Source: Kutzneria buriramensis (GTDB lineage: Bacteria > Actinomycetota > Actinomycetes > Mycobacteriales > Pseudonocardiaceae). From it: 64,000 nucleotides of DNA. The stretch covers positions 1-64,000 of the forward strand of contig NZ_QUNO01000010.1 in assembly GCF_003387475.1 (NCBI RefSeq), in the 5' to 3' direction. Made by a program: the position numbers and the translations under genes. Below the pieces are notes generated by a model that worked only from the letters and a program-made list of their open reading frames with translations, was not told the DNA's origin and made no database searches. Positions 1-64,000 of the stretch are shown here, piece by piece (within the stretch, counting starts at the first letter, position 1; every line of letters starts with the position of its first letter).

Positions 1-94
1 AGGACCTGGACGGAGCGGGCAAGAGGGGGACGTCCGGTCTGCACAACACACCACCTGACTCAGACGGGGTGTTGCAACAACCACCTGACTTCAA

Positions 95-129
95 GACGCC
101 TTACCCGCGTTGAACGCGGGTAAGGCGTC
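95..129 (-). terminator. Hairpin terminator downstream of the P450 gene
   Basis: A perfect 15-bp stem (95-109 with 115-129) closes a 5-nt loop. It lies 32 bp beyond the stop of the minus-strand P450 gene. There is no strong U-tract, so it may work as a GC-rich actinomycete-type terminator. Two imperfect direct copies of CCACCTGACT lie just to its left (51-60 and 81-90). Confidence 0.6.
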
Positions 130-161
130 CTTCCCTGCATTGGGGCTTCAGCATCGGGGCT

Positions 162-1391
162 TCAGGCCGGCAGGATCTCGTCCCAGGTGACGGGGAGGGC
201 GACCGGGCCGTAGACGGTGGTGTCGGCCTTGAACTCGATCTCCGCGAACGGCACGGCCAGCCGCAGGCTCGGCACCCGCCGGGGCAGCGTGGCCAGCGCG
301 GTGGTCAGCTCCAGCCTCGCGATCTGCTGCCCGGCGCACTGGTGCGGCCCGTGCCCGAAGCCGATCTGGCCGCTGGTCTCGCGGCCGATGTCCAACCGCT
401 CCGGCTCGTCGAAGCGCGCGGGGTCGTGGTTGGCGGCCTGGATGGCGACGACCACGAACTCGCCGGCGGCGATCGGCTGGCCGGCGATCTCGGTGTCCAC
501 GGTGGCCACCCGCATCAGCCCGGCGCCGACGCCGAGCATCCGCACCAGCTCCTCGCCGGCGTTGGCGGCCAGCGACGGGTCGGCGGCCAGCCGGTCGAAC
601 TGGGGCCGGTCCTGAAGCAGCGCCAGCGTGCCGTACGTGATCATGCTGGCGGTGGTGTCGTAGCCGGCGACCAGCAGGCCGGCGGCCATCTTGGTGAGCT
701 CGAGGTCGGTGAACGGCTGCTCCTGCTGCTGGCCGCGCGTGACCAGCACGCTCATCGCGTCCTCGCCGGGCTCGACCCGCCGCGCCCGGACCAGGTCGCC
801 GACGTAGGAGAACAGCGGGAACTTCAGCGCGTCCAGGTCGTCCACATCGGACTTGCCGCTGAACAGGGCGTCGGCGACACGGTGGAAGATCGCGCGGTCG
901 GCGTAGGGCACGCCCAGCAGCTCGGCGATCACCGACGTGGTCAGCGGCTTGGAGAACTGCTCGTGCAGGTCGATCGGCCCGCCCTCGGCGGCCAGCCCGT
1001 CCAGCAGCTCGTCGGCGGTGCGCTGCACCATCGGCCGGAACTCCTCGATCCGCTTCACGGTCGAGATCGCCGGCGCGAACACCCGGCGGAACCGGACGTG
1101 CTCGGGGCCGTCCATCTTGGAGAAGTCGCCCTCCTCGACCGGTTGGTCGGGCGGCATGTTGGCGAGCATGTGGCCGGCCTGGCCGGACCGGTTGCTGAAG
1201 CGCCGCGGGTCGCCCATCACCTCCCGGGCCTCGGCGTAGCGGGTGACCAGCCACGCGTCGATGCCGGTCGGGCAGGTGACCCGGACCACCGGGGACTCGC
1301 TGCGCAGTTCGGCGACCTCGGGCGCCGGGCCGAACGGGCAGAGGTCCTCGCGGGGCACGGGCAGGGGTCGGGCGCTGATCGTCGACGACAC
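162..1391 (-). CDS. Cytochrome P450 monooxygenase
   Basis: Soluble bacterial class I P450 of about 409 residues, expected to hydroxylate or epoxidise a small lipophilic substrate with electrons from a ferredoxin and its reductase. Three family hallmarks are visible: the oxygen-activating I-helix motif AGYDTT near residue 242, the K-helix ExxR (ELVR) near 281, and the heme-binding loop FGHGPHQCAG with the thiolate Cys near 352. The GTG start at 1391 is chosen because AAGGAG lies 7 nt upstream (1399-1404); a longer reading frame from 1439 has no such site. No ferredoxin gene is adjacent, so partner and substrate cannot be inferred. Length and motifs fit the CYP105/107-like actinomycete type, but I do not assign a family number. 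Confidence 0.93.
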   Translation of the reverse strand: MSSTISARPLPVPREDLCPFGPAPEVAELRSESPVVRVTCPTGIDAWLVTRYAEAREVMGDPRRFSNRSGQAGHMLANMPPDQPVEEGDFSKMDGPEHVRFRRVFAPAISTVKRIEEFRPMVQRTADELLDGLAAEGGPIDLHEQFSKPLTTSVIAELLGVPYADRAIFHRVADALFSGKSDVDDLDALKFPLFSYVGDLVRARRVEPGEDAMSVLVTRGQQQEQPFTDLELTKMAAGLLVAGYDTTASMITYGTLALLQDRPQFDRLAADPSLAANAGEELVRMLGVGAGLMRVATVDTEIAGQPIAAGEFVVVAIQAANHDPARFDEPERLDIGRETSGQIGFGHGPHQCAGQQIARLELTTALATLPRRVPSLRLAVPFAEIEFKADTTVYGPVALPVTWDEILPA

Positions 1392-1503
1392 GAGACGACT
1401 CCTTGTGCGGTAAAACATCCCACCAGTTCGGGTTAACACTATTCACCGAACAGGGGTGGCCCCGCGACGGGCAAGGGGTGGTCCGCCCGAAGGATCTGCC
1501 CGA

Positions 1504-2091
1504 TCAGCACGCCTTCTTGGTGAACGACGGGGTGTCGATCAGGTAGCCGTTGCCGGACCTCACGAACGGCCAGACCATCGCCCAGTCGATGCAGCCCACC
1601 CGCAGGTCCTGCGGCGCGTTGGCCGGCTCCTGGTGGCTGGTGAACGTCCCGAACACATCGAGGTTGTCGCCGTTGGCCTCGATCCGGTAGACGGTCATGT
1701 CGCTGTCGGTGGTGGTCTTGTACCCGTTGGCCCAGTCCTCCTGGGTCTGCGACTGCACGACCCGGGTCGTCACCGTCGTCTTCCACAGCGAGTACTTCCG
1801 GTCGTTGATCGCGTTGAAGTAGTTCTGGATGGCGTTCTGGACGTCCCCGAACTGCGGGACGCTCCGGGCGGCGTCCCGGAATGCCACGGTCTTGGGGTTC
1901 GACGGCGACGTCGTGGTGGTCGGCGTGCCGCTGTCGGTGGCCGGCGCGGACGGCGCGCCGGCGGGCTGCCGGTCGGCGGCGTAGACCTGGCGGGCGATCA
2001 GGCCGCCCACCATGGCGCAGACGGCGACGAGCAGGGTGATCGGGATCAGCCAGGTCAACGTCGTCCGATTGGGTGAAGCCTGCGGGGTCAC
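1504..2091 (-). CDS. Membrane-anchored lumazine-like/hypothetical protein
   Basis: Hypothetical protein of about 195 residues whose family I do not recognise. It has a short cytosolic N-terminus, one transmembrane helix (about residues 12-33, WLIPITLLVAVCAMVGGLIA), a Pro/Ser/Thr linker (about 43-67), then a compact extracytoplasmic domain. That domain has an NTF2/Mce-accessory-like flavour (QNAIQNYFNAINDRKYSLW), which is only an impression; such domains usually serve binding. It contains a pair of Cys residues near the C-terminus that could form a disulfide. The GTG at 2091 is the first plausible start after the upstream stop. It follows the DUF3145 gene by 20 nt on the same strand, suggesting co-transcription. 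The word lumazine in the call is not supported by any motif; treat the product as hypothetical. Confidence 0.6.
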   Translation of the reverse strand: MTPQASPNRTTLTWLIPITLLVAVCAMVGGLIARQVYAADRQPAGAPSAPATDSGTPTTTTSPSNPKTVAFRDAARSVPQFGDVQNAIQNYFNAINDRKYSLWKTTVTTRVVQSQTQEDWANGYKTTTDSDMTVYRIEANGDNLDVFGTFTSHQEPANAPQDLRVGCIDWAMVWPFVRSGNGYLIDTPSFTKKAC

Positions 2092-2111
2092 GACACCGAG
2101 AGTGCCACGAC

Positions 2112-2615
2112 TCAGCCGACCCGGTGCAGCCAGGTCACCGGCGCGCCGTCGCCGGCCCGCCGGAACGGCTCCAGCGCGTCGTCCCACGGCTTGCCCAGCA
2201 GCGAGTCGACGCCGTGAGCGAACGACTCGCCGGCGCGGGCCTTGGCGGCCAGCGCGCGCAACTGGTCCTCGGCCACCACGATGTCGCCGTTGGCGGCCGC
2301 GCGGGCGTGCCAGAGCCCGATGCCGGGCGCGAAGCAGAACCGCTCCCCGTCCACGCCGGGGCTGGGCTCCTCGGTGACCTCGAATCTGATCATGGGCCAT
2401 GCCTTGAGCGCGCCGGACAGGCGCGCGCCGGTACCCGTGTCGCCGGTCCACGCGCACTCCGCCCGCAACTGGCCGGGGGCGGCCGGTTGCGCGGACCAAC
2501 GCAGGTCGGCCCGGACCCCGAGGGTGCCCGAGATGGCCCACTCGACGTGCGGACAGACCGCAGACGGCGACGAGTGGACGTACACCACGCCACTGGTCTG
2601 ACCACGGTTGTTCAC
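2112..2615 (-). CDS. DUF3145 family protein
   Basis: Small soluble actinobacterial protein of 167 residues. The arrangement GVVYVHSSPSAVCPHVEWAI at the N-terminus, the central QPAAPGQLRAECAW, and LLGKPWDDALEPFRRAGDGA near the C-terminus match the DUF3145 family as I know it from streptomycetes. The family is conserved across Actinobacteria and has no established function. The GTG start at 2615 is supported by GGAGG at 2622-2626, 6 nt upstream. The upstream region (2616-2890) is shared with the divergent gene starting at 2891. Confidence 0.85.
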   Translation of the reverse strand: MNNRGQTSGVVYVHSSPSAVCPHVEWAISGTLGVRADLRWSAQPAAPGQLRAECAWTGDTGTGARLSGALKAWPMIRFEVTEEPSPGVDGERFCFAPGIGLWHARAAANGDIVVAEDQLRALAAKARAGESFAHGVDSLLGKPWDDALEPFRRAGDGAPVTWLHRVG

Positions 2616-2890
2616 TGCTGACCTCCGCACTCGCCGAGGGACGTCTTCCCCTACGCCCTCACGCGTGCCGCGATCACCAGCGGATCAAGCCGATGCGCCA
2701 TTCTGCCCCGTGATCGGGCCCAACCGCCACCGCAACCGGCACATCCCGGGACAGAGATCACCCGTGCGAGGGGGACCGACACGGGTGAGGTCGATCACAG
2801 GCCGGGACGTGGACGCAACCGGCCCGCCGGTTACCGTTGTGCGGTCCGCATTCGTGGGCCGGACCGATGTGGATCTGGGGAGGTGGCGCC

Positions 2891-4039
2891 GTGCGACTGG
2901 TGCGACTGGGCGACGCGCAGTCCGCGGTGGCGGCCGACGTCAAGTCGGCCCTGGCGTCGTGGGGCGGCGGCGACGCCGTGCTGGGCGGCGTCGCGCTGGC
3001 GGGCTACCTGCCGCCGGGGCGGCCGCGGCCGGTGGACATGCTGGTGCTGCTGCCCAACGCGGTGGTGGTGATCGCCGGCGTCGACCTGCCCGACCCCGCC
3101 ATGAAGCTGGACGCGCCGCTGGCCGGACAGTGGAAGATCGACGGCTGGCCGCTGGTCGGCCCGGACCCGAACGCCAATCCCGCCGCCGAGGCGCTCGGCG
3201 TGGCCGAGGCGGTCGCGGAGGTCGTGCGGGACACCGGGTTACCCGTTCGGCTGGTGCTGGCCGTCGGCCCTTACGTCGGTCAGGTGACGCAGCCGCAGCT
3301 GGACCTCGACCGCGGCATCCGCGTGCTGCACCCGATGCCCACCACGCTGCTGGCCGCGGTGCGCGACGTCGCCGGCGACCCGCCGGCGTGCACCGCCGAG
3401 CAGGCCGGCGGCCTGCTCATCCACCTCTGCCCGGACGAGCGGTTCACCACCGACGAGCTGCTCGCCGAGGGTTTCCCCGCCGCCCAGGCCGCGGCCCCGC
3501 CGGCGCCGGCCAAGAAGCGCCGGCGCTGGCTGCCCATCGGGGCGGCGGCGCTGCTCGGGGCGCTGGCCGTCGGCAGCGTGATCGCCGCCCTGACCACCGG
3601 CGGCCCCTCCCCCGCCGCGGCGGACGCCGCCTACACCCGCGTCGCCGACGTGCACGACGGCGCCAACTGCGCCGAGCACGCGTACGGGGACGTGCAGGTG
3701 TGGCTGAGCCAGCACCCGTGCACCGATCTGCGGCGGTGGAACTACCGATCCGGCGACGCCGGGGTCGCCATCGCCGAGGTGCGCTTCGCGGCACAGGAAG
3801 CCGCCGTCGAGTTCCAGGCGGCGGCCGCGAAGCCGGGCGGCGGCGGCGTCAACGAGTTGGTGCGGGAACGCCCGTGGCCGGGCGGCCCCGTGTCGTTCGA
3901 CAACGCGGCCTTCGACAGCAACCGGTCGGGCGGGACCGTGAGACTGGTCGAGACCGTCTGGATCGGACGGCCGAGCACTGCCGACGATCCCGCCCTCGTG
4001 GCGCTGGCGAAGCGCATGCTCAAGCTGGCCCTGTCCTGA
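2891..4039 (+). CDS. Membrane protein with degenerate NERD-like N-terminal domain
   Basis: Protein of 382 residues with a cytosolic N-terminal domain (about 1-200), a basic stop-transfer patch KKRRR, one transmembrane helix (about 213-235) and an extracytoplasmic C-terminal domain with two Cys residues (NCAEH and HPCTD) that could form a disulfide. The N-terminal pattern, a hydrophobic strand with VLLPNAVVVIAG, then GQWKIDGWPL and a following NPAAEA helix, resembles nuclease-related (NERD) domains. The catalytic E-x-K of active NERD nucleases is missing (AGV instead), so if related it is probably inactive. The GTG start at 2891 is preceded by GGGGAGG at 2877-2883. Function unknown. Confidence 0.75.
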   Translation: MRLVRLGDAQSAVAADVKSALASWGGGDAVLGGVALAGYLPPGRPRPVDMLVLLPNAVVVIAGVDLPDPAMKLDAPLAGQWKIDGWPLVGPDPNANPAAEALGVAEAVAEVVRDTGLPVRLVLAVGPYVGQVTQPQLDLDRGIRVLHPMPTTLLAAVRDVAGDPPACTAEQAGGLLIHLCPDERFTTDELLAEGFPAAQAAAPPAPAKKRRRWLPIGAAALLGALAVGSVIAALTTGGPSPAAADAAYTRVADVHDGANCAEHAYGDVQVWLSQHPCTDLRRWNYRSGDAGVAIAEVRFAAQEAAVEFQAAAAKPGGGGVNELVRERPWPGGPVSFDNAAFDSNRSGGTVRLVETVWIGRPSTADDPALVALAKRMLKLALS

Positions 4040-4051
4040 TCGGGATTTGTC

Positions 4052-5446
4052 CTAGAGGCCGTAAGCCTCCAGCAACCGCAGCCACACCTCGCTGATCGTC
4101 GGATACGACGGCACGGCGTGCCAAAGGCGGTCCAGGGGCACCTCTCCGACGATCGCGACCGTCGCCGAGTGCAGCAGCTCCGCCACGTCCGGGCCGACGA
4201 AGGTGACGCCCACCAGCACCTTCCGCCGCTCGTCCACCACCATCCGCGCCTTGCCGCGGTAGCCATCGGCGTGCACGGACGATCCGGCGACAGCGATGTC
4301 CAGATCCACCACGCGGGTCTCGATGCCGGCGGCGGACGCCTGCGCGGCGGTCAGGCCGACGGCGGCGACCTCCGGGTCCGTGAACACGACCTGCGGCACG
4401 GAGGCGTGGTCGGCGGTGGCGGTGAACTGGCTCCACGGCGGCGTCTCGACCGGCCCCCTGGCCCGTGCGGCGATCACGTCGCCGACCACGCGCGCCTCGT
4501 ACTTGCCCTGGTGGGTCAGCGGCGCGCGGCCGGTGACGTCGCCGGCGGCGTACAGCCACTGTCCGTCCACCCCGGACACCAGCCCCGAGTCGTCCACGTG
4601 CAGGGTGTCGCCCGGCTTCAAGCCGACCGTCTCCACGCCCACGCTGTCGGTGGCGGGCCGGCGGCCGGTGGCGACGAGCAACTCGTCCGCGGTGAGCACG
4701 GTGCCGTCGGAGAGGCCGAGGGTGACCTCGCCGCCGTCACGGGACACGCGCACCGCCTTCGCCCCGGTGTGCAGGCTGATGCCGTCCTCACGCAGCCCCT
4801 CGGCGACGAGCTCGCCGGCGATCGGCTCCAGCTTCGGCAGCGGGAGCTCGCCGCTGATCACCAGGTCCACGTCGGACCCGAGCCGCCGCCACGCCTGCGC
4901 CAGCTCGACGCCGACCACGCCGCCGCCGAGCACGATCAGCCGGCCCGGCGCCGCCTTGGCCGAGGTGGCATCACGCGACGTCCACACCCTCGTCTCGGCG
5001 ATACCCTCCAGGGGAGGCACGACCGGCACGCTGCCGGTGCACACCGCGACGGCCTGGCGGGCGGTCAGCGTGCGGTCGCCGACCACCACCCGGCGCTCGC
5101 CGTCGAGCCGGGCGCTGCCGCGGATCACGGTGATGCCGGCGCCCTCGGCCCACTGCACCTGGCCGGCGTCGTCCCAGTTGGACGTGAAGTAGGTGCGGCG
5201 CTCGAGGACCTTGGCGGCGTCGAGGTGGTCGCCGACCGGCACGCCTGGTAGCCGGCGCGCGGCGGCCAGCGCATGCCCCGGCCGCAGCAGAGCCTTGCTC
5301 GGCATGCACGCCCAGTACGAGCACTCGCCGCCGACCAGCTCGTGTTCCACCAGCGCGGCGGTCAGCCCGCCCCGGACCGCCCGCGCGGCCACGTTCTCGC
5401 CGACCGGGCCGGCGCCGATCACCACTACGTCGAAGGTGTCTGTCAC
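4052..5446 (-). CDS. FAD-dependent pyridine nucleotide-disulfide oxidoreductase
   Basis: Class I disulfide flavoprotein of 464 residues (dihydrolipoamide dehydrogenase / mercuric reductase / mycothione reductase superfamily). The FAD-binding motif IGAGPVGENVA is at about 10-20. The redox-active pair is C42/C47 in GGECSYWACMPSK; the usual Gly before the second Cys is Ala here. A second Rossmann motif GGGVVGVELA lies near 175, the YAAGDVTGRAPL FAD motif near 300, and the dimerisation domain closes with PTISEVW. It lacks the HPTxxE active-site His at the usual place, so the substrate may differ from lipoamide. The GTG start has GAGGTG 5-6 nt upstream. It lies 47 nt downstream of the PLP-enzyme gene on the same strand. 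Confidence 0.88.
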   Translation of the reverse strand: MTDTFDVVVIGAGPVGENVAARAVRGGLTAALVEHELVGGECSYWACMPSKALLRPGHALAAARRLPGVPVGDHLDAAKVLERRTYFTSNWDDAGQVQWAEGAGITVIRGSARLDGERRVVVGDRTLTARQAVAVCTGSVPVVPPLEGIAETRVWTSRDATSAKAAPGRLIVLGGGVVGVELAQAWRRLGSDVDLVISGELPLPKLEPIAGELVAEGLREDGISLHTGAKAVRVSRDGGEVTLGLSDGTVLTADELLVATGRRPATDSVGVETVGLKPGDTLHVDDSGLVSGVDGQWLYAAGDVTGRAPLTHQGKYEARVVGDVIAARARGPVETPPWSQFTATADHASVPQVVFTDPEVAAVGLTAAQASAAGIETRVVDLDIAVAGSSVHADGYRGKARMVVDERRKVLVGVTFVGPDVAELLHSATVAIVGEVPLDRLWHAVPSYPTISEVWLRLLEAYGL

Positions 5447-5493
5447 GCCGCCACCTCACACTACGAGGCAGCCAGGAGCAAGCCGACCCCACA

Positions 5494-6492
5494 TCACCGA
5501 CCAAAGGCAGCGGTGGCCTCCGGGGTGTACGCGAACAGGCCGGGCAGACCGCCCGTGTGCAGGAACAACACCGTCTCGTGCGGTCCGATCGAGCCGTCCT
5601 CGACGAGCGACACGAAACCCGCCGCGGTCTTGCCCGAATAGACGGGCTCCAGGGTGATCGCCTCGGTCGAGCCGAACAGCGAGATCGCCCGCCACACCTC
5701 GTCGGTGGGCTGGCCGTAGCCGGGCCCGAGGGTGCGGTCGGTGATCCGCACGCGGTCCAGCGCGGGCGGCGCGATGTCCAGCAGCGCGGCCGTCTCCTCG
5801 ATCAGCGGCGCCAGCACCTGCCGCGCCTGCTCCACCGGGCGGGACACGGCGATCAGGTCGATGTCGATCTCCCAGCCGAACGCGGCCGCGCCGACGATCA
5901 GGCCCGCCGCGGTGCCGGCGCTGGCCAGCGGCGACACCAGGCGGGTCGGCCACACACCGGTGTCGCCGAACTGCCCGATCAGTTCGGCGACCGCCGCCAC
6001 ATAGCCGAGCGCCCCTACGCCGGTCGAGCCACCGACCGGGATCGAGGCGGCTTTTCCGTGACCGGCCAACAACTCCTGGTGACGGACCTCGGCCTCGTCA
6101 TCGGTGTCGACGACGTGCACCGTGGCCCCGTACACGTGGTCGAGCAGGATGTTGCCGGACTGCTCGTACGCCTCGCCGGCGCGCGGCACCGCGCGCGTCA
6201 GGACCAGGTCGCAGGGCATCCCGAGGCGCGCGCAGGCGGCCGCGGTCAGCCGGCCGTGGTTGGTCTGCACCGCGCCGAAGGTGATCACCCGCTCGGCGCC
6301 GTCCCGCACGGCGGCGCCCAGCAGGAACTCCAGTTTCCGCAGCTTGTTGCCGCCGACGCCGATCAGGCCGACGTCGTCGCGCTTGACCAGCACCGTCGGT
6401 CCCAGCCGTTCGGACAGGCGCGCGCACCGCTGGAGCGGCGACGGCCACTGTCCCAACTGGATGCGAGGGAAGCTCGACAGGTCGGCAGCCAT
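5494..6492 (-). CDS. D-cysteine desulfhydrase / ACC deaminase-like PLP enzyme
   Basis: Fold-type II PLP enzyme of 332 residues. The family members D-cysteine desulfhydrase (D-Cys to pyruvate, H2S and ammonia) and 1-aminocyclopropane-1-carboxylate deaminase share the Lys in GGNKLRKLEF, here K50, which binds PLP. The phosphate-side motif AVQTNHGRLTAA replaces the more common QSNHxRQTAA, and a Gly/Ser-rich GGSTGVGALGY loop follows. I favour the D-cysteine desulfhydrase-like group over true ACC deaminase from overall similarity, but specificity cannot be read from sequence. Start ATG 6492 has GAGAGGA upstream. A TetR gene ends 33 nt upstream on the same strand and is the obvious candidate local regulator. 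Confidence 0.85.
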   Translation of the reverse strand: MAADLSSFPRIQLGQWPSPLQRCARLSERLGPTVLVKRDDVGLIGVGGNKLRKLEFLLGAAVRDGAERVITFGAVQTNHGRLTAAACARLGMPCDLVLTRAVPRAGEAYEQSGNILLDHVYGATVHVVDTDDEAEVRHQELLAGHGKAASIPVGGSTGVGALGYVAAVAELIGQFGDTGVWPTRLVSPLASAGTAAGLIVGAAAFGWEIDIDLIAVSRPVEQARQVLAPLIEETAALLDIAPPALDRVRITDRTLGPGYGQPTDEVWRAISLFGSTEAITLEPVYSGKTAAGFVSLVEDGSIGPHETVLFLHTGGLPGLFAYTPEATAAFGR

Positions 6493-6525
6493 CCGCGCGG
6501 GTCCTCTCGCCGTCGGGACGGGCCC

Positions 6526-7125
6526 TCAGGACTTCTCGAGGGCCTTCGCCAACAGCGTAGTGATGACTTCCTGTGCCGTCGCGACCACTTGGCGTCGCTG
6601 CCGGCTCGGCACCCGGTCGGCCATCTGCAGCAGTGACCCGCCCGACTCGACCGCGGCGAGGAACGCAAGTCGGTAACCCGCGCCCTTTCGCACCTTGTAC
6701 CGGGAGGCGAACAGGGCTCCGATCCGGTCGGCCACCAGCCGACGGTGATCGGACTCCGGGTCCTCCAGGTGGTTGTCGAGCACCTCGGCGAAGCGCACCC
6801 GCCCGAAGTTGGCGTCCTGCTTGCGCATTCGCTCGTGGACGGCGAGCACGCCGGCGACGGCCTGCCGCCAGTCGTCGGGCGCCGTCTCGAAGTACTCGTC
6901 GACTTCCGTGAGGAACTTGTCGGTGCAGCGCAGCGCCAGCGCGCGCACCACCGACCGCTTGTCCGGGAAGTACTGGTAGAAGGACCCGATCGGGATGCCC
7001 GCGGACTCCGCGATGCGCGCCGTGGTGATCGAGTCGTAGTCCCGCTCGTTGAGCAGCGCCTGGCACGCGTCGAGGATCGCGGTCACGGTGGCCGCGCCTC
7101 TTGCCTGCACCGGCTGTCTGCGCAT
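6526..7125 (-). CDS. TetR family transcriptional regulator
   Basis: One-component regulator of about 199 residues. The N-terminal helix-turn-helix reads ITTARIAESAGIPIGSFYQY followed by FPDKRS, the standard TetR DNA-recognition region; the rest is an all-helical ligand and dimerisation domain (TetR C-terminal type). The ATG at 7125 is chosen because TetR proteins normally begin within about 20 residues of helix 1; in-frame upstream starts at 7164 and 7197 also lack a good ribosome-binding site, so the start is uncertain. It precedes the PLP enzyme by 33 nt and is likely co-transcribed with it. Confidence 0.88.
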   Translation of the reverse strand: MRRQPVQARGAATVTAILDACQALLNERDYDSITTARIAESAGIPIGSFYQYFPDKRSVVRALALRCTDKFLTEVDEYFETAPDDWRQAVAGVLAVHERMRKQDANFGRVRFAEVLDNHLEDPESDHRRLVADRIGALFASRYKVRKGAGYRLAFLAAVESGGSLLQMADRVPSRQRRQVVATAQEVITTLLAKALEKS

Positions 7126-7442
7126 CAGCAGGGCAAGTCTGCTGTTCGTGTGATCGTCCTGCACGCGAACATGGTGCGGCCTGCACGCCCGATTCACGCA
7201 GTGTTCGGGGCAAACACTCAGCGGACTGCCAGGAATGGGACGGCGCCGCAGAAAGCGTTTCCCCGCTGACCTGGCGAAACGCGAAAACGGCGCATGTGAG
7301 GGGTCATCACCCGAGCGGCCGAGTAACGCTCACCCTCCGGCAAGGTGTTTGCAACACCGCGTGATCACACGGGCACGCCCCGCCCGGCGGAGGCCGGACG
7401 GGGCGTGGCGTTCTTCAGATGGCGACCGGATCGCCGGGCGGG
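7126..7442. other. Intergenic region upstream of tetR
   Basis: This 317-nt stretch lies between the 3' end of the protease gene and the start of tetR, both on the minus strand. It should hold the tetR promoter and the protease terminator (7374-7407). I see no convincing small gene and no clean palindromic TetR operator. Confidence 0.5.
7374..7407 (-). terminator. Terminator of the S53 protease gene
   Basis: A 15-bp stem with one mismatched or wobble pair (7374-7388 with 7393-7407) and a 4-nt loop, 36 nt downstream of the protease stop codon. The plus-strand copy is followed by GCGTTCTT. GC-rich intrinsic terminator, possibly bidirectional. Confidence 0.65.
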
Positions 7443-9038
7443 CTACTTGATCCCGTCGGCCAGGATCTTCGCGGTGTCCGGCGTGCCGATGCCGGTCACC
7501 AGGTCGAAGCCGGCGCCGGCCTTGTAGGCGCCGTTGCTGCCGCTGGTGATGTCGTGGAAGTCCGTCTTGGCCAGCGAGTACAGCTTGCTGTTGGCCGAGC
7601 CCAAGCCCGTCTTGCCCTTGGCCGCGGCGGCCTGGTTGTAGACGGCGGCGACGCCGGCCCAGATCGGGGCCGCGCCGGACGTGCCGTACACGGAGGTCCA
7701 CTGCCCCTGGGTGTAGACCGAGATGCCCGTCGGGCCGCCCTGCGCGGACACGTCGGGCACCTGGCGCTTCCCCGAGGTGCCGACCTTCACGCCGGTCTGG
7801 AACGAGGGCAGCGTGAAGACGGAGGAAACGCCGCCGCCGGAGCCGTTCCACGCGGTCTCGCTCTTCCACGTGGTGGTGGTCGAGGTGGACAGGTTGGTGC
7901 CGCCGACGCCCGTCACGTTCGGGTCGCTGGCCGGGTAGTCGACGCTGGTGCTGCCGTCGCCGTTGTCGTCGGAGCCGCTGTCGCCGGAGGCGGCGAAGAA
8001 GCTCTGCCCCTGGGCCGCGCCCTGCTTGAAGACGTTGTCCACGGCCTGGATGCCCGAGGTGGTGCGGCCCTTCTCCGACAGGCCCCAGCTGATCGAGGTA
8101 ACGGAGATCTTGCTCGAGACGATGGCATTGGCCAGGTCCACTTCACCCTGGTCGGTGTTGGGCGCCTCGAAGACCGTGATCGCCGCCTTCGGCGCGATGG
8201 CCTGGATCGCCTCGATGTCCAGCTCCACCTCGACCTGGCCGTCGCCCAGCGGGCCGGAGCCGCCGGAGACCTGCTGCACCTTCGGCGTCGGCGAGCCGGT
8301 GGCGTAGTGGCTGTCGTACTGGCTGATGTTGGACTGCTGGAAGCCGTCGAACTCCCACAGCGCGACCGTCTGGCCGGAACCGTTGTTGGCCGAGCTCACG
8401 TCGTACGCGCCCTTGAGCTGCGTCGGCGTGAAACCGCCGCCGGGGCCGGCGTGCGGGTTCACCGCGCCGTGGTGCACGCGGATCTGCCGGTTGTTCAGGC
8501 CGGCCACGTCCAGCACGACGCCGGCCAGGTCCGCCGGCAGCGTCGGCGCGGAGACGTTGGCGTAGAAGGGACGGTTCGTCTTGCCGTCCCGGTAGTTCTG
8601 CAACGTCGTGCCGAACGCCTTCTGCACCGCCGCCGCCGGGCCGCTCGCGTCCACCGTGAGGTGGTTGCCGCTCACCGCGTCCACCGACAGCCCTTGGCCG
8701 CGCAGGTAGTTCGTGACCCGGTCGACCTGGTCGGAGGTCGGGCCGAAGCGGGCGGTGAACTGCTCGGGGGTGAGGAAGTGGCCGTACTGGGCCGAATGCG
8801 GGTCGTTCACCGCCGCGATGGTGCGGTCCAGCTCCGCGCCGTTGCGCAGGTTCAGGCTCACCGCGACCGACACCTTCTGGTCGGCGGGCACCGCCCCCAG
8901 CTGCGCGGCGTCGCTCAGGCTCACCGCGTCGGCGGACAACGCGACCCGGGGCGCGGGCGCGGCCAGCGCGGTCGGCGCCGCGACCGCGGCGATGGCGAGC
9001 GGGGCGACCAACGCGCCGATGATCCTCACAGTTTTCAC
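7443..9038 (-). CDS. Secreted S53 family (sedolisin/kumamolisin) serine-carboxyl peptidase
   Basis: Secreted pro-protease of 531 residues. A signal peptide (about 1-28, ending ALAAP) is followed by a kumamolisin-type activation propeptide (about 40-185, with DPHSAQYGHFLTPEQF) and the catalytic domain. The catalytic Glu and Asp are in EVELD (about E270 and D274), the oxyanion Asp in ASGDSG (about D353), and the nucleophile Ser in YGTSGAAP (about S454). The C-terminal calcium site DFHDIT...GFDLVTGIGTP is present. The protein should be active outside the cell at acidic pH after autocatalytic propeptide removal. The GTG at 9038 has GGGAGAG about 7 nt upstream; a longer frame from 9074 lacks one. 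The promoter region carries a copy of the repeat core and a 16-bp hairpin. Confidence 0.95.
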   Translation of the reverse strand: MKTVRIIGALVAPLAIAAVAAPTALAAPAPRVALSADAVSLSDAAQLGAVPADQKVSVAVSLNLRNGAELDRTIAAVNDPHSAQYGHFLTPEQFTARFGPTSDQVDRVTNYLRGQGLSVDAVSGNHLTVDASGPAAAVQKAFGTTLQNYRDGKTNRPFYANVSAPTLPADLAGVVLDVAGLNNRQIRVHHGAVNPHAGPGGGFTPTQLKGAYDVSSANNGSGQTVALWEFDGFQQSNISQYDSHYATGSPTPKVQQVSGGSGPLGDGQVEVELDIEAIQAIAPKAAITVFEAPNTDQGEVDLANAIVSSKISVTSISWGLSEKGRTTSGIQAVDNVFKQGAAQGQSFFAASGDSGSDDNGDGSTSVDYPASDPNVTGVGGTNLSTSTTTTWKSETAWNGSGGGVSSVFTLPSFQTGVKVGTSGKRQVPDVSAQGGPTGISVYTQGQWTSVYGTSGAAPIWAGVAAVYNQAAAAKGKTGLGSANSKLYSLAKTDFHDITSGSNGAYKAGAGFDLVTGIGTPDTAKILADGIK

Positions 9039-9133
9039 GACTGCTCTCCCAGTGCAGGACGGGGTGGGACGCACCCAACGCTATTGACCGACCACCCTGC
9101 GTGTAAGCGGGGAAACCCTTGCCCTGCGGCAAG

Positions 9134-9151
9134 AACCCCCGCGAGTCGCGC
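9134..9151 (+). repeat. Dispersed repeat core, isolated copy
   Basis: An exact copy of the core AACCCCCGCGAGTCGCGC shared by several intergenic sites in this window (15163, 15293, 31114, 31217, 36304, 36459, 50023). Here the downstream arm (CGAATGT...CAGGCAGAA) is absent. It lies between the protease gene and the LuxR-type gene. Confidence 0.75.
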
Positions 9152-9178
9152 GTGAGGCCGCGCGGGCTCCGGACCGCG

Positions 9179-9219
9179 GGCTCAGCTCGATCGAGTCGGT
9201 CCATCGATCGAGCTGAGCC
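9179..9219 (-). terminator. 16-bp perfect hairpin downstream of the LAL regulator
   Basis: Perfect 16-bp inverted repeat (9179-9194 with 9204-9219), loop of 9 nt. It follows the stop of the minus-strand LAL gene (9323) by about 100 nt and precedes the protease promoter. There is no U-tract. It may be a terminator or an operator; a smaller 7-bp hairpin lies at 9252-9268. Confidence 0.4.
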
Positions 9220-9322
9220 AAGGGAAGAGACCGGTCACGAGCGGCCTCACCCCGCGCGGAACGCGCGGCACGAGCACGGTCACACCGAAATGCGGTTCGG
9301 GGCAGGTCTTGTTCCAGACTGT

Positions 9323-12115
9323 TCACACGGCCTGGCTGCTCAGCGCGTCCGCCGGCGTGCGCGGCGCGGGCACGTCCATGGCGCGGACCAACTCCGTTCG
9401 GGACCGAACGCCCACCTTGCGATAGATCCTCGACAGGGTGGCCTCCACCGTCTTCACGCTGATGAACAGGACGGCGGCGACCTCGCGGTTGGTGGATCCG
9501 GCACGGACCAGCTCGGCAACTCGTTGCTCGGCAACGGTTAGCGCCACGGCGTGGTCGGCGCGGGACTGGGCGCCGGCGCGGTCGAGCTCCTCGCGGACCC
9601 GCTCGGCCCACGGGGTCGCGCCGATGGCGACGCAGATGTCGTGCGCCTCGGACAGCGCGGCCCGCGACGCGGCGCGCCGGCGGCAGCGGCGTTCGACGCC
9701 GGCCAGGGCGATCAGGGTGCGGGCGCGGTCCAGGCCGGTCTGGCGGGCGGCGACCTCGCGAAGCTGCGCGACGCCGTCGTTGGGCCGACCCGATGCCACG
9801 GCCAGCAGCGCGGAAACCCGGTCGAGGGTGGCGGACACGGCGCGCCGGCCGTGGTCGCGGGCCTGCTCGGCGGTCCGGTCGATCAGCTCGCGGGCGTCGT
9901 CGAGCGCGCCGGTCGCGACCAGCGCCTCGGCGAGATCGGCGTGCCAGCGCACGACCGCCGGGTCCCGGATGTCCATCCGGCGGCCGATCTCGGCGACCCG
10001 GCCCAGGGTCTCCACGGCGGCCGGGGCGTCGCCGGTGGTGAGCTGGACCTGGCCCAGCACAGCCAAGTTACGCATCAAATACAGTTGATCACCGTCCGCC
10101 GCGGACTCCCGGGCGCCGCGCTCGGCGTGCTCGGTCGCGGCCTTGACGCTGCCGCCGTTGGCCTCGGCCAGCGCCGCCGCGTACAGCGCGGGCGGGCAGC
10201 TGACGCCGGCCTCGGAGAACAGCCGCATCGCCCGCCGCGCGGTGTCCACGGCCCGGCCGCACTGCCCGGTCCGCGACTGCACCTCGGCCAGCGTCACCAT
10301 GATCGCCACCGTGTCCTCGACGGCGGCGGTCTCCTCGACCTTGCGCAGCAACGACACCAGCCGCCGCTCGGCCCGCTGGAGATCGTCGTCGAACAGCTCC
10401 AGCACGGCCTGGTGCCGCTCCAGCTCCCACGACTCGGCCTGCGGATTCCGTTCGACAATGGCCAGCGCCCGCGCCACCGTCTCCCGCGCGGCCGGATCTC
10501 CCCGCAGCGACTGGAGATGCGCCAGCCGCGTCAGCGCGCGCACCGCGGTGGTCGGATCCCCGGCCAGCGTGGCCAGTTCGGCCGAACGGCCGGCTTGCGC
10601 GGCCGCCTCCAGGGTGTCGCCGCCGAGCAGCAGCCGGCCGGCGAGCCACATGCGCAGCGGCGCCTCCAGCTCGGGATCGCCGGCCGCGTCGACGAGTCCG
10701 TCCTCGATCAACGGGCCGAGACCGTGCAGGGCCTGCCCGGCGTTGCGCAGCAACACCAGCCGGGCGCGCACCCGCAGCCGCGGGCACTCGGCGTCGGCCA
10801 GCACGGACTCGGCGGCCGCCCGCGCCTCGACGCGCAGCCCGGCGTCGCAGGCGTGCTCGGCGGCGGCGAGCCGGCGCTCGGCCCGTATCTGCTGGTTGTC
10901 CCAGGGAGTTCGGTCGGCGGCCATCGCCGCCAGCTCGGCCGCCGTGACCGGCGCGCCCCGGCGGCGGGCCGAGGCGGCGGCCGCCATCAGGGTGGCGGCC
11001 ACGGACTCGTCCTCGTGCGGCTTGGCCAGCGCGAGGTGCCGGGCCCGTTCGACTGGTTCGGTGACGACGTCGGCGAGCCGGGCGTGGGCGTCGATGCGGA
11101 GGTGCGAGGCCGCCTCGGCATAGATCGCCGCTCGGATGAGCGGATGTCTGAACCGCACAACACCCTCGTCGTCGGCCACGGCCAGGTCGCAGCGCTCGGC
11201 GGCGACCAGATCGGCGGCGGCGTCGGGATGACCGGCGGCACGCAACAAGGTCAGGCTCGGACGGGTCGCGGCGCTGGCCGACAGCAGCGTGGCCTGCGCG
11301 CGGTGGGTCAGCTCGCCCAACCGGTCCAGCAGCAGCGCCCGCAGCCGGCGCGGCACCGGCAGCGGCCGGCCCGGGCTCTCCGGCACGCCCGAGCGCAGCA
11401 CGGCCCGGCCCAGTTCCAGGGCGTAGAACGGATTGCCGTCGGCCAGCTCGTGGATCTGCGTCACGGAGCCGTGCGGCAGCAGAACACCGTTGTCCCGCAG
11501 CAACAATCGCGCGACCTCACGCGGAGTCAGCGGCGGCACCGGCAGTTCGACGGCGGTCGGCGGGCACAGTTGCCGGTGCAGCGGCTGCTCCCCGTCCGGC
11601 ACGCGCTCGGCGGCCAGCACCCGCAGCCGGTCGCCGGTCAGCCGCCGCGCCACGAACGCCAGCACCTCGGCGCTGGGGCGGTCCACCCACTGGAGATCGT
11701 CGATCACCAGCGTGACCGGGCCGCCGCGGGAAATCGGAGGGTCGGACAGCATCTGCAGCACCTGGAGCACTGCCAGCCGCACGCCGAGCCGGCTCTGGTC
11801 GGACGTCGGATGCTCGCCGCGCAGCAGCGCGGCGTCCAGCGCGGTGCGCAGCGGGCCCGGCAGCGTCGCGAGCAGCTCGTCGGAGACGTCGGCGAGCAGG
11901 TCGATCAGGCAGACGAAGGGAAGTCTTCGGTCCGACTCGGCCGGGGCACAGCGCAGCACCGGGCCGGCCAGTCTCAGCTCGCCGGCCAGCGCCCCCAGCA
12001 GCGTCGACTTGCCGATGCCGGCGGGGCCGCAGAACAGCACGCTGCCGCTCGCCCGCAGTGCCTCCCGTGCCGAGCGCAGGAGCTCGCCACGTCCAACCGG
12101 GCCAGGTTCATTCAT
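9323..12115 (-). CDS. LuxR family regulator with N-terminal ATPase (LAL type)
   Basis: Large ATP-binding regulator of the LuxR family, 930 residues. The N-terminal AAA/STAND ATPase carries Walker A GPAGIGKST (about 30-38) and Walker B LVIDDLQWVD; the middle is a long helical TPR-like region; the C-terminus is a LuxR helix-turn-helix (VAEQRVAELVRAGSTNREVA...SVKTVEATLSRIYRKVGV). LAL proteins typically activate secondary-metabolite or catabolic genes after sensing a ligand through the repeat region. The ATG at 12115 is preferred because GAGGT lies 8 nt upstream. No biosynthetic cluster is nearby; the only plausible neighbour target is the protease gene downstream. Confidence 0.92.
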   Translation of the reverse strand: MNEPGPVGRGELLRSAREALRASGSVLFCGPAGIGKSTLLGALAGELRLAGPVLRCAPAESDRRLPFVCLIDLLADVSDELLATLPGPLRTALDAALLRGEHPTSDQSRLGVRLAVLQVLQMLSDPPISRGGPVTLVIDDLQWVDRPSAEVLAFVARRLTGDRLRVLAAERVPDGEQPLHRQLCPPTAVELPVPPLTPREVARLLLRDNGVLLPHGSVTQIHELADGNPFYALELGRAVLRSGVPESPGRPLPVPRRLRALLLDRLGELTHRAQATLLSASAATRPSLTLLRAAGHPDAAADLVAAERCDLAVADDEGVVRFRHPLIRAAIYAEAASHLRIDAHARLADVVTEPVERARHLALAKPHEDESVAATLMAAAASARRRGAPVTAAELAAMAADRTPWDNQQIRAERRLAAAEHACDAGLRVEARAAAESVLADAECPRLRVRARLVLLRNAGQALHGLGPLIEDGLVDAAGDPELEAPLRMWLAGRLLLGGDTLEAAAQAGRSAELATLAGDPTTAVRALTRLAHLQSLRGDPAARETVARALAIVERNPQAESWELERHQAVLELFDDDLQRAERRLVSLLRKVEETAAVEDTVAIMVTLAEVQSRTGQCGRAVDTARRAMRLFSEAGVSCPPALYAAALAEANGGSVKAATEHAERGARESAADGDQLYLMRNLAVLGQVQLTTGDAPAAVETLGRVAEIGRRMDIRDPAVVRWHADLAEALVATGALDDARELIDRTAEQARDHGRRAVSATLDRVSALLAVASGRPNDGVAQLREVAARQTGLDRARTLIALAGVERRCRRRAASRAALSEAHDICVAIGATPWAERVREELDRAGAQSRADHAVALTVAEQRVAELVRAGSTNREVAAVLFISVKTVEATLSRIYRKVGVRSRTELVRAMDVPAPRTPADALSSQAV

Positions 12116-12818
12116 GATGTGGTACCTCAACCGCAGGGCAGAGTTGGTACTCCACTATTCTCATCGGCCACACACCGGTATTCCAACCGCGTATTCGTGT
12201 GAGCCGCTGGGCGATTTGGCCTACGACTTTCGTCGGTAGTCCGCCATTTCGGGCGCGCCTCGCGACCAGCGAGGACGATCAGCGCGGACAGCGAGGGACG
12301 CCCGTGACAACGCCGTCACTCGAGCGGTTCGCGGCAGCCTTCATGGCACAACAAGACCGCGCCGACCATTTTTTGTCAACGCGATCCCAACGGGCGGAAG
12401 CGCCCCATTCCCGTGCCGCGCGGCACCCGGACCACCCTCCCCTGGCTGCCACCCGGCGCCGGCCGTCGCCGGCCCCGGGCCCGTGGCCCGCCGCCGGCGC
12501 GCGCATGTCCCGCCGGGCCGGACCGCGGTGACCGGTGCCGCCGGCGGCCGGGGCGACGACCACCGTGAGTGATCATGCTCACGCAGGCGTTTGCACCGGC
12601 CGAGGGATGCGGGAACAAGCCGACGCCCCGTACCGTTGTAGGAAGTGGTTGGCCAGTACGTGTCCCCCGGGCCGCATCTGAAAAAACCGGTACGGAATAC
12701 CGTTCGGCTGGAGCCGTACTGTGTCACTCGCCGAGAGGCGACCTACTGGTTGACCGCTAACGTGACGGGCGGTGTGTCCTTCGGGCGCACCGCCCGTCTG
12801 CGTGGTCACCTAGGCGCC
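12116..12818. other. Long intergenic region with inverted repeats
   Basis: No convincing coding sequence in about 700 nt. I see a short inverted repeat GTGAG...CTCAC at 12565-12582, an AT-richer stretch near 12685-12700 (six A), several GTACGG/CCGTAC-like half-sites between 12628 and 12725, and a strong hairpin at 12764-12798 just before the next gene. It should contain divergent promoters for the LAL gene and the membrane-protein gene. Confidence 0.5.
12764..12798 (+). promoter_or_regulatory. Leader hairpin before membrane-protein gene
   Basis: Perfect 11-bp stem (12764-12774 with 12788-12798) with a 13-nt loop, ending 20 nt before the GTG at 12819. It could be an attenuator or the operator of a dimeric regulator. 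No poly-U follows. Confidence 0.35.
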
Positions 12819-13490
12819 GTGACACAAGCCGAGATGCCGGCGTGGCGCCGGGAGACCGAGACGGAGCAGCGCTGGGCCGTCGCCGGGGCGATCCTGGTGG
12901 CGCTGGGCCTCCAACTGCCGCTGCCGCAGACGATGACCTTCCTGCCGATCTGGGTGCTGCCCTCGCTGACGTTGGCGCTCATGGTGGCGCTGATCGTGGC
13001 CAACCCGCGGCGGATCAGCAAGCACAGCGTGGTGGAGCGGCGGATCGGCCTGACCGTCGGCTTCCTGGTCAGCGCGGCCAACGCGCTCAACGGCGTGCAG
13101 CTGATCCGGCACATCCTGGACGGCACCATCGGCGACAACGCGGTGGAGCTGCTGGCCACCGGCGCGGACATCTACGTCACCAACGTCATCGTGTTCGCGC
13201 TCTGGTACTGGGAGTTCGACCGGGGCGGGCCGGGCATGCGGGCCCGCGGCGTACGGCAGTACCCGGACTTCCTGTTCCCGCAGATGTCCAGCCCCGACAT
13301 GGCGCCGAAGGACTGGGAGCCCTGGTACGTGGACTACCTCTACCTGTCGTTCACCAACGCGACCGCGTTCAGCCCGACCGACGTGCTGCCGATGCGGCCG
13401 TGGGCGAAGCTGGCGATGATGGCCCAGTCGATGGTGTCGCTGGTGATCGTGGTCCTGGTGGTGGCGCGGGCGGTGAACGTCCTGCACTGA
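12819..13490 (+). CDS. Integral membrane protein (DUF1345-like)
   Basis: Predicted four- to five-helix membrane protein of 223 residues. Helices lie at about 19-36, 42-60, 80-97, 118-135 and 200-220. The region DYLYLSFTNATAFSPTDVLP followed by a last helix resembles the pore-like end of DUF1345 proteins (YxSFTxxTxFxxxDV), so a distant relation to potassium-channel-like folds is possible. Function is unknown. The GTG at 12819 follows a weak site; ATG 12834 is an alternative. A clear terminator follows at 13510. Confidence 0.75.
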   Translation: MTQAEMPAWRRETETEQRWAVAGAILVALGLQLPLPQTMTFLPIWVLPSLTLALMVALIVANPRRISKHSVVERRIGLTVGFLVSAANALNGVQLIRHILDGTIGDNAVELLATGADIYVTNVIVFALWYWEFDRGGPGMRARGVRQYPDFLFPQMSSPDMAPKDWEPWYVDYLYLSFTNATAFSPTDVLPMRPWAKLAMMAQSMVSLVIVVLVVARAVNVLH

Positions 13491-13844
13491 AAAGACCCTG
13501 GAAAAGCACGGAGCCCCCGTCTAGGACGGGGGCTCCGGTTTTCCCGTCACCAGGGGGGAGGGGTGACGGGAGGTCTGTTGTTGTTGCTGGGACCAGCCTA
13601 GGGCATCCGGCTCAGAGAGCAACCCCCGGGGCCGGGAATCCTGGCGATCGACCATGAAAAAGCTACCCGAGGGGCGTCTTGACTGCGCAGAAGTGCGGAG
13701 AAAACCTTTACTTCGCCAGCTCGCGCGCACAAACGCCATCATGATGGCGCGTGTTAGCCACGTGTGATCAACACCACACTCAACCTCCGCAGCGTGCCAC
13801 ATCGTGGGCCACACCCAACATGGGACACCCGTACAATGGCCGGC
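13491..13844. other. Intergenic region with two hairpins and the marR promoter
   Basis: Holds the terminator at 13510-13541, a second 9-bp hairpin (13543-13551 with 13562-13570) and, next to the downstream gene, TACAAT at 13832-13837. No gene seen. Confidence 0.5.
13510..13541 (+). terminator. Intrinsic terminator
   Basis: Perfect 12-bp GC-rich stem (13510-13521 with 13525-13536), loop TAG, then GGTTTT. A second inverted repeat (13543-13570) follows directly, giving a tandem terminator. Confidence 0.85.
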
Positions 13845-14300
13845 ATGAGCGCCCCGGACCGCATCGATCAGCTGGCGCTGCCGGAACGGATGTTGCGGCT
13901 GCCCAGTTTCCTGTTCGTGCACCTGGCCAAGCAATGGCGCCGACTGGGTGGCGCGCGATTCGAGCACGATCTGCGCGGCCAGCACCTGATGATCCTGGCG
14001 TCGCTGGAGGACCACGGGGCCTCGTCGCAGAAGGAGATCAGCGAGCGGCTCGGCATCGACGCCAGCGACCTGGTGGCGCTGCTCGACGATCTGGAGAAGG
14101 CCGGGCTGGCCAACCGCAAGCGGGACGAGCGGGACCGGCGGCGCTACGCCGTGATGCCCACACCGGCCGGCGCGAAGGCGCTGCGGCAGCGGCTGGTCGA
14201 GGTGGAGCGGCTGAACCAGGAGATGCTCGCGCCGCTGACCCCGGCCGAGCGGGAGGAGCTACACCGCCTGCTGCTCAAGCTGTTCGAGAGCTACCGCTAG
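13845..14300 (+). CDS. MarR family transcriptional regulator
   Basis: Winged-helix regulator of 151 residues. Helical N-terminus, then the DNA-binding region (SSQKEISERLGIDASDLVAL...LEKAGLANRKRDERDRRRYAV) with the typical wing arginines, then a C-terminal dimerisation helix. The ATG at 13845 is preceded by a -10-like TACAAT 7 nt upstream and has no Shine-Dalgarno site, suggesting a leaderless transcript; ATG 13836 is an alternative start. The target is not evident; neighbours on the same strand are not close enough to be one operon. Confidence 0.87.
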   Translation: MSAPDRIDQLALPERMLRLPSFLFVHLAKQWRRLGGARFEHDLRGQHLMILASLEDHGASSQKEISERLGIDASDLVALLDDLEKAGLANRKRDERDRRRYAVMPTPAGAKALRQRLVEVERLNQEMLAPLTPAEREELHRLLLKLFESYR

Positions 14301-14650
14301 ATATAGGTGTGGGCCGACACGGTCCCTGCCACCGCGCCGGCCCACCGGTCAGGTGATCGGCGTGGTCCCTGCCACCACACCGGCACCTGGTCTGCGGAAC
14401 TGAACTCCTCGTTCCACCGGGTCTACGCACGACGGCGGGCCTGTCTCACCAACCTTCACTCGAACGGATGAGCAAGCGGCCGAACGACGCTTTGTCACGT
14501 GACGTAAATAACCCTCGACCGGCAGTGACAGCAAACGTTGTTACACCGTAGACACAAACGGGGCACACAGTGCCGTGTGCCACAGGAAAGTTTTCAGCGA
14601 AAACAAGTGAATTCGCAACTTCTTCCTGTTGTGCCTACGAGAGGACGGCA
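14301..14650. other. Intergenic region with short direct repeat, sigma-gene promoter
   Basis: A direct repeat GGTCCCTGCCACC occurs at 14321-14333 and 14364-14376, with similar flanks (CGCCGGC/CACCGGC). Further right, GTGACA (about 14525) followed by TTACACCGT may be an ECF-type autoregulated promoter; this is a guess. No gene seen. Confidence 0.4.
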
Positions 14651-15160
14651 ATGCGACAGCAGTCACCGGGCGAGACCGCCGAGGTCCCGGCCCGGTTCTG
14701 GGAGGAGTGCGCCAGGGTCCGGCCGCAGCTGGTCGGGATCGCGGCACGGCACACCGCGGGCAGCGGGCAGGCGGAGGACATCGTCCACGACGCCCTCCTG
14801 CGCGCCGCGCACTTCTCCGAGCTGGACCTGGACCGCCTGCACCCCTTCCTGGTCACCGTGGTCAAGCGGCTGTGCGTGGACGAGGCCCGCCGCCGCAGCA
14901 CCGCGACCCGGGCGCACTCGCACACCAAGCTCGACCCCGCCGCCCCCGCCGACCCCGCGGAGCTCACCTGCGACCGCGCCGAGGCCGACTGGGTCGCCTC
15001 CACGCTCCCCCGCCTCACCGAGTACGAGCGGGAGTTGGTCGTCCTCGTCGCCAACGGCCACGCCCACTCCGACATCGCCCGCATCCTCGGCACCACCCCC
15101 CGCGCCACCCAGACCGCCATCCACCGGGTCCGAGGCAAGATCAAGTCCTGGCAGCAGTGA
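14651..15160 (+). CDS. RNA polymerase sigma factor, ECF-like sigma-70
   Basis: Sigma-70 family protein of 169 residues with region 2 (about 10-80: GQAEDIVHDALLRAA is the core-binding helix) and region 4 (about 108-165: YERELVVLVANGHAHSDIAR...ATQTAIHRVRGKIKSW, the -35 recognition helix). Length and lack of regions 1 and 3 place it in the ECF group. ATG 14651 has GAGAGG 7 nt upstream; an upstream in-frame start at 14570 does not. No anti-sigma gene is adjacent. It ends in a palindromic repeat/terminator shared with a convergent secreted-protein gene. Confidence 0.87.
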   Translation: MRQQSPGETAEVPARFWEECARVRPQLVGIAARHTAGSGQAEDIVHDALLRAAHFSELDLDRLHPFLVTVVKRLCVDEARRRSTATRAHSHTKLDPAAPADPAELTCDRAEADWVASTLPRLTEYERELVVLVANGHAHSDIARILGTTPRATQTAIHRVRGKIKSWQQ

Positions 15161-15162
15161 CC

Positions 15163-15311
15163 CACCCCCGCGAGTCGCGCCCAGGACCGGAACGAACGTA
15201 GATCTGAGGTAGATCCCCGAACGACAGATGGGCCTCCCCACCAGGGGAAGGCCCATCTTTCTGCCTGAGATCTACATTCGGTGTGTCTGTGAGCGCGACT
15301 CGCGGGGGTTA
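15163..15311. repeat. Paired dispersed repeat arms around a bidirectional terminator
   Basis: Left arm core at 15163-15180 and inverted right arm 15258-15310, both carrying the core (A)ACCCCCGCGAGTCGCGC and related inner parts (GAACGTAGATCT and GAATGTAGATCTCAGGCAGAA). Between them, 15227-15257 forms a 12-bp GC-rich hairpin followed by TTT. The right arm begins at the stop codon of the minus-strand gene. Confidence 0.85.
15227..15257 (+). terminator. Bidirectional terminator between convergent genes
   Basis: Stem GATGGGCCT(C)CCC with GGGGAAGGCCCATC, small loop, then TTTC on the plus strand and ATC-rich sequence on the minus. It serves both the sigma gene and the convergent PF03640 gene. Confidence 0.7.
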
Positions 15312-16061
15312 GTAGCCGCTGCCGGAGTTGGCGCCGCCCGCGGTGCCGGTGTTGTTGTTGCCGGCGTTGGGGTCGGTGCCGGCGGCGCCGGTGCCGTTGT
15401 CAGCGGGCGGCGGGGCCTGCGGCGGCACGGTCGGGGCCGGCGGCGGGGTGGACGGCACGCAGGTCAGGTTCTTCTTGCCGGCGGAGTCGATGACCCACCA
15501 GGTCTTGCCGACGGCCTGGCCCGCCCACTTGCCGGGCTCCTTCTCGTTGGAGAAGTTGTACATCGGCCAGCCGGCCAGGGTCACCTGCATGGTGCCGTCG
15601 GCGCGGGCCACGGTGCCCACCAGCGCCGGGTCGACGCCGTCGATCACCGGCGTGCCGTTGGTCAGCACGGGCGGCCAGATCAGGGCGCAGGTGTCGTTGC
15701 AGTTGGACTTGGGCGGGTTGGCGGTGTCCTTGTCGAAGCGATAGAGCACGAAGCCCTTGCTGTCCTCGATGACGGAACCCATCTTGGGGATGGTCGTCGC
15801 GGTGAGGTGGGCCGGGCCGAGCGCGTTGGCGCCCGCGCCCGCTCCCGCCGGGGCGCCCGCGGCCGTCGTGGTCGGGGCGGCCGGAGCGGACGAGGACGGG
15901 GCACCGAGCTGGACGGTGACCGGGGATTGCGCGGCGGCGTTCGTCACCGTGCCGGGGCCGGACTGAGTCGCCCCGAGCTCCTGGATGCCGAGCCAGGTCA
16001 GTGCGGTCACGGCGGTCAGGCCGCTGGCGATACCGATCGCGATACGACGGCCTCGTGTCAC
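15309..16061 (-). CDS. Secreted PF03640 repeat protein
   Basis: Exported or membrane-tethered protein of 250 residues. An N-terminal signal/anchor (about 8-25) is followed by a Ser/Ala/Pro/Thr-rich linker (30-82) and two copies of the secreted repeat of unknown function PF03640: LYRFDKD...SNCNDTCALIWPPV (about 108-140) and MYNFSNEKEPGKWAGQAVGKTWW (about 170-195). The tail is Pro- then Gly/Asn-rich. Such domains occur in streptomycete lipoproteins of the SCO0930 type; no lipobox Cys is seen here. The GTG at 16061 has GGAGG 6 nt upstream. Function is unknown; cell-surface electron transfer or metal binding is sometimes suggested for the family, without proof here. Confidence 0.85.
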   Translation of the reverse strand: MTRGRRIAIGIASGLTAVTALTWLGIQELGATQSGPGTVTNAAAQSPVTVQLGAPSSSAPAAPTTTAAGAPAGAGAGANALGPAHLTATTIPKMGSVIEDSKGFVLYRFDKDTANPPKSNCNDTCALIWPPVLTNGTPVIDGVDPALVGTVARADGTMQVTLAGWPMYNFSNEKEPGKWAGQAVGKTWWVIDSAGKKNLTCVPSTPPPAPTVPPQAPPPADNGTGAAGTDPNAGNNNTGTAGGANSGSGY

Positions 16062-16330
16062 GAGAAGCCTCCGGGTGTAGGTGGTCGTGCCTTGCTGTCT
16101 TGCTGACCACCTCTACGACCGGGGCCACCCGAGCGGTTCACCGGTCGCGAAGAAAAAGGATCAGGCGATTCGCGTCACTGATCCGATACGCGCTGTGATG
16201 TTCACCCGCCCGTGACCGACTCCCAGGTTCCTCCAAGGAAGCGTCCAGCGTGCTCGCACAGTGGGCCGCCATACCTGAACGTGGGCTCGATCCAGAGCCT
16301 CAGCAACCGACTGGGGTCAGGTGGTCAGAC

Positions 16331-17602
16331 ATGAGTGGAGCGGCCGTCGCCGGCGAACGCGGCGACACCGACACCAGCGCCGATTCGGGGCGCTGGTCGG
16401 TGGGGAGAACCGCGACCGTGGACGTCGTCGTTCCGGTCTACAACGAGGAGCGCTCGCTGCCGGGCTGCATCGAGGTGCTGCACGGCTTCCTCACCGAGCA
16501 GTTCCCGTTCGAGTGGACGATCACGGTCGCGGACAACGCCAGCACGGACGCCACCCTGGACGTGGCCAACGAGCTCGCCGACTCCTACCCGGGCGTGCGG
16601 GTGCTGCACCTGGACCGCAAGGGCCGGGGCCTGGCGCTGCGCAAGGCCTGGGGGTGGAGCGACGCCGACATCGTCGTCTACATGGACGTCGACCTGTCGA
16701 CCGGCCTGAACGCGCTGCTGCCGCTGGTCGCGCCGCTGGTCAACGGCCACTCCGACGTGGCCATCGGCTCCCGGCTGGCCGCCGGCTCCCGAACCATCCG
16801 CGGCCCCAAGCGGGAGATGATCTCCCGCTGCTACAACGCGATGATCCGGCTCTCACACGGCGCGAAGTTCACCGACGCCCAGTGCGGCTTCAAGGCGGCG
16901 CGCACCGACGTGATCCGGCGGCTGCTGCCGCACATCGCCGACGACTCCTGGTTCTTCGACACCGAACTGCTGCTGCTCGCCGAGCACAACGGCCTGCGCG
17001 TGCACGAGGTGCCGGTGGACTGGGTCGAGGACATCGACACCCGGGTGCACGTGGCCAAGACCGCCACCGAGGACATCCGCGGCCTGATCCGCGTGGCCCG
17101 CGCGAAGGCGACCGGCTCGGCCAAGGTCGACAACCTGCCCCGCCGCCCGGAGCCGAAGCCCGCGCACCCCGACGCCGTGGTGGCCCGGCGGGAGACCGGT
17201 CTGCTGTGGCAGCTCCTGTCGTTCGCGGCGATCGGCGCGGTGTCGACGGTCGCGAACCTCGCCCTGTACGGCATCATGCGGACGTGGTGGCCCGCGCTGG
17301 TGGCGAACTTCGTCGCGCTCACGGTGACGACGCTGCTCAACACCGAGGCCAACCGCCGCTTCACCTTCCTGCGGTCGGCCGGCGCGGTCGGCCGGGTCCA
17401 CCTGCAGGGCCTGATCGTGTTCGCGCTCTACTACGCGTTCACCTCCGGCGCGCTGCTCGCGCTGGGCGCCTTCGACCCGACGGCGTCGAAGGCGCTGGAA
17501 CTCCTGGTGCTGCTGGCGTCTTCGCTGATCGGCACCGCCGCCCGGTTCGTGCTGCTGCGCGCCTGGGTCTTCAAGAACACCGGTGAGGAAGGAAAAGCAT
17601 GA
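16331..17602 (+). CDS. GT2 glycosyltransferase fused to GtrA-like membrane domain
   Basis: Protein of 423 residues. The N-terminal GT-A domain (about 28-240) has VVVPVYNEERSLPGCI, the nucleotide-binding DNASTDAT and the metal-binding DVDLS, typical of polyprenyl-phosphate glucosyl- or mannosyltransferases (DPM1/GtrB-like) that make lipid-linked sugar from a nucleotide sugar. The C-terminal GtrA-like domain (about 292-415) has four transmembrane helices and may flip or present the lipid-linked sugar. ATG 16331 has AGGTGG 6 nt upstream. Its stop overlaps the next start (ATGA), so it is translationally coupled to the GT39-like gene, which probably uses the lipid-linked sugar it makes. Confidence 0.92.
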   Translation: MSGAAVAGERGDTDTSADSGRWSVGRTATVDVVVPVYNEERSLPGCIEVLHGFLTEQFPFEWTITVADNASTDATLDVANELADSYPGVRVLHLDRKGRGLALRKAWGWSDADIVVYMDVDLSTGLNALLPLVAPLVNGHSDVAIGSRLAAGSRTIRGPKREMISRCYNAMIRLSHGAKFTDAQCGFKAARTDVIRRLLPHIADDSWFFDTELLLLAEHNGLRVHEVPVDWVEDIDTRVHVAKTATEDIRGLIRVARAKATGSAKVDNLPRRPEPKPAHPDAVVARRETGLLWQLLSFAAIGAVSTVANLALYGIMRTWWPALVANFVALTVTTLLNTEANRRFTFLRSAGAVGRVHLQGLIVFALYYAFTSGALLALGAFDPTASKALELLVLLASSLIGTAARFVLLRAWVFKNTGEEGKA

Positions 17603-19857
17603 CGACGGCCGCAGAAGCGACCGCGCCACCGGCTGGCCCGGCGACTCCCTCGGAGTCGCCGGGCCAGCCGGTGCGGTGGCGTCCGTACGCGCTGGGCGCG
17701 ATCCTGGTGGTCGCGACCGGGTTGTACGGCTGGGACATCTGGAACGCCGGCTGGGGGAACGAGTTCTACTCGGCGGCCGTGAAGTCCATGTCGCAGGGCC
17801 TGACCAATTTCGTGTTCGGCTCGTACGATCCGGCCGGCGTGGTCACCGTGGACAAGCCGCCGATGGGCCTGTGGCCGCAGGTGGTGTCGGTGTGGATCTT
17901 CGGCTGGCACGCCTGGGCGCTGGCGCTGCCGCAGGCCCTGGAGGGCGTGGCGGCGGTTTTCCTGTTGCACCGCACGGTTCGCCGCTGGGCCGGCGAGAAC
18001 GTGGCGCTGATCGCCGCGGCCGTGCTGGCGCTGACGCCGATCACCGTGGCGATCGACCGCGTCAACAACCCGGACGCCGCCCTGACCCTGCTCTGCGTGG
18101 CCGCGGCGTATGCGTTCACGCGGTCCGTGGAGGCCGGGATTCCGGCCCGCAGCGCGACGAAGTGGTTGCTACAGGCGGCTTTCTGGGTCGGCTGTGGGTT
18201 TCTCACCAAGAGCCTGGCGGCGTGGATGATCGTGCCGGCGCTGGGCGTGGGCTACCTGTTCGGGCGCAACGCCTCGTGGGGCCGGCGGATCGTGGATCTG
18301 CTGGCGGCCGGCGGAGTTCTGCTGGCGAGTTCGTTCTGGTGGGTGTTGTTGACGGTGGTGTGGCCCAGTCCCAAGCCGTATGTGGGTGGCAGCACCGACG
18401 GCGGTGAGCTGTCGCTGATCTTCGGCTACAACGGCCTCGGGCGGGTGTTCGGCGAGGGCGTGGGCCGCGGTGGGCCGGGCGGTGGCGGATTCCCGGGCGG
18501 CGCAGGCGGTTTCGGCGGAGGGGGCGGCGCTGGTGGCGCTGCCGGTGGCGGATTCGGCGGCGGCGCTGGAGGTGGTTTCGGCGGCGGCACAGGCGGATCC
18601 GGTGGCGGCACAGGTGGATTCGGTGGCGGTGCCGGCGGCGGAGGGGGCTTTCCCGGCGGGGGTCGCGGCGGCGGCTTCGGCGGGTTCTCCCAGGGCAACG
18701 GCATCGGGCGCATGTTCGGCGACGAGGTCGGCGGCCAGATCAGCTGGCTGATGCCGCTGTGCCTGTTCGTGCTGGCGATCGTGGCGGTGACCGGGGTGGT
18801 CTCGTGGCGGCGCCGGCTGCCGGCGGACCACCAGCGCCGTGCCGGCTGGTTCATGTGGGGCACCTGGCTGATCGTGCTGAGCCTCGTCTTCAGCTTCCAG
18901 CAGGGCATCTTCCACCAGTACTACACGACCCAGCTGGGCCCGGCGATCGCGGCGCTGGCCGGCGGCGGCCTCGCATTGCTGTGGCGTCACTACCGGCATC
19001 CGGTCGGCGCGAGCTGGCTGCTGTTCCCGGCCGGCATCGTCCTGACGGCGGTGTGGGCCTGGGTGCTGGTGTCCCGGGACGTGGCCTGGAACGGCTGGCT
19101 GCGCTACGCCGTCGCGGCGGTCGCCGCGATCGCGGTGATCGGACTGGTGCTGGCGAAACTGATCAACGTGCCGGGGGCGCGCGTGGCGGCGGTGCTGGGC
19201 GTGGTGGCGGTGTTGCTCGCGCCGGGTGTGTGGGCGGGCGCCACGGCGATCACGCCGGACAGCGCCGGCGGCCCGGGTGGGCTGGCGACCGCCGGCCCGC
19301 CCGGTGGCGGTCTGGGTGCCTTCGGCGGCGGCGGGCCTGGCGGGCGACGCGGCGGCAACGGCGGCTTCGGCGGCGGCCAAGGCGGAAATGCCGACGGGCG
19401 GGGCGACTTCCCCGGGTTCCCCGGCGGCGGCCGCGGCGGCAACACCCTCACCGCGGACGACCAGAAGATCCTCGACTACGTCACGAAGAACGCCCCGAAC
19501 GCCCGGATCAAGCTGGCGGTCGAGGGCGGCGCGATGGCGTCCGAGGCCTACATCGTGCACAGCGGCGTGACGGTGATCGGCATGGGCGGCTTCATGGGCA
19601 GCGACGACGCCCCCAGCGTCGACCTGCTCAAGCAGTGGAAGTCGCAGGGCGCCCTCGGTTTCGTGCTGACGAGCGCCCCCGGGGCGGCGCAGGGCGGCCG
19701 CGGCGGCGGCATCACCGAGCAGCGCACGCAGTGGGTGCAGCAGAACTGCAAGGTGGTGCCGGCCAGCGCCTACGGCGTGACCGCTTCGTCCACTTCGGAC
19801 CAGCGTGGCGGCTTCCGCGGCGGCGGCGACACCCTGTACGACTGCCTGGCCAAGTGA
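17599..19857 (+). CDS. GT39-like (ArnT/PMT family) membrane glycosyltransferase with glycine-rich loops
   Basis: Multi-spanning membrane protein of 752 residues, predicted to transfer a sugar from a polyprenyl-phosphate donor to an extracytoplasmic acceptor. Early signature residues include the GWDIWNAGWGNEFYSAAVKS loop and VDKPPMGLW (the DxP-type donor motif of PMT/ArnT enzymes), and RVNNPDAALTLL. Two extremely glycine-rich segments interrupt it: about residues 288-364, between membrane helices, and about 574-614 before a C-terminal soluble domain. That domain (YVTKNAPNARIKLAVEGG...) ends with a Cys pair (NCKVV...YDCLAK). The ATG overlaps the previous stop. A terminator follows at 19864. Confidence 0.9.
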   Translation: MTTAAEATAPPAGPATPSESPGQPVRWRPYALGAILVVATGLYGWDIWNAGWGNEFYSAAVKSMSQGLTNFVFGSYDPAGVVTVDKPPMGLWPQVVSVWIFGWHAWALALPQALEGVAAVFLLHRTVRRWAGENVALIAAAVLALTPITVAIDRVNNPDAALTLLCVAAAYAFTRSVEAGIPARSATKWLLQAAFWVGCGFLTKSLAAWMIVPALGVGYLFGRNASWGRRIVDLLAAGGVLLASSFWWVLLTVVWPSPKPYVGGSTDGGELSLIFGYNGLGRVFGEGVGRGGPGGGGFPGGAGGFGGGGGAGGAAGGGFGGGAGGGFGGGTGGSGGGTGGFGGGAGGGGGFPGGGRGGGFGGFSQGNGIGRMFGDEVGGQISWLMPLCLFVLAIVAVTGVVSWRRRLPADHQRRAGWFMWGTWLIVLSLVFSFQQGIFHQYYTTQLGPAIAALAGGGLALLWRHYRHPVGASWLLFPAGIVLTAVWAWVLVSRDVAWNGWLRYAVAAVAAIAVIGLVLAKLINVPGARVAAVLGVVAVLLAPGVWAGATAITPDSAGGPGGLATAGPPGGGLGAFGGGGPGGRRGGNGGFGGGQGGNADGRGDFPGFPGGGRGGNTLTADDQKILDYVTKNAPNARIKLAVEGGAMASEAYIVHSGVTVIGMGGFMGSDDAPSVDLLKQWKSQGALGFVLTSAPGAAQGGRGGGITEQRTQWVQQNCKVVPASAYGVTASSTSDQRGGFRGGGDTLYDCLAK

Positions 19858-19863
19858 CCCGAG

Positions 19864-19902
19864 CCGCGGTGGGGACCCTCGAAAGGGGGATCCCACCGCG
19901 GT
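19864..19902 (+). terminator. Terminator after the glycosyltransferase operon
   Basis: Nearly perfect hairpin (CCGCGGTGGGGA at 19864-19875 with TCCCACCGCGG at 19890-19901), short loop containing GAAA, then GTTCTC. Confidence 0.75.
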
Positions 19903-19952
19903 TCTCAGGTTCCTCCCAGCGACCTCACAGGTTGGCCGACCATGCTGGGCCG

Positions 19953-20681
19953 GTGGACACTCCGACCGCCGGGCCGCCGGCGACCGTCCTGGTCGTCGAC
20001 GACGAGCCGAACATCCTGGAGCTGCTGTCGGCCGCGCTGCGGCTGAGCGGCTTCGACGTGCACGCCGCCGACACGGGCGTGGCGGCGCTGTCCACGGCGG
20101 CCCAGGTCAGACCGGACATCGTGGTGCTGGACGTGATGCTGCCCGACTACGACGGGTTCACGCTGGCGCGCATGCTGCGGGCCGGCAACGACCGGGTGCC
20201 GGTGCTGTTCCTGACCGCCCGCGACGCCGTCGAGGACCGGATCGCCGGCCTGACCGCAGGTGGCGACGACTACGTGACCAAGCCGTTCAGCCTGGAGGAG
20301 GTCGTGCTGCGGCTGCGGGCGATCCTGCGTCGCACGCACGCCCTGGACGACCCCGAGCCCAACGACGGCAAGCTCCGCTACGCCGACCTGGAGCTGGACG
20401 AGGACGCGCACGAGGTCCGCCGCGCCGGCCGCGAGATCCGGTTGTCCCCCACCGAGTTCAACCTGCTGCGCTACCTGCTCGTCAACGCGGAGAAGGTGGT
20501 GAGCAAGACCCAGATCCTGGATCGCGTGTGGAACTACGACTTCGGCGGCGACAGCCGGATCGTCGAGTCCTACATCTCCTATCTGCGGCGCAAGGTCGAC
20601 GGCGCGGGATCGCCGCTGCTGCACACGATTCGCGGCGTCGGCTACACGCTGCGGCTGCCGCGCGCCGACGGCGACCAGTGA
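19953..20681 (+). CDS. OmpR/PhoB family response regulator
   Basis: Two-component response regulator of 242 residues. The receiver domain has the acidic pocket VVDDEPN, phosphoacceptor Asp in VLDVMLPDYDG (about D57), Thr in FLTARD and Lys in VTKPFS. The winged-helix output domain (about 140-238) ends with the standard IRGVGYTLRLP. The GTG at 19953 is the only start consistent with the receiver N-terminus; no strong ribosome-binding site is present. The stop overlaps the kinase start by one base (TGATG), so the pair is co-translated. Resembles the TrcR-like group of actinobacterial regulators. Confidence 0.93.
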   Translation: MDTPTAGPPATVLVVDDEPNILELLSAALRLSGFDVHAADTGVAALSTAAQVRPDIVVLDVMLPDYDGFTLARMLRAGNDRVPVLFLTARDAVEDRIAGLTAGGDDYVTKPFSLEEVVLRLRAILRRTHALDDPEPNDGKLRYADLELDEDAHEVRRAGREIRLSPTEFNLLRYLLVNAEKVVSKTQILDRVWNYDFGGDSRIVESYISYLRRKVDGAGSPLLHTIRGVGYTLRLPRADGDQ

Positions 20682-22150
20682 TGCGGAGACCGTGGACCCT
20701 GCGAGCCCGCCTGCTGGTGGCGCTGCTGGCGTTCGCCGCGGTCGGGCTCGTGGTGTTCGGCACGGTGACCGGCCTGCTGCTGCGGGAATCGCTGATGGGG
20801 CGGATCGACGACCAGCTGCGGGGGACCGCGCTGAAGTCCGAGTCGGCGGACCGGCCGCCGCCGAGGGTGTTGCCCGGCAACAGCTTTCCGTCGCTGCCGA
20901 CCGCCTTCCGTTCCTACTTCTTCAATCCCGACGGCACACCGTCGTTCCAGCAGGCGCCCGAGGACGAGACGGCGATGCCGCAGCTGCCGCCGATGGACGT
21001 CGGGTCGATCTCGCACCACAGCCCGAACCCGTTCACCGTCGACGACGTCAACGGATCCGGGCAGTGGCGGGTGGTCGTCGCCGCGCAGCAGCCGAACAGG
21101 TGGCAGCCGCACGGCGGAACCGTTGCCGTGGCGGCGATGCTCGGCGACACGCAGTCCACCGTGGTCACGATGGCCGGCGTCGAGGTGGTGTCCGGGCTGG
21201 TACTGCTGGCGCTGCTGGGCGTCACCGGCCTGATCGTCGTACGGGTCGGCCTGCGGCCGCTGACCCGCATCGAGAACACCGCCGAGGCGATCGCCGCCGG
21301 CGAGCTCGACCGCCGCGTCGCCGACACCGATCCCCGGACCGAGACGGGCCGGCTCGGGGCGTCGCTGAACGTCATGCTGGCCCGGATATCCGGCGCCCTA
21401 ACGGCCAGCGCGCAGTCCGAGCAGCGGCTGCGGCGGTTCGTCGCGGACGCCTCGCACGAGCTCCGCACGCCGCTGACCTCGATCCGCGGCTTCGCCGAGC
21501 TGTACCGGCGGGGCGGCGCGCCGGAGACCGCCGACGTCGAGCGGCTGATGTCCCGCATCGAGAGCGAGTCCATCCGGATGGGGCTGCTGGTGGAGGACCT
21601 GCTGATGCTGGCCCGCCTGGACCAGGAGCGGTCGCTGGACTTCGCCGAGGTCGACCTGCTCGTGGTCGCCGCCGACGCCGTGCACGACGCCCGCGCGGCG
21701 ACCCCGGAGCGCGAGATCGTGCTGGAGGCCCCGCACGGCGCGGTGCGGGTGATCGGCGACGAGCACAAGCTCCGGCAGGTGGTGATGAACCTGGTCACGA
21801 ACGCCGTCACGCACACGCCGGCCGACGCGGCCGTACGGGTCGCGGTGCGGCAGGAGCGGACCCGGCCCAGCAGTTACGCGGTGGCGGTGGCCGGCGGCGA
21901 GCTGCCGAAGACGTCCCGGTTCGCGGTGCTTGAGGTGATCGACACCGGCCCGGGCATCCCGGAGGACCAGGGCCGGCTGGTGTTCGACCGGTTCTACCGG
22001 GCGGACCAGGCGCGGTCGCGGGCCAGCGGCGGCTCCGGCCTGGGCCTGGCCATCACCGCCGCCATCCTGGAGGCCCACGCCGGCCGCATCGAGCTAGTGA
22101 GCGCGCCCGGCGAGGGCACCCGGTTCCGCGTGCTGCTGGCCCCGGCCTAG
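20681..22150 (+). CDS. Sensor histidine kinase
   Basis: Membrane sensor kinase of 489 residues. TM1 at about 11-33, extracytoplasmic sensor about 34-162, TM2 about 163-187, HAMP about 188-240, HisKA with phospho-His in DASHELRTP (about 258), then HATPase with the N box (MNLVTNAVTHTP), G1 box VIDTGPGIP, F box FDRFYRAD and G2 box GGSGLGLAI. It partners the response regulator directly upstream. Its last 57 bases overlap tail-to-tail the 3' end of the minus-strand MHYT gene. Confidence 0.94.
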   Translation: MRRPWTLRARLLVALLAFAAVGLVVFGTVTGLLLRESLMGRIDDQLRGTALKSESADRPPPRVLPGNSFPSLPTAFRSYFFNPDGTPSFQQAPEDETAMPQLPPMDVGSISHHSPNPFTVDDVNGSGQWRVVVAAQQPNRWQPHGGTVAVAAMLGDTQSTVVTMAGVEVVSGLVLLALLGVTGLIVVRVGLRPLTRIENTAEAIAAGELDRRVADTDPRTETGRLGASLNVMLARISGALTASAQSEQRLRRFVADASHELRTPLTSIRGFAELYRRGGAPETADVERLMSRIESESIRMGLLVEDLLMLARLDQERSLDFAEVDLLVVAADAVHDARAATPEREIVLEAPHGAVRVIGDEHKLRQVVMNLVTNAVTHTPADAAVRVAVRQERTRPSSYAVAVAGGELPKTSRFAVLEVIDTGPGIPEDQGRLVFDRFYRADQARSRASGGSGLGLAITAAILEAHAGRIELVSAPGEGTRFRVLLAPA

Positions 22151-22867
22151 CTCCGGTCCGACGCTGGTGAACAGCGCCCACAGCAGGGCGGCGATGACCA
22201 GACCGCTGATCACGAACACCGGGAACACCAGGTCGAACGCGTCGGTGTCGAGTGGCGCCGGCTGCGCCGGGATCACGATGACGCTGACGGCGGCCATCCC
22301 CGTGTAGTGCACGCCGGCGACCGCGCCGGCCATTGCCAGCGCGGCGGCCAGCCGCGCCGGCGTGGCCGTCACGACGACCGTGAACCAGAACGCGGCCGTC
22401 GCCGCCACCACCGCGATCACCACGGACAGCAGCACCGGCAGCGGGTCGTAGGCGATGTCGCCCTGGAAGCGGATCGCGGTCATGCCCAGGTAGTGCATGA
22501 ACGCGATGCCGACGCCGGCCACCGCGCCCGCGCAGACCAGCCGCTGGGCGGTGAACCGGCGCAGCGTCACGATGGACAGCCCGATGTGGACGAACACGAT
22601 CGCGACCATCGCGGACAGCGCCGTCAGCCACGCCGAGTAGCGCACCTGGCTGTCCGTCACGGCGAAGCCGAGCATGGCGATGAAGTGCGCCAGCCAGATG
22701 GCCACGCCGCCGATCGCGACGGCGCCGCAGGCCGTCCACAGCACCGCGTGCCGCCGGCGGCATTCGCGGCGGGCGCGGGCCACGCAGGACAGCCCGATCA
22801 GCGAGCCGATGAAGGAGGTGACGATGGCCAGCACAAGGGTCCACGGGCCCATCGAGAAGTCCTGCAT
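22094..22867 (-). CDS. MHYT-domain integral membrane sensor protein
   Basis: Seven-helix membrane protein of 257 residues. It carries three spaced MHYT-type motifs: HFIAML (about 60), HYLGM (about 124) and HYTGM (about 189), each beside conserved Ser/Thr/Met. The MHYT domain (PF03707) is proposed to bind metal, possibly copper, and to sense diatomic gases; here no enzymatic output domain is attached. The ATG overlaps the stop of the conservon GTPase gene by one base (TGATG), so it is the terminal member of that operon. Helix-rich hydrophobic composition leaves little doubt about membrane location. Confidence 0.88.
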   Translation of the reverse strand: MQDFSMGPWTLVLAIVTSFIGSLIGLSCVARARRECRRRHAVLWTACGAVAIGGVAIWLAHFIAMLGFAVTDSQVRYSAWLTALSAMVAIVFVHIGLSIVTLRRFTAQRLVCAGAVAGVGIAFMHYLGMTAIRFQGDIAYDPLPVLLSVVIAVVAATAAFWFTVVVTATPARLAAALAMAGAVAGVHYTGMAAVSVIVIPAQPAPLDTDAFDLVFPVFVISGLVIAALLWALFTSVGPELGRGQQHAEPGALAGRAH

Positions 22868-23460
22868 CACGACGGGGCCGATTCCTGCTGGGGCGTCAGC
22901 GAACGGCGCTGCGCCGCGTGCTCCACGAGTTCGATCAGCACGTCCCGGACGGCGACGCGTTCCCGCACGTCGCAGTGCAGGACCGGCACCGCGGGCGGCA
23001 GTCGCAGCGCCTCGCGGAGCTCGTCCGGGTCGTGCTCGCCGCGGTTGACGACCACCACGAACGGCAGCCCGAACTGCTCGAAGTAGTCGACGGCGGCGAA
23101 GGAGTCGGCCAGCCGTTCGCAGTCCACCAGCACCACCGCGCCGATCGCGCCGCGCACCATGTCGTCCCACATGAACCAGAACCGGTCCTGTCCGGGCGTG
23201 CCGAACAGGTACAGCACCAGCCCGGCGTCCAGGGTGAGGCGGCCGAAGTCCAGCGCCACCGTGGTGGTGACCTTGCCGGTCATCGCGTCCGGGTCGTCGA
23301 CCTCGTGGCCGGCCGCGCTGAGCAGCGCCTCGGTGGTGAGCGGCTCGATCTCCGAGACCGCCCGGACGAACGTCGTCTTGCCCACCGCGAAGCCGCCGGC
23401 GACGACGATCTTGGTGGAGGTCATGGGCCGTACCCAGGCGACCGGCTCGGCGACGCTCAC
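22867..23460 (-). CDS. cvnD: Conservon GTP-binding protein (CvnD type)
   Basis: Ras/MglA-like small GTPase of 197 residues. The P loop is GGFAVGKTT (Ala where the family usually has Gly), the G3 region is FGTPGQDRFWFMWDDMVRGA, and the G4 base-recognition motif is VVNRGE instead of NKxD. In Streptomyces conservons CvnD acts with CvnB and the CvnA kinase at the membrane. The GTG at 23460 is chosen because it makes a 4-nt GTGA overlap with the roadblock gene; ATG 23424 is an alternative start. It is followed by the MHYT gene with a one-base overlap. Confidence 0.9.
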   Translation of the reverse strand: MSVAEPVAWVRPMTSTKIVVAGGFAVGKTTFVRAVSEIEPLTTEALLSAAGHEVDDPDAMTGKVTTTVALDFGRLTLDAGLVLYLFGTPGQDRFWFMWDDMVRGAIGAVVLVDCERLADSFAAVDYFEQFGLPFVVVVNRGEHDPDELREALRLPPAVPVLHCDVRERVAVRDVLIELVEHAAQRRSLTPQQESAPS

Positions 23461-23876
23461 GACGCGGCCGCCTGGTCGGTTCTCAGCTCCGGCGTCAGCA
23501 GCCGGCCGACCTTCTGCCGCAGCGCCATCATCTCGTAGGCGATCACGCCGATGTCGCTGTCCGGCGAAGCCAGCACGGCCAGACACGAGCCCTCGCTGAC
23601 GCTCATCGCCAGCAGCAGGCCCCGCCGCATCTCGACGACGGTCTGGTCGACCTCGCCGCCGTCGAACAGGGTGGCCGCGCCGCTGGTCAGGCTCTGTAGG
23701 CCGGAGATGACCGCGGACAGCTGGTCCGCGCGGTCGCGCGGTAGCGAATCCGAGGCGCAGAGCAGCAGACCGTCGCTGGAGACGACGATCGTGTGCGCGG
23801 CGCCGGGGGTGCGGCGGGTGAACGAGCTGAGCAGCCAGGCGAATTCGTCCGAAGTGGACAAACGCGGGGATGTCAC
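23457..23876 (-). CDS. cvnB: Roadblock/LC7 domain protein (CvnB type)
   Basis: Small soluble protein of 139 residues with a single roadblock/LC7 fold: TSDEFAWLLSSFTRR, then VVSSDGLLL, SGLQSLTSGA and the conserved SEGSCLAVLASPDSDIGVIAYEM. Roadblock proteins regulate small Ras-like GTPases as GAP-like dimers; in conservons CvnB is the partner of CvnD. The GTG start and the preceding kinase stop overlap by 4 nt (GTGA). Unusually, no DUF742 (cvnC) gene lies between it and cvnD. Confidence 0.92.
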   Translation of the reverse strand: MTSPRLSTSDEFAWLLSSFTRRTPGAAHTIVVSSDGLLLCASDSLPRDRADQLSAVISGLQSLTSGAATLFDGGEVDQTVVEMRRGLLLAMSVSEGSCLAVLASPDSDIGVIAYEMMALRQKVGRLLTPELRTDQAAAS

Positions 23877-26140
23877 GGAGTTGCCCTTCCACTGGTGACT
23901 TGTGGAGCTGGGACAACCGGATCGGCTGCGACCGGCGCGCTGCCCTTCAGCAACAGCGCGCCCTTGACCCGCCGGGGCAGGCCGGCCGCGGTGAAGCCGC
24001 CGATGACCGGATTGTCGAGACTGTCCCCCAGGTTCCAGAGTGCGTCGGAGTCGGTGCGCCAGTCCCGGTTCTCGTCGTCGGCGGTCATGCCGGCGGAGCG
24101 GAACCAGGTGGAGGCCACGGCCTCGAAGATCGGCGTGCCCTCGGCCGGCTCCTCCGACGGCCACGCCGGCTCGTCGCTGGGCGGACCCTCGACGAACCGC
24201 TTGCGGGCGGCGACGACCACGGCGGCCATGGCGTAGTTGCGCTTCGGGTTCTGCGCCGGCACCAGCGCGGTCGTCTCCGGCGGGTCGACGGGGTGCAGCA
24301 GAGCGGCCGGCAGCCCGACGTCCGCCACGGTGCCGGCGCCGACGTTCGCCCGCAGCCGCACGGAGATCCCCCGCCGGATGGCCAGCCGGCTCACCACGAA
24401 CAGGCCCATCCGCCGCGACGCGGCGGCCTCGATCGAGGCCGCGTCCGCGAGCTGGCGGTTGAACGTGCCGAGTTCGTCCGGGGTCATGCCGACGCCCTCG
24501 TCGGACACGGAGACGCGCAGCGTGCCGGCGTCGTCGGTCGTGCACACCACAGTGACCTTCGTGTCCGGCGCGGAGAACGACGTGGCGTTGTCCAGCAGCT
24601 CGGCCAGCAGGTGCACGATGTCGCTGACCGCCGAGCCGACCACGGCCAGGTCCGGCGTCGGCTTGAGCACGATCCGCGTGTACTGCTCGACCTCGGACAC
24701 CGCGGCCCGCAGCAGGTCGGCGACCGACACCGGCTGGCCGGACGTGCGGCGCGGCGTCGCGCCGGCCAGCACCAGCAGGTTCTCGCTGTTGCGGCGCATC
24801 CGGGTGGCCAGGTGGTCCAGCTTGAACAGCCGGTCCAGCTGGTCGGGGTCCAGCTCCTCGGCCTCCATGCCGTCGATCATGTTCAGCTGGCTCTGCACCA
24901 GGCTCTGCGTGCGCAGCGACAGGTTCACGAAGATCTCGTTGACGCTGTGCCGCAGCGACGCCTGCTCGACGGCCAGCCGCACCGCCGACGAGTGCACCTC
25001 GTCGAACGCCCGCGCCACCTGGCCGATCTCCTCGGCGGTGTCCACCTCGACCGGGTCCGGCCGCAGGTCGTCGGGGTCGGAGGCGGAGTGCGCGATCCGG
25101 TCGATGACGCCGGGCAGGTCGTGGTCGGCGATCTCCAGCGCCCGCCGCCGCAGTGTCCATAGTGGACGGAGCATGGTCGCGGCGAAGTACAGCGCGATGG
25201 CCAGGCCCAGCAGCAGCGCGCCGATGACCAGGGCGCTGTCCCGCAGCGAATTCGTCTTCGACGACACGCCGAGCCCGTCCACGGCGGAGCGCAGCGAGCC
25301 GGACAGCGTGCCCTCGTACGCCGTCAGCTGGTCGACCACCGGCTGCGCGGCCAGCTGCCACGCCTGCGACGACACGCCGAGCGGCCGACCGGACGCGCCG
25401 CGCGACAGCGCACCGTCACGCAGCTGTTCGAACCGGGTCCGGGCGTCCCCGTCGACCGCGTCGGCGAAGGCCGCGCGCTGGGCCGGCGTGAGGGATTGCC
25501 GCAGCTCGGCCAGGGCTTCCACGCTCAGCGCGCCGGCCACCCGCACCTCGCCGATCGTCTCGGGTGACGGTCCACGGCTGTCGGCGGCGTTCGCCAACAG
25601 CCACTCCTGCACCCGGTACTGCTCGATCGCCTTGCCCAGGTCGGTCAGCGCGCCCGCGGCGGTGCTGATCGTCGGGTTCCCCGCGCCGTCCCGCACGGGC
25701 ACGCCGACCGCCAGCAGCGGCGCGATCATCTCGGCGTAGCCGTCGGCGCCCTTCCGTGTCGCGTCGAGACCGCGCAGCCCGCGGCGGGCCTGCGCCACGT
25801 CGTCCGCGGCGGCCACGTCCGGGTTGGCCTTGAGGGCCGCGTCGAGGGCGGCGATCGCACTGTCGGTCCGGGACTGCGCGTTGGCGCCGGCGTCGCGTTC
25901 CTGTTGCAGGGCATGGACCACGTCCCGGACACGGTCCCACACCGCGACCCGCCCGGTCAGCGCGGACGCCTGGCCGGCCAGCGCCAGCTCGGACCGGACC
26001 TGGGTGGCGCCCAGCACCACCGCCACGATCGTGGGCGTCAGCAGCACCATCGCCAGCTTGGTGCGCAGCGGCCAGTCCGCGACGCGCCGGATACGCCCGA
26101 TCGCCAGTACACGACGCCCACCGGAGGCGGTCAACACCAT
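23873..26140 (-). CDS. cvnA: Conservon sensor kinase-like protein (CvnA type) with nitrate-sensor-like domain
   Basis: Membrane protein of 755 residues. TM1 lies at about 27-46, a helical extracytoplasmic region of the NIT (nitrate/nitrite-sensing) type spans about 50-305 (VHALQQERDAG is the typical helix), TM2 about 308-330, a HAMP-like segment follows, and the C-terminus holds a kinase-like ATPase (LLAELLDNATSFSAP, DEGVGMTPDEL, GLFVVSRLA). No classical HisKA His motif is obvious, as usual for CvnA proteins. A long low-complexity tail follows. ATG 26140 has GAGG 5 nt upstream. Confidence 0.9.
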   Translation of the reverse strand: MVLTASGGRRVLAIGRIRRVADWPLRTKLAMVLLTPTIVAVVLGATQVRSELALAGQASALTGRVAVWDRVRDVVHALQQERDAGANAQSRTDSAIAALDAALKANPDVAAADDVAQARRGLRGLDATRKGADGYAEMIAPLLAVGVPVRDGAGNPTISTAAGALTDLGKAIEQYRVQEWLLANAADSRGPSPETIGEVRVAGALSVEALAELRQSLTPAQRAAFADAVDGDARTRFEQLRDGALSRGASGRPLGVSSQAWQLAAQPVVDQLTAYEGTLSGSLRSAVDGLGVSSKTNSLRDSALVIGALLLGLAIALYFAATMLRPLWTLRRRALEIADHDLPGVIDRIAHSASDPDDLRPDPVEVDTAEEIGQVARAFDEVHSSAVRLAVEQASLRHSVNEIFVNLSLRTQSLVQSQLNMIDGMEAEELDPDQLDRLFKLDHLATRMRRNSENLLVLAGATPRRTSGQPVSVADLLRAAVSEVEQYTRIVLKPTPDLAVVGSAVSDIVHLLAELLDNATSFSAPDTKVTVVCTTDDAGTLRVSVSDEGVGMTPDELGTFNRQLADAASIEAAASRRMGLFVVSRLAIRRGISVRLRANVGAGTVADVGLPAALLHPVDPPETTALVPAQNPKRNYAMAAVVVAARKRFVEGPPSDEPAWPSEEPAEGTPIFEAVASTWFRSAGMTADDENRDWRTDSDALWNLGDSLDNPVIGGFTAAGLPRRVKGALLLKGSAPVAADPVVPAPQVTSGRATP

Positions 26141-26339
26141 CACTTCCTCGGCTCGTCACCCCTAGCCCGCACGAGAGAGACACGACGGTGCGAGCGCAGC
26201 CACAGTCAGGCGGCATTCCTAACCTGCTGTGACGACGAGCGCCAGACTTGAGGGCTAACCACCACACTTACAGGTGAGATTTCCGGATTGTGGCGTAACG
26301 GATTCCGGGCGCGCGGCCGACATACAGGGAGACAACCCG

Positions 26340-26361
26340 ATGTGACGGTGGGTAATCACAT
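26340..26361. promoter_or_regulatory. Small inverted repeat at the yceI stop
   Basis: ATGTGA (26340-26345) and TCACAT (26356-26361), spacer of 10 nt, overlapping the stop codon of the YceI gene. Could be a weak terminator stem; low significance. Confidence 0.25.
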
Positions 26362-27183
26362 GCCCGGGAGGGACTCGCCCTGGACGGCCTGGATGTCGAT
26401 CTCCACGCGCAGCGTCGCGCCGATGGCGCCGATGCCGGCGCGCAGCACCTGGTTGTAGGTGATGGCGAAGTCGTCCCGGTGCAGCTCGGTGACGGCGTGG
26501 AAGGCGGCGCGGGTGCCGCCCCACGAGTCGGGGCCGGTGCCGAGGTACGTCAGGTCCAGCTGCACCGACCGGGTGACACCGTTCAGGGTGAGCTCCCCGT
26601 CCAGCGCCCAGCGCTCCTCGCTGAGCTGCGCCAGCCCGGTGCTGCGGTAGGTGATCACGGGGTTGTGCTCGACGTCCAGGAAGTCCTTGGACCGCAGGTG
26701 GTCGTCGCGCATCTTCTGGTTGGTGTCGATGCTGGCGGACTGGATCACCGCGGTCACCGAGGACTGCTCGATCGGATGGGCGATCCGCACGGTGCCGCCG
26801 AAGTCGTCGAACCGGCCCCGCACGCTGGACATGCCCAGGTGCCGTGCGGAGACGTTGATCGACGAGTGCGCGGGGTCGATCGTCCACACGCCCGGCGGCG
26901 GAAGCTCGGCCCCGCCGACCCGGTTCAGCGTGATCGTGCCCAGCGGCGCGGAACCGCTGGCGGTGACCATCGCGGTGCGCGCGACCGGCGCGTAGCCGGC
27001 GGCGGTGAGGATCGCGGTGTACGTGCCGGTGGGCAGCGCGTCGGTGCTGACCATGCCGTCCTGGTCGGCGCCGCTGCGCGCGACCTGGTTGCCGGACAGG
27101 TCGGTGACGGTGAGCACCGCGTGCTGCACGGCCCAGCCGTCGCCGGTGCGGACCAGCGCGTGCACGCCTTCGGCCTGGCTCAT
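26356..27183 (-). CDS. YceI family protein with N-terminal carboxypeptidase-regulatory-like domain
   Basis: Protein of 275 residues. The N-terminal part (about 5-90) is a beta-sandwich of the carboxypeptidase-regulatory/Cna-B-like type (VLTVTDLSGNQVARSGADQDGMVSTDALPTGTYTAILTAAGYAP). The C-terminal YceI lipocalin-like domain (about 97-270: WTIDPAHSSINVSARHLGMSSVRGRF...FLDVEHNPVITYRS...) normally binds a polyisoprenoid or quinone-like lipid. No signal peptide is visible, so a cytoplasmic place is likely. It is the last gene of a four-gene operon with the same accessory domain in two upstream products; spacing to the preceding gene is 12 nt. Confidence 0.9.
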   Translation of the reverse strand: MSQAEGVHALVRTGDGWAVQHAVLTVTDLSGNQVARSGADQDGMVSTDALPTGTYTAILTAAGYAPVARTAMVTASGSAPLGTITLNRVGGAELPPPGVWTIDPAHSSINVSARHLGMSSVRGRFDDFGGTVRIAHPIEQSSVTAVIQSASIDTNQKMRDDHLRSKDFLDVEHNPVITYRSTGLAQLSEERWALDGELTLNGVTRSVQLDLTYLGTGPDSWGGTRAAFHAVTELHRDDFAITYNQVLRAGIGAIGATLRVEIDIQAVQGESLPGM

Positions 27184-27195
27184 GGCGAATCCCCT

Positions 27196-27951
27196 TTAGA
27201 AACTCAACTCGATGTCGTGCCGCCGCTGGTTGCCGCCGGCCACCCGCAGCGCACTGGCCGCCGGCGGATAGCCGGTGGCGATGATCGTGTACTCGCCCTC
27301 GGGGACGTCCTCGAAGACGTAGCTGCCGTCGGATTCGGTGGCGGTCGCGGCGATCACCACGCCCTCCGCGTCGACGAGGGTCACCCGCGCCTCGACGGCC
27401 CGCCCGCTGCCGTTGGTCCGCACGACGCCCCGCACCCGCGCCCCGCCGGCCAGCTCGACGTCCTGCGTGATGCGGCCGGTGGCCGGGATGGTGACCGTCA
27501 TGGCGACCGGGCGCAGCGTGGCGGCGCTGACCGCGAGGGTGTAGCTGCCCGCGACCAGCTCGTCGAACGAGTAGCAGCCGTCCGCGCCGGTGACGCGGGA
27601 GGCGACGACCTCGCCGCGGCCGTCGGCGATCGTCACGGCGGCCGACGGCACCGGCGCGCCGCCGGCGGAGTGCACCAGGCCGCTGAGCCCGCTCGTGCCC
27701 GCGAGGGTCACATCGACGCGGGCGCCGTTCGGTTCCACCATCACCGTGACGGCCTGCGGCTGGTGCCCGGGAGCGGTCACGATCAGCACATGGCCGCCGC
27801 TGGCCGCCACGTTGAAGTGGTACGTGCCGTCGACCTCGGACGAGGTGCGGCCGACCTGCCGCCCGCCCGCGTCGATCAGCGTGAGCGCGGCCCGGCCGAT
27901 CAGCGCGCCGTCCGCGCCGAGCACCCTGCCGCGAATGAGCGAGGAGTCCAT
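27196..27951 (-). CDS. Tandem carboxypeptidase-regulatory-like domain protein
   Basis: Protein of 251 residues made of three consecutive beta-sandwich repeats of about 80 residues (starting near 5, 87 and 168), each with the pattern I-R-G-V...G-A-x-V-T-L-x-D...G-x-V-x-S-x-x-T-x-x-D-G-x-Y-x-F-x-x-L-x-x-G-x-Y-x-L. No signal peptide, no catalytic motif. It looks like a stand-alone version of the C-terminal region of the MFS protein encoded upstream in the same operon. ATG 27951 has AGGAG 8 nt upstream and overlaps the marR stop by one base. Confidence 0.85.
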   Translation of the reverse strand: MDSSLIRGRVLGADGALIGRAALTLIDAGGRQVGRTSSEVDGTYHFNVAASGGHVLIVTAPGHQPQAVTVMVEPNGARVDVTLAGTSGLSGLVHSAGGAPVPSAAVTIADGRGEVVASRVTGADGCYSFDELVAGSYTLAVSAATLRPVAMTVTIPATGRITQDVELAGGARVRGVVRTNGSGRAVEARVTLVDAEGVVIAATATESDGSYVFEDVPEGEYTIIATGYPPAASALRVAGGNQRRHDIELSF

Positions 27952-28400
27952 CAGTGCTGCTCCTGTTCCGAGCCCGTCGCGAAATCCTCCAGCACCTCGA
28001 GCGCCCCGGCCAGCGCACGCACCTGATCGGCTGGCAGCCGGCTGATGCGGTCGGCGAGGTAGCCGGTGCGGATGCCGCGCATCCGCTCCAGCAGCGCCTC
28101 TCCCCGCGGGCTGAGCGCGACGTAACTCACCCGCAGGTCCTTGGTGCTGCACGTCCTGGTCAGCAGCTCGTGCTCGACCAGCCAGTCCACCAGCCGGGAC
28201 ATGGTGGCGGCGGCGATACCGACCCGGTCGGCCAGGTCGCTGATCCGCAGCGGCCCGTGCTCGGCCACCGTGGCCAGCGTGACCAGCCGGGTCGGCGTCA
28301 GGTCGTCGCTCGCGGCGTGCGTCTTCATCCGGTGCGAGATGGCGCTGATGGCCAGCTGCAGCCGTCCCGCGAGGTCCTCGGTGGAGCGCACGGCCGTCAC
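27951..28400 (-). CDS. MarR family transcriptional regulator
   Basis: Winged-helix regulator of 149 residues: DLTPTRLVTLATVAEHGPLRI then SDLADRVGIAAATMSRLVDWLVEHELLTR, and the wing STKDLRVSYVALS. Start GTG 28400 has GGGAGG about 6 nt upstream, inside the end of the MFS gene; the intergenic distance is 2 nt. Sitting inside an exporter operon, it is probably the ligand-responsive repressor of the operon, and a candidate operator with TTGT/ACAA half-sites lies upstream of the MFS gene. Confidence 0.92.
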   Translation of the reverse strand: MTAVRSTEDLAGRLQLAISAISHRMKTHAASDDLTPTRLVTLATVAEHGPLRISDLADRVGIAAATMSRLVDWLVEHELLTRTCSTKDLRVSYVALSPRGEALLERMRGIRTGYLADRISRLPADQVRALAGALEVLEDFATGSEQEQH

Positions 28401-28402
28401 GA

Positions 28403-30925
28403 CTACCTCCCGAACACCACGTCCGCGGTGGACAGCTCGCCGGCGCGGGCGCTGACCCGCACGGCGACCGGCTCGTACACGCTGGTCACCACCGTGTAGT
28501 CGCCGCTGGGCAGGCCGGTCAGCCGGTAGCTGCCGTCCGGTCCGGTGACGGCGCTGGCCACCACGCGGCCGTCGCCGTCGAGCGCGGTCACGGTCGCGCC
28601 GGGCACCACCGGCCCGTCGGGCGCGGTCACCACGCCGTGCACGGCCGCCTGCGCCGGCAGCTCCAGGTCCACAGTGGACGGAACCGTGGCGGAGACTCCC
28701 ACCGGCTCGGCCGTCGGCTCGTAGCCCGGCGCGCTGGCGGTCAGCACGGCGTCGCCCGCGGGCAGGCCCTCGATCCGGTACCGGCCGGCCTCGTCGGCGG
28801 CGACCTGCGCCAGGATCTGGCCGTCCACGTCGCTGACGAGGATCGCGGCCAGCGGCACCGGAATGCCGTCGGCGCGCACCGTGCCGGTGATCAGACCGCC
28901 GCCGGCCAGCTCGAAGTCCTGCACGCTGGCGGTGTCGGTGATGGCGATCGTGCCGGCGGCCGGCTTGTACCCGGCGGCCGTCACGATCAGCGTGTACGTG
29001 CCGTTGCGCAGGTCGACGAGCTCGTACCGGCCGTCGGTGGTGACCGGCACGCGGTCCACCTGGGAGCCGTCCGGACCCGTCACGGTCACGATCGCGCCGG
29101 CGATGCCCGAGCCGCCGCGGGTGTGCACCCGGCCCGCCATGACCACCGAGCCGACCGGCACCACCAGGTCGGAGTCGCCGAACGCGCCCTCACCGGCGAC
29201 CGCGGCCAGCTCCTCGCCGACCGACTCCGGCTTGATCGCCTTGTTGCGCTTGCCGACCAGCCAGGAGGCGACGGCGGCGACCACACAGGCGGCGACGGCG
29301 AACCAGAACACGACCTGGAGGCCGTCCTGGAACGGGCCGGAGATCAGGTTCGGGAAGAAGCTGCGGCCGGTCAGGAAGCTGGCCTTGTCGGCCGGCAGCT
29401 GCTGGAGCGCCGGGCCGAGCAGCTGCTGGATCGGGTTGTAGCCGAGGAACGCGGCGAACAGCACGCCGACCGCGGGCAGCTGCGCGATCTGGTTGGCCGC
29501 GGCCTGCGGCACGCCGTTGGAGACCAGGCCCGTCGACAGGGTGGACGGCAGGCTGGCCGACAGGCCGGCGATGATCAGGCTGAAGAAGATGCCGATGGAC
29601 AGCACCATCGCGGAGTTCTGGAAGGTCGCGGTCATGCCGGCGCCGACGCCGCGGGCGTTGGTGGGCAGGCTGTTCATCACGTCGGCGCGGTTGGGCGAGG
29701 AGAACAGGCCCATGCCGATGCCGTTGACCAGCAGGATCAGCGCGAACGCCCAGTAGTTGAAGTCGACGGGCAGCACGATCAGCGCGACGAAGCTGGCGGC
29801 GGTGATCAGCATGCCGCCGGTGGTGAACCAGCGGGCGCCCCAGCGGTCCGACAGCACGCCGGACAGCGGCGCGGACACCAGGAAGCCGACGGTCAGCGGC
29901 AGCATGTAGATGCCGGCCCACAGCGGCGTCGACTCGAAGCTGTAGCCGTGCTGCGGCAGCCAGATGCCCTGCAACCAGATGATCAGCACGAACTGGAGGC
30001 CGCCGCGGCCGAGCGAGGCGAGCAGGTTGGCCACGTTGCCGGCGGTGAACGCCCTGATCTTGAACAGGCTCAGGTTGAACAGCGGGTTGGCGACCCTGGT
30101 CTCGATCACGCCGAAGGCGATCAGCACGACCACGCCGCCGATCAGCGAGCCGTACACCCAGGGGTTGCCCCAGCCCATGGTCGAGTCGCCGTAGGGCTGG
30201 ATGCCGTAGGTGATCGCGACCAGCACGGCGATCAGGCCCACCGCGAAGGTGAGATTGCCCCACCAGTCCATCTTGGCCTTCTGCCGGATGCCGTTGTCGT
30301 GCAGCTTCAGGTAGGCCCAGATGGTGCCGAACACGCCGAACGGCGCGGAGACGATGAAGACCAGGTGCCAGTTCACGGGGGCGAGCACGCCGCCCAGCAC
30401 CAGGCCGAGGAAGGAGCCGGCGATGGCGGCGACGGCGTTCAGGCCGAGCGCGGTGCCGCGCTGGTTGGCCGGGAAGGCGTCGGTGAGGATGGCGCTGGAG
30501 TTGGCCATCAGGAAGGCGCCGCCGATGCCCTGCACCACGCGCCAGCCGATCAGCCACAGGGCGGCGTTCGTGCCGTCGAACCAGGTGACGGACAGCAGCA
30601 CGGAGGAGATCGCGAAGATCGCGAAGCCCATGTTGTACATCTTGACCCGGCCGTACATGTCGCCGAGCCGGCCGAAGCTGACCACCAGCACGGCGGTGAC
30701 GACGAGGAAGCCCATCATCATCCACAGCAGGTAACTGGTGTTGTCGGGGGACAGCGGGTTGATGCCGATGCCCTTGAAGATGTCCGGCAACGCGATCAGC
30801 ACGATCGACGAGTTGATCGTGGCCATCAGCATGCCCAACGTGGTGTTGGACAGCGCGATCCACTTGTACCGCGGGCCTAACGTTGCGGTCTTGGGTGTCG
30901 CCTTGGCGTGCTGAGCCGTCGACAC
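28403..30925 (-). CDS. DHA2 MFS exporter fused to carboxypeptidase-regulatory-like repeats
   Basis: Fusion of 840 residues. Residues 20-575 form a 14-helix drug:H+ antiporter-2 (EmrB/QacA type): loop 2-3 motif [16 protein letters not shown] and motif C-like [11 protein letters not shown]..., [12 protein letters not shown]. After a cytosolic linker, residues about 600-840 hold three beta-sandwich repeats of the carboxypeptidase-regulatory type (e.g. [20 protein letters not shown]). Because DHA2 proteins have both ends in the cytosol, these repeats should be cytoplasmic. The GTG start is preceded by GGGGAGGG 3 nt upstream. Substrate unknown; MarR control suggests an aromatic or antibiotic-like compound. 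Confidence 0.9.
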
Positions 30926-30956
30926 GGGCCCTCCCCTCGGACGGAACTTGCTTGAC

Positions 30957-30990
30957 GTAGGCTAACCGAAATTGTTGCTTCGCACAACTA
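30957..30990 (-). promoter_or_regulatory. Candidate promoter and MarR operator of the MFS operon
   Basis: Near-palindrome TTGTTGCTTCGCACAA at 30972-30987 (half-sites TTGT and ACAA). On the minus strand TTGTGC could serve as -35 and TAGCCT (30957-30962) as -10 with 17 nt spacing, so the palindrome would overlap the -35. Inferred, not proven. Confidence 0.4.
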
Positions 30991-31113
30991 TCAACGGTTG
31001 CCGTTTCTTCCGCCCGAGGGGCCCGTGTGCCGGGTGTCACACGAAATGTCGGAGCTCTCCCCTGGTCCAGCCGGGGTGCGGGGTCGGCGTCCGGAACCGG
31101 CCCGCCGTCGCGT

Positions 31114-31234
31114 ACCCCCGCGAGTCGCGCTCACAGACACACCGAATGTACGTTTCAGGCAGAAACGACTCTCGAGTCTCAGTTCTGCACGAAACCGACA
31201 TTCGGTGTGGTGCTAGGCGCGACTCGCGGGGGTT
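31114..31234. repeat. Full-length palindromic dispersed repeat
   Basis: About 120 bp with terminal cores CCCCCGCGAGTCGCGC at 31115-31130 and its inverse at 31217-31232. Inner parts also pair: ACACCGAATGT...TTTC..GCAGAA on both arms, meeting near CTCGAG. The right core encodes the C-terminal residues TPASRA of the adjacent minus-strand gene and its TAG stop follows. It is homologous to the copy at 36352-36474. Confidence 0.9.
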
Positions 31235-31911
31235 GCCGCCAGTTTCAGGGTCTGGGCGACGGAAAGGCCCGTGACGGGGTGGGCCAGGGCGGCGGCGATC
31301 CACTCGACGGTGGGGCCGTCCTCCCAGCGGAGCACCCCGTCGTCGATACGGGCCGGCACCGGGAAAAGGCAGCTGCGGCGCAGCAAACTGCTGACCAGCG
31401 GGGCCAGTTCGACCGGCGAGGACGGAGCGGCGGAGGCGGCGAAGTCGTCCATGAGCGCCGTCCACCGCTCGGAACCCATACCGGCCAACACGATCGTCGC
31501 CGGGCCGTGCGAGAGGAACACGTGCATGCCGATGGGCCGCGAGATGAGGCCGGGCACCCGCGCGTACAGGGCCTGCACGAGTTCGGCGGCGACGTCGGGC
31601 ATCAGGGACAGCCGAACCTGGTCGGGGCGGGGCTGGATCATCCAGAACACGGGCCGCGAAATCGTTGAGGCGGCGTCGAAAACGGCGGCCTCCAGCTGCT
31701 GCTGGGCGGGATCGACGGCGTCGGGCAGCACGATGCGGCGCACGCGATCGGGCACCGGACCGGGGGCGTGGCCGAGCAACTGCGCGAGTTCCAGCGGCGA
31801 CAGGTCGGCCAGCGCGCCGCCGACCTCGGGCTCGACGGCCCACTCGGGCTCGCCGGTGTACGGCCGGCGCAGCCGCGCAACGCTGCTGACCAACGGGGAA
31901 TGACGGGGCAT
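31213..31911 (-). CDS. Uncharacterised protein, paralogue of the AICE-borne protein at 58732
   Basis: Hypothetical protein of 232 residues with no recognised domain. Its N-terminus (LRRPYTGE, then VRRIVLPDAVDPAQQQLEAAVFDA) is clearly related to the N-terminus of the protein encoded at 58732-59802 (LRRTYTGE, IRRAVLPDTTDTAQQQLEAALFFA), and the C-terminal part also aligns (IAAALAHPVTGL / VAAALVHPLAGL). The last residues TPASRA are encoded by the dispersed repeat, so the original C-terminus may have been replaced. No signal peptide or membrane helix. ATG 31911 has GAGGA 5 nt upstream. The SFG-like SHGPATIVLAGMGSERWTAL region suggests a soluble alpha/beta protein. Confidence 0.8.
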   Translation of the reverse strand: MPRHSPLVSSVARLRRPYTGEPEWAVEPEVGGALADLSPLELAQLLGHAPGPVPDRVRRIVLPDAVDPAQQQLEAAVFDAASTISRPVFWMIQPRPDQVRLSLMPDVAAELVQALYARVPGLISRPIGMHVFLSHGPATIVLAGMGSERWTALMDDFAASAAPSSPVELAPLVSSLLRRSCLFPVPARIDDGVLRWEDGPTVEWIAAALAHPVTGLSVAQTLKLAATPASRA

Positions 31912-32092
31912 GGCAGTCCTCGCGGCGGCCGCCCGGCACGGCGCACCCACACGGGGACTTGGGGGAACGCGGTGGGCTATCAGAACCCTTCAACGAGAAG
32001 CGTCACCGAAGCCGGGGTTGTGACGCCGCTGGGCACCCGCGTGTGCCTTGTCACGGACTGTACCGCCTTGCGTCAACCCAGTCACCAAAGGG

Positions 32093-32743
32093 TCACCCGG
32101 CCGCACCCGCCTGGAACGCCAGAATGGCCAGCTGGGTGCGGTTGTCCAGGCCCAGCTTGGTCATCGCGCGACTGACGTGCACCTTGACGGTAGCCTCGCT
32201 GACGGCCAGCCGCGTGGCGATCTCGGTGTTGCCGGCCCCGGTCGCCACCGCCAGCACGACCTCGCGCTCACGGTCGGTCAGCGTGTCCAAACGCGCCTGC
32301 GCGGCGGCCTGCTTGGCGACGACCCCGCCGGAGAACCGCAGCGCCATCCGCCGCAGCACGGACGGGGCCAGCACGGCGTTGCCGGCGGCGACCATCTCCA
32401 CGCCCCGCACCAGGTCGCGCGGCGGCGTGTCCTTGAGCAGGAACCCGGCGGCCCCGGCGCCCAGCGCCTCGTAGACGTACTCGTCGAGGTCGAACGTGGT
32501 CAGCAGCAGGATCGGTGGCGGCGCCGACAGTTCCTGGAGCCGGCGGGTCACCTCCAGACCGTCCACAGTGGGCATTCGGATGTCGGTGACCACGATGCCG
32601 GGTCGGTGCTGCCGAACCAGCTCGACGGCGTCGACGCCGTCGTCCCGGTCGGCGACGACCTCGACCCGGCCGCTGCTCTCCAGGATCATCTTGATGCTGA
32701 CGCGGACCAGTTCCTCGTCCTCCAGCAGCACTGCCTTGATCAC
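32093..32743 (-). CDS. NarL/FixJ family response regulator
   Basis: Response regulator of 216 residues: receiver with LLEDEELVR, phosphoacceptor Asp in VVTDIRMPTVDG (about D54), TTFD and LKDTPP, then a LuxR-type HTH (LTDREREVVLAVATGAGNTE..., SEATVKVHVSRAMTKLGLDN). The GTG start is preceded by AAGGAG and overlaps the kinase stop by 4 nt (GTGA). It should be phosphorylated by the kinase at 32740. The ABC exporter genes 17 nt upstream of the kinase are likely targets. Confidence 0.94.
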   Translation of the reverse strand: MIKAVLLEDEELVRVSIKMILESSGRVEVVADRDDGVDAVELVRQHRPGIVVTDIRMPTVDGLEVTRRLQELSAPPPILLLTTFDLDEYVYEALGAGAAGFLLKDTPPRDLVRGVEMVAAGNAVLAPSVLRRMALRFSGGVVAKQAAAQARLDTLTDREREVVLAVATGAGNTEIATRLAVSEATVKVHVSRAMTKLGLDNRTQLAILAFQAGAAG

Positions 32744-33900
32744 CGGGACTCCTTCGGGAACGTCGCTGCCACCTCGAAGCCGCCGCCGGGCAGCGGACCG
32801 ACGGCCAGCGTGCCGCCGGACAGCACCACCCGCTCGCGCATGCCGATCAGCCCGAAGCCGGACTTCGGCACGGGTGTGGCGCGCGGCAGGCCGACGGTGT
32901 TGGCCACCCGCACGTCCAGCCGGTCGTCATGGTCGCGCAGCACGACCTCGATGTCGGCGCCCGGCGCGTGCTTTGCCGTATTGGCCAGGGATTCGTGCAG
33001 CAGCCAGTAGACGGCGCGAGCGGTGGTTCCGGGCACCTCGGGCAGTTCCTCCGGGAGCGAGGCCTGCACGTGCTGGCCCGCGGCCGAGGCGTCGGCGATC
33101 AGTTCGCACGCGGCGGCCAGCGTGGGCTGCGGATGCTTCGGCGCGAGGTCGCCGTCCTCCCGGCGCAGCACGCTGAGCATCTCCCGCAGCTCCTCCATGG
33201 CGGCGGCGCCGTTCTGTCGGATGCCCTCGGCGAACTCCGCCAGTTCCTTGTTCGGCGACAGGGAGACCGCGCCGGCCTGCACGGTGAGCAGGCTGACCCG
33301 GTGCGCGACGACGTCGTGCAGCTCGCGCGCGATCCGGGTGCGTTCGTCGGCGACGGCCTTCACGGCGAGCATGTCCCGCTCCAGCTCGGCCTGCCGGGTC
33401 CGCTCCCGCAGGCTGGCGACGAGCTGCCGGCGCTGCCACACCCAGAGCCCGAGCAACAGCGGAAACCCGATGAACCCGAGCGGGAACAGGGCCGCCGCGA
33501 TGGCGTCGTTGATGTCGTTGACCCGGAACCGCAGCTGGAAGCCGGGCCACCACGGCACCAGCATCACGACCAGCGCCCACGCCGCGACCAGCCAGGTGCT
33601 CCTGGTGCTGCCCCGCTTCGCGCCGAGCGTGTAGACGGCGAACAGCAGCGGCGTGAACACGCCGTCGAGCACCACCAGCAACGACGTCAGCAGCACGACC
33701 GTGCGCGGAAACCGGCTGCGCACCGCCAGCACGGCCGAGCCGGCGACGGCCACCGCGATCGCCACCGGGCCGTAGTACAGCAGCCCGTACGAGCTGGTGT
33801 ACGCGTTGTTCACGCTGAACCAGCCGACCAGCGCGGCGATCACGGCGTCCCGCCCGATCACCGCGACCGGACTGTCCAACCAGGACACGAACCTCTTCAC
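32740..33900 (-). CDS. Sensor histidine kinase, DesK/HisKA_3 type
   Basis: Kinase of 386 residues with about five N-terminal membrane helices (17-160), the dimerisation/phosphoacceptor motif RTRIARELHDVVAHRVSLL (HisKA_3) near 190-210 and a HATPase (HESLANTAKHAPGADI, GFGLIGMRERVVLSGG). This type usually senses membrane state or an antibiotic through its transmembrane bundle. The GTG start lacks a strong ribosome-binding site. Co-transcribed with the response regulator downstream; an ABC permease gene ends 16 nt upstream, which is a common arrangement for antibiotic-detoxification modules. Confidence 0.93.
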   Translation of the reverse strand: MKRFVSWLDSPVAVIGRDAVIAALVGWFSVNNAYTSSYGLLYYGPVAIAVAVAGSAVLAVRSRFPRTVVLLTSLLVVLDGVFTPLLFAVYTLGAKRGSTRSTWLVAAWALVVMLVPWWPGFQLRFRVNDINDAIAAALFPLGFIGFPLLLGLWVWQRRQLVASLRERTRQAELERDMLAVKAVADERTRIARELHDVVAHRVSLLTVQAGAVSLSPNKELAEFAEGIRQNGAAAMEELREMLSVLRREDGDLAPKHPQPTLAAACELIADASAAGQHVQASLPEELPEVPGTTARAVYWLLHESLANTAKHAPGADIEVVLRDHDDRLDVRVANTVGLPRATPVPKSGFGLIGMRERVVLSGGTLAVGPLPGGGFEVAATFPKESR

Positions 33901-33916
33901 GCGGAGAACCCTAGGC

Positions 33917-34609
33917 TCAGGCGTCGCGCCGGCGCAGCGTCAACCAGCTGGCGACCAGAAACGTCGCGGCCAGCACCAGCAGCGCCAGCGGCGAGGTCCA
34001 CCGCCCGGAGGTGATGAGCCTGGTCGCCGAGGCGAACGGGATCACCGCCGGGTCGACCCGGGCCAGCGCCAGCAGCGTCTCGATGACCGTCGGGAAGGCG
34101 ATCAGGGCGACCAGAGCCACGGTGGCGTTGCGGGTGACGGCGGCGACGCCGAGACCGACCAGCGAGCCGAGCACGGTGTACACGATCGCGCCGACGACCG
34201 CCTGTCCGATCACGGCGCCACCGGGCAGTCCGTCGCCGCCGACGGCGTTGGCGAGCAGGGTCGCGGCGACGAGGGCGAGGCCGGAGGCGGCGGCGAAGAC
34301 CGCCACGACGACCGCCTTCGCGCCGAGGATCCGGCTCGGCGTCCGCAGCGTGAGCGTGGTGGTGATGATCGTCCGGTAGCGGTACTCGTGACCGAACGCG
34401 GCCACCGCGACGGCGAGCGCCGGCAGCACGGCCAGCGCCAGGAAGAGCCCGGCGAAGGCGTTGTCGAAACGGGTCTGGACGGGCAGGTCGTGGTGGGTGG
34501 CCCAGATCAGGGCGAACAGGAACTGGATCACCGGTCCGGTCGCGAACAGCACCCAGGTGGAGCGCAGCGAGCGGAGCCGGACGACCTCGTAGCGGATCGC
34601 GTCGAGCAT
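33917..34609 (-). CDS. ABC-2 type exporter permease
   Basis: Membrane protein of 230 residues with six predicted helices (for example 20-40, 55-75, 105-130, 140-160, 168-190, 205-225) and a typical ABC-2 N-terminus (LDAIRYEVVRLRSLRSTWVLF). The RYRTIITTTLTLRTPSRILGAK region is the cytosolic coupling segment. ATG 34609 lies 4 nt after the ATPase stop, with GGGAGG 10 nt upstream inside the ATPase gene. It forms the exporter with the upstream-encoded ATPase; substrate unknown, and the adjacent kinase suggests inducible control. Confidence 0.9.
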   Translation of the reverse strand: MLDAIRYEVVRLRSLRSTWVLFATGPVIQFLFALIWATHHDLPVQTRFDNAFAGLFLALAVLPALAVAVAAFGHEYRYRTIITTTLTLRTPSRILGAKAVVVAVFAAASGLALVAATLLANAVGGDGLPGGAVIGQAVVGAIVYTVLGSLVGLGVAAVTRNATVALVALIAFPTVIETLLALARVDPAVIPFASATRLITSGRWTSPLALLVLAATFLVASWLTLRRRDA

Positions 34610-34613
34610 CGGG

Positions 34614-35516
34614 TCAGGCCCTCCCACGGAACTGCGCGGCGCCGGCGGTCGCGGCGAAGAACGCGTCCTCCAGGCTGCTGTGACGGACGGTCAGCTCACG
34701 CAGCACGATGCCGGCGTGCATGGCGATGGTGGCGACGGCGTCGGTGTCGTGCGTGTCGACGACCAGCGCGCCGTCGGGCGACGGCATGGCCCGCAGGCCG
34801 CCCTGGCCGAGCAGGTGCGCGAGCAGGCCCGGGTCGCTGGCCCGGACCAGCACCTCCGGCCGGGAGTTGCGGGCGACGAACGCGTTCGTCGCCTCGGCGG
34901 CGACCAGCCGGCCCTGCCCGATCACCACCAGGGCGTCGGCCAGCACGGCCATCTCGTTGAGCTGGTGGGAGGACACGAACACGGTCCGGCCCTCGGCGGC
35001 GAACGCCTTGAGCAGGTCACGCAGCCAGCGCACGCCCTCCGGGTCGAGGCCGTTGGCGGGCTCGTCGAGCATCAGCGTGCCGGGGTCGCCGAGCAGCGCG
35101 GCGGCCAGGCCGAGCCGCTGGGACATGCCGAGGCTGAAGCCACCGGCTCGGCGGTTGGCCACCTCGAGCAGGCCGACCCGGTCCAGGGCCCGGTCCACGC
35201 GGCCGGACGGCAGCCCGGCACCGGCGGCGACCATGCTCAGGTGGGCCCGGGCGGTGCGCCCGGGGTGCACGGCCCGCGCGTCCAGCATGACGCCGACGGT
35301 CCGCGCCGGGTGGGCCAGCTCGCCGTAGCCGCGGCCGTCGAACTCGGTGCGGCCGGCACCGTGGTCCAGGCCCAGCATCAGCCGCATGGTGGTGGACTTG
35401 CCGGCCCCGTTCGGGCCCAGGAACCCGGTGACGACTCCGGGCTGGACGGTGAACGACAGGTCGTCCACCGCTGTCACCGATCCATAGCGCTTGGTCAGTC
35501 CGCGCGCGACGATCAT
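34614..35516 (-). CDS. ABC transporter ATP-binding protein (DrrA/BcrA-like)
   Basis: ATPase of 300 residues: Walker A GPNGAGKST (about 34-42), Q loop, signature FSLGMSQRLGLAAALL, Walker B TLMLDEPANGLD and the switch His in VSSHQLNEM. The C-terminal extension (about 215-300) is of the DrrA/bacitracin type. ATG 35516 is the only good start; GAGGG lies 10 nt upstream. It works with the permease encoded 4 nt downstream in export of a drug-like or lipid substrate. Confidence 0.95.
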   Translation of the reverse strand: MIVARGLTKRYGSVTAVDDLSFTVQPGVVTGFLGPNGAGKSTTMRLMLGLDHGAGRTEFDGRGYGELAHPARTVGVMLDARAVHPGRTARAHLSMVAAGAGLPSGRVDRALDRVGLLEVANRRAGGFSLGMSQRLGLAAALLGDPGTLMLDEPANGLDPEGVRWLRDLLKAFAAEGRTVFVSSHQLNEMAVLADALVVIGQGRLVAAEATNAFVARNSRPEVLVRASDPGLLAHLLGQGGLRAMPSPDGALVVDTHDTDAVATIAMHAGIVLRELTVRHSSLEDAFFAATAGAAQFRGRA

Positions 35517-35646
35517 CCGCTCACAACCCTCGCGGTGTGCGCCTCGGCCCGGCTGGCCGCGGCTGTGTGGCACCAAAGATCGCCGCTGCGGGCGTGCCAC
35601 GTCGTCACCGTGGGGTCCGACTTGGGGGTACGTCAAAAGGTGTACG

Positions 35647-35683
35647 GGCCCCTGTGGACAACGGGGGTGCGTCCACAGGGGCC
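35647..35683 (-). terminator. Terminator after the small secreted-protein gene
   Basis: Perfect 13-bp stem (35647-35659 with 35671-35683), loop 11 nt, lying downstream of the minus-strand gene ending at 35759; the minus strand continues GTACACCTTTTG. Confidence 0.7.
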
Positions 35684-35758
35684 TCGTGCGCCACCCGTCC
35701 GGCCCGTCAGGGGGATGGGCCGGCCCTCCGCGTCAGGTGGCGTACGTCAGAAGTCCGC

Positions 35759-36232
35759 TCAGAAGTAGGTGATGTCCCAGTGGTTGCCCTCGTCGCAGTA
35801 CAGGTTGCCGGCGGCCGACCTCCACTGCGGGTAGCCGTCGCCGCGCAGGCCGATGTAGCTGAAGCTGTTGTGCACGTAGTTGTCGATGCACGTGTTGTGC
35901 GAGATGTCGACCTTGTAGCCGTTGTAGTGGCTGTAGGTGCCGGACGCGTGGCCGACCTCGGTGCCGCCGGTGATGTTGATGGCGCAGCCGCTGGCGTGCC
36001 GGAGCGTGATCACGCCGTCGACGGTGCTGGCGTTGATCTGGTCGAACGAGGTGCAGTGCGGGTCGCTGCGGGTGGTGCAGTTGCCGCTGGAGGACCAGGT
36101 GATGCCGGCGGCCCGCAGCTCGGAGGCGGCCTGTGCCTGGGTCAGCTTGGTCACGGCCGGTGCGGCGCTGGCGGCGCCCGCGCCGGTGATCAGGGCTCCG
36201 GCGACGGCCGCGGCGACCAGAACGGCTTTCAT
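35759..36232 (-). CDS. Small secreted protein with M15 peptidase-like motifs
   Basis: Protein of 157 residues with a clear signal peptide (about 1-24, ending ASAAPA). Mature part: TWSSSGNCTTRSDPHCTSF, TGGTEVGHASG, then SHYNGYKVDI and finally DEGNHWDI. The spacing H-x-x-G-x-x-x-D followed by E-x-x-H-W-x resembles the zinc site and catalytic Glu of M15 D,D- or L,D-peptidases, so a small peptidoglycan hydrolase is possible. Four Cys residues could form two disulfides outside the cell. ATG 36232 has GAGGA 8 nt upstream. The enzyme assignment is an inference from motifs. Confidence 0.72.
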   Translation of the reverse strand: MKAVLVAAAVAGALITGAGAASAAPAVTKLTQAQAASELRAAGITWSSSGNCTTRSDPHCTSFDQINASTVDGVITLRHASGCAINITGGTEVGHASGTYSHYNGYKVDISHNTCIDNYVHNSFSYIGLRGDGYPQWRSAAGNLYCDEGNHWDITYF

Positions 36233-36303
36233 GGACACGCTCCTCGGGTCAGGGGCGCCCAGCAAACCCACCCCCGTTAAAAGACCGCTAAACGCCGCCA
36301 CGA

Positions 36304-36350
36304 ACCCCCGCGAGTCGCGCTCTCAGACACACCGAATGCACACCCCGGGC
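36304..36350 (+). repeat. Dispersed repeat, single arm
   Basis: Core AACCCCCGCGAGTCGCGC at 36304-36321 followed by CTCAGACACACCGAATGCACA; the end of the arm diverges (CCCCGGGCACA). It abuts the full palindromic copy at 36352. Confidence 0.85.
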
Positions 36351-36351
36351 A

Positions 36352-36474
36352 CACCCCGGCGAGTCGCGCCCACCACCAGACCGAATGTCGGCTTCGTGCA
36401 GAACTGCGACCCGAGGCACGTTTCTGCCTGAAACCGACATTCGGTGTGTCTGTGAGCGTGACTCGCGGGGGTTC
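36352..36474. repeat. Full-length palindromic dispersed repeat
   Basis: Left arm: CGGCGAGTCGCGCCCACCAC, then ACCGAATGTCGGCTTCGTGC at 36380-36399. The inverted right arm (36421-36474) reads TTTCTGCCTGAAACCGACATTCGGTGTGT in short parts and ends in the core GACTCGCGGGGGTT. It directly follows the stop codon (TGA at 36473-36475) of the minus-strand AfsR-like gene and is homologous, arm for arm, to the copy at 31114-31234. Confidence 0.88.
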
Positions 36475-39334
36475 AGGCGGGGGTCAGGTGACGGAGGGTG
36501 CGGCGGGCTTCGGATTGCCAGTGGGTGAAGCCGAGGGCGGCGAAGAGGCGCAGGGATTCCCGGACGGCGCGGCGGCCGGCGGTGGCATCGCCGGCGTGGT
36601 GGCGGAGTTGTCCCAGGCCCAGCAACGCGTACGCGCGGCCGCGCCGGTCGTCGATGCCGTCGAACACCGCGAGGCTGGCGGTGAGCAGCGCGTCGGCCCG
36701 GTCGTCCCGGCCGCGCCGCCGGTTCCATTCCCCCAACGATCGCAAGGCATATCCGCTCGCGTGCTCGTGGCCGGCTTCCTGGAACATCTCCAGGGAGCGG
36801 GTCAGCTTGTCCTCGGCACCGGACAGTTCACCCAGGCTGCGCAGCACGTGCGCCTCCCAGTGCCGGTCCGCGAGCCGGACGCTGGCAGCCAGCGCGGCCT
36901 CCAGCAGCGCGCCGGCACGGTCGAGATCACCATTGCGCCGCAACACATCCGCCAGCTGCTTGCCGGCGTACGCCTCACGCCGGCGGTCGCCGAGCCCCCG
37001 CGCGAGCCGGAGGCTGTCCTCGAAGCACCGGGTCGCCTCGACGGGGTGGTCGCGGTCGGCGAGCAGGGTTCCCAGCTGCCGCAACACATCCGCCTGACCG
37101 GCCTGGTCGTCGACCTCGCGCAGCATGCTCAGGCCGTTCTGCAACGCGACCTGGGCACGCTCGATGTCGCCGCGTTCGACGTCGATGTCCGCCCGGGCAG
37201 CCAGCGCACGACCAAGCCCGGAGTGGTCATCGAGACCGGTGAAGATCCGGCACGCCATGTCGTAGTAGACGCGCGCCCTGGCCGCCCGACCGTTCGATTC
37301 CCAGTGCAGGTCGCCGAGCCGGCACAGGCTGACGGCCTCGGCGCGGCGATCCCCGGTGTGCCGGGCCGAAACCAGGCCGATGACCTCGATCCGCCGGTCG
37401 CCGGGGCGGGCCGCGCACACCTCGGCGAGCCGCCCGGCCAGCGCCCACCGCCCGAGCCGGTGCGCCAACCCGACCAGGCAGTGCAGCACCGCGGACTCCG
37501 CCGCCCGCCAGCCCAGCGGATCGGCCTCCGCGCGCCGGACGACCGCCGGATCCGCAACTTTCTCCGCCGGCGCAACGGGAAACCGTCCGACCGGCAGCTT
37601 GCGGTCGGCTCGCGTCGAAACATCCAAATAGGACAACAGGAGCCGGTCCAGCGCCACTTCACGGGCGGGTTCCTCGGCGAGCAACCGCTCGTAGCCGAAG
37701 ACCCGGATCAGCTCGTGCGGCCGATACCTGAGCTGCCCCAGGCGATCCCGCCCGACGACCGCCACCAGCTGGGCCTCGACCAGGCCTGCCAATGCCTCCG
37801 AGGCGTCGACGCCGAGCAGCGTCGACAGCGCCCACTCCGGCAGGTCCACGGAGTCGAACCAGCCGAGTAATCGCAGCAGCTTGCGCTGCAACGGATCGCA
37901 CGACCGGTAGCCGACCTCGACGCCGGCCCGCACGTCCAGGTCGCCGACCCGCAACTCCGCCAGCCGGCGACGCTCGTCGGCGATCCGCGTGACCAACTCC
38001 CCCACCAGCAGGTACTTGGTCGACGCCAGCTTCGCCCCGGCGACCCGTACCGCCAGCGGCAGATACCCGCACAACCGCACCAACTGCCGGGCCGCATCCG
38101 GTTCCGCCGCCACACGATCCGCACCGCCGACCGCGGACAGGAGCTCCACCGCCTCGGCCTCGGACAGCTCGCCAACCTCGACGACAGCCGCACCCTCAAG
38201 ACCCGACAGCCGCGACCGGGACGTCACGAGGACCGTACAACCGCCACCGCCCGGCAGCAGCGGCCGAACCTCCGCCTCGCACGACGCATCGTCCAGCACG
38301 ACAAGAATCCGGCGATCGGCGGTCACGCTGCGGAACAGCTGCTGGCGTTCCAACAACCCGGCCGGCACCTCACAGCCAAGGGAGGAAAGAAAGGATGCCA
38401 GCACCTCGGCGGTCTCCACGCCACGCAGCTGGGCGTACAACTGGCCGTCCGGAAACTCGCATCGACGATCCTGCGCCACCCGAACGGCCAACGCCGTCTT
38501 CCCGATACCGGACGGTCCACACAGGACGGTCAGCGGCCCGTCACACCGAATCCCCGCGCGCCCCACGAAGTCCGGCACCGCCGGCGGCAGCTGCGCGGTC
38601 CGGAGCACCGCCCGAGGCAGCTCCCACGACGACGGGTCGGTCACCAGCCGGCGCAACACCGGCCCCGGATCGGCGTCGAGATGCGCGGCGACCCGGTCGA
38701 ACACGTCCGCCGCCTCGGCCGCACGGCCGGCCATGTGCAGCGCCACCATCAGCGAACCGGCGAGCACCTCCTGGCCGGGATCGCGCGCCAGCAACACGGT
38801 CAGCTCGGCGATCACATCGTGGCAGCGCCCGGCGGCGAGGTCGATCCGCACCCGGCTGTCCACAGTGGATAATCGAAGTTCCTCCAGCCACCGCGCGTGC
38901 GCCTCCAGCACCGGCCCGCACGCCACGTCCCGCAGCGCGTCCCCGCGCCACCGACCCAGTGCCGCCGCCAACAGCTCCCGCGCCGGCCCCAGCCGGCCGG
39001 CGGCCAGCAGCTCGCGCCCGCGCCGGGCCTCGGCGACGAACTCGGACTGGTCGAACTCGGAACCGTCAAGTGTCAACAAATAGCCCGCCGGCCCGGTGCG
39101 GATCGCGTCCGCCGGCAACACCTTGCGCAGCTTGGACACCGCCACCTGAACGATCACCCGCGCGCTGCGGGGCGTCTGCGACGGCCACAGCTCGTCGACG
39201 ATGGTGCCCAGCGAAACCCACTGGCCGGCATGGGCCAGCAGCAGGGAGAGAACCGTGCGCTGCTGCGGCGTGCTGGGCGTGACTCCGTGGCCGGTGCGGG
39301 TGACCTCCAGTGGTCCGAGGATCCCGTACCGCAC
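36473..39334 (-). CDS. AfsR/SARP-type regulator with NB-ARC and TPR domains
   Basis: Protein of 953 residues with the AfsR layout: OmpR-like winged helix (about 1-95; MRYGILGPLEV, LAHAGQWVSLGTIVDELWP, VQVAVSKLRKVL), bacterial transcriptional activator domain (about 97-240), STAND/NB-ARC ATPase (Walker A CGPSGIGKTAL near 270, Walker B RILVVLDDA, TSRSRLSGL), and C-terminal TPR repeats (about 650-950) for ligand or partner sensing. GTG 39334 has AGGT 6 nt upstream and lies 13 nt after the conservon GTPase stop, so it is probably part of that operon. No biosynthetic cluster is adjacent. A palindromic repeat follows its stop. Confidence 0.93.
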   Translation of the reverse strand: MRYGILGPLEVTRTGHGVTPSTPQQRTVLSLLLAHAGQWVSLGTIVDELWPSQTPRSARVIVQVAVSKLRKVLPADAIRTGPAGYLLTLDGSEFDQSEFVAEARRGRELLAAGRLGPARELLAAALGRWRGDALRDVACGPVLEAHARWLEELRLSTVDSRVRIDLAAGRCHDVIAELTVLLARDPGQEVLAGSLMVALHMAGRAAEAADVFDRVAAHLDADPGPVLRRLVTDPSSWELPRAVLRTAQLPPAVPDFVGRAGIRCDGPLTVLCGPSGIGKTALAVRVAQDRRCEFPDGQLYAQLRGVETAEVLASFLSSLGCEVPAGLLERQQLFRSVTADRRILVVLDDASCEAEVRPLLPGGGGCTVLVTSRSRLSGLEGAAVVEVGELSEAEAVELLSAVGGADRVAAEPDAARQLVRLCGYLPLAVRVAGAKLASTKYLLVGELVTRIADERRRLAELRVGDLDVRAGVEVGYRSCDPLQRKLLRLLGWFDSVDLPEWALSTLLGVDASEALAGLVEAQLVAVVGRDRLGQLRYRPHELIRVFGYERLLAEEPAREVALDRLLLSYLDVSTRADRKLPVGRFPVAPAEKVADPAVVRRAEADPLGWRAAESAVLHCLVGLAHRLGRWALAGRLAEVCAARPGDRRIEVIGLVSARHTGDRRAEAVSLCRLGDLHWESNGRAARARVYYDMACRIFTGLDDHSGLGRALAARADIDVERGDIERAQVALQNGLSMLREVDDQAGQADVLRQLGTLLADRDHPVEATRCFEDSLRLARGLGDRRREAYAGKQLADVLRRNGDLDRAGALLEAALAASVRLADRHWEAHVLRSLGELSGAEDKLTRSLEMFQEAGHEHASGYALRSLGEWNRRRGRDDRADALLTASLAVFDGIDDRRGRAYALLGLGQLRHHAGDATAGRRAVRESLRLFAALGFTHWQSEARRTLRHLTPA

Positions 39335-39347
39335 GGCCGCACCTGCC

Positions 39348-39941
39348 TTAGTGTGTGGCGCTGACCTGGGGCGGAGCTGTCAGCCGGGCCAACAGTACCT
39401 GTTCGATGACGGCCACCAGGACCTCTTTGACGGATTCGCGGTCGCGGGCGTCGCAGGCGACCACCGGGACCGCCTCGTCCACGCCGAGCGCCTCGCGCAC
39501 CTCGTCCAGCTCGAACCGCTCCTGCCCGGGGAAGTAGTTGACCGCCACGATGAACGGCGTGTCCCGGCGCTCGAAGTAGTCCAGCACGGGGTAGCAGTCC
39601 TCGATCCGGCCGGTGTCGACCAGGATGACCGCGCCCAGCGCGCCCTCCACCAGGTCGTCCCACAGGAACACGAACCGGTCCTGGCCGGGCGTGCCGAACA
39701 GGTACAGGATCAGCGACGAGTCCAGCGTGATGCGGCCGAAGTCCAGCGCGACAGTGGTGGTGTGCTTGTCGCTCAACGCCCCGGGATTGTCCACACCGAC
39801 CGACTTCTCGGTCATGGCGGCCTCGGTGACCAGCGGCTCGATCTCCGAGATGGCCCCGATCAGCGTGGTCTTGCCGACGCCGAAGCCCCCGCTGATCACG
39901 ATCTTCACCGACGTCGGCTGCTGTTCAGAGCGCCCGGACAA
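39348..39941 (-). CDS. cvnD: Conservon GTP-binding protein (CvnD type)
   Basis: MglA/Ras-like GTPase of 197 residues: P loop GGFGVGKTT (about 19-27), DFGRITL, FGTPGQDRFVFLWDDLVEGA, and AVNYFPGQ in the base-recognition region. In conservons it cooperates with CvnB and CvnC at the membrane kinase CvnA. A TTG start at 39941 overlaps the DUF742 gene by 17 nt and gives the usual short N-terminal leader; a GTG at 39908 is an alternative. It is followed after 13 nt by the AfsR-like gene. Confidence 0.9.
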   Translation of the reverse strand: MSGRSEQQPTSVKIVISGGFGVGKTTLIGAISEIEPLVTEAAMTEKSVGVDNPGALSDKHTTTVALDFGRITLDSSLILYLFGTPGQDRFVFLWDDLVEGALGAVILVDTGRIEDCYPVLDYFERRDTPFIVAVNYFPGQERFELDEVREALGVDEAVPVVACDARDRESVKEVLVAVIEQVLLARLTAPPQVSATH

Positions 39942-40353
39942 GGTCCCTGATCCTCTCGATGGTGGCGACGCTGAGGTCGGTGGTCTGGTGCACGGTCACG
40001 TGCCCGGCGGCCAGCAGGTCGCCGACCACGACCCGGGCCACGCCGAGCGGCACGCGCAGCGCCGCGCCGATCTCGGCGACCGAGCGCGGCTGCTGGCACA
40101 TCCGCACCACGGTCGCCGGCTCGAACTGGAGCGGGGCCGACAGCGCCGCGCCGTTGGCCACCACGAGCGTCTCGATCCGCAGCCGCTCGTCGAGCGGCAG
40201 GGTCCGGCCGCCGGTGACGATGAACGGCCGCACGAACGGCTCCTCGGCCACCGGCTCCGGCGCCGGCGGGGTGGGTGTGTTCGGCGAGAACCACGACGGG
40301 GCCTGGTTCACCTGGATCATCCGTGGGTCCGGCATGCGCGGCTGGTCGCTCAT
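39925..40353 (-). CDS. cvnC: DUF742 protein (CvnC type)
   Basis: Winged-helix-like protein of 142 residues: the DUF742 core is FVRPFIVTGGRTLPLDERLRIETLV, FEPATVVRMCQQPRSVAEIGAALRVPLGVARVVVGDLLA. The function in conservons is unclear; it interacts with the GTPase/roadblock pair. ATG 40353 overlaps the roadblock stop by 4 nt (ATGA). The N-terminal 45 residues are Pro-rich and disordered. Confidence 0.93.
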   Translation of the reverse strand: MSDQPRMPDPRMIQVNQAPSWFSPNTPTPPAPEPVAEEPFVRPFIVTGGRTLPLDERLRIETLVVANGAALSAPLQFEPATVVRMCQQPRSVAEIGAALRVPLGVARVVVGDLLAAGHVTVHQTTDLSVATIERIRDLVRAL

Positions 40354-40778
40354 CGCCGCAGCGTCTCTCTCAGCTCGGAGATCAGCGCCGGCGTGAGCAG
40401 GACGCCGGCCCGGTCGGCCAGCACCGCGATCTCGTAGCCCACCAGGCCGATGTCGCAGTTGCTGTCCGCGATCACGCCCACGCAGCTGCCGTCGTCGATG
40501 GCCGAGACCAGCAGGAAGCCCCGCTTCATCTCGATCATGATCAGCTTCAGGCCGTCGAAGTCGTAGTTGCGGGAAGCGCTCTTGGCCAGGCTCGACAGCC
40601 CCGACACCAACGCGGCCAGCCGGTCCGCGGAAGTCCGGTCGAGCCCCTCCGACATGGCGATCAGCAACCCGTCCGAGGACACCGCCACCGCGTCGCGGAC
40701 GCCGTCGGTGCCGCGGACGAAGTTGGCCAGCAGCCAGTTGAAGGTGTGCGGGTCGGCGTGCTGCACCTCGGCGGTCAC
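40350..40778 (-). CDS. cvnB: Roadblock/LC7 domain protein (CvnB type)
   Basis: Roadblock/LC7 protein of 142 residues (FNWLLANFVRGTDGVRDAVAVSSDGLLIA; IDDGSCVGVIADSNCDIGLVGYEI). Probable homodimer that controls the CvnD GTPase. The GTG start overlaps the kinase stop by 4 nt and the stop overlaps cvnC by 4 nt, so expression is coupled. Confidence 0.93.
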   Translation of the reverse strand: MTAEVQHADPHTFNWLLANFVRGTDGVRDAVAVSSDGLLIAMSEGLDRTSADRLAALVSGLSSLAKSASRNYDFDGLKLIMIEMKRGFLLVSAIDDGSCVGVIADSNCDIGLVGYEIAVLADRAGVLLTPALISELRETLRR

Positions 40779-43189
40779 CGGTGCTCCTCCTCGGGAAGCG
40801 TGTTCACTCGGGCTGGCAGCGGTCCGCGCTCGCCACGCTGGTGGCCCGTCCGGAAGCTGGACAGCATGGAGCGGACCTCCTCCGGCGAGCGGTTCTCCAC
40901 CGCGGTCGGCGGCCGGCTGGGCGCCGCCGGCCGGGACGTGTCCTCGGCGCGGCCGCGATTCCGTTTCACCAGGCCGTTCTTCGTACGCTGGACGGGCACG
41001 TCGCCGCGGGACTCGGCCGCGGGCTGGGCCGGCACGGCGACTACCGCCGCGGGTGTGCTGGCGAGGCGCTCCTGCCGGGTGCGCACCGGCGCTGGCGGTT
41101 GTGGTTGCCGCACAACGGGTTCGGCCGCCTCCGGCTCCGCCGCCGGCCAGGTGATCTCCGGCTGGCGCGCCTCGGGCCTACGCGGCTCCGCCTGCCGGAC
41201 CTCCATCTGTTGGACCTCCAGCTGGGGCGGCGCCGGTTGCTGCGGCGACGACGGCGCCTCGGCGAGCAGGTCCGGCGGCAGCAGCAGCCGCGCCACGATG
41301 CCGCTGACCGGCGACACCGTCAGCTCCACCTCGATGCCGAGCCGCTGCGCGAGCCGGCCGACCACGTAGTGGCCGAGGAAGCGGGTCGGCGCGACGATGA
41401 AGTCCTCCTCGCCGCGCAGCCGGGCGTTGGCCTTGGCCAGCTGCTCCTTGGTCATGCCGACGCCGTGGTCGACGACCGCGAGCATGTAGCCGGTGGCCAG
41501 CCGCCGGCCGTAGATCTCGACCTCCAGGTCCGGCGGCGAGAAGGCCAGGCCGTTCTCGATCAGCTCGGCCAGCATGTGCGCCAGCTCGCTGACCACCGCG
41601 CCGGTGATCATGGTCTCGTCCACCCGGCGCAGCACCACCCGGCGGTAGTCCTCGACCTCGGACAGGCCGGCGCGGATCACGTCGGACAGCGACAGCGGCT
41701 CGCCCCAGCGCCGCGGGCTGGTCTCGCCGACCAGCACCAGCAGGCTCTCGGCGTTGCGTCGCATACGGGTGGCCAGGTGGTCCAGCTCGAACAGGTTGGC
41801 CAGCGCCGACGGGTCGAGCTCCTCCTGCTCGAAGTCGCTGATGAACGTCAGCTGGCGGCGCACCAGGTTCTGGTTGCGGCGGCCCAGGTTGGCCAGCGAC
41901 TCCGTGGTGTTGCGACGCACCAGGGCCTGTTCGGAGGCCAGCTCGAAGGCCGTGGTCTGCACCCGGTCCAGCGCCTGCGCCACGGAGGCGATCTCGGCGC
42001 CGGCCTTCGGCGGCGTGCGCACCGGCTGCGGCCGCTCCGGCTCGACCTCGCCGGGCTGGTGCCAGGCGGCGATCGAGGCGGGCAGCCGGCGCGTCGCCAC
42101 GTCGTCGGCCTCGGTGGCCAGCGCCGCCAGCGGCCGGACGATCGAGCGGATGCTGGTGATGACCAGCAGCACCTCGGCGGCGACCGCGAGCAGCGCGACC
42201 ACCAGGTACGCGATCAGCGCGGCGGCGGCCTGCCCCTGGAGGTCCTGGGCCCGCGCGGTCAGGTCGTCGCCGACCGACTGCTGCACCTTGCGCTCGGCGT
42301 CGATCACCGACGTCATCTGGCTCCACCACGTCACCGGGTCGACCTGCGGGTCGACCGGCCCCTTGGTGGAGGCGATGGCGATCGCCTCGGACGCGGCGGC
42401 CTTGGTGGCGTTGTCGGAGCGCAGCGCGGCGTCGAGGGCCGCCTGCTGGGGCTGCGTGGCGTAGCGGGCGTACTCGGTGAGGCCGGCCTGCTTGCTGGCG
42501 CGGATCTCGGTGAAGTGCACGTACTCGCCGGCGCCGAACTTGCCCGCCGCGAACACGCCGTTGAGGAATCCTCGCTCCTGGCCGGTGTATTCCTTGGCGT
42601 CGCCCAACGCGTAAAGCGCCTGCAAGCCGCGTCGCAGCTGCGGGTCCTGCGCCTGGTCGAGCCCCAGCTGGAGGCCGTTCAGGGCGGCGATTCCCTCGGT
42701 GTAGTACTGGAAGGTCGCGCTGCGGTCGGCCCGGCCGGCGTCCACGCTCTCCCGGGTCGAGGTCAGACCGGACAGGTGGGCCAGCGCGTCGCGCACCTGG
42801 GACACGCCCGGCCCGGAGTCGTCGGCCAGGGCCTGGTTCAGCGCCGTCTGCGCCTTGTCGGTGGCCGTCCGCTGGGTCAGCAGCGTCTGCTGGAACCGGG
42901 TCTCACCGCCGAGCATGCCGTTGGTGAGACCGCGTTCGCGCTGCACCTCCTGGACGAAGTCCTGGACCTTCAGCGCCAGCGAGACCGAGCTCACGGTGTC
43001 GCCCGCGGTCAGGTAGCCGACGACCTGGCCGGCGATGGTCACGCCGAGCAGCGCGAGCACCAGCGCCAGGGAGAGGACGAGGATGCGAGCGAGCCGCCCG
43101 CGAATGGTGCCGGGCGCGACCAGTGTGGCCAGCGGGCCGGGTCCGGGATCGTCCGCCTCGCCGCCGGCCGGCCGGTGCCGTGCACTCAC
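40775..43189 (-). CDS. cvnA: Conservon sensor kinase-like protein (CvnA type) with nitrate-sensor-like domain
   Basis: Membrane protein of 804 residues. TM1 about 35-58, extracytoplasmic helical region about 60-310 with the NIT-like helix VQEVQRERGLTNGML, TM2 about 315-338, then HAMP/dimerisation, and a kinase-like ATPase (MLAELIENGLAFSPP, VDHGVGMTKEQ, FLGHYVVGRLAQ). The C-terminal 190 residues are Pro/Glu/Gln-rich. NIT domains bind nitrate or nitrite in characterised proteins, and this gene is divergent from a nitrate-assimilation operon. The second of two adjacent GTG codons (43189) has AAGGAG 6 nt upstream. Confidence 0.9.
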   Translation of the reverse strand: MSARHRPAGGEADDPGPGPLATLVAPGTIRGRLARILVLSLALVLALLGVTIAGQVVGYLTAGDTVSSVSLALKVQDFVQEVQRERGLTNGMLGGETRFQQTLLTQRTATDKAQTALNQALADDSGPGVSQVRDALAHLSGLTSTRESVDAGRADRSATFQYYTEGIAALNGLQLGLDQAQDPQLRRGLQALYALGDAKEYTGQERGFLNGVFAAGKFGAGEYVHFTEIRASKQAGLTEYARYATQPQQAALDAALRSDNATKAAASEAIAIASTKGPVDPQVDPVTWWSQMTSVIDAERKVQQSVGDDLTARAQDLQGQAAAALIAYLVVALLAVAAEVLLVITSIRSIVRPLAALATEADDVATRRLPASIAAWHQPGEVEPERPQPVRTPPKAGAEIASVAQALDRVQTTAFELASEQALVRRNTTESLANLGRRNQNLVRRQLTFISDFEQEELDPSALANLFELDHLATRMRRNAESLLVLVGETSPRRWGEPLSLSDVIRAGLSEVEDYRRVVLRRVDETMITGAVVSELAHMLAELIENGLAFSPPDLEVEIYGRRLATGYMLAVVDHGVGMTKEQLAKANARLRGEEDFIVAPTRFLGHYVVGRLAQRLGIEVELTVSPVSGIVARLLLPPDLLAEAPSSPQQPAPPQLEVQQMEVRQAEPRRPEARQPEITWPAAEPEAAEPVVRQPQPPAPVRTRQERLASTPAAVVAVPAQPAAESRGDVPVQRTKNGLVKRNRGRAEDTSRPAAPSRPPTAVENRSPEEVRSMLSSFRTGHQRGERGPLPARVNTLPEEEHR

Positions 43190-43624
43190 CACGTGCTCCT
43201 TCGTCGAAAAACGTGCATACGGGAGCGGAAAAGGCACCCCCACACCGTCGTGAATGCGCCACCCAGCCCCAGTGCAGGGAAGGTTTCATACGCCCACAAG
43301 CACTGTCAATAGGACAAACGGGCTAGCAGCGACTGATATGACACACTCAATGACAAGTGTTCGGTCAACTGTCACGGGAATGGCAAAATTCGACACCAGC
43401 ACCGCTGTTCGAGTGCGCACAGCGCGCCTCACAGGTCCTTTTGTCTCACTGTGAGCCCATGCTAGCGTCGCTATCCAGGATTTGCCGGACACCCCCGCAC
43501 CGTGCCAAAACTTCCCCTGTGAGGACGCCGGAACAGGCCCTTTACGCCGCATTCACGGTGCCCGCCCACGCCGCCTGCGAGGCTTCGGAGCACCGAAGCC
43601 TCGTCCACCCGCCGGAGGTCGAAC
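43190..43624. other. Divergent regulatory region of cvnA and the nitrate operon
   Basis: About 435 nt without a gene. It includes an AT-richer segment (43295-43410) with GTCAACTGTCAC (about 43363-43374), which might include GlnR-type GTnAC half-sites, and a perfect hairpin just before the nitrate reductase start. The real operators cannot be told from sequence alone. Confidence 0.5.
43578..43603 (+). promoter_or_regulatory. 5' leader hairpin of the nitrate-assimilation operon
   Basis: Perfect 11-bp stem CGAGGCTTCGG (43578-43588) with its complement at 43593-43603 and loop AGCA, 21 nt before the nitrate reductase ATG; the ribosome-binding site GGAGG (43614-43618) follows. No U-tract, so a terminator is unlikely; an antiterminator/regulator target or mRNA stabiliser is possible. 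Confidence 0.5.
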
Positions 43625-45697
43625 ATGCCTGTCGACGCCCGCGTCGAGGTCGCCACCCACTGCCCGTACTGCGCGCTCCAGTGCGGCATGGCGGTGAGCG
43701 AGGACCGGTCTGTCTCGCCGCGAGACTTCCCGACCAACCGCGGCGGTCTCTGTCAGAAAGGGTGGACCTCGGCGAGCCTGCTGACCACACCCGGCCGGCT
43801 CACCACCCCGCTGCTGCGGGAGCGCCGCGACGCGCCGCTGCGGCCGGTCGGCTGGACCGAGGCCCTGGACTATGTGGCCCTGCGCCTGCACGAACTGCGC
43901 GACCGGCACGGCCCGGACGCGGTCGGCGTGTTCGGCGGCGGCGGGCTGACCAACGAGAAGGCCTACCTGCTGGGCAAGTTCGCCCGGGTCGCGCTGGGCA
44001 CGTCGAAGATCGACTACAACGGCCGGTTCTGCATGTCGTCGGCGGCCGCGGCGGGCATCAAGGCGTTCGGCGTGGACCGCGGGCTGCCGTTCCCGGTCGC
44101 CGACCTCGCCGACGCGGACGCGATCCTGCTGGTCGGGGCCAATGTCGCCGAGACCATGCCGCCGTTCATGCGGCACGTGCGACCGGCCGCGGACAAGGGC
44201 GGCCTGATCGTGGTCGACCCGCGCCGCACGGCCACGGCCGAGGCCGCCGCGCTGCACCTGCAACCCGCGCCCGGCACGGATCTCGCGCTGGCACTGGGAA
44301 TGCTGCACGCCGTCGTCGCCGACGGGCTGCTCCAGCACAGCTACATCACCGATCGCACAACGGGTTTCGACGAAGTGTGGCGGATCGCCGCGGCCTGGTG
44401 GCCGGAGCGGGTGGAGCGGATCACCGGCGTGCCGGCGGCCGACCAGCGCGCGGCCGTCGCGCTGCTGGCCAAGGCGCGCAACGCATACGTGCTCACCGCG
44501 CGGGGCACCGAGCAGCACGCCACCGGCGTCGCGACGGTGTCCGCGTGGATCAACCTGTGCCTCGCGCTGGGCCTGTGCGGCCGCGCTGGCTCGGGCTTCG
44601 GCTGCCTGACCGGGCAGGGCAATGGTCAGGGCGGGCGGGAGCACGGGCAGAAGGCCGATCAGCTGCCGGGCTACCGCAAGATCGACGACCCGACGGCACG
44701 GGCACACGTGGCCGGCGTCTGGGGTGTCGATCCGGCGGAGCTGCCCGGGCCCGGCCCGTCGGCGTACGAATTGCTGGATTCGTTGGGAACCGAACGGGGT
44801 CCGAAGGCGCTGTTGACGTTCGGCAGCAATCTCGTGGTGTCAGCGCCGCGCGCCGGCCACATCGCCGACCGGCTCGATTCCCTCGAACTTCTGGTCACCG
44901 CCGACTTCATACTGTCCGAAACCGCGGCGGTCGCGGACGTCGTCTTCCCGGTCACCCAGTGGGCCGAGGAAAGCGGCACGATGACCAACCTCGAGGGCCG
45001 GATCCTGCTGCGCGGCAAGGCCGTCACGCCGCCCGACGGCGTGCGTACGGATCTCGATGTGCTGAACGGCCTGGCTATCCGACTCGGCCAACCGGAGGAG
45101 CGTTTTCCGACCGATCCGGAAACCGTTTTCGCCGAACTCGGCCGCGCCTCCGCCGGCGGTCCCGCCGACTATTCGGGAATCAGCTACGACCGGCTGCGCG
45201 ACGGCGAGGCGCTGCACTGGCCGGTGCCCGCGGCCGATCATCCCGGCACGCCAAGGCTTTTCCTGGATCGGTTCGGCCACCCCGACGGCCGGGCCCGGTT
45301 CCAGCCGGTCGAGCACACCGGCCCGGCCGAGCCGCCGGATCCGGAGTTCCCGTTGCACGCCACCACCGGACGCGTGCTCCAGCACTACCAGTCCGGCGCG
45401 CAGACCCGCCGCGTGCCGGAACTGCTGGACGCCAGCCCCGAGGCGTTCGTCGAGGTCCACCCGGACACCGCCCTGCGCCTCGGTGTCCAGGATGGACAGT
45501 GGGCGACCGTGACGTCCCGGCGCGGCTCGGTGCGCGCCCGGGCCCGCTACGTGCCGACCATCCGGCCGGACACCGTGTTCCTGCCGTTCCACTTCCCCGG
45601 CGCGCAGCGCGCCAACCTGATCACCAACCCGGCGCTCGACCCGACCAGCCGCATGCCCGAGTTCAAGGTGTGCGCCGTGCGGCTGGGGCCGGCATGA
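43625..45697 (+). CDS. nasA: Assimilatory nitrate reductase catalytic subunit
   Basis: Molybdopterin oxidoreductase of 690 residues (NasA/NarB type) that reduces nitrate to nitrite in the cytosol. An N-terminal [4Fe-4S] site is formed by C13-x2-C16-x3-C20-x22-C43. Mo-bis-MGD binding follows (NEKAYLLGKFARVALGT, VVDPRRTATAEAA, GLCGRAGSGFGCLTGQGNGQGG). The C-terminal MopB domain has TGRVLQHYQSGAQTRR and HPDTALRLGVQDG. No Tat signal, as expected for the assimilatory enzyme. ATG 43625 has GGAGG 6-7 nt upstream. The stop overlaps the next start (ATGA). Symbol follows the Klebsiella scheme; other organisms use nasC or narB for the same subunit. Confidence 0.94.
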   Translation: MPVDARVEVATHCPYCALQCGMAVSEDRSVSPRDFPTNRGGLCQKGWTSASLLTTPGRLTTPLLRERRDAPLRPVGWTEALDYVALRLHELRDRHGPDAVGVFGGGGLTNEKAYLLGKFARVALGTSKIDYNGRFCMSSAAAAGIKAFGVDRGLPFPVADLADADAILLVGANVAETMPPFMRHVRPAADKGGLIVVDPRRTATAEAAALHLQPAPGTDLALALGMLHAVVADGLLQHSYITDRTTGFDEVWRIAAAWWPERVERITGVPAADQRAAVALLAKARNAYVLTARGTEQHATGVATVSAWINLCLALGLCGRAGSGFGCLTGQGNGQGGREHGQKADQLPGYRKIDDPTARAHVAGVWGVDPAELPGPGPSAYELLDSLGTERGPKALLTFGSNLVVSAPRAGHIADRLDSLELLVTADFILSETAAVADVVFPVTQWAEESGTMTNLEGRILLRGKAVTPPDGVRTDLDVLNGLAIRLGQPEERFPTDPETVFAELGRASAGGPADYSGISYDRLRDGEALHWPVPAADHPGTPRLFLDRFGHPDGRARFQPVEHTGPAEPPDPEFPLHATTGRVLQHYQSGAQTRRVPELLDASPEAFVEVHPDTALRLGVQDGQWATVTSRRGSVRARARYVPTIRPDTVFLPFHFPGAQRANLITNPALDPTSRMPEFKVCAVRLGPA

Positions 45698-47160
45698 AGA
45701 TCACCATCGTCGGATACGGCATGGCCGGCGCCCGCCTCGCCGACCACCTGCGCGGTTCGGGCGCGTCGATCACCGTGATCGGCGCGGAGAAACACCCCGC
45801 GTACAACCGGATCCTGCTCTCGAACGTGGTCGCCGGCTCGATGGCCCCGGCGAGCGTGCTGCTGCACGCGCCGGACTGGGCCGCCGACAACGGCATCGAT
45901 CTCCGGCTCGGCGTCGCCGTCGCGGCGATCGATCCCGGCGCACACCGGATCCGCCTGACCGATGAGTCCACTGTGGACTACGACGCGCTGGTGCTGGCCA
46001 CCGGCAGCAACTCGTGGATTCCGCCGACGGACGGCCTGGTCACGGACGAGGGCACGCTCGCGCCCGGCGTCGTCGCCTTCCGCAACCTCGACGACTGCCG
46101 CCAGATCGTCGACCTGGCCACGCGCGACACGCCCGTCGCCGTGATCGGCGGCGGCCTGCTCGGGCTGGAGGCGGCCCGCGGCCTGGCCGGTCGCGGCTGC
46201 GCGGTGACCGTGGTGCACGCCGTCAGCCACCTCATGGAACGGCAGTTGGATCCGGCCGGCGGGCATGTGCTGGCCCGGGTGCTCGGCGCCATGGGCCTCG
46301 AGTTCCGGCTCGGCCAGGTGGCCACGAACTACTTGCCGGGCAAGGGTCTCCAGCTCGACGACGGCTCGCTGGTCGCGGCCGAGCTGGTGGTGGTGTCCGC
46401 CGGCGCCCGTCCCGAGACCTCCCTCGCCGAGGCCGCCGGCGTTGCCGTGGACCACGGCATTCTCATCGACGACTCGTTACGCACCAGCGCCCCCGACGTG
46501 TACGCGATCGGCGACTGCACAAGGCATCCCGGCACCGTCGGCGGCCTCGTGCAGCCGGCCTGGGAGCAGGCGGCGGCGCTGGCCAAGTTGTTGACCGGGG
46601 CGGACCCGCAGGCCCGCTACCGGGGCACGGCATCGGTGACCCGGCTCAAGACCCGCGGCGTGGACCTGGCCTCGATGGGCGAGGTGCACGTGGAGCCGCA
46701 CACCACCGACGCCGAGGTCATCCGGCTGGAGGACCCCAGTCGCGGCCGCTACACCAAACTCGTGCTGCGTGACGACCGGGTCACGGGCGCGATCGTGCTG
46801 GGGGCGCCCGACGTGGCCGCCGCCGTCACGCAGCTGCACGACCGGGGCACACCCGCCCCGCCCGACCGGATGGCGCTGCTGCTGGGCCGCGCCATGCCCG
46901 CCGGGGAACCGTCGTCAGATCCGGCGGCGCTGCCGGCATCGACGGTGATCTGCCGCTGCAACACCGTCGACCTGGGCGGCCTGCTCGGCGCGTGGCGCGA
47001 CGGCGCCCGGTCGTTCGACTGCCTGGTCAGCACCACCAAGGCCGGCACCGGCTGCGGCAGCTGTCGGGACACCGTCAGCGCGCTGTCGCAACGGCTGGCC
47101 GAGCAGAACCCCCATCCCGATCCCGATCCCGATCCCGAGAAGTTGGGCTGCAACACATGA
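45694..47160 (+). CDS. nasC: FAD-dependent NAD(P)H electron-transfer subunit of nitrate reductase
   Basis: Flavoprotein of 488 residues. N-terminal FAD motif VGYGMAGARLADHL, then NAD(P) motif VIGGGLLGLEAARGLAGRG near 150, and YAIGDCTRHPG. The C-terminal BFD-like [2Fe-2S] domain has paired cysteines C-R-C (about 420, 422) and C-G-S-C (about 453, 456). Such subunits pass electrons from NADH or NADPH to the nitrate reductase; the layout resembles the N-terminal half of NirB without siroheme domains. The C-terminus has a short Pro-Asp tandem repeat from repeated CCCGAT. Overlaps both neighbours by 4 nt. Confidence 0.9.
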   Translation: MKITIVGYGMAGARLADHLRGSGASITVIGAEKHPAYNRILLSNVVAGSMAPASVLLHAPDWAADNGIDLRLGVAVAAIDPGAHRIRLTDESTVDYDALVLATGSNSWIPPTDGLVTDEGTLAPGVVAFRNLDDCRQIVDLATRDTPVAVIGGGLLGLEAARGLAGRGCAVTVVHAVSHLMERQLDPAGGHVLARVLGAMGLEFRLGQVATNYLPGKGLQLDDGSLVAAELVVVSAGARPETSLAEAAGVAVDHGILIDDSLRTSAPDVYAIGDCTRHPGTVGGLVQPAWEQAAALAKLLTGADPQARYRGTASVTRLKTRGVDLASMGEVHVEPHTTDAEVIRLEDPSRGRYTKLVLRDDRVTGAIVLGAPDVAAAVTQLHDRGTPAPPDRMALLLGRAMPAGEPSSDPAALPASTVICRCNTVDLGGLLGAWRDGARSFDCLVSTTKAGTGCGSCRDTVSALSQRLAEQNPHPDPDPDPEKLGCNT

Positions 47161-48515
47161 CCACTACCGAGGCACCCCTCCGCGCCGGCCGCACCTGGAT
47201 CCAGCAGTGGGACCCCGAGGACGAGGGGTTCTGGGCGGCCACCGGCCGCCGCATCGCCAACCGCAACCTGATCTTCTCCATCTTCTCCGAGCACCTGGGC
47301 TTCTCGCTCTGGGGCATCTGGAGCGTGGTGGTGCTGTCGCTGCCCGCCGCCGGCTTCGCCTTCACCGTGGACCAGAAGTTCTGGCTGGTCGCGTTGCCCA
47401 ACCTGGTCGGCGCCGCGCTTCGGCTGCCCTACACGTTCGCGGTGCCGCGCTTCGGCGGCCGCAACTGGGCCATCTTCAGCTCGGTGATGCTGCTGGTCCC
47501 ATGCGCGCTGCTCACGGTCGCCGTCGGCACGCACGCCAGCTTCGGGTTCTTCCTGTTCGCGGCGGCCACCGCGGGCGTGGGCGGCGGCAACTTCGCGTCG
47601 TCGATGACCAACATCTCGTTCTTCTACCCGGAGAGCCGCAAGGGGTTCGCGCTCGGCCTGAACGCCGCCGGCGGTAACCTCGGGGCCGCGGTGGTGCAGC
47701 TGGTCATCCCGCTGGTGATCTCCGCGACGACGGGTGTCGGGCTCGCGGTCGCCGGCCTGTTCTACATGCCGTTCGTGATCGCGGCGGCGATCTGCTCGGC
47801 CCTGTACCAGGACAACCTGGCCACCGCCAAGTCCGACTTCCCGGCCCAGGCCGCGGCGGTCAAGCGGTCCCAGACGTGGGTGATGTCCTTCCTGTACATC
47901 GGTACCTTCGGCTCGTTCATCGGCTTCTCGGCGGCGCTGCCGCTGCTGATCCAGACGCAGTTCCCCACCGTGCACGGCACGTACTTCGCGTGGCTGGGCG
48001 CTCTGGTCGGGTCGCTCGCGCGGCCGACCGGCGGCTGGCTGGCCGACAAGGTCGGCGGCAGCCGGGTCACGCTGTGGAACTTCGTGCTGATGGGCGTGGC
48101 CGCCGCGGTGGTCGTGGCCGGCGAGCGGTCCGGCAGCTTCGGCCTGTTCTTCGGCGCGTTCCTGGTGCTGTTCGTGACGGCCGGCGTCGGCAACGGCTCC
48201 ACGTACCGGATGATCCCGGCGATCTTCGTGGCACAGGCCAAGCGCGAGACCGCCGAGGGCGCGGACGCCGCCGAGGCCGTGCGCAAGGGCAAGCGCGAGG
48301 CGGCCGCGGCGATCGGCATCGTGTCGGCGATCGGCGCGTTCGGCGGGTTCTTCGTGACCCGGATCATCGCCAGCTCGGTGGCCGCCACCAAGGCCGCCGA
48401 CAACGCCTTCTACGGCTTCATTGTGTTCTACGTGCTGTGCTTCGCCATCACCTGGTGGTTCTACCTGCGGCGCAGCTTCGCCTCGGCGCCCAGCCTGGCC
48501 ACCGCGAACGTCTAG
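47157..48515 (+). CDS. narK: Nitrate/nitrite transporter, NNP family (NarK type)
   Basis: MFS transporter of 452 residues with about 12 helices, predicted to import nitrate (and possibly export nitrite). The nitrate-signature motifs of the NNP family are present: SMTNISFFYPESRKGFALG and GNGSTYRMIP in the second half. ATG 47157 overlaps the previous stop (ATGA). It completes the uptake-to-reduction path; no nitrite reductase genes are in this window. A strong terminator follows at 48555. Confidence 0.95.
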   Translation: MTTTEAPLRAGRTWIQQWDPEDEGFWAATGRRIANRNLIFSIFSEHLGFSLWGIWSVVVLSLPAAGFAFTVDQKFWLVALPNLVGAALRLPYTFAVPRFGGRNWAIFSSVMLLVPCALLTVAVGTHASFGFFLFAAATAGVGGGNFASSMTNISFFYPESRKGFALGLNAAGGNLGAAVVQLVIPLVISATTGVGLAVAGLFYMPFVIAAAICSALYQDNLATAKSDFPAQAAAVKRSQTWVMSFLYIGTFGSFIGFSAALPLLIQTQFPTVHGTYFAWLGALVGSLARPTGGWLADKVGGSRVTLWNFVLMGVAAAVVVAGERSGSFGLFFGAFLVLFVTAGVGNGSTYRMIPAIFVAQAKRETAEGADAAEAVRKGKREAAAAIGIVSAIGAFGGFFVTRIIASSVAATKAADNAFYGFIVFYVLCFAITWWFYLRRSFASAPSLATANV

Positions 48516-48554
48516 CGTTCTCACACACAGTTCCCAGGTAGCACCGCTCCGCTC

Positions 48555-48602
48555 ACAGCCTGCACTCAGTCGAGCCCGCGAGACTCGAGTGCAGGCTGTT
48601 TT
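48555..48602 (+). terminator. Intrinsic terminator of the nitrate operon
   Basis: 13-bp perfect stem (48555-48567 with 48587-48599), 19-nt loop, followed by TTTTC. Confidence 0.9.
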
Positions 48603-48629
48603 CTGTGTCGAGCGGAGAGGAACTCCAGC

Positions 48630-50060
48630 ATGGCGAGCGTTCTGGCCGCCCCGTCCGCGGCGCCGCCGCGACGATCCGTCGCGAAGATCGGCGTGGTCGC
48701 GGTGGTGGTGATCGCCGCGGCGGCGCTGCGGATGGCGTTCCTGAACTACGAGACCGGCGACTCGCGGATCTTCCTGTCCTGGTACGAGCACATCGCCTCC
48801 GGCGGCGGCTTCGCCGCGCTGAAGGACATCTCGTTCGCCAACTACAACGTCACCTACCTGTACGTGTTGGCGGCGCTGAGCTATCTGCCGGTGACGCCGC
48901 TGATCGGCATCAAGGTCGTGTCGGCGGCGTTCGACTTCCTGCTGGGGTACTTCGTCTACCGGATCGTGGCGCTGCGCTACCCCGGCAAGTGGTGGCCGGT
49001 GCTGGCCGGGGCGATCACCCTGTTCCTGCCGACCGTCGTCGTGAACGCCTCGATGTGGGGGCAGGCCGACGCCATGTACGCGGCGTTCGCCGTCGGCGGC
49101 GTGTACTTCGTGCTGCGTCGGCAGCCCTGGCTGGCCTGCGCGTTCATCGGCGTCGCGTTCGCGTTGAAGCTCCAGACGGTGTTCGTGTTCCCGGTGCTGC
49201 TTCTGTTGGTGCTGCTGCGTTTCGTGCCGTGGAAGGCGCTGCTGGCGATCCCGCTGGTGTACGTGGTGCTGGACATCCCGGCGCTGATCATCGGCACCAG
49301 TCCGTCGCAGCTGATCTCCGTGTACGTCTCGCAGACCGGGACCTTCGACCTGCTGACGTTGAACGCCCCCAACGTGTATGAGTACCTGGGGACGTCGGTG
49401 ACGTCGTCGCCGCTGCGCATCGCCGGGATCGTGGTGACCGGGGTGCTCGTGCTGGGGCTGATCGGCCTGGCGTGGTGGCGTCGGGTGCAGCTCACCCCGA
49501 CCCGGATCGTGCTGGCGGCAACGGTTTCCGTGCTGCTGGTGCCGTTCTTCCTGCCGGCCATGCATGAGCGGTACTTCTTCCTGGCCGATGCCATGACGGT
49601 GGTGGCGGCGTTCTACCTGCCGCGGCGGCTGTGGGCGCTGCCGGTGCTGGAGCAGTTCGCGTCGTTCTGCGCGTACCTGCCGTTCCTGCTGGGCAGCGGC
49701 GGTGGCGGCGGACGTGGTCGGCGTCCCGGCGGCGGTTTCCGCGGCGGCGGGCAGTTCCCCGGAGGCGGCTCAAGCTCAGGCGGCGGCTCGGGCTCAGGCG
49801 GATTCGGCGGTTCGGGGTCCGGCGGCTTTCCGGGCGGCTCCGGCGGCGGTTTCGGCGGCCGGCCCGGCGGCGGCGCGGCGCTCGGCTCCGGCGGGTTCGG
49901 GGGCGGCGGCTTCGGCGGCGGCGCCGTCAACACGTCCATGATCGACATGCGGATCCTGGCCACCGCCATGCTCGCCGCCCTGGTCCTCGCCCTCTGGGTC
50001 ACCATCCAGGAGTTCCGCCACGACCCCCGCGAGTCGCGCTCTCAGACAGAACGAATGTAG
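48630..50060 (+). CDS. Membrane glycosyltransferase (GT87/mannosyltransferase-like) with glycine-rich loop
   Basis: Multi-spanning protein of 476 residues, about 10 helices. N-terminal loop YETGDSRIFLSWYEHIAS and the GQADAMYA segment are typical of polyprenyl-phosphate-dependent GT-C enzymes; HERYFFLAD is the conserved late motif. A glycine/serine-rich segment (about 353-435) separates the last two helices, as in the GT39-like protein at 17599. The C-terminal DPRESRSQTERM is encoded by the dispersed repeat and includes the stop. GAGAGG lies 9 nt upstream of the ATG. Donor and acceptor unknown. Confidence 0.85.
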   Translation: MASVLAAPSAAPPRRSVAKIGVVAVVVIAAAALRMAFLNYETGDSRIFLSWYEHIASGGGFAALKDISFANYNVTYLYVLAALSYLPVTPLIGIKVVSAAFDFLLGYFVYRIVALRYPGKWWPVLAGAITLFLPTVVVNASMWGQADAMYAAFAVGGVYFVLRRQPWLACAFIGVAFALKLQTVFVFPVLLLLVLLRFVPWKALLAIPLVYVVLDIPALIIGTSPSQLISVYVSQTGTFDLLTLNAPNVYEYLGTSVTSSPLRIAGIVVTGVLVLGLIGLAWWRRVQLTPTRIVLAATVSVLLVPFFLPAMHERYFFLADAMTVVAAFYLPRRLWALPVLEQFASFCAYLPFLLGSGGGGGRGRRPGGGFRGGGQFPGGGSSSGGGSGSGGFGGSGSGGFPGGSGGGFGGRPGGGAALGSGGFGGGGFGGGAVNTSMIDMRILATAMLAALVLALWVTIQEFRHDPRESRSQTERM

Positions 50061-50076
50061 GTTTCAGGCAGAAAGG
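50023..50076 (+). repeat. Dispersed repeat, single arm overlapping a gene end
   Basis: Core ACCCCCGCGAGTCGCGCT at 50023-50040, then CTCAGACAGAACGAATGTAG with the gene's TAG stop, GTTTCAGGCAGAAA. It encodes the last 12 residues of the preceding protein and continues into the bidirectional terminator at 50072. Confidence 0.88.
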
Positions 50077-50101
50077 CGGCCCGCCTCGGCGGACCGCCTT
50101 T
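50072..50101 (+). terminator. Bidirectional terminator between convergent genes
   Basis: Stem AAAGGCGG (50072-50079) with CCGCCTTT (50094-50101); inner CCGCC/GGCGG pairs too. U-tract-like ends on both strands. Confidence 0.8.
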
Positions 50102-50104
50102 CCC

Positions 50105-51598
50105 TCAGAACGGCCAGATGTCCCGGCCCCCGGCCTCCATCAGCGGCACCATGCCGAACGCCGCGTCGGACAGGCCACCGAACGTGAACCGCCCTTCAGT
50201 GTGCCCGAACTCGTAGCCGGCCAGGTTCCACGTGTAGACCGGCACGCCGGCCGGCACCACCGCGGTCGGCAGCGTGCGGCCGTTGTGCTGCTCGTCCGTC
50301 ACGATGACCACGCGGTCGTGGCCACGGTAGAACTTCCGCAGCGCGCCGACCGTGTCCGTGCCGCCGAGGTCGCTGAACCGCTTCTGCACCACCGGCAGCA
50401 CCGACTCGCCCGACCGCAGCGCGACCCGCGCCGCCGTGCTGCCGAACTGCACCAGCTCCGCCTTCGCCGCGCGCCGCGCGATCGCCGTGCCGAACACCGC
50501 CGCCGCGTCCGCCCTGGTCAGGTCGGAGTTGCGGGACACCTTGCTGTAGAACATCGATCCCGACCGGTCGACCAGCACCAGCGTGCGGCCCGGCAGGCTC
50601 GGCACGTTGGCCAGGCTGGCGTCGAGCGCCCGCTCCAGCGCCCACGCCCAGCGCAGCGACGGGGCCGCCCGGTACGCCGACAGGAACCGCATCGGCAGCT
50701 GCCGGGACCGCGCCACCTGCTCGGGATCCGCCAGCTTCGCCGCGACCGTCGCCGCCACGTCGTCCGGGACGCCCGCCTGGTCGAAGTTGCGTAGGTTCCG
50801 CAGCAGCGCCATGTAGCCCATGGTCGGGATCAGCGCCGTCCAGACCTCCGCCGTCAGCGGGCCCTGGAGCCAGCCGGCGACCGCCTCCCACGTCATGCCG
50901 GCGCCCTTGAGCACCGCCACGGCGTCGCCCGCGAACAGCTCACGGCGGCGCTCCACCGGCCACGCCAGCAGTTCCTCGCGCGCCTTGACCACCGGCAGAT
51001 TCGTGGGGATTTCCGCCACGTTTCCGTATCGACGGTCGAGGGCGTGCGTGAACAGCGCACCCTGCCAGTTCTCCGCCGGCTTCGGGTGCGTCAGGTTCAG
51101 CACGTCGCCCATTCGGACGCCGCGCGCCTCACTGTCCCACTTCAGCAGCGAACGCTCGTCATAAAGGCGGCGCACCGCGTCGCCGATACCGCGCCGAACC
51201 GGCTTCGGAATCGCGCGTCCGTGCCGCGCCAGCCAATAGGACAGGAACTCACCCGGCTCATCCGCCCGCTGGAGAACCGAATTCACGACCTGACGGGTCA
51301 GACCGGGTTCGGTGCGGGCGTGCGCGAATTCCGCCGCGCCCACGATCGACGCCGAGCGCATGTTCGCGGTGCCGCGGAGCCAGCCGAGCAGCCGCGCCGT
51401 CCACTCCGGGTCCTCGACCGTCGCGGTACGCACGAGCTGCGTGAACCGGTCGTCCCGCTGCTCGGCGGTCTCGTAGAAGCTGCGCTCGCCGACCATGTTC
51501 GCCACGGCGAGCAGGAACAGCTCGTGCTTGACGCCGCGCTTGAGCGCCACGCCACCCTCGTGCGTGACCGGTCGACGCAGCACGTTGAACTTGGCCAT
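50105..51598 (-). CDS. rsr: TROVE/vWA domain Ro60 orthologue (Rsr)
   Basis: Bacterial Ro protein of 497 residues. The N-terminal TROVE domain (about 15-330; HEGGVALKRGVKHELFLLAVANM, FLSYWLARHGRAIPKPVRRG) forms the HEAT-like ring that binds Y RNA and misfolded RNA ends. The C-terminal von Willebrand A domain has the MIDAS motif DRSGSM (about 345) and VIVTDEQHNG. Bacterial Rsr works with exoribonucleases such as PNPase, guided by Y RNA. Start ATG 51598, the first codon of MAKFNVLRRP. A permuted tRNA-like RNA lies about 50 nt upstream on the same strand and is the likely Y RNA. No RtcB gene in the window. Confidence 0.93.
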   Translation of the reverse strand: MAKFNVLRRPVTHEGGVALKRGVKHELFLLAVANMVGERSFYETAEQRDDRFTQLVRTATVEDPEWTARLLGWLRGTANMRSASIVGAAEFAHARTEPGLTRQVVNSVLQRADEPGEFLSYWLARHGRAIPKPVRRGIGDAVRRLYDERSLLKWDSEARGVRMGDVLNLTHPKPAENWQGALFTHALDRRYGNVAEIPTNLPVVKAREELLAWPVERRRELFAGDAVAVLKGAGMTWEAVAGWLQGPLTAEVWTALIPTMGYMALLRNLRNFDQAGVPDDVAATVAAKLADPEQVARSRQLPMRFLSAYRAAPSLRWAWALERALDASLANVPSLPGRTLVLVDRSGSMFYSKVSRNSDLTRADAAAVFGTAIARRAAKAELVQFGSTAARVALRSGESVLPVVQKRFSDLGGTDTVGALRKFYRGHDRVVIVTDEQHNGRTLPTAVVPAGVPVYTWNLAGYEFGHTEGRFTFGGLSDAAFGMVPLMEAGGRDIWPF

Positions 51599-51645
51599 TT
51601 GTTCCTACCCCCTTTCGGCGATCGCGGACGCGTCCGAGATCAATG

Positions 51646-51750
51646 TCGGTGACGGTTTTTATGCCAACTGCTCTGCCAATTGAGCTACCGGTTGCCCGGG
51701 CGGGACTCGAACCCGCAACCCGTCGATCCGGAAGTAACCGTCGCCTGCGC
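51646..51750 (-). ncRNA. Permuted tRNA-like Y RNA (YrlA-like) upstream of rsr
   Basis: Read on the minus strand: outer stem GACGGTT (51742-51736) with AACCGTC (51657-51651), extended by GG/CC across a C-A mismatch. Inside, a T-arm (51716-51700: GCGGG, loop TTCGAGT, CCCGC), then a 4-bp stem CCGG/CCGG closed by the GNRA loop GCAA (51699-51688), then a D-arm (51685-51670: GCTC, AATTGGCA, GAGC). So T-arm precedes D-arm and the acceptor is replaced by a capped helix: a circularly permuted tRNA fold with the anticodon side open to the outer stem. This is the design of bacterial YrlA RNAs, whose bulged outer helix binds Ro. Ends are approximate. Confidence 0.8.
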
Positions 51751-51840
51751 ACCGGACACGCCCGCGACCAGCACTCCCGAGTTCATTCACGCCCGACAGT
51801 GTTTTCATTAGAGGAAGTAACCGTTGGGCTTCGCACCGGA
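51730..51840 (-). repeat. Direct repeat upstream of the Y RNA
   Basis: GGAAGTAACCG at 51730-51740 and 51813-51823, each followed within 8-9 nt by CGCACCGGA (plus strand), a similarity over about 28 bp. The left copy is the 5' strand of the Y RNA stem; the right copy has no matching 3' strand nearby and may be a remnant of a second Y RNA or a promoter element. Confidence 0.55.
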
Positions 51841-51890
51841 AGTGCTCCGCAATGCTAGATCTCTCGGCGCGTCGCGCGCGACGGATTTAC

Positions 51891-52502
51891 TCACGCCCCG
51901 ACGAGCAGGCCGATCCCGACCACCGCCATCGTCGCCGCCACCAGGCCGTCCAGCACGCGCCAGGACGAGGGCTTGGTGAACAACGAGCTCAGCAGGCGAG
52001 CGCCGAAGCCGATCGCCGTGAACCAGCACAGGCTCGCCAGCACCGCGCCGATCGCGAAGTCCCAGCGCAGCGCGCCGTAGCCGGCCGCGATCGAGCCCAT
52101 CAGCAGGACCGTGTCCAGATAGACGTGCGGGTTCAGCCAGGTCATCGCGAGGCAGGTCAGCGCCGCCCGCTTGCGGGAGCCCGTCGTCGCGCCGTCCACC
52201 GACATGCTCGACGGCTTCATCGCCCGCTTGGCCGCCAGAAATCCGTACGACAGCAGGAAAAGACCGCCCACCACGGCCACCGCCGTCACCGCTGTCGGCC
52301 AGGCCTGGACCAGCACGCCCACGCCGCCCACGCCCAGGCCGATCAGCACCGCGTCCGAGGCGCCGCAGATCGCCACCACCGTCAGCACCGCGTCTCGTCG
52401 GATGCCCTGGCGCAACACGAATGCGTTCTGCGCGCCGATCGCGGCGATCAGGGACATACAGGTGCCGAAGCCCGCCAGCACGACGAGCGCCACGTTGGTC
52501 AT
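51891..52502 (-). CDS. lysE: LysE/ArgO family basic amino-acid exporter
   Basis: Six-helix exporter of 203 residues. N-terminal GFGTCMSLIAAIGAQNAFVLRQGIRRD is the LysE signature, and AMTWLNPHVYLDTVLLMGS is the second conserved motif. Exports lysine and/or arginine when intracellular levels rise. Divergent from the LysR-type gene at 52572, the standard lysE-lysG (or argO-argP) arrangement. Confidence 0.93.
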   Translation of the reverse strand: MTNVALVVLAGFGTCMSLIAAIGAQNAFVLRQGIRRDAVLTVVAICGASDAVLIGLGVGGVGVLVQAWPTAVTAVAVVGGLFLLSYGFLAAKRAMKPSSMSVDGATTGSRKRAALTCLAMTWLNPHVYLDTVLLMGSIAAGYGALRWDFAIGAVLASLCWFTAIGFGARLLSSLFTKPSSWRVLDGLVAATMAVVGIGLLVGA

Positions 52503-52571
52503 GCCGTCGACGCTAAGCAGACCCTTGTCAACAGTCCAGCTAACTATTCTTACGTATCATTAGCGCTCGTG
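52503..52571. promoter_or_regulatory. lysE-lysG divergent promoter region
   Basis: Short 69-nt, AT-rich intergenic region (TTGTCAACAGTCCAGCTAAC, then TATTCTTACGTATC) that should contain promoters for both genes and the LysG site. TACGTA is palindromic. Confidence 0.5.
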
Positions 52572-53414
52572 ATGACAGACCTGCCCGTCGACCAGGTTCG
52601 GACGCTGCTGGCCGTCGTCGACGCCGGCACCTTCGACGCCGCCGCCGCGGCCCTGCACCTCACGCCGTCCGCCGTGAGCCAGCGGATCAAGGCCCTCGAA
52701 CAGCGGACCGGCCGGGTGTTGCTGATGCGTACGAAACCCGTGCAGCTCACCGAATCCGGTCAGGTCGTCGTGCGCTTCGCCCGCCAACTAGCCCAGCTCG
52801 AACGCGATGCACAGACCGAACTCGGCCTCACCACCGCCGGCGAGCCCACCCGGCTGTCCATCGCCGTCAACGCCGATTCCCTCGCCACCTGGTTCCTCCC
52901 CGCCGTGCTCGGCGTGCCCGGCGTGTGCTTCGAGCTGCACCGGGAGGACGAGGGGCACACCACCCAGCTGCTGCGCGAGGGCCTCGTCATGGCCGCCGTC
53001 ACCTCGACGCCCGATCCCGTGCAGGGCTGCTCCGTGCGTCCGCTCGGGTCCCTCCGCTACCTCGCCTGCGCCGCCCCCACGCTCCCCGTCACGTCGCTGG
53101 CCGAGACGCCCGTGATCCTCTTCGATCGCCACGACCAGCTCCAGGACCGCTTCGTCGGCGGCGCCAGCCCTTTCCGCCACTACATGCCGTCGTCCGCCGC
53201 CTACCTCGAGGCCGTCGTCAGCGGCATGGGATGGGGGCTCATCCCCGTCTCCCACGCCCTCCCCCATTTCGCCGCCGGCACCCTCGTCAACCTCGCCCCC
53301 AGCCGGCACATGGACGTCCCGCTCTTCTGGCAGCAGTGGAAACTCGACTCCCCCGCCCTAGCCGCCGCAGCCGCCGCCATCGTGTCCGTGGCCACCGCGA
53401 CCCTCATCCAGTAA
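52572..53414 (+). CDS. lysG: LysR family regulator of the ArgP/LysG type
   Basis: LTTR of 280 residues: N-terminal HTH (VDQVRTLLAVVDAGTFDAAAAALHLTPSAVSQRIK in short segments) and a periplasmic-binding-protein-like effector domain (about 85-275). ArgP/LysG proteins activate the divergent exporter with lysine or arginine as effector. ATG 52572 or the GTG just before it (52569) is the start; no ribosome-binding site is visible, suggesting a leaderless transcript. Confidence 0.92.
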   Translation: MTDLPVDQVRTLLAVVDAGTFDAAAAALHLTPSAVSQRIKALEQRTGRVLLMRTKPVQLTESGQVVVRFARQLAQLERDAQTELGLTTAGEPTRLSIAVNADSLATWFLPAVLGVPGVCFELHREDEGHTTQLLREGLVMAAVTSTPDPVQGCSVRPLGSLRYLACAAPTLPVTSLAETPVILFDRHDQLQDRFVGGASPFRHYMPSSAAYLEAVVSGMGWGLIPVSHALPHFAAGTLVNLAPSRHMDVPLFWQQWKLDSPALAAAAAAIVSVATATLIQ

Positions 53415-53437
53415 CCCACCGCCGCCGCCGGCCTTTT

Positions 53438-53767
53438 TCAACGCTTCTCGGGACTCTTAGCCTTCTCTAGATTCGCCTGCCACTTCCGGTCGATATCTTC
53501 CGGGCGTTGGTGGCCGCAGTCCACGTCCGCGCCGTCCACATCGGAGACCTCTGCATCGACGCCACCGTTCTCCACCCACACCGTGACATTCTCAATACCG
53601 GCCGCGCGATCCCCGTCGTTGACCCAGTAGGTCACCGAGAACGCCGGTTCGTCGCCGCGGTAGTCCGTCCGGATCCGGAACCGTTCCCCCGGCCTCAGCC
53701 ACCGATCCTCACCCACCGGCTCCAGAAAGAGCACCAACAACCCGATCGAGTCGTTGACCACGTCCAT
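53438..53767 (-). CDS. Hypothetical protein
   Basis: Soluble acidic protein of 109 residues, no signal peptide or membrane helix, family not recognised. A beta-rich core (LLVLFLEPVGEDRWLRPGE, FRIRTDYRGDEPAFSVTYWV, VTVWVENG) is followed by an acidic then basic helical tail (RPEDIDRKWQANLEKAKSPE). ATG 53767 is taken as the start because coding character ends near there; no strong ribosome-binding site. It is the last chromosomal gene before the integrated element. Confidence 0.6.
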   Translation of the reverse strand: MDVVNDSIGLLVLFLEPVGEDRWLRPGERFRIRTDYRGDEPAFSVTYWVNDGDRAAGIENVTVWVENGGVDAEVSDVDGADVDCGHQRPEDIDRKWQANLEKAKSPEKR

Positions 53768-54242
53768 GGCCGCCACCGCCCGAAGGCTACCGACAACGCC
53801 ACCCGCCCGTGCGCAAATTGCACAACCATGCACTGACCAGGCGATCTCTGTAGGGCGGGTGGGGCTCGAACCCACGACCTGACAGATTATGAGTGTCCAA
53901 GTTCACCCGGCAGGAGTAGCTGAGCAGGCAGTTCGCCGGTAGTTGAGGAAGAAAATACCGCACCAGAGGCACTCGCCCAGCCGAGTTCATGGACAGTCCC
54001 ATGGACAGGTTTGTCCACTATGGATGCTAGCTGACCAGGCTCTACCATTCGACCACAGAACCTGCCAGATGTCAGGCAACGAACCACGCGCAGACATGCG
54101 ACTACGTGAGACGGGTTCATATCATTGCGACCGAATGGGTGATTTGAGGAGTGCGACAGTAACGATGTTCCAGCCATCAGCGAATGTCGCGATGTACCAC
54201 CAGAGTCATATTCCAATAGCTGACCCACAGGAGATGTAGCCA
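53768..54242. other. Left end of the integrated element, non-coding
   Basis: Contains the orphan tRNA 3' half (53852-53900), then about 340 nt without a gene. CATGGACAG occurs at 53988-53996 and 54000-54008 with TGTCCAC just right of it (54012-54018), possible integrase arm sites. GGAGATGTAG precedes the next gene. Confidence 0.5.
53852..53900 (-). tRNA. Orphan 3' half of a tRNA gene (attL-type site)
   Basis: Minus strand: anticodon loop CTCATAA (anticodon apparently CAT), stem TCTGT, T-arm GTGGG-TTCGAGC-CCCAC, acceptor CCGCCCT, discriminator A. No D-arm or 5' acceptor strand lies to the right. Such a piece is what remains at the left end when an element integrates into a minus-strand tRNA gene; the intact gene would then be at the right end, outside the window. 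CCA is not encoded. Confidence 0.75.
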
Positions 54243-54737
54243 GTGAACGATGACCTCAGCGCGTACCAGAATTACCGGGGCCCAAAACCGCCACAGATAG
54301 AACAGACGAAATATATTCTATCTTTGGCTGCACAAGAATCTATTAAGCATGGAGACTACATCGCGGCGGCCAGAAAGAAGCTCGAAGTTGCACATATCTG
54401 TAGGCGCCAAGGAAAAGATCAAGACCGTCATCTCCTCGAGACTGCGGCATACGAACTTATCCAAAACGCCGCACATAAGCAAGGGTTGTACCTTGAGGCA
54501 GCCAAGGCGCTCCGCGATTGGGCATCAAAACTAAGGGCAGACGGGTTTAAAGACGGCGCCTTTCTTATGGATACGTCGGCATATGACCTCATACAGAAGG
54601 CCGCACATAAAAATGGGCAGCGCGTCGAGGCAGCCAAGGCGCTCCGCGATTGGGCATCAAAACTAAGGGCAGACGGACTTGAGAGGGACGCCTATCTTAT
54701 GGATACCAGCGCCAGCAAACTCGCCAGGGGGTTGTAG
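54243..54737 (+). CDS. Alpha-helical repeat protein, element cargo
   Basis: Protein of 164 residues with no recognised family. Three tandem units of 44 residues: unit 2 and 3 share EAAKALRDWASKLRADG and LMDTSAY/LMDTSAS, unit 1 is diverged. Each unit predicts as a helical hairpin (TPR-like). At the DNA level 54495-54544 and 54627-54676 are identical over 50 bp, so the last duplication is recent. Codon use is less GC-rich than in neighbours outside the element. GTG start with AGGAG 9 nt upstream. The next gene starts directly after its stop, so the two are probably co-expressed. Confidence 0.75.
   Translation: MNDDLSAYQNYRGPKPPQIEQTKYILSLAAQESIKHGDYIAAARKKLEVAHICRRQGKDQDRHLLETAAYELIQNAAHKQGLYLEAAKALRDWASKLRADGFKDGAFLMDTSAYDLIQKAAHKNGQRVEAAKALRDWASKLRADGLERDAYLMDTSASKLARGL
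54495..54676 (+). repeat. Exact 50-bp intragenic direct repeat
   Basis: Two identical 50-bp copies (54495-54544 and 54627-54676), 132 nt apart, in frame (44 codons). They encode the conserved unit of the helical repeat protein. Confidence 0.9.
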
Positions 54738-55850
54738 ATGCGATTTTTGCCTTCGAGCATCCGACCATCTTCAGATTACGCGTACCGAGATCATCGGCAA
54801 CAGTGGTCTATTCGACCCCTTCTCTGGCTGTCAGCCACAGGCGTCGCTTTGGTGGTGCTAATATGGCTGGTCGTTGTCATCTTTCCACCCCTTTTCGACC
54901 CACCCCGGGACTTCCCAAGTAAAGCCGACGCCCTCCGTAGTCAGAACGACGTACGCACTACCCTCCTCCAGGCTGTCGGCGGCCTCCTTGTTCTAACAAG
55001 CGCTATCATTGGCGCCTATTTTACGCTCCAAACCCTCCGTAACACCCAAGAACAGCTTGACATCGCTCGATCCAGCCAGGTGACAGAGCGATTTACCCGG
55101 GCGGTGGAACAGCTTGGCAGCAACACACTTGACGTCCGTCTTGGCGGCATCCAGGCTCTGGCCCGCATTGCTCGCGACTCCAAAGAAGACTGCTTAGCAG
55201 TCGTAGATATTCTCACTGCATATGTTCGTACACATTCGCCATGGCCACCCTCGCATCCTGACATAATTGACAAAGGCGCGTCCCAAGGCGGTATTCCGCC
55301 ACTAAAAAAGCGGTCACCAGATATCCAAGCTATCTTAACCATTTTGGGGGGATTACCCCACGGGGCAGCAATAGTCAAGATCGATCTAGTCGGAACTGAC
55401 CTCCGACACGCAAACCTGGTCTCGGCTAGGATCGCGGGCGCAGACATGTCCGGAGCGCGCATGGTCGTGGCCAATCTGGAGAGCGCGGATTTATCTGATA
55501 CTAAGTTGATGTTCGCCGACCTAGGCTGGGCAAATCTCCGTGATGCACAATTACGTGGCGCAGAGTTGAATTCGGCAAATCTGGGTGGCGCCAACCTCCA
55601 TGCCGCCGACCTTCGAGGCGCAAATCTCCAGGAGGCAAAGCTTCGTGGCGCGGAGCTACAGGAGGCGAAACTCCACGGAGCCAATCTCCGAAAAGCGGAG
55701 CTTCAAGGAGCCAAGTTGGTCAATGTCGACCTCTCGAGCACAGACTTGCTCGAGGCAGTGGCCGACGATAATACAGAATGGCCAGAGCACTTCGATTGGA
55801 AGCGAGCCGGCATCAAGAAAGAGTTACATTCGGATCCAGCCACAGAATAA
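54738..55850 (+). CDS. Membrane-anchored pentapeptide-repeat protein
   Basis: Protein of 370 residues. Two transmembrane helices (about 28-50 and 76-97), a short helical domain (SQVTERFTRAVEQLGSNTLDVRLGG and IARDSKEDCLAVVDILTAYV) common in actinobacterial pentapeptide proteins, then about 25 A(D/N)LXX pentapeptide repeats (215-345: GADMSGARMVVANLESADLS, AQLRGAELNSANLGGANLHA) forming a right-handed beta-helix on the cytosolic side. Biochemical role unknown; similar proteins have been linked to DNA mimicry or stress, not shown here. Start directly follows the stop of the previous gene with AGGGGG upstream. Low-GC cargo. Confidence 0.85.
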   Translation: MRFLPSSIRPSSDYAYRDHRQQWSIRPLLWLSATGVALVVLIWLVVVIFPPLFDPPRDFPSKADALRSQNDVRTTLLQAVGGLLVLTSAIIGAYFTLQTLRNTQEQLDIARSSQVTERFTRAVEQLGSNTLDVRLGGIQALARIARDSKEDCLAVVDILTAYVRTHSPWPPSHPDIIDKGASQGGIPPLKKRSPDIQAILTILGGLPHGAAIVKIDLVGTDLRHANLVSARIAGADMSGARMVVANLESADLSDTKLMFADLGWANLRDAQLRGAELNSANLGGANLHAADLRGANLQEAKLRGAELQEAKLHGANLRKAELQGAKLVNVDLSSTDLLEAVADDNTEWPEHFDWKRAGIKKELHSDPATE

Positions 55851-56118
55851 AGCGCCCACGCTCCAGTTGACCACCAACGTACCGCGTGGTTCACGCGAGG
55901 GTAACACCTCCGACCAACCCGCCAAACGTCGCACACATAAGCGAAGAATGTCCAACCAATTACCCACGCCACCCCTTGCAAAACCGCGACCAGCCAAACA
56001 AATAGATCTACACAGGGTCACAGGTGAAGATCATGATGGTTAACATTAGCGCCAAGGCGTCGTATCCACCTTCACCCCGCTGCCGAATTCATTCATTCAG
56101 CAACAGCGCGCCCGCGTT

Positions 56119-57279
56119 CTATAGCCCATTAAATATTCGTAGACGCCTCTTCTGACGCTTCGATCCTATCTGATCGGCAAGCTCGACGGCGCGACAGGCT
56201 TGGATCCTAGCCTCGGCGTGTTCACCGAGGACGGCAAACGCAGTTGCTAGATCGACATGGAGAGCAGTTGCGGCACGGGTAAACGACGGATCAAGGCGGT
56301 CGAGCGCACCGGAAAGGACGTCGACAGCTGAGGCGTCCCCGAACCGCGCAAGCGCATGCCCACGCCACCGTGCAAGATGAATTGAGTCGAGCACGACGTA
56401 AGGACCGTCGGCGCTTGTCGAGTCCGCGGGAAGCAGAATTTCTGCTTCATCGAACGCGCACAGGCTTTCACTACGCATGCTCTTCGCCGCCAGTGCTTCG
56501 CCGTGAGCGGCAGCGAGCCACGCACGAACCAGGCGCGAACACGAGTCATCTGTCCGCGTCCTAGCGTAAGCGAGTACATCGACGGCATCACCCGACCGGC
56601 CAATGTCGAGCAACACAAAGGCTTGTTCCGCGAGAGAATGCGTCTCGAACGACGGGATTCCGGATTCAGCCGCAGCCGACTTCGCCGTTTCGTAGTGCTG
56701 CCAGGACTCGGAGAGACTGCCGACATCCAAGGCTTGCCAACCCGCGAGGGTGTGAAGCTCGGAGAGCAGGGCAGCTAGTTGGTTTCGGACGACCGGAGAC
56801 AGGCTGTACGACATCAGTCGCTCCACCTGCCGAGCCTTCGTCTTAACCTCTTCGTACGCGACTATCGCGCCCAGCTGACGGTCAAGCCGTCGTATGGCGT
56901 TGAGTTGCTCCGTCAGCAGCCTGATTACAGCACCGTCAACTCGCCGTGAGACGCTGAGCATTAGCTGTAGTTCGCGGTCTGAATCGACAATTGCCTCGCT
57001 CGCGACAGGCACAGCGAGCAGCTCGTCAACACTAATGCCGAAGATGCGTTCGAGCAGGCGGGCAGTTGCGGGACGCACCTGGCCAATCGGGCGACCGTCC
57101 GGGTGGCGACCAGAGACGAGCCTTTGCAGGTGGCGAGCGCTGAGGGTCCCAGGTTCACCGTGCTCGACTGCGAACTGCTCGGCGAACTGGGCGAACTCCT
57201 CGAAGGTTTGCCGACGTTCCCTGATTCTCTGTTCGAGCACCGTTCGCGGCGGCCGTGCCGACGTGTCGCCCTGCGGCAT
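56119..57279 (-). CDS. HTH regulator with C-terminal TPR-like region
   Basis: Regulator of about 386 residues. The N-terminal 70 residues contain an HTH of the XRE-like kind (FEEFAQFAEQFAVEHGEPGTLSARHLQRLVSGR) and a motif ARLLERIFGISVDELLAV that is common in actinomycete regulators of this kind; the rest (about 100-385) is helical with TPR features (TLAGWQALDVGSLSESWQHY, AWLAAAHGEALAA). ATG 57279 is chosen over 57303 because GGAGG lies 7 nt upstream. It faces away from the zinc-finger gene. The sequence upstream contains AGTCTGATTTCA also found upstream of the transfer operon, suggesting it may control both. Confidence 0.85.
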   Translation of the reverse strand: MPQGDTSARPPRTVLEQRIRERRQTFEEFAQFAEQFAVEHGEPGTLSARHLQRLVSGRHPDGRPIGQVRPATARLLERIFGISVDELLAVPVASEAIVDSDRELQLMLSVSRRVDGAVIRLLTEQLNAIRRLDRQLGAIVAYEEVKTKARQVERLMSYSLSPVVRNQLAALLSELHTLAGWQALDVGSLSESWQHYETAKSAAAESGIPSFETHSLAEQAFVLLDIGRSGDAVDVLAYARTRTDDSCSRLVRAWLAAAHGEALAAKSMRSESLCAFDEAEILLPADSTSADGPYVVLDSIHLARWRGHALARFGDASAVDVLSGALDRLDPSFTRAATALHVDLATAFAVLGEHAEARIQACRAVELADQIGSKRQKRRLRIFNGL

Positions 57280-57341
57280 CTCGCCGCCTCCCGTCTCCGC
57301 CATGTCGTGCCTATGTCATGCCCGCGTCCTGGACCCCGACG

Positions 57342-57365
57342 CGGGATGACGACAGTCTGATTTCA
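57342..57365. promoter_or_regulatory. Candidate operator near the HTH/TPR gene
   Basis: CGGGATGA at 57342-57349 followed by AGTCTGATTTCA at 57354-57365. Both motifs recur at 63938-63977 upstream of the transfer operon. Confidence 0.45.
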
Positions 57366-57514
57366 GTCTGCCACGGCCACTCACTGCTGGTCAGCAGGCC
57401 GTCCGGCGATTCCGTCACGTGCACCGCTCCGCACACGCCGGACAACCACGCCACGGCGGGAGCCGGCCGTCCTTCCGGCTTCCGCCGTGGTCTGACGACT
57501 GGAGGTGAGGCGGA

Positions 57515-57811
57515 TTGACTGGGGCCGAGACTCGGACCTTTCGGTGGCTGCCTGCCTGCGGTAAGCGGCATGCCGTCCCTGGAGGCCGGGTCGAACCAGG
57601 CGAAGAGATCACGACGTTGGTCGGCGAGCGCGTGACGGTACCGCTCCAGCGACTCGGATCAACCGAGTGGACATGGCCGACATGTGTTGGCTGCTGGGAC
57701 GAGGCCAAGAAGTGCACGCACATTTCTCTTGCGGGGCTTGGAATCACTCGAAGCGTGGCCACCGAAACGCAGCCGACCGCACCGCATCCGAACAAGCGCA
57801 AGCCGGCATGA
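57515..57811 (+). CDS. Small zinc-finger-like protein
   Basis: Protein of 98 residues with the pattern RTFRWLPACGKRHAVPGG and WTWPTCVGCWDEAKKC: Cys and His residues spaced like a small zinc-binding fold often encoded near DUF574 methyltransferases in Pseudonocardiales. The start is a TTG (57515) with GGAGG 9 nt upstream. The stop overlaps the methyltransferase ATG by 4 nt (ATGA). Role unknown; a nucleic-acid or protein partner is possible. Confidence 0.7.
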   Translation: MTGAETRTFRWLPACGKRHAVPGGRVEPGEEITTLVGERVTVPLQRLGSTEWTWPTCVGCWDEAKKCTHISLAGLGITRSVATETQPTAPHPNKRKPA

Positions 57812-58704
57812 CCACATCGCAATCCGAGCAACCGTTCCACCGCGACAGGGAGCACGCCATGGGTGGCATGGCCGACGGCCACAACCCGACCGAATGGACC
57901 CGCAACGCCGATTGGCGACCGTCCGATGTAGACACCGAGCGTGCCAGTGCCGCCCGCATGTACGACTACTACCTCGGCGGTTCGTGCAACTTCGAGATCG
58001 ACCGTGTTAAGGCTGCGGAGGTGCTGGGCGTGCTGCCTGAGGCTCGAACGTTCGCCCGGCAGAACCGTCACTTTCTGCGCAGGAGCGTCGAGTACGCCGT
58101 CAGCCACGGCGTCCGTCAGTTCCTCGACCTTGGCTCGGGTCTACCCACAGCCGGCAACGTGCACGAGATCGCCCAACGTGCCGTGCCGGATGCCCACGTG
58201 GTCTACGTCGACAACGAACCTGTCGCCGTCAGTCACAGCCTCGACCTGCTGAGGAACAACCCCTACGCCACCTGCATTCAAGAAGATGTCTCACGACCTA
58301 ACAGCGTCTTGCACCACCCGGAAACGAAGCGGCTGATCGACTTCTCGCAGCCACTCATGGTGCTGATGTGCGCGGTGCTGCACTTCGTGCCTGACGAACG
58401 CCGTCCCGCCGACATCGTGCGTGCGTACTCCGATGCGCTTGCGTCGGGGAGCTACCTGGCGCTCTCGCACGCCACCGCCAGCGACTACCCGGATCGGCTC
58501 GCCGACGTGATCGGGATCTACCAGCAGACGCAGAACACCGCGCATCTGCGGTCGCGGTCGGAGATCACAGCGATGCTCGCCCCGTTCGAACACCTGGTGT
58601 TCCCCGGCGTCGTCTACACGCCGCAGTGGCGACCGGAGCACTGGGCGGATGTCGGTGACCCCGCTGAGTCGTTGGCCTTCGCTGCTCTCGCGTACCTCCC
58701 GTAA
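57808..58704 (+). CDS. SAM-dependent methyltransferase, DUF574 family
   Basis: Class I-like methyltransferase of 298 residues (PF04672/DUF574). N-terminal signature ARMYDYYLGGSCNFEIDR, RQNRHFLRRSVEYAVSHGVRQFLDLGSGLPT (SAM-binding loop), VVYVDNEPVAVSH, and VLMCAVLHFVPDE. Common in actinomycetes in many copies; substrates are not known. Overlaps the zinc-finger gene by 4 nt. Downstream gene begins after 27 nt on the same strand. Confidence 0.9.
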   Translation: MTTSQSEQPFHRDREHAMGGMADGHNPTEWTRNADWRPSDVDTERASAARMYDYYLGGSCNFEIDRVKAAEVLGVLPEARTFARQNRHFLRRSVEYAVSHGVRQFLDLGSGLPTAGNVHEIAQRAVPDAHVVYVDNEPVAVSHSLDLLRNNPYATCIQEDVSRPNSVLHHPETKRLIDFSQPLMVLMCAVLHFVPDERRPADIVRAYSDALASGSYLALSHATASDYPDRLADVIGIYQQTQNTAHLRSRSEITAMLAPFEHLVFPGVVYTPQWRPEHWADVGDPAESLAFAALAYLP

Positions 58705-58731
58705 CCCTCATTCGCCCGGAGTACTCACTTC

Positions 58732-59802
58732 ATGCCCCATCGACTCTCACTGCTCCGCCGAGTTGGCCAACTGCGCCGGACCTACACCGGGGAGTACGAC
58801 GCCACGCTATGGCGCACCGTCGCCACCGGCCTGAGCGCACTCACCACAGTGGACCGTGCCACGATCTACGACACGCTCGAATGCGGCTTCGAGAACCGAC
58901 TACTAGGCGAGAACCCCGGCCCACCGCTGACTGACCGGATCCGCCGCGCCGTACTGCCGGACACCACCGACACGGCGCAGCAGCAGTTGGAAGCAGCACT
59001 GTTCTTCGCACTGGGGCAAATCGCGCCCTACAGCCCGCCAGAGTCGGTTACGCCGGGCCGCAGTGTGCAGTCCCCGATCGTCCGGCCCGGCGTCGCCGAG
59101 GGGGAGGCTGTGTTGCACCTGCCGGCAGTCACAGCCGCGCCGATCGTTGCAACCCTGCTACCGCATGCTGCCGGCGGGAACGTGCGGGGACTAGCAGGGC
59201 TGCGTACGCGGTTGTATCGCCGACATGTGCGGCTGTATCTCATCGACGGTGCGCCGTCGATGTCCGTCGCGTTGGCGAACACGAGCTTTCGCCAGTGGTC
59301 GGCGATACTCGCCTTCGCCCATGAACTGATCGGTCACGAGTGGCCGACGAACTTTGACACTCCGCTCGCTGAGCAGGAACGCGCCGCGATCGCCGCAGGC
59401 CGCACCCCAGGTCTGGTGTCCTTGGGCAGCGCATTGTTCCGCCGCCTCCGTGTACTGGGCACAACCGTATGGCTGACGGTCAACCTGGACGGACCCGCCA
59501 GCATCCGCGTGGACTGGGCCGGAGGCCGCACCGCAGTTCAGGTTGCCGCCGCCCTGGTACACCCGTTGGCCGGTCTTCCTGGCGAACGGTTCACCGCGAC
59601 GTGCGGCCCGGCGGGCAGTGTCACGGTTACTGAATGGGGGACGTCCAGTAAACCCACGGCCACAGTGGTTCTTCGTCAGGCACCCTTGGCCGCGCCGCCA
59701 CCGTTCAGGCAGGTTGACGCTACAGCCGCGTGGGCGGAGTTCAACCACGTGCTGACGCTGCCGCACCCGTTTTCACCCAGACTCGCGGCAGTCGCGCGTT
59801 GA
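58732..59802 (+). CDS. Uncharacterised protein, paralogue of the protein at 31213
   Basis: Protein of 356 residues without a recognised domain. Residues about 8-85 align with the chromosomal protein at 31213 (LRRTYTGE, IRRAVLPDTTDTAQQQLEAALFFA) and about 230-290 align with its C-terminal half. This element copy has a longer middle (about 85-205) and a C-terminal extension (about 295-356, beta-rich, ending LPHPFSPRLAAVAR). Soluble, no signal peptide. It follows the methyltransferase gene by 27 nt and may be its partner. Its 3' end converges on traB with a hairpin cluster between them. Confidence 0.8.
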   Translation: MPHRLSLLRRVGQLRRTYTGEYDATLWRTVATGLSALTTVDRATIYDTLECGFENRLLGENPGPPLTDRIRRAVLPDTTDTAQQQLEAALFFALGQIAPYSPPESVTPGRSVQSPIVRPGVAEGEAVLHLPAVTAAPIVATLLPHAAGGNVRGLAGLRTRLYRRHVRLYLIDGAPSMSVALANTSFRQWSAILAFAHELIGHEWPTNFDTPLAEQERAAIAAGRTPGLVSLGSALFRRLRVLGTTVWLTVNLDGPASIRVDWAGGRTAVQVAAALVHPLAGLPGERFTATCGPAGSVTVTEWGTSSKPTATVVLRQAPLAAPPPFRQVDATAAWAEFNHVLTLPHPFSPRLAAVAR

Positions 59803-59822
59803 GGATGGCTTACACGGCGTGA

Positions 59823-59960
59823 GTGACGGGTGGGACGGGGTGCTCGGTACCCCGTCCCACCCGTCACAGCTGCTGTTTGCGCACGTAGAAGGCCATATCA
59901 CCCCGTCACGGCGGCTGTGACGGGGTGGCGGCTCCATGACGCCCGCTGTGACGGGCGTCA
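59823..59960. promoter_or_regulatory. Hairpin cluster with GTGACGGG repeats (candidate clt/terminator)
   Basis: Three perfect hairpins in 138 nt: a 19-bp stem (59823-59841/59849-59867), an 11-bp stem (59899-59909/59917-59927) and a 9-bp stem (59937-59945/59952-59960, over the traB stop). GTGACGGG occurs at 59823, 59917 and 59949 and as its complement CCCGTCAC at 59860 and 59902. The 8-bp repeats at the traB 3' end recall the TraB-recognition repeats of conjugative Streptomyces plasmids. Confidence 0.6.
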
Positions 59961-62090
59961 GCACTCTTCGTCGGCCGCCTCGGCGCTGCCGGCAGCCTTG
60001 ACGGCGGCCCGAATGTCGGCAGTGAGGTAACCGCGCACTTGCCGCACGTTGCCGTCCGCCGTTGGGATCCGGTCACGCTTCGACCGGCAGCCCAGGTCGT
60101 TCATCTGGGTTCCGAACGTCGTCGGCTCGACGCCGAGCGCCTCGACCAGTTCCGCCGAAGGCACGAACTCGCGCCCGTCCTGCTCATCGAGATCCGCGCC
60201 GAGATAGTCCACAACGGACGCCAAGGGTTCTGGCAGGTCGACAACTTCGGCGTCGTCGCCCGGAGCCGTCCGGCCGCCGATCGCCTTGGCGACCGCAGCC
60301 CTGTCGAGCATCGGCGTCGGGTCCGCGCCGATCGCGTGCCCGCTCAGCGTTCCGGCAGCCTCTCGCAAAACGCGGCCGCGCTGACAGATGGTCCTCCAAT
60401 CGGGGTTGGGCATGTAGTACGTGCGGACCGTCATTGCCAGCACGTCCGCGCCTGCCTCGGTCTCTCCGTCCGGCCGCAGGATGCCCACCCCCTTGTGGGA
60501 TGCCAGCAGCTTGGACGAGTCGTAGCCACGGGTGTTCATCTGCTCGCCAAGGATGATGTTCGAGTCCCGCCAGTCCATCACCCGCAGCGCGAACCGCGAG
60601 CCGAGCACCGCCCGTAGCGCCGTCGGTAACGAGCTGCCGTCCGGACGCTGCGTGGCCAGGATGACGACGATGCCGGCCGCCGGTCCCTTCTTTGCCAGCC
60701 ACGTGAGCAGCTCGCCGAGGTACTTGCCGAGCGGGATCTTCTTGCCCTCAACCTCGATCGGGATGCGGGACTCCAACGGGATGTGCGCCTCGTCGACGAC
60801 GACAGCAGTGATCGGCATATTCAGTGCCTTGTCCCGCGAGATAGCCGGGGTGATCTTCGACTCGGGGCACGTCTCGTCGTCCAACTCCCGCATCCGCCCG
60901 TACCGACCTTGCGTCTCCGACACCAACTCCTCAAGCCAGGCCTTGAACGCAAGTAGGTGCATGTCGTCGTCGCCGGAGAAGAACCGGTGCGCGCACGGCT
61001 CGCACGCGTCCCAGTCCTTGCCGCCTTTGAAGTCCGCCACATACAGCCGTGTGTAGGGGTCCAAGATCAGCCCCGCGGCTGCGAGCCGCTCGGCGAATGT
61101 CTTGCCCTGCCTTGGAATTGCGCCAATCAGTAGCGACGTCCATACCAACGGAAGGTTCACCTTGCGCGCACGCGCGTCGTGTCCAAATGGGACCGGGCGC
61201 CACGCGTCCCAGTGTTCGACGTTCAACAGGGGCGTCCGCAGAGGCGGCGCTGCATACGGATCTTCGTCGGCAACCCACATCGAGACACGCCCGGCATGAC
61301 CACCGTTGCCCCGGACGCGCTCCACGATCAGCTGCACCTCGTCCACCGCCAGCGCCGAGGCGAGCGCCTCGCGGTTCTTCACGACGTCCGCAGCCTTGCG
61401 GGTTGCTGGTAGGTCGACCGTGATAGCCCACCCGTCACCCTGCCTTGTGGCGCGTTCCACGAGCCGCAGCGTCTCGTCCTTGCCGATCAATTTGGCGTCT
61501 CGGAAAGCATCCACCAACACCTGCGGGTCCATGGTCCATGCAAGAGAACGCGGACCGGACAGCACGGGCTTGCGCCCGGGACTCCCCTCTTTACGCCGGC
61601 CGAGGACAGCCAGCGCGACACACGTAGCTGTGCCCGCGATCCACAGAGCCGTCTGGCCGTACACCAACTGAGCCACCAGCACGACGATGACACTCGCCAC
61701 CGTTACGGCAGCAGTGACCTTCCACCGGAACAGTGTCAGAGCTCGGATCTCGGTGAACTTGTCGGCCAACTTCTCTGACTGCTCGGCGGCGTCGCGGTAG
61801 TCGTGAACGGTGACCCACTTCCGCCAGCATCGCGCGGCCGCCACCAAGCCTCGGGCTACCGCGCCGACGACCCGGAACGGTGAACGCAGCACCTGCACCA
61901 CGAGATCCTTGGCGGCCAGCTTGACTGCCTGGCGGCTCTTGAGCGCTCGGGGAACCCTTGGTGAACGCTGCCACCATGAGGCGAACACCTGCCGCACGGA
62001 CGGCCGTGCGGCGCGCGCCGCGCTCTCGTCGACCAACTCGGCGTCGTACACCGGATCGGCACGAACAACTTCGTACTCACGGGAAGTCAT
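59958..62090 (-). CDS. traB: TraB/FtsK-type DNA translocase (conjugal transfer)
   Basis: Protein of 710 residues that moves double-stranded DNA between mycelial cells. N-terminal membrane region (about 125-165, two helices), then a RecA-like motor with Walker A GAIPRQGKT (about 319-327) and Walker B VVVDEAH (about 428-434), ATQRPDG. The C-terminus is a winged-helix domain (about 645-695: FVPSAELVEALGVEPTTFGT; RDRIPTADG) that in TraB proteins recognises 8-bp clt repeats. ATG 62090 has GAGGT upstream and overlaps the DUF2637 gene stop (ATGA). Hallmark gene of AICEs. Confidence 0.93.
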   Translation of the reverse strand: MTSREYEVVRADPVYDAELVDESAARAARPSVRQVFASWWQRSPRVPRALKSRQAVKLAAKDLVVQVLRSPFRVVGAVARGLVAAARCWRKWVTVHDYRDAAEQSEKLADKFTEIRALTLFRWKVTAAVTVASVIVVLVAQLVYGQTALWIAGTATCVALAVLGRRKEGSPGRKPVLSGPRSLAWTMDPQVLVDAFRDAKLIGKDETLRLVERATRQGDGWAITVDLPATRKAADVVKNREALASALAVDEVQLIVERVRGNGGHAGRVSMWVADEDPYAAPPLRTPLLNVEHWDAWRPVPFGHDARARKVNLPLVWTSLLIGAIPRQGKTFAERLAAAGLILDPYTRLYVADFKGGKDWDACEPCAHRFFSGDDDMHLLAFKAWLEELVSETQGRYGRMRELDDETCPESKITPAISRDKALNMPITAVVVDEAHIPLESRIPIEVEGKKIPLGKYLGELLTWLAKKGPAAGIVVILATQRPDGSSLPTALRAVLGSRFALRVMDWRDSNIILGEQMNTRGYDSSKLLASHKGVGILRPDGETEAGADVLAMTVRTYYMPNPDWRTICQRGRVLREAAGTLSGHAIGADPTPMLDRAAVAKAIGGRTAPGDDAEVVDLPEPLASVVDYLGADLDEQDGREFVPSAELVEALGVEPTTFGTQMNDLGCRSKRDRIPTADGNVRQVRGYLTADIRAAVKAAGSAEAADEEC

Positions 62091-62956
62091 TGCTGCACCT
62101 CACTTTCCGGCGTCGCATTACTGTCATCGGTCGCATCGCTGGCAGGAGATCGCTCCACTTCGGACTTGAGCGCGGCGGCCAAACGAGGAGACAGTCCCCG
62201 CGCGCAGTCAGTTGCCGACCGAACCCATGCCGGCGTGATCTCGACATCGGGCGACCACGCGGCGCGTGCCTCCGCGAGGTAGTCGCCGAACAGCTTCCGG
62301 CGACGGCGGCTCGTGCGCTTCGCCGCCTCGGCCTTCTGCTGATGAACTGCCTTCGGAGCGTTCAGCGCCGAGGCGTTCATGAACGCGGCGGTCACTGCCT
62401 CGGTCAGCTTGTCGCGGAGATCGGTGACCGCCTCGGCGGCCACGAACACCACCAGCGGTGGAACCGAATGGAGCACGATCCCCGACAGCGACCCTGCCGC
62501 GTAGGACGCCCATGTGTTCATCACGTACGTGGCCGCAATCGTGAGCCACTTCGCGCGACGCACCCACGGTCCGGTCTGGACCTGGTAGCGAGCCGTCACC
62601 TGCTCGGCCCGCAGGATCGCCAGCAGCACGAGCGACACCGTTGGGTCCAGCAGCCACGCTGCCAGCCATGGAAGGGACCACACCGCTGCGCCGGCCGCAG
62701 CGAACGCCTGTACGTTGGTCATGGTGAAACCCAGTCCGAGCGTGATGCCCGCCCAACACAGTCGGTCGACCTGGGTCCGCACCTGCTCGACCCGCAAGGC
62801 CACGACGTCCGGATGGGTCTGGTACGCCCGCCGTTGGGCGGCCTCGGCAGCCTCCCGCACGAGCTTCTCTGCTTGATTGGTGGAGGGGCCGGGTGGCCGC
62901 CCGTGGGCGGCCACCGCTCCCTTCTCCTTCCGATTGGACCCGACGGAGTTGGTCAT
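62087..62956 (-). CDS. DUF2637 membrane protein (Spd-like)
   Basis: Membrane protein of 289 residues with the DUF2637 core: four helices at about 70-185 (CWAGITLGLGFTMTNVQAFA, LAAWLLDPTVSLVLLAILRA, AATYVMNTWASYAAG, SVPPLVVFVAAEAVTDLRD) and a charged C-terminal region with a DNA-binding-like segment RRRRKLFGDYLAEARAAW. In pSAM2-like elements such proteins are encoded beside traB and take part in intramycelial spread. 4-nt overlaps with both neighbours. Confidence 0.85.
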   Translation of the reverse strand: MTNSVGSNRKEKGAVAAHGRPPGPSTNQAEKLVREAAEAAQRRAYQTHPDVVALRVEQVRTQVDRLCWAGITLGLGFTMTNVQAFAAAGAAVWSLPWLAAWLLDPTVSLVLLAILRAEQVTARYQVQTGPWVRRAKWLTIAATYVMNTWASYAAGSLSGIVLHSVPPLVVFVAAEAVTDLRDKLTEAVTAAFMNASALNAPKAVHQQKAEAAKRTSRRRRKLFGDYLAEARAAWSPDVEITPAWVRSATDCARGLSPRLAAALKSEVERSPASDATDDSNATPESEVQQ

Positions 62957-63285
62957 CGCTGACCGCCCTTTCGCCGGATCGGTGTGTCAGCAGTGCTGAC
63001 GGTCAGCGCGCGGGTGAGCACGTAGGCCGCGAACAGGTCCGGTAGCCCAAGCACCACGAGCCGCAGCGTCGTGTCGCCGTCGTACGTGATCACGAGCCAC
63101 TGAATGCCGAGGAGCATCGCGCCGCCGAGCAGGACGCGGCCGGCGAGGGAGACCAGCCGAGTGCCCGTGCGTGCCGCCTCGGCGGCGGCCTTCGCACTGC
63201 GCCGTCCGGCACGCCATACCAGGACGAGACCAATCAGCACGCCCAGACCAGCAAGCAATGGCAACATCGGCAGGTTGACCGTCAT
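62953..63285 (-). CDS. Small membrane protein of the transfer operon
   Basis: Protein of 110 residues with three predicted membrane helices (about 8-26, 50-68, 76-95) and an Ala/Arg-rich cytosolic loop (GRRSAKAAAEAARTG). No family recognised; position suggests an Spd-type spread protein. ATG 63285 overlaps the WhiB-like stop by 4 nt (ATGA) and its stop overlaps the DUF2637 start. Confidence 0.75.
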   Translation of the reverse strand: MTVNLPMLPLLAGLGVLIGLVLVWRAGRRSAKAAAEAARTGTRLVSLAGRVLLGGAMLLGIQWLVITYDGDTTLRLVVLGLPDLFAAYVLTRALTVSTADTPIRRKGGQR

Positions 63286-63635
63286 GGCTGCTGCCCTCCG
63301 CCCTGCCGGCGAGCCAGCCACACGCGGTAGACCTCGCGCCGGTCCTCTTCGGACAGCGCTCCCCACACACCGACGGTCGACTCTCCAGCGGTGCGCAGTT
63401 CGTGTTCCAGGCACTCCCGCTGAACCGGGCAGCCCGCGCACAGCCGCGCGGCCAACTCGCGGTCGCTCAACTCCTCGCCGGCCCACTCTGGCTCGTCGTC
63501 GTTGGCGACCAGCCACATACACGCGCCGTTCGTGGTGACGATCTCCAGCAGCACATCGTCGGGCACGGTGGCGTACCGGTCGAGGTCGGCCGCCACCACC
63601 TCGTAGTAGTTGTCACGAAACTCGTCACGGTTCAC
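63282..63635 (-). CDS. WhiB-like [4Fe-4S] protein
   Basis: Wbl protein of 117 residues. The cluster ligands are C39, then C66-x2-C69-x5-C75 (CAGCPVQREC), followed by the GVWGAL turn (normally GVWGG) and the basic RRQ-rich tail. Wbl proteins bind sigma factor and respond to redox or NO; element-borne copies are common in AICEs and actinophages and probably control the transfer genes. GTG 63635 is chosen because it overlaps the upstream stop by 4 nt (GTGA). Confidence 0.92.
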   Translation of the reverse strand: MNRDEFRDNYYEVVAADLDRYATVPDDVLLEIVTTNGACMWLVANDDEPEWAGEELSDRELAARLCAGCPVQRECLEHELRTAGESTVGVWGALSEEDRREVYRVWLARRQGGGQQP

Positions 63636-63910
63636 CACGACGCACCGCCGGTCAGCCGTGCGACTTCGCGCGCCGTTCGGCGCTCGGTCGCGATCCGGGC
63701 GACGTCAACGCATCCACCGGACTCGGCGGCTTCGGCGATCAGCTTGTCCAGCGCAATTGCCGGCACGACGTAGCGGGTACGAACTCGGACGGCTGGGAAC
63801 GCGTCTTCCCTGATCGCCCGGTAGAGGGTCGCAGGATCGACACGAAGGATTCGCGCCGCCTCCCGCACGGTGTAGAACGCCGGTCGGGCGTTCTCGCTGT
63901 CGTTGTCCAT
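63632..63910 (-). CDS. Excisionase-like HTH protein
   Basis: MerR/excisionase-type HTH protein of 92 residues: FYTVREAARILRVDPATLYRAI then REDAFPAVRVRTRYVVPAIALDKLI, the standard HTH_17 layout. Could be the recombination directionality factor (Xis) or a BldC-like regulator of the operon it heads. ATG 63910. The operator-like palindrome lies about 50 nt upstream. Confidence 0.88.
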   Translation of the reverse strand: MDNDSENARPAFYTVREAARILRVDPATLYRAIREDAFPAVRVRTRYVVPAIALDKLIAEAAESGGCVDVARIATERRTAREVARLTGGASW

Positions 63911-63937
63911 TGCGGTTTGTCCCTAAGTTCGAGAGGA

Positions 63938-63977
63938 AGTCTGATTTCATTCCCATATCCGGGATGATTTCATCCCG
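63938..63977 (-). promoter_or_regulatory. Palindromic operator upstream of the transfer operon
   Basis: CGGGATGA-TT-TCATCCCG at 63960-63977 is a perfect 8+2+8 palindrome; a further half-site TCATTCCC lies at 63947-63954 and AGTCTGATTTCA at 63938-63949. It sits 28 nt upstream of the HTH gene start, suitable for repression of the operon. Confidence 0.6.
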
Positions 63978-64000
63978 ACCAGTCGCGAACGGGGTGCAAA

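Follow-up and report, generated by a model that had tools for sequence, protein, structure and literature searches.

Upstream of the rsr gene of Kutzneria buriramensis, the minus strand from 51857 to 51598 of the window (the whole 64,000-nucleotide stretch of DNA that was analysed) probably carries, on the reading of its sequence, an array of Y RNAs together with the gene of their partner protein, in the order short Y RNA, tRNA-like Y RNA and rsr (probability about 0.85). The genome has a single copy of this array. The comparisons below support the identification of the tRNA-like RNA as a YrlA-type bacterial Y RNA beside rsr. The Y RNA class, its tRNA mimicry and an actinobacterial case, that of Mycobacterium smegmatis, are already in print, as passages in two papers attest (PMC4726728; PMC8394870). 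The K. buriramensis Y RNAs belong to this known class, and what is added here is their true ends, the short companion and the array context (Table 1).

Table 1. Features of the Y-RNA array in the window and, in the last row, of a second RNA locus in the same genome. The window sequence is itself among the training sequences of models R1 and R2, whose scores are given.
Feature	Position	Strand	Basis or remark
-10-like hexamer TAGCAT, putative array promoter	51852..51857	-	Read from sequence; 6 nt ahead of the first stem pair of the short Y RNA
Short Y RNA, without tRNA-like part	51771..51845	-	Model R2 match 51842-51774, 61 bits
Short Y RNA, outer stem GCACTTCC/GGGAGTGC	within 51771..51845	-	Encloses Ro-type internal loop
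Short Y RNA, inner stem GCCC.ACGGT/ACTGT.GGGC; loop with TACTTC	within 51771..51845	-	
tRNA-like Y RNA (YrlA type), full extent	51629..51760	-	Model R1 match 51758-51631, 115.2 bits; RF02553 51741-51643
Outer stem, 5′ strand CGTGTCCG, putative Ro-binding	51753..51760	-	Sequence and covariation of 6/8 pairs
Outer stem, 3′ strand CGGACGCG, putative Ro-binding	51629..51636	-	Sequence and covariation of 6/8 pairs
Inner stem, 5′ strand GG.GACGGTT	51736..51745	-	Helix 2 covariation; GACGGTT = 51742-51736
Inner stem, 3′ strand AACCGTC.CC	51648..51657	-	Helix 2 covariation; AACCGTC = 51657-51651
T-arm GCGGGTTCGAGTCCCGC	51700..51716	-	Helix 4 covariation
Acceptor hairpin CCGG/GCAA/CCGG, GCAA being the permutation joint	51688..51699	-	Helix 5 covariation
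D-arm GCTC...GAGC	51670..51685	-	Helix 6, pairing invariant
rsr, 497 aa, TROVE domain	50105..51598	-	ATG at 51598; Pfam TROVE
RNA region beside DUF7873 gene (L116, own genome, contig C27)	1977-2260	-	DUF7873 at 2319-3053 (-)

The tRNA-like RNA has the build of a YrlA-type Y RNA. Its 5′ and 3′ ends are joined by a stem that contains a conserved internal loop (helices 1 and 2), its tRNA-like domain runs in the order T-arm, acceptor hairpin, D-arm (helices 4-6, with an invariant D-stem), and a TROVE gene lies 30 nt downstream. The original prediction had described a T-arm placed before a D-arm, a CCGG/GCAA/CCGG stem and a GACGGTT/AACCGTC helix, and all are present in the minus-strand sequence. 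The extent it gave, 51646-51750, is short by 10 and 17 nt at the ends, where the outer stem reaches 51760-51629, and the upstream short Y RNA (51845-51771) was overlooked. When the sequence is folded alone, its energy argues only weakly for the structure, both for the span first proposed (z = -1.77, with 9 of 200 shuffles equally good) and for a wider span (z = -1.35, 20 of 200).

Comparison among related loci provides strong evidence. Upstream sequence was read at 58 rsr loci (57 distinct), and 40 tRNA-like elements were aligned with helices for the outer stem, the inner stem, a variable-place hairpin, the T-arm, the acceptor and the D-arm. In this alignment, from which model R1 was built, 93.4% of 1253 cells are paired, and both sides have changed in 21 of 32 pairs. 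The covariation score is 0.382, compared to a shuffled mean of 0.128 and to values no higher than 0.111 when the alignment was slid; all five covariation measures were matched by 0 of 500 shuffles. The outer stem has 8 bp in the window, of which 6 bp covary (columns 1-6/144-149 of alignment A1) and the two outermost are seen in the window sequence only; the six aligned pairs are paired in 97.1% of cells, with changes on both sides in four. The inner stem is paired in 88.1% of cells (both-side changes in 7/9 pairs) and the T-arm in 100% (3/5 pairs), while the acceptor hairpin, the most variable helix, is paired in 95.5% of cells with both-side changes in all five of its pairs. The D-arm is paired in 100% of cells and never varies, and covariation is therefore uninformative on the D-stem. 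The T-arm, acceptor and D-arm and the compensatory stems are kept at homologous rsr loci, where their loss had been named in the original prediction as grounds for rejecting it.

At the default cut-off, Rfam finds no match within the window. With the cut-off turned off, the covariance search proposed in the original prediction gives a match of RF02553 (YrlA) over the full model at 51741-51643 (50.3 bits, E = 2e-10), under the gathering score of 69 bits, which is a curator's cut-off and not a biological feature. The proposal of a YrlA-like Y RNA by rsr thus holds, on the full-length though sub-threshold RF02553 match, the TROVE neighbour and the structure kept at homologous loci. The RF02553 match omits the real outer stem because the outer stem of the Rfam model (acggCg) is aligned onto the actinomycete inner stem (ACGGUU), a placement one helix too far in that was read by comparing the Rfam alignment with the stems from related loci. 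The cut-off of 69 is reached in none of the 150 family genomes, and many partial RF02553 matches of 29.9 bits in these genomes are presumably tandem tRNAs. As anticipated for tRNA finders, which were expected to miss or miscall the element, ARAGORN calls a tRNA-Arg(ccg) at 51690-51758. We regard this call as a false positive, given the permuted arm order and the score of the Rfam tRNA model at the tRNA-like RNA (23.1 bits, under its cut-off of 29). With the covariance cut-offs and tRNA finders now in use, a whole set of actinomycete Y RNAs goes unseen.

The second RNA of the array is recognized by its stem. The stem CCGGTGCG...ACGGTTACTTC, closed by CTCGGG, is repeated 80 nt upstream, around a small loop, and both RNAs share the same paired 5′/3′ stem with its conserved internal loop. 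Across 31 aligned short elements, the inner stem scores 8.03 with its native strands and 6.22 (sd 0.22) with swapped strands, the highest of 30 swaps being 6.77. All 16 family genomes positive for model R2 also have a strong R1 match.

The product of the partner gene matches Pfam TROVE with 59.9 bits (cut-off 23) and aligns with solved TROVE proteins (E = 9e-34) and with Deinococcus radiodurans Rsr (2nvo) at E = 2.1e-6. Its score with the NCBIfam Rsr equivalog, 42.7 bits, is far below the cut-off of 900, which indicates a divergent Rsr. The protein contains DRSGS, which we take to be a MIDAS-type DxSxS motif. The four proteins scanned around the array are TROVE, LysE, GT87 and LysR, and rtcA and rtcB are not among them. 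Since a sigma-70 scan of 51560-51960 returned 0 promoters, TAGCAT is a promoter that we infer; a TAnnnT-like hexamer lies near the corresponding site before the first element in many arrays, though not in all. A terminator pattern is also absent from the scanned interval. Elsewhere in the window, a 45-bp tRNA 3′ fragment at 53850-53894 (minus strand) is identical to the end of tRNA-Met (cat) at contig positions 68633-68677, suggesting that an element of about 14.8 kb has integrated between the two.

In relatives, the array beside rsr is modular. At 56 rsr loci, the window counted, models R1 and R2 find 122 elements, a count that includes loci that trained the models. By simple patterns, 55 of these have both a T-arm and a D-arm, 35 are short, and 32 have a T-arm without the D-arm pattern, a class that may include elements whose D-arms are merely divergent. 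One element is found at 15 loci, two at 21, three at 14, four at 3, five at 1, six at 1 and none at 1, so that at least one is present at 55 of 56 loci, at least two at 40 and a full tRNA-like one at 48. Three loci without a full element (L047, L050 and L051) have a T-arm and hairpin only, and the others are L075 and L070 (T-arm only), L073 and L106 (short only) and L058, the locus without any element, whose rsr has an internal TGA. L106 is a second rsr in genome G383, where full elements accompany the other one. The loci L047, L050 and L051 belong to one genus, and their reduced Y RNAs have a hairpin at the place of the acceptor and lack a D-arm. We dropped from the count L033 (the genome of L062), L032 (the window itself) and L076 (rsr at a contig edge), together with rsr fragments or distant loci (L057, L060, L061, L084-L088, L090-L094, L102-L105 and L107). 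Elements outside the training set that lie beside rsr score 115.9 (L085), 103.4 (L087), 75.5 (L102), 106.2 (L053), 106.6 (L080) and 91.2 bits (L056), and one in phage VanLee scores 94.2 bits.

The RNA and the protein also occur in the same genomes. By BLAST, 31 of the 150 family genomes match rsr, with weak or partial matches in G076, G094 and G110. An R1 match of at least 49.8 bits is found in 29 of the 150, and in 27 of them BLAST gives a clear rsr. G030 and G135 have no rsr by BLAST, yet they carry diverged TROVE genes 156 to 270 nt from the RNA match. With an HMM search for TROVE in 19 genomes and a BLAST search in the others, and with the 49.8-bit threshold picked after the list had been seen, 29 genomes have both, none has the RNA alone, two have TROVE alone and 119 have neither (Fisher p = 5.8e-29). 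Of the two TROVE-only genomes, G026 has an RNA match of 20 bits only and a single TGA inside its rsr, while the TROVE gene of G094 lies at a contig edge, so that its upstream side is absent from the sequence. Just below the threshold, G001 (47.2 bits; L181:2070-2211) and G047 (45.7 bits; L182:2291-2148) each have a well-formed RNA of the permuted tRNA-like type, with a Y-like stem ending GCCCTCGTCGA(C/T)CT(C/T)GATC. No TROVE gene is found in either genome by HMM, and these may be orphan Y RNAs or the RNAs of another protein. In G030, a second likely Y-like RNA (54.2 bits; L117:4191-4324, G030:C1:251190-251323) lies away from the TROVE gene.

In phages, Rsr genes lie in tRNA clusters with Y RNAs near them. 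R1 matches are found in VanLee (L143; 94.2 and 67.3 bits), Atuin (L144; 77.0 bits), GiJojo (L142; 70.2 bits) and Neville (L145; 65.1 bits), and the match in Atuin lies downstream of rsr. In Gordonia phage VanLee, for which a published listing gives one tRNA (PMC8320454), an annotated tRNA-Arg (1626-1697) coincides with the 94.2-bit match at L143:1626-1761. Similarly, an annotated tRNA-Arg of Streptomyces phage GiJojo (1769-1843) coincides with a 49.5-bit match at L142:1765-1909. Since these matches lie beside Ro-like genes, both annotated tRNA-Arg genes probably encode Y RNAs instead, and some of the tRNAs listed for phages are thus probably misnamed.

These comparisons bear on whether the structure is a free RNA. 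It might instead be a cis-acting leader of rsr, such as a tRNA-like attenuator or translational switch, a reading that draws on its location on the rsr strand, 30 nt ahead of the start codon and with no terminator pattern between. We consider this unlikely, as tandem copies are present at most loci, at least two at 40 of 56. In Kutzneria sp. 744, an IS110-type transposase (Pfam 167 bits; L062:1683-2762, minus strand) is inserted between the array and rsr, and in G109 (L120; C1:1930300-1928700) the rsr gene lacks codons 1-66 and has a frame shift, but both RNAs are intact in each case. The retention of the RNAs at these two loci speaks for a role of their own, and the downstream position in phage Atuin and the likely copy far from rsr at G030:C1:251190 also argue against a leader. 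Within the same genus, G019 and G126 have no TROVE gene by HMM and no strong RNA.

The ARAGORN call and the numerous 29.9-bit RF02553 matches would also suit two ordinary tRNA genes that have been broken or fused, so that the 3′ half of one is followed by the 5′ half of the next. This origin is very improbable: the two acceptor strands form a helix that covaries in 5 of 5 pairs, which is not expected of unrelated neighbouring tRNAs, the tRNA model stays below its cut-off, and the element has a conserved framing stem and a tie to rsr. Least probable of all is a chance resemblance, for which the only mildly unusual single-sequence folding could be cited; the Rfam E-value of 2e-10 and five covariation measures that none of the 500 shuffles reached leave it hardly any weight. 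The reading of the locus as two free Y RNAs ahead of rsr is therefore preferred.

For such a Y-RNA array, a working model can be proposed. Transcription would start near 51845, and both RNAs would be cut from one transcript, which may run into rsr. According to sections of two papers, Rsr binds the paired stem of the Y RNA, and the tRNA-like part acts as a tether for PNPase or as a tRNA mimic (PMC8394870; PMC7790460). Here, Rsr is predicted to bind the stem common to both RNAs. In its sequence, the upper part of the longer one resembles a tRNA in which a tetraloop seals the acceptor end and the anticodon side opens into the stem. By analogy, the tRNA-like part may serve as an effector that docks a second protein, as with PNPase in Deinococcus, and may be modified like a tRNA, while the short RNA may occupy or gate the Rsr ring without an effector. 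As the two RNAs share their stem and differ in their heads, one may fill the ring effector-free while the other brings the effector. The arrays themselves, with short, T-arm-only and full elements and with cases where rsr is lost and the RNAs are kept, are natural dissections for testing the role of the tRNA part.

A further set of permuted tRNA-like RNAs lies beside genes for DUF7873. In the K. buriramensis genome, weak matches on contig C27 (R1 37.3 bits, RF02553 32.2 bits) fall just downstream of such a gene (PF25283, 401 bits). Genes for DUF7873 are present in 15 of the 150 family genomes, in 6 of 246 genomes of a phylum sample, in 73 phage and 4 plasmid records and at 17 IMG/VR loci. Loci with the RNA come from Kutzneria, Streptomyces, Nonomuraea and phages (L116, L122, L022, L128, L130-L132, L134-L138, L141 and L146-L167). 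We defined a strict permuted core as a 5-bp T-stem, a 7-bp acceptor and a D-arm pattern. Among 45 stretches downstream of DUF7873 from bacteria and phages, which include two duplicate pairs (L162/L163 and L165/L166), 37 have at least one such core and 20 have two; it is found in none of 4500 shuffled sequences and on neither strand of the window. In 31 aligned RNAs, the acceptor stems are paired in 99.5% of cells, compared to 72.6% and 57.7% when shuffled (maxima 78.6% and 66.8%), and both sides have changed in 44 and 76 cells, while several other helices assigned in these RNAs failed the pairing test. NCCA follows the acceptor in many modules, but not all. Rfam gives only sub-threshold YrlA matches at these RNAs, DUF7873 is named in no paper of the literature searched, and its predicted structure has no clear structural match.

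Through this lead, permuted tRNA mimics might gain a second protein partner. At somewhat less than even odds, we entertain a joint reading in which Y RNAs form a branch within a broader class of tRNA mimics, with a sealed acceptor and an opened anticodon side, that serves more than one protein. DUF7873 would then be the second partner, in actinobacteria and phages, with an RNA of up to two modules that have 7-bp acceptors and often end in NCCA. Enzymes of tRNA processing would cleave at the module end to leave a two-piece tRNA-like RNA, and the tRNA module would act as an interchangeable unit that passes from one ribonucleoprotein to another, often within phage tRNA arrays.

Compared with known systems, the tRNA-like RNA is closest to YrlA (RF02553) of Salmonella and M. 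smegmatis, with which it shares the place beside rsr, the T-arm, sealed acceptor and D-arm, and a 5′/3′ stem with an internal loop; tRNA mimicry is described for YrlA in part of one paper (PMC8394870). It differs in that the Rfam model sits one helix too far in and scores 50.3 bits here against a cut-off of 69. The Salmonella rsr-yrlBA-rtcBA operon likewise has two tandem Y RNAs adjoining rsr, as the section on that operon states (PMC7790460), whereas in K. buriramensis the RNAs precede rsr and the neighbours scanned are LysE, LysR and GT87, without rtcBA. The Rsr/Y RNA/PNPase complex of D. radiodurans (RYPER) also has a TROVE partner, and by analogy its working principle is likely shared, although the Kutzneria Rsr is distant from that of Deinococcus (2nvo, E = 2.1e-6). 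The DUF7873-linked RNAs, which are absent from Rfam, have the same order of T-arm, sealed acceptor and D-arm, but they accompany another protein, have full 7-bp acceptor stems, show no clear Ro-type stem and usually comprise two modules.
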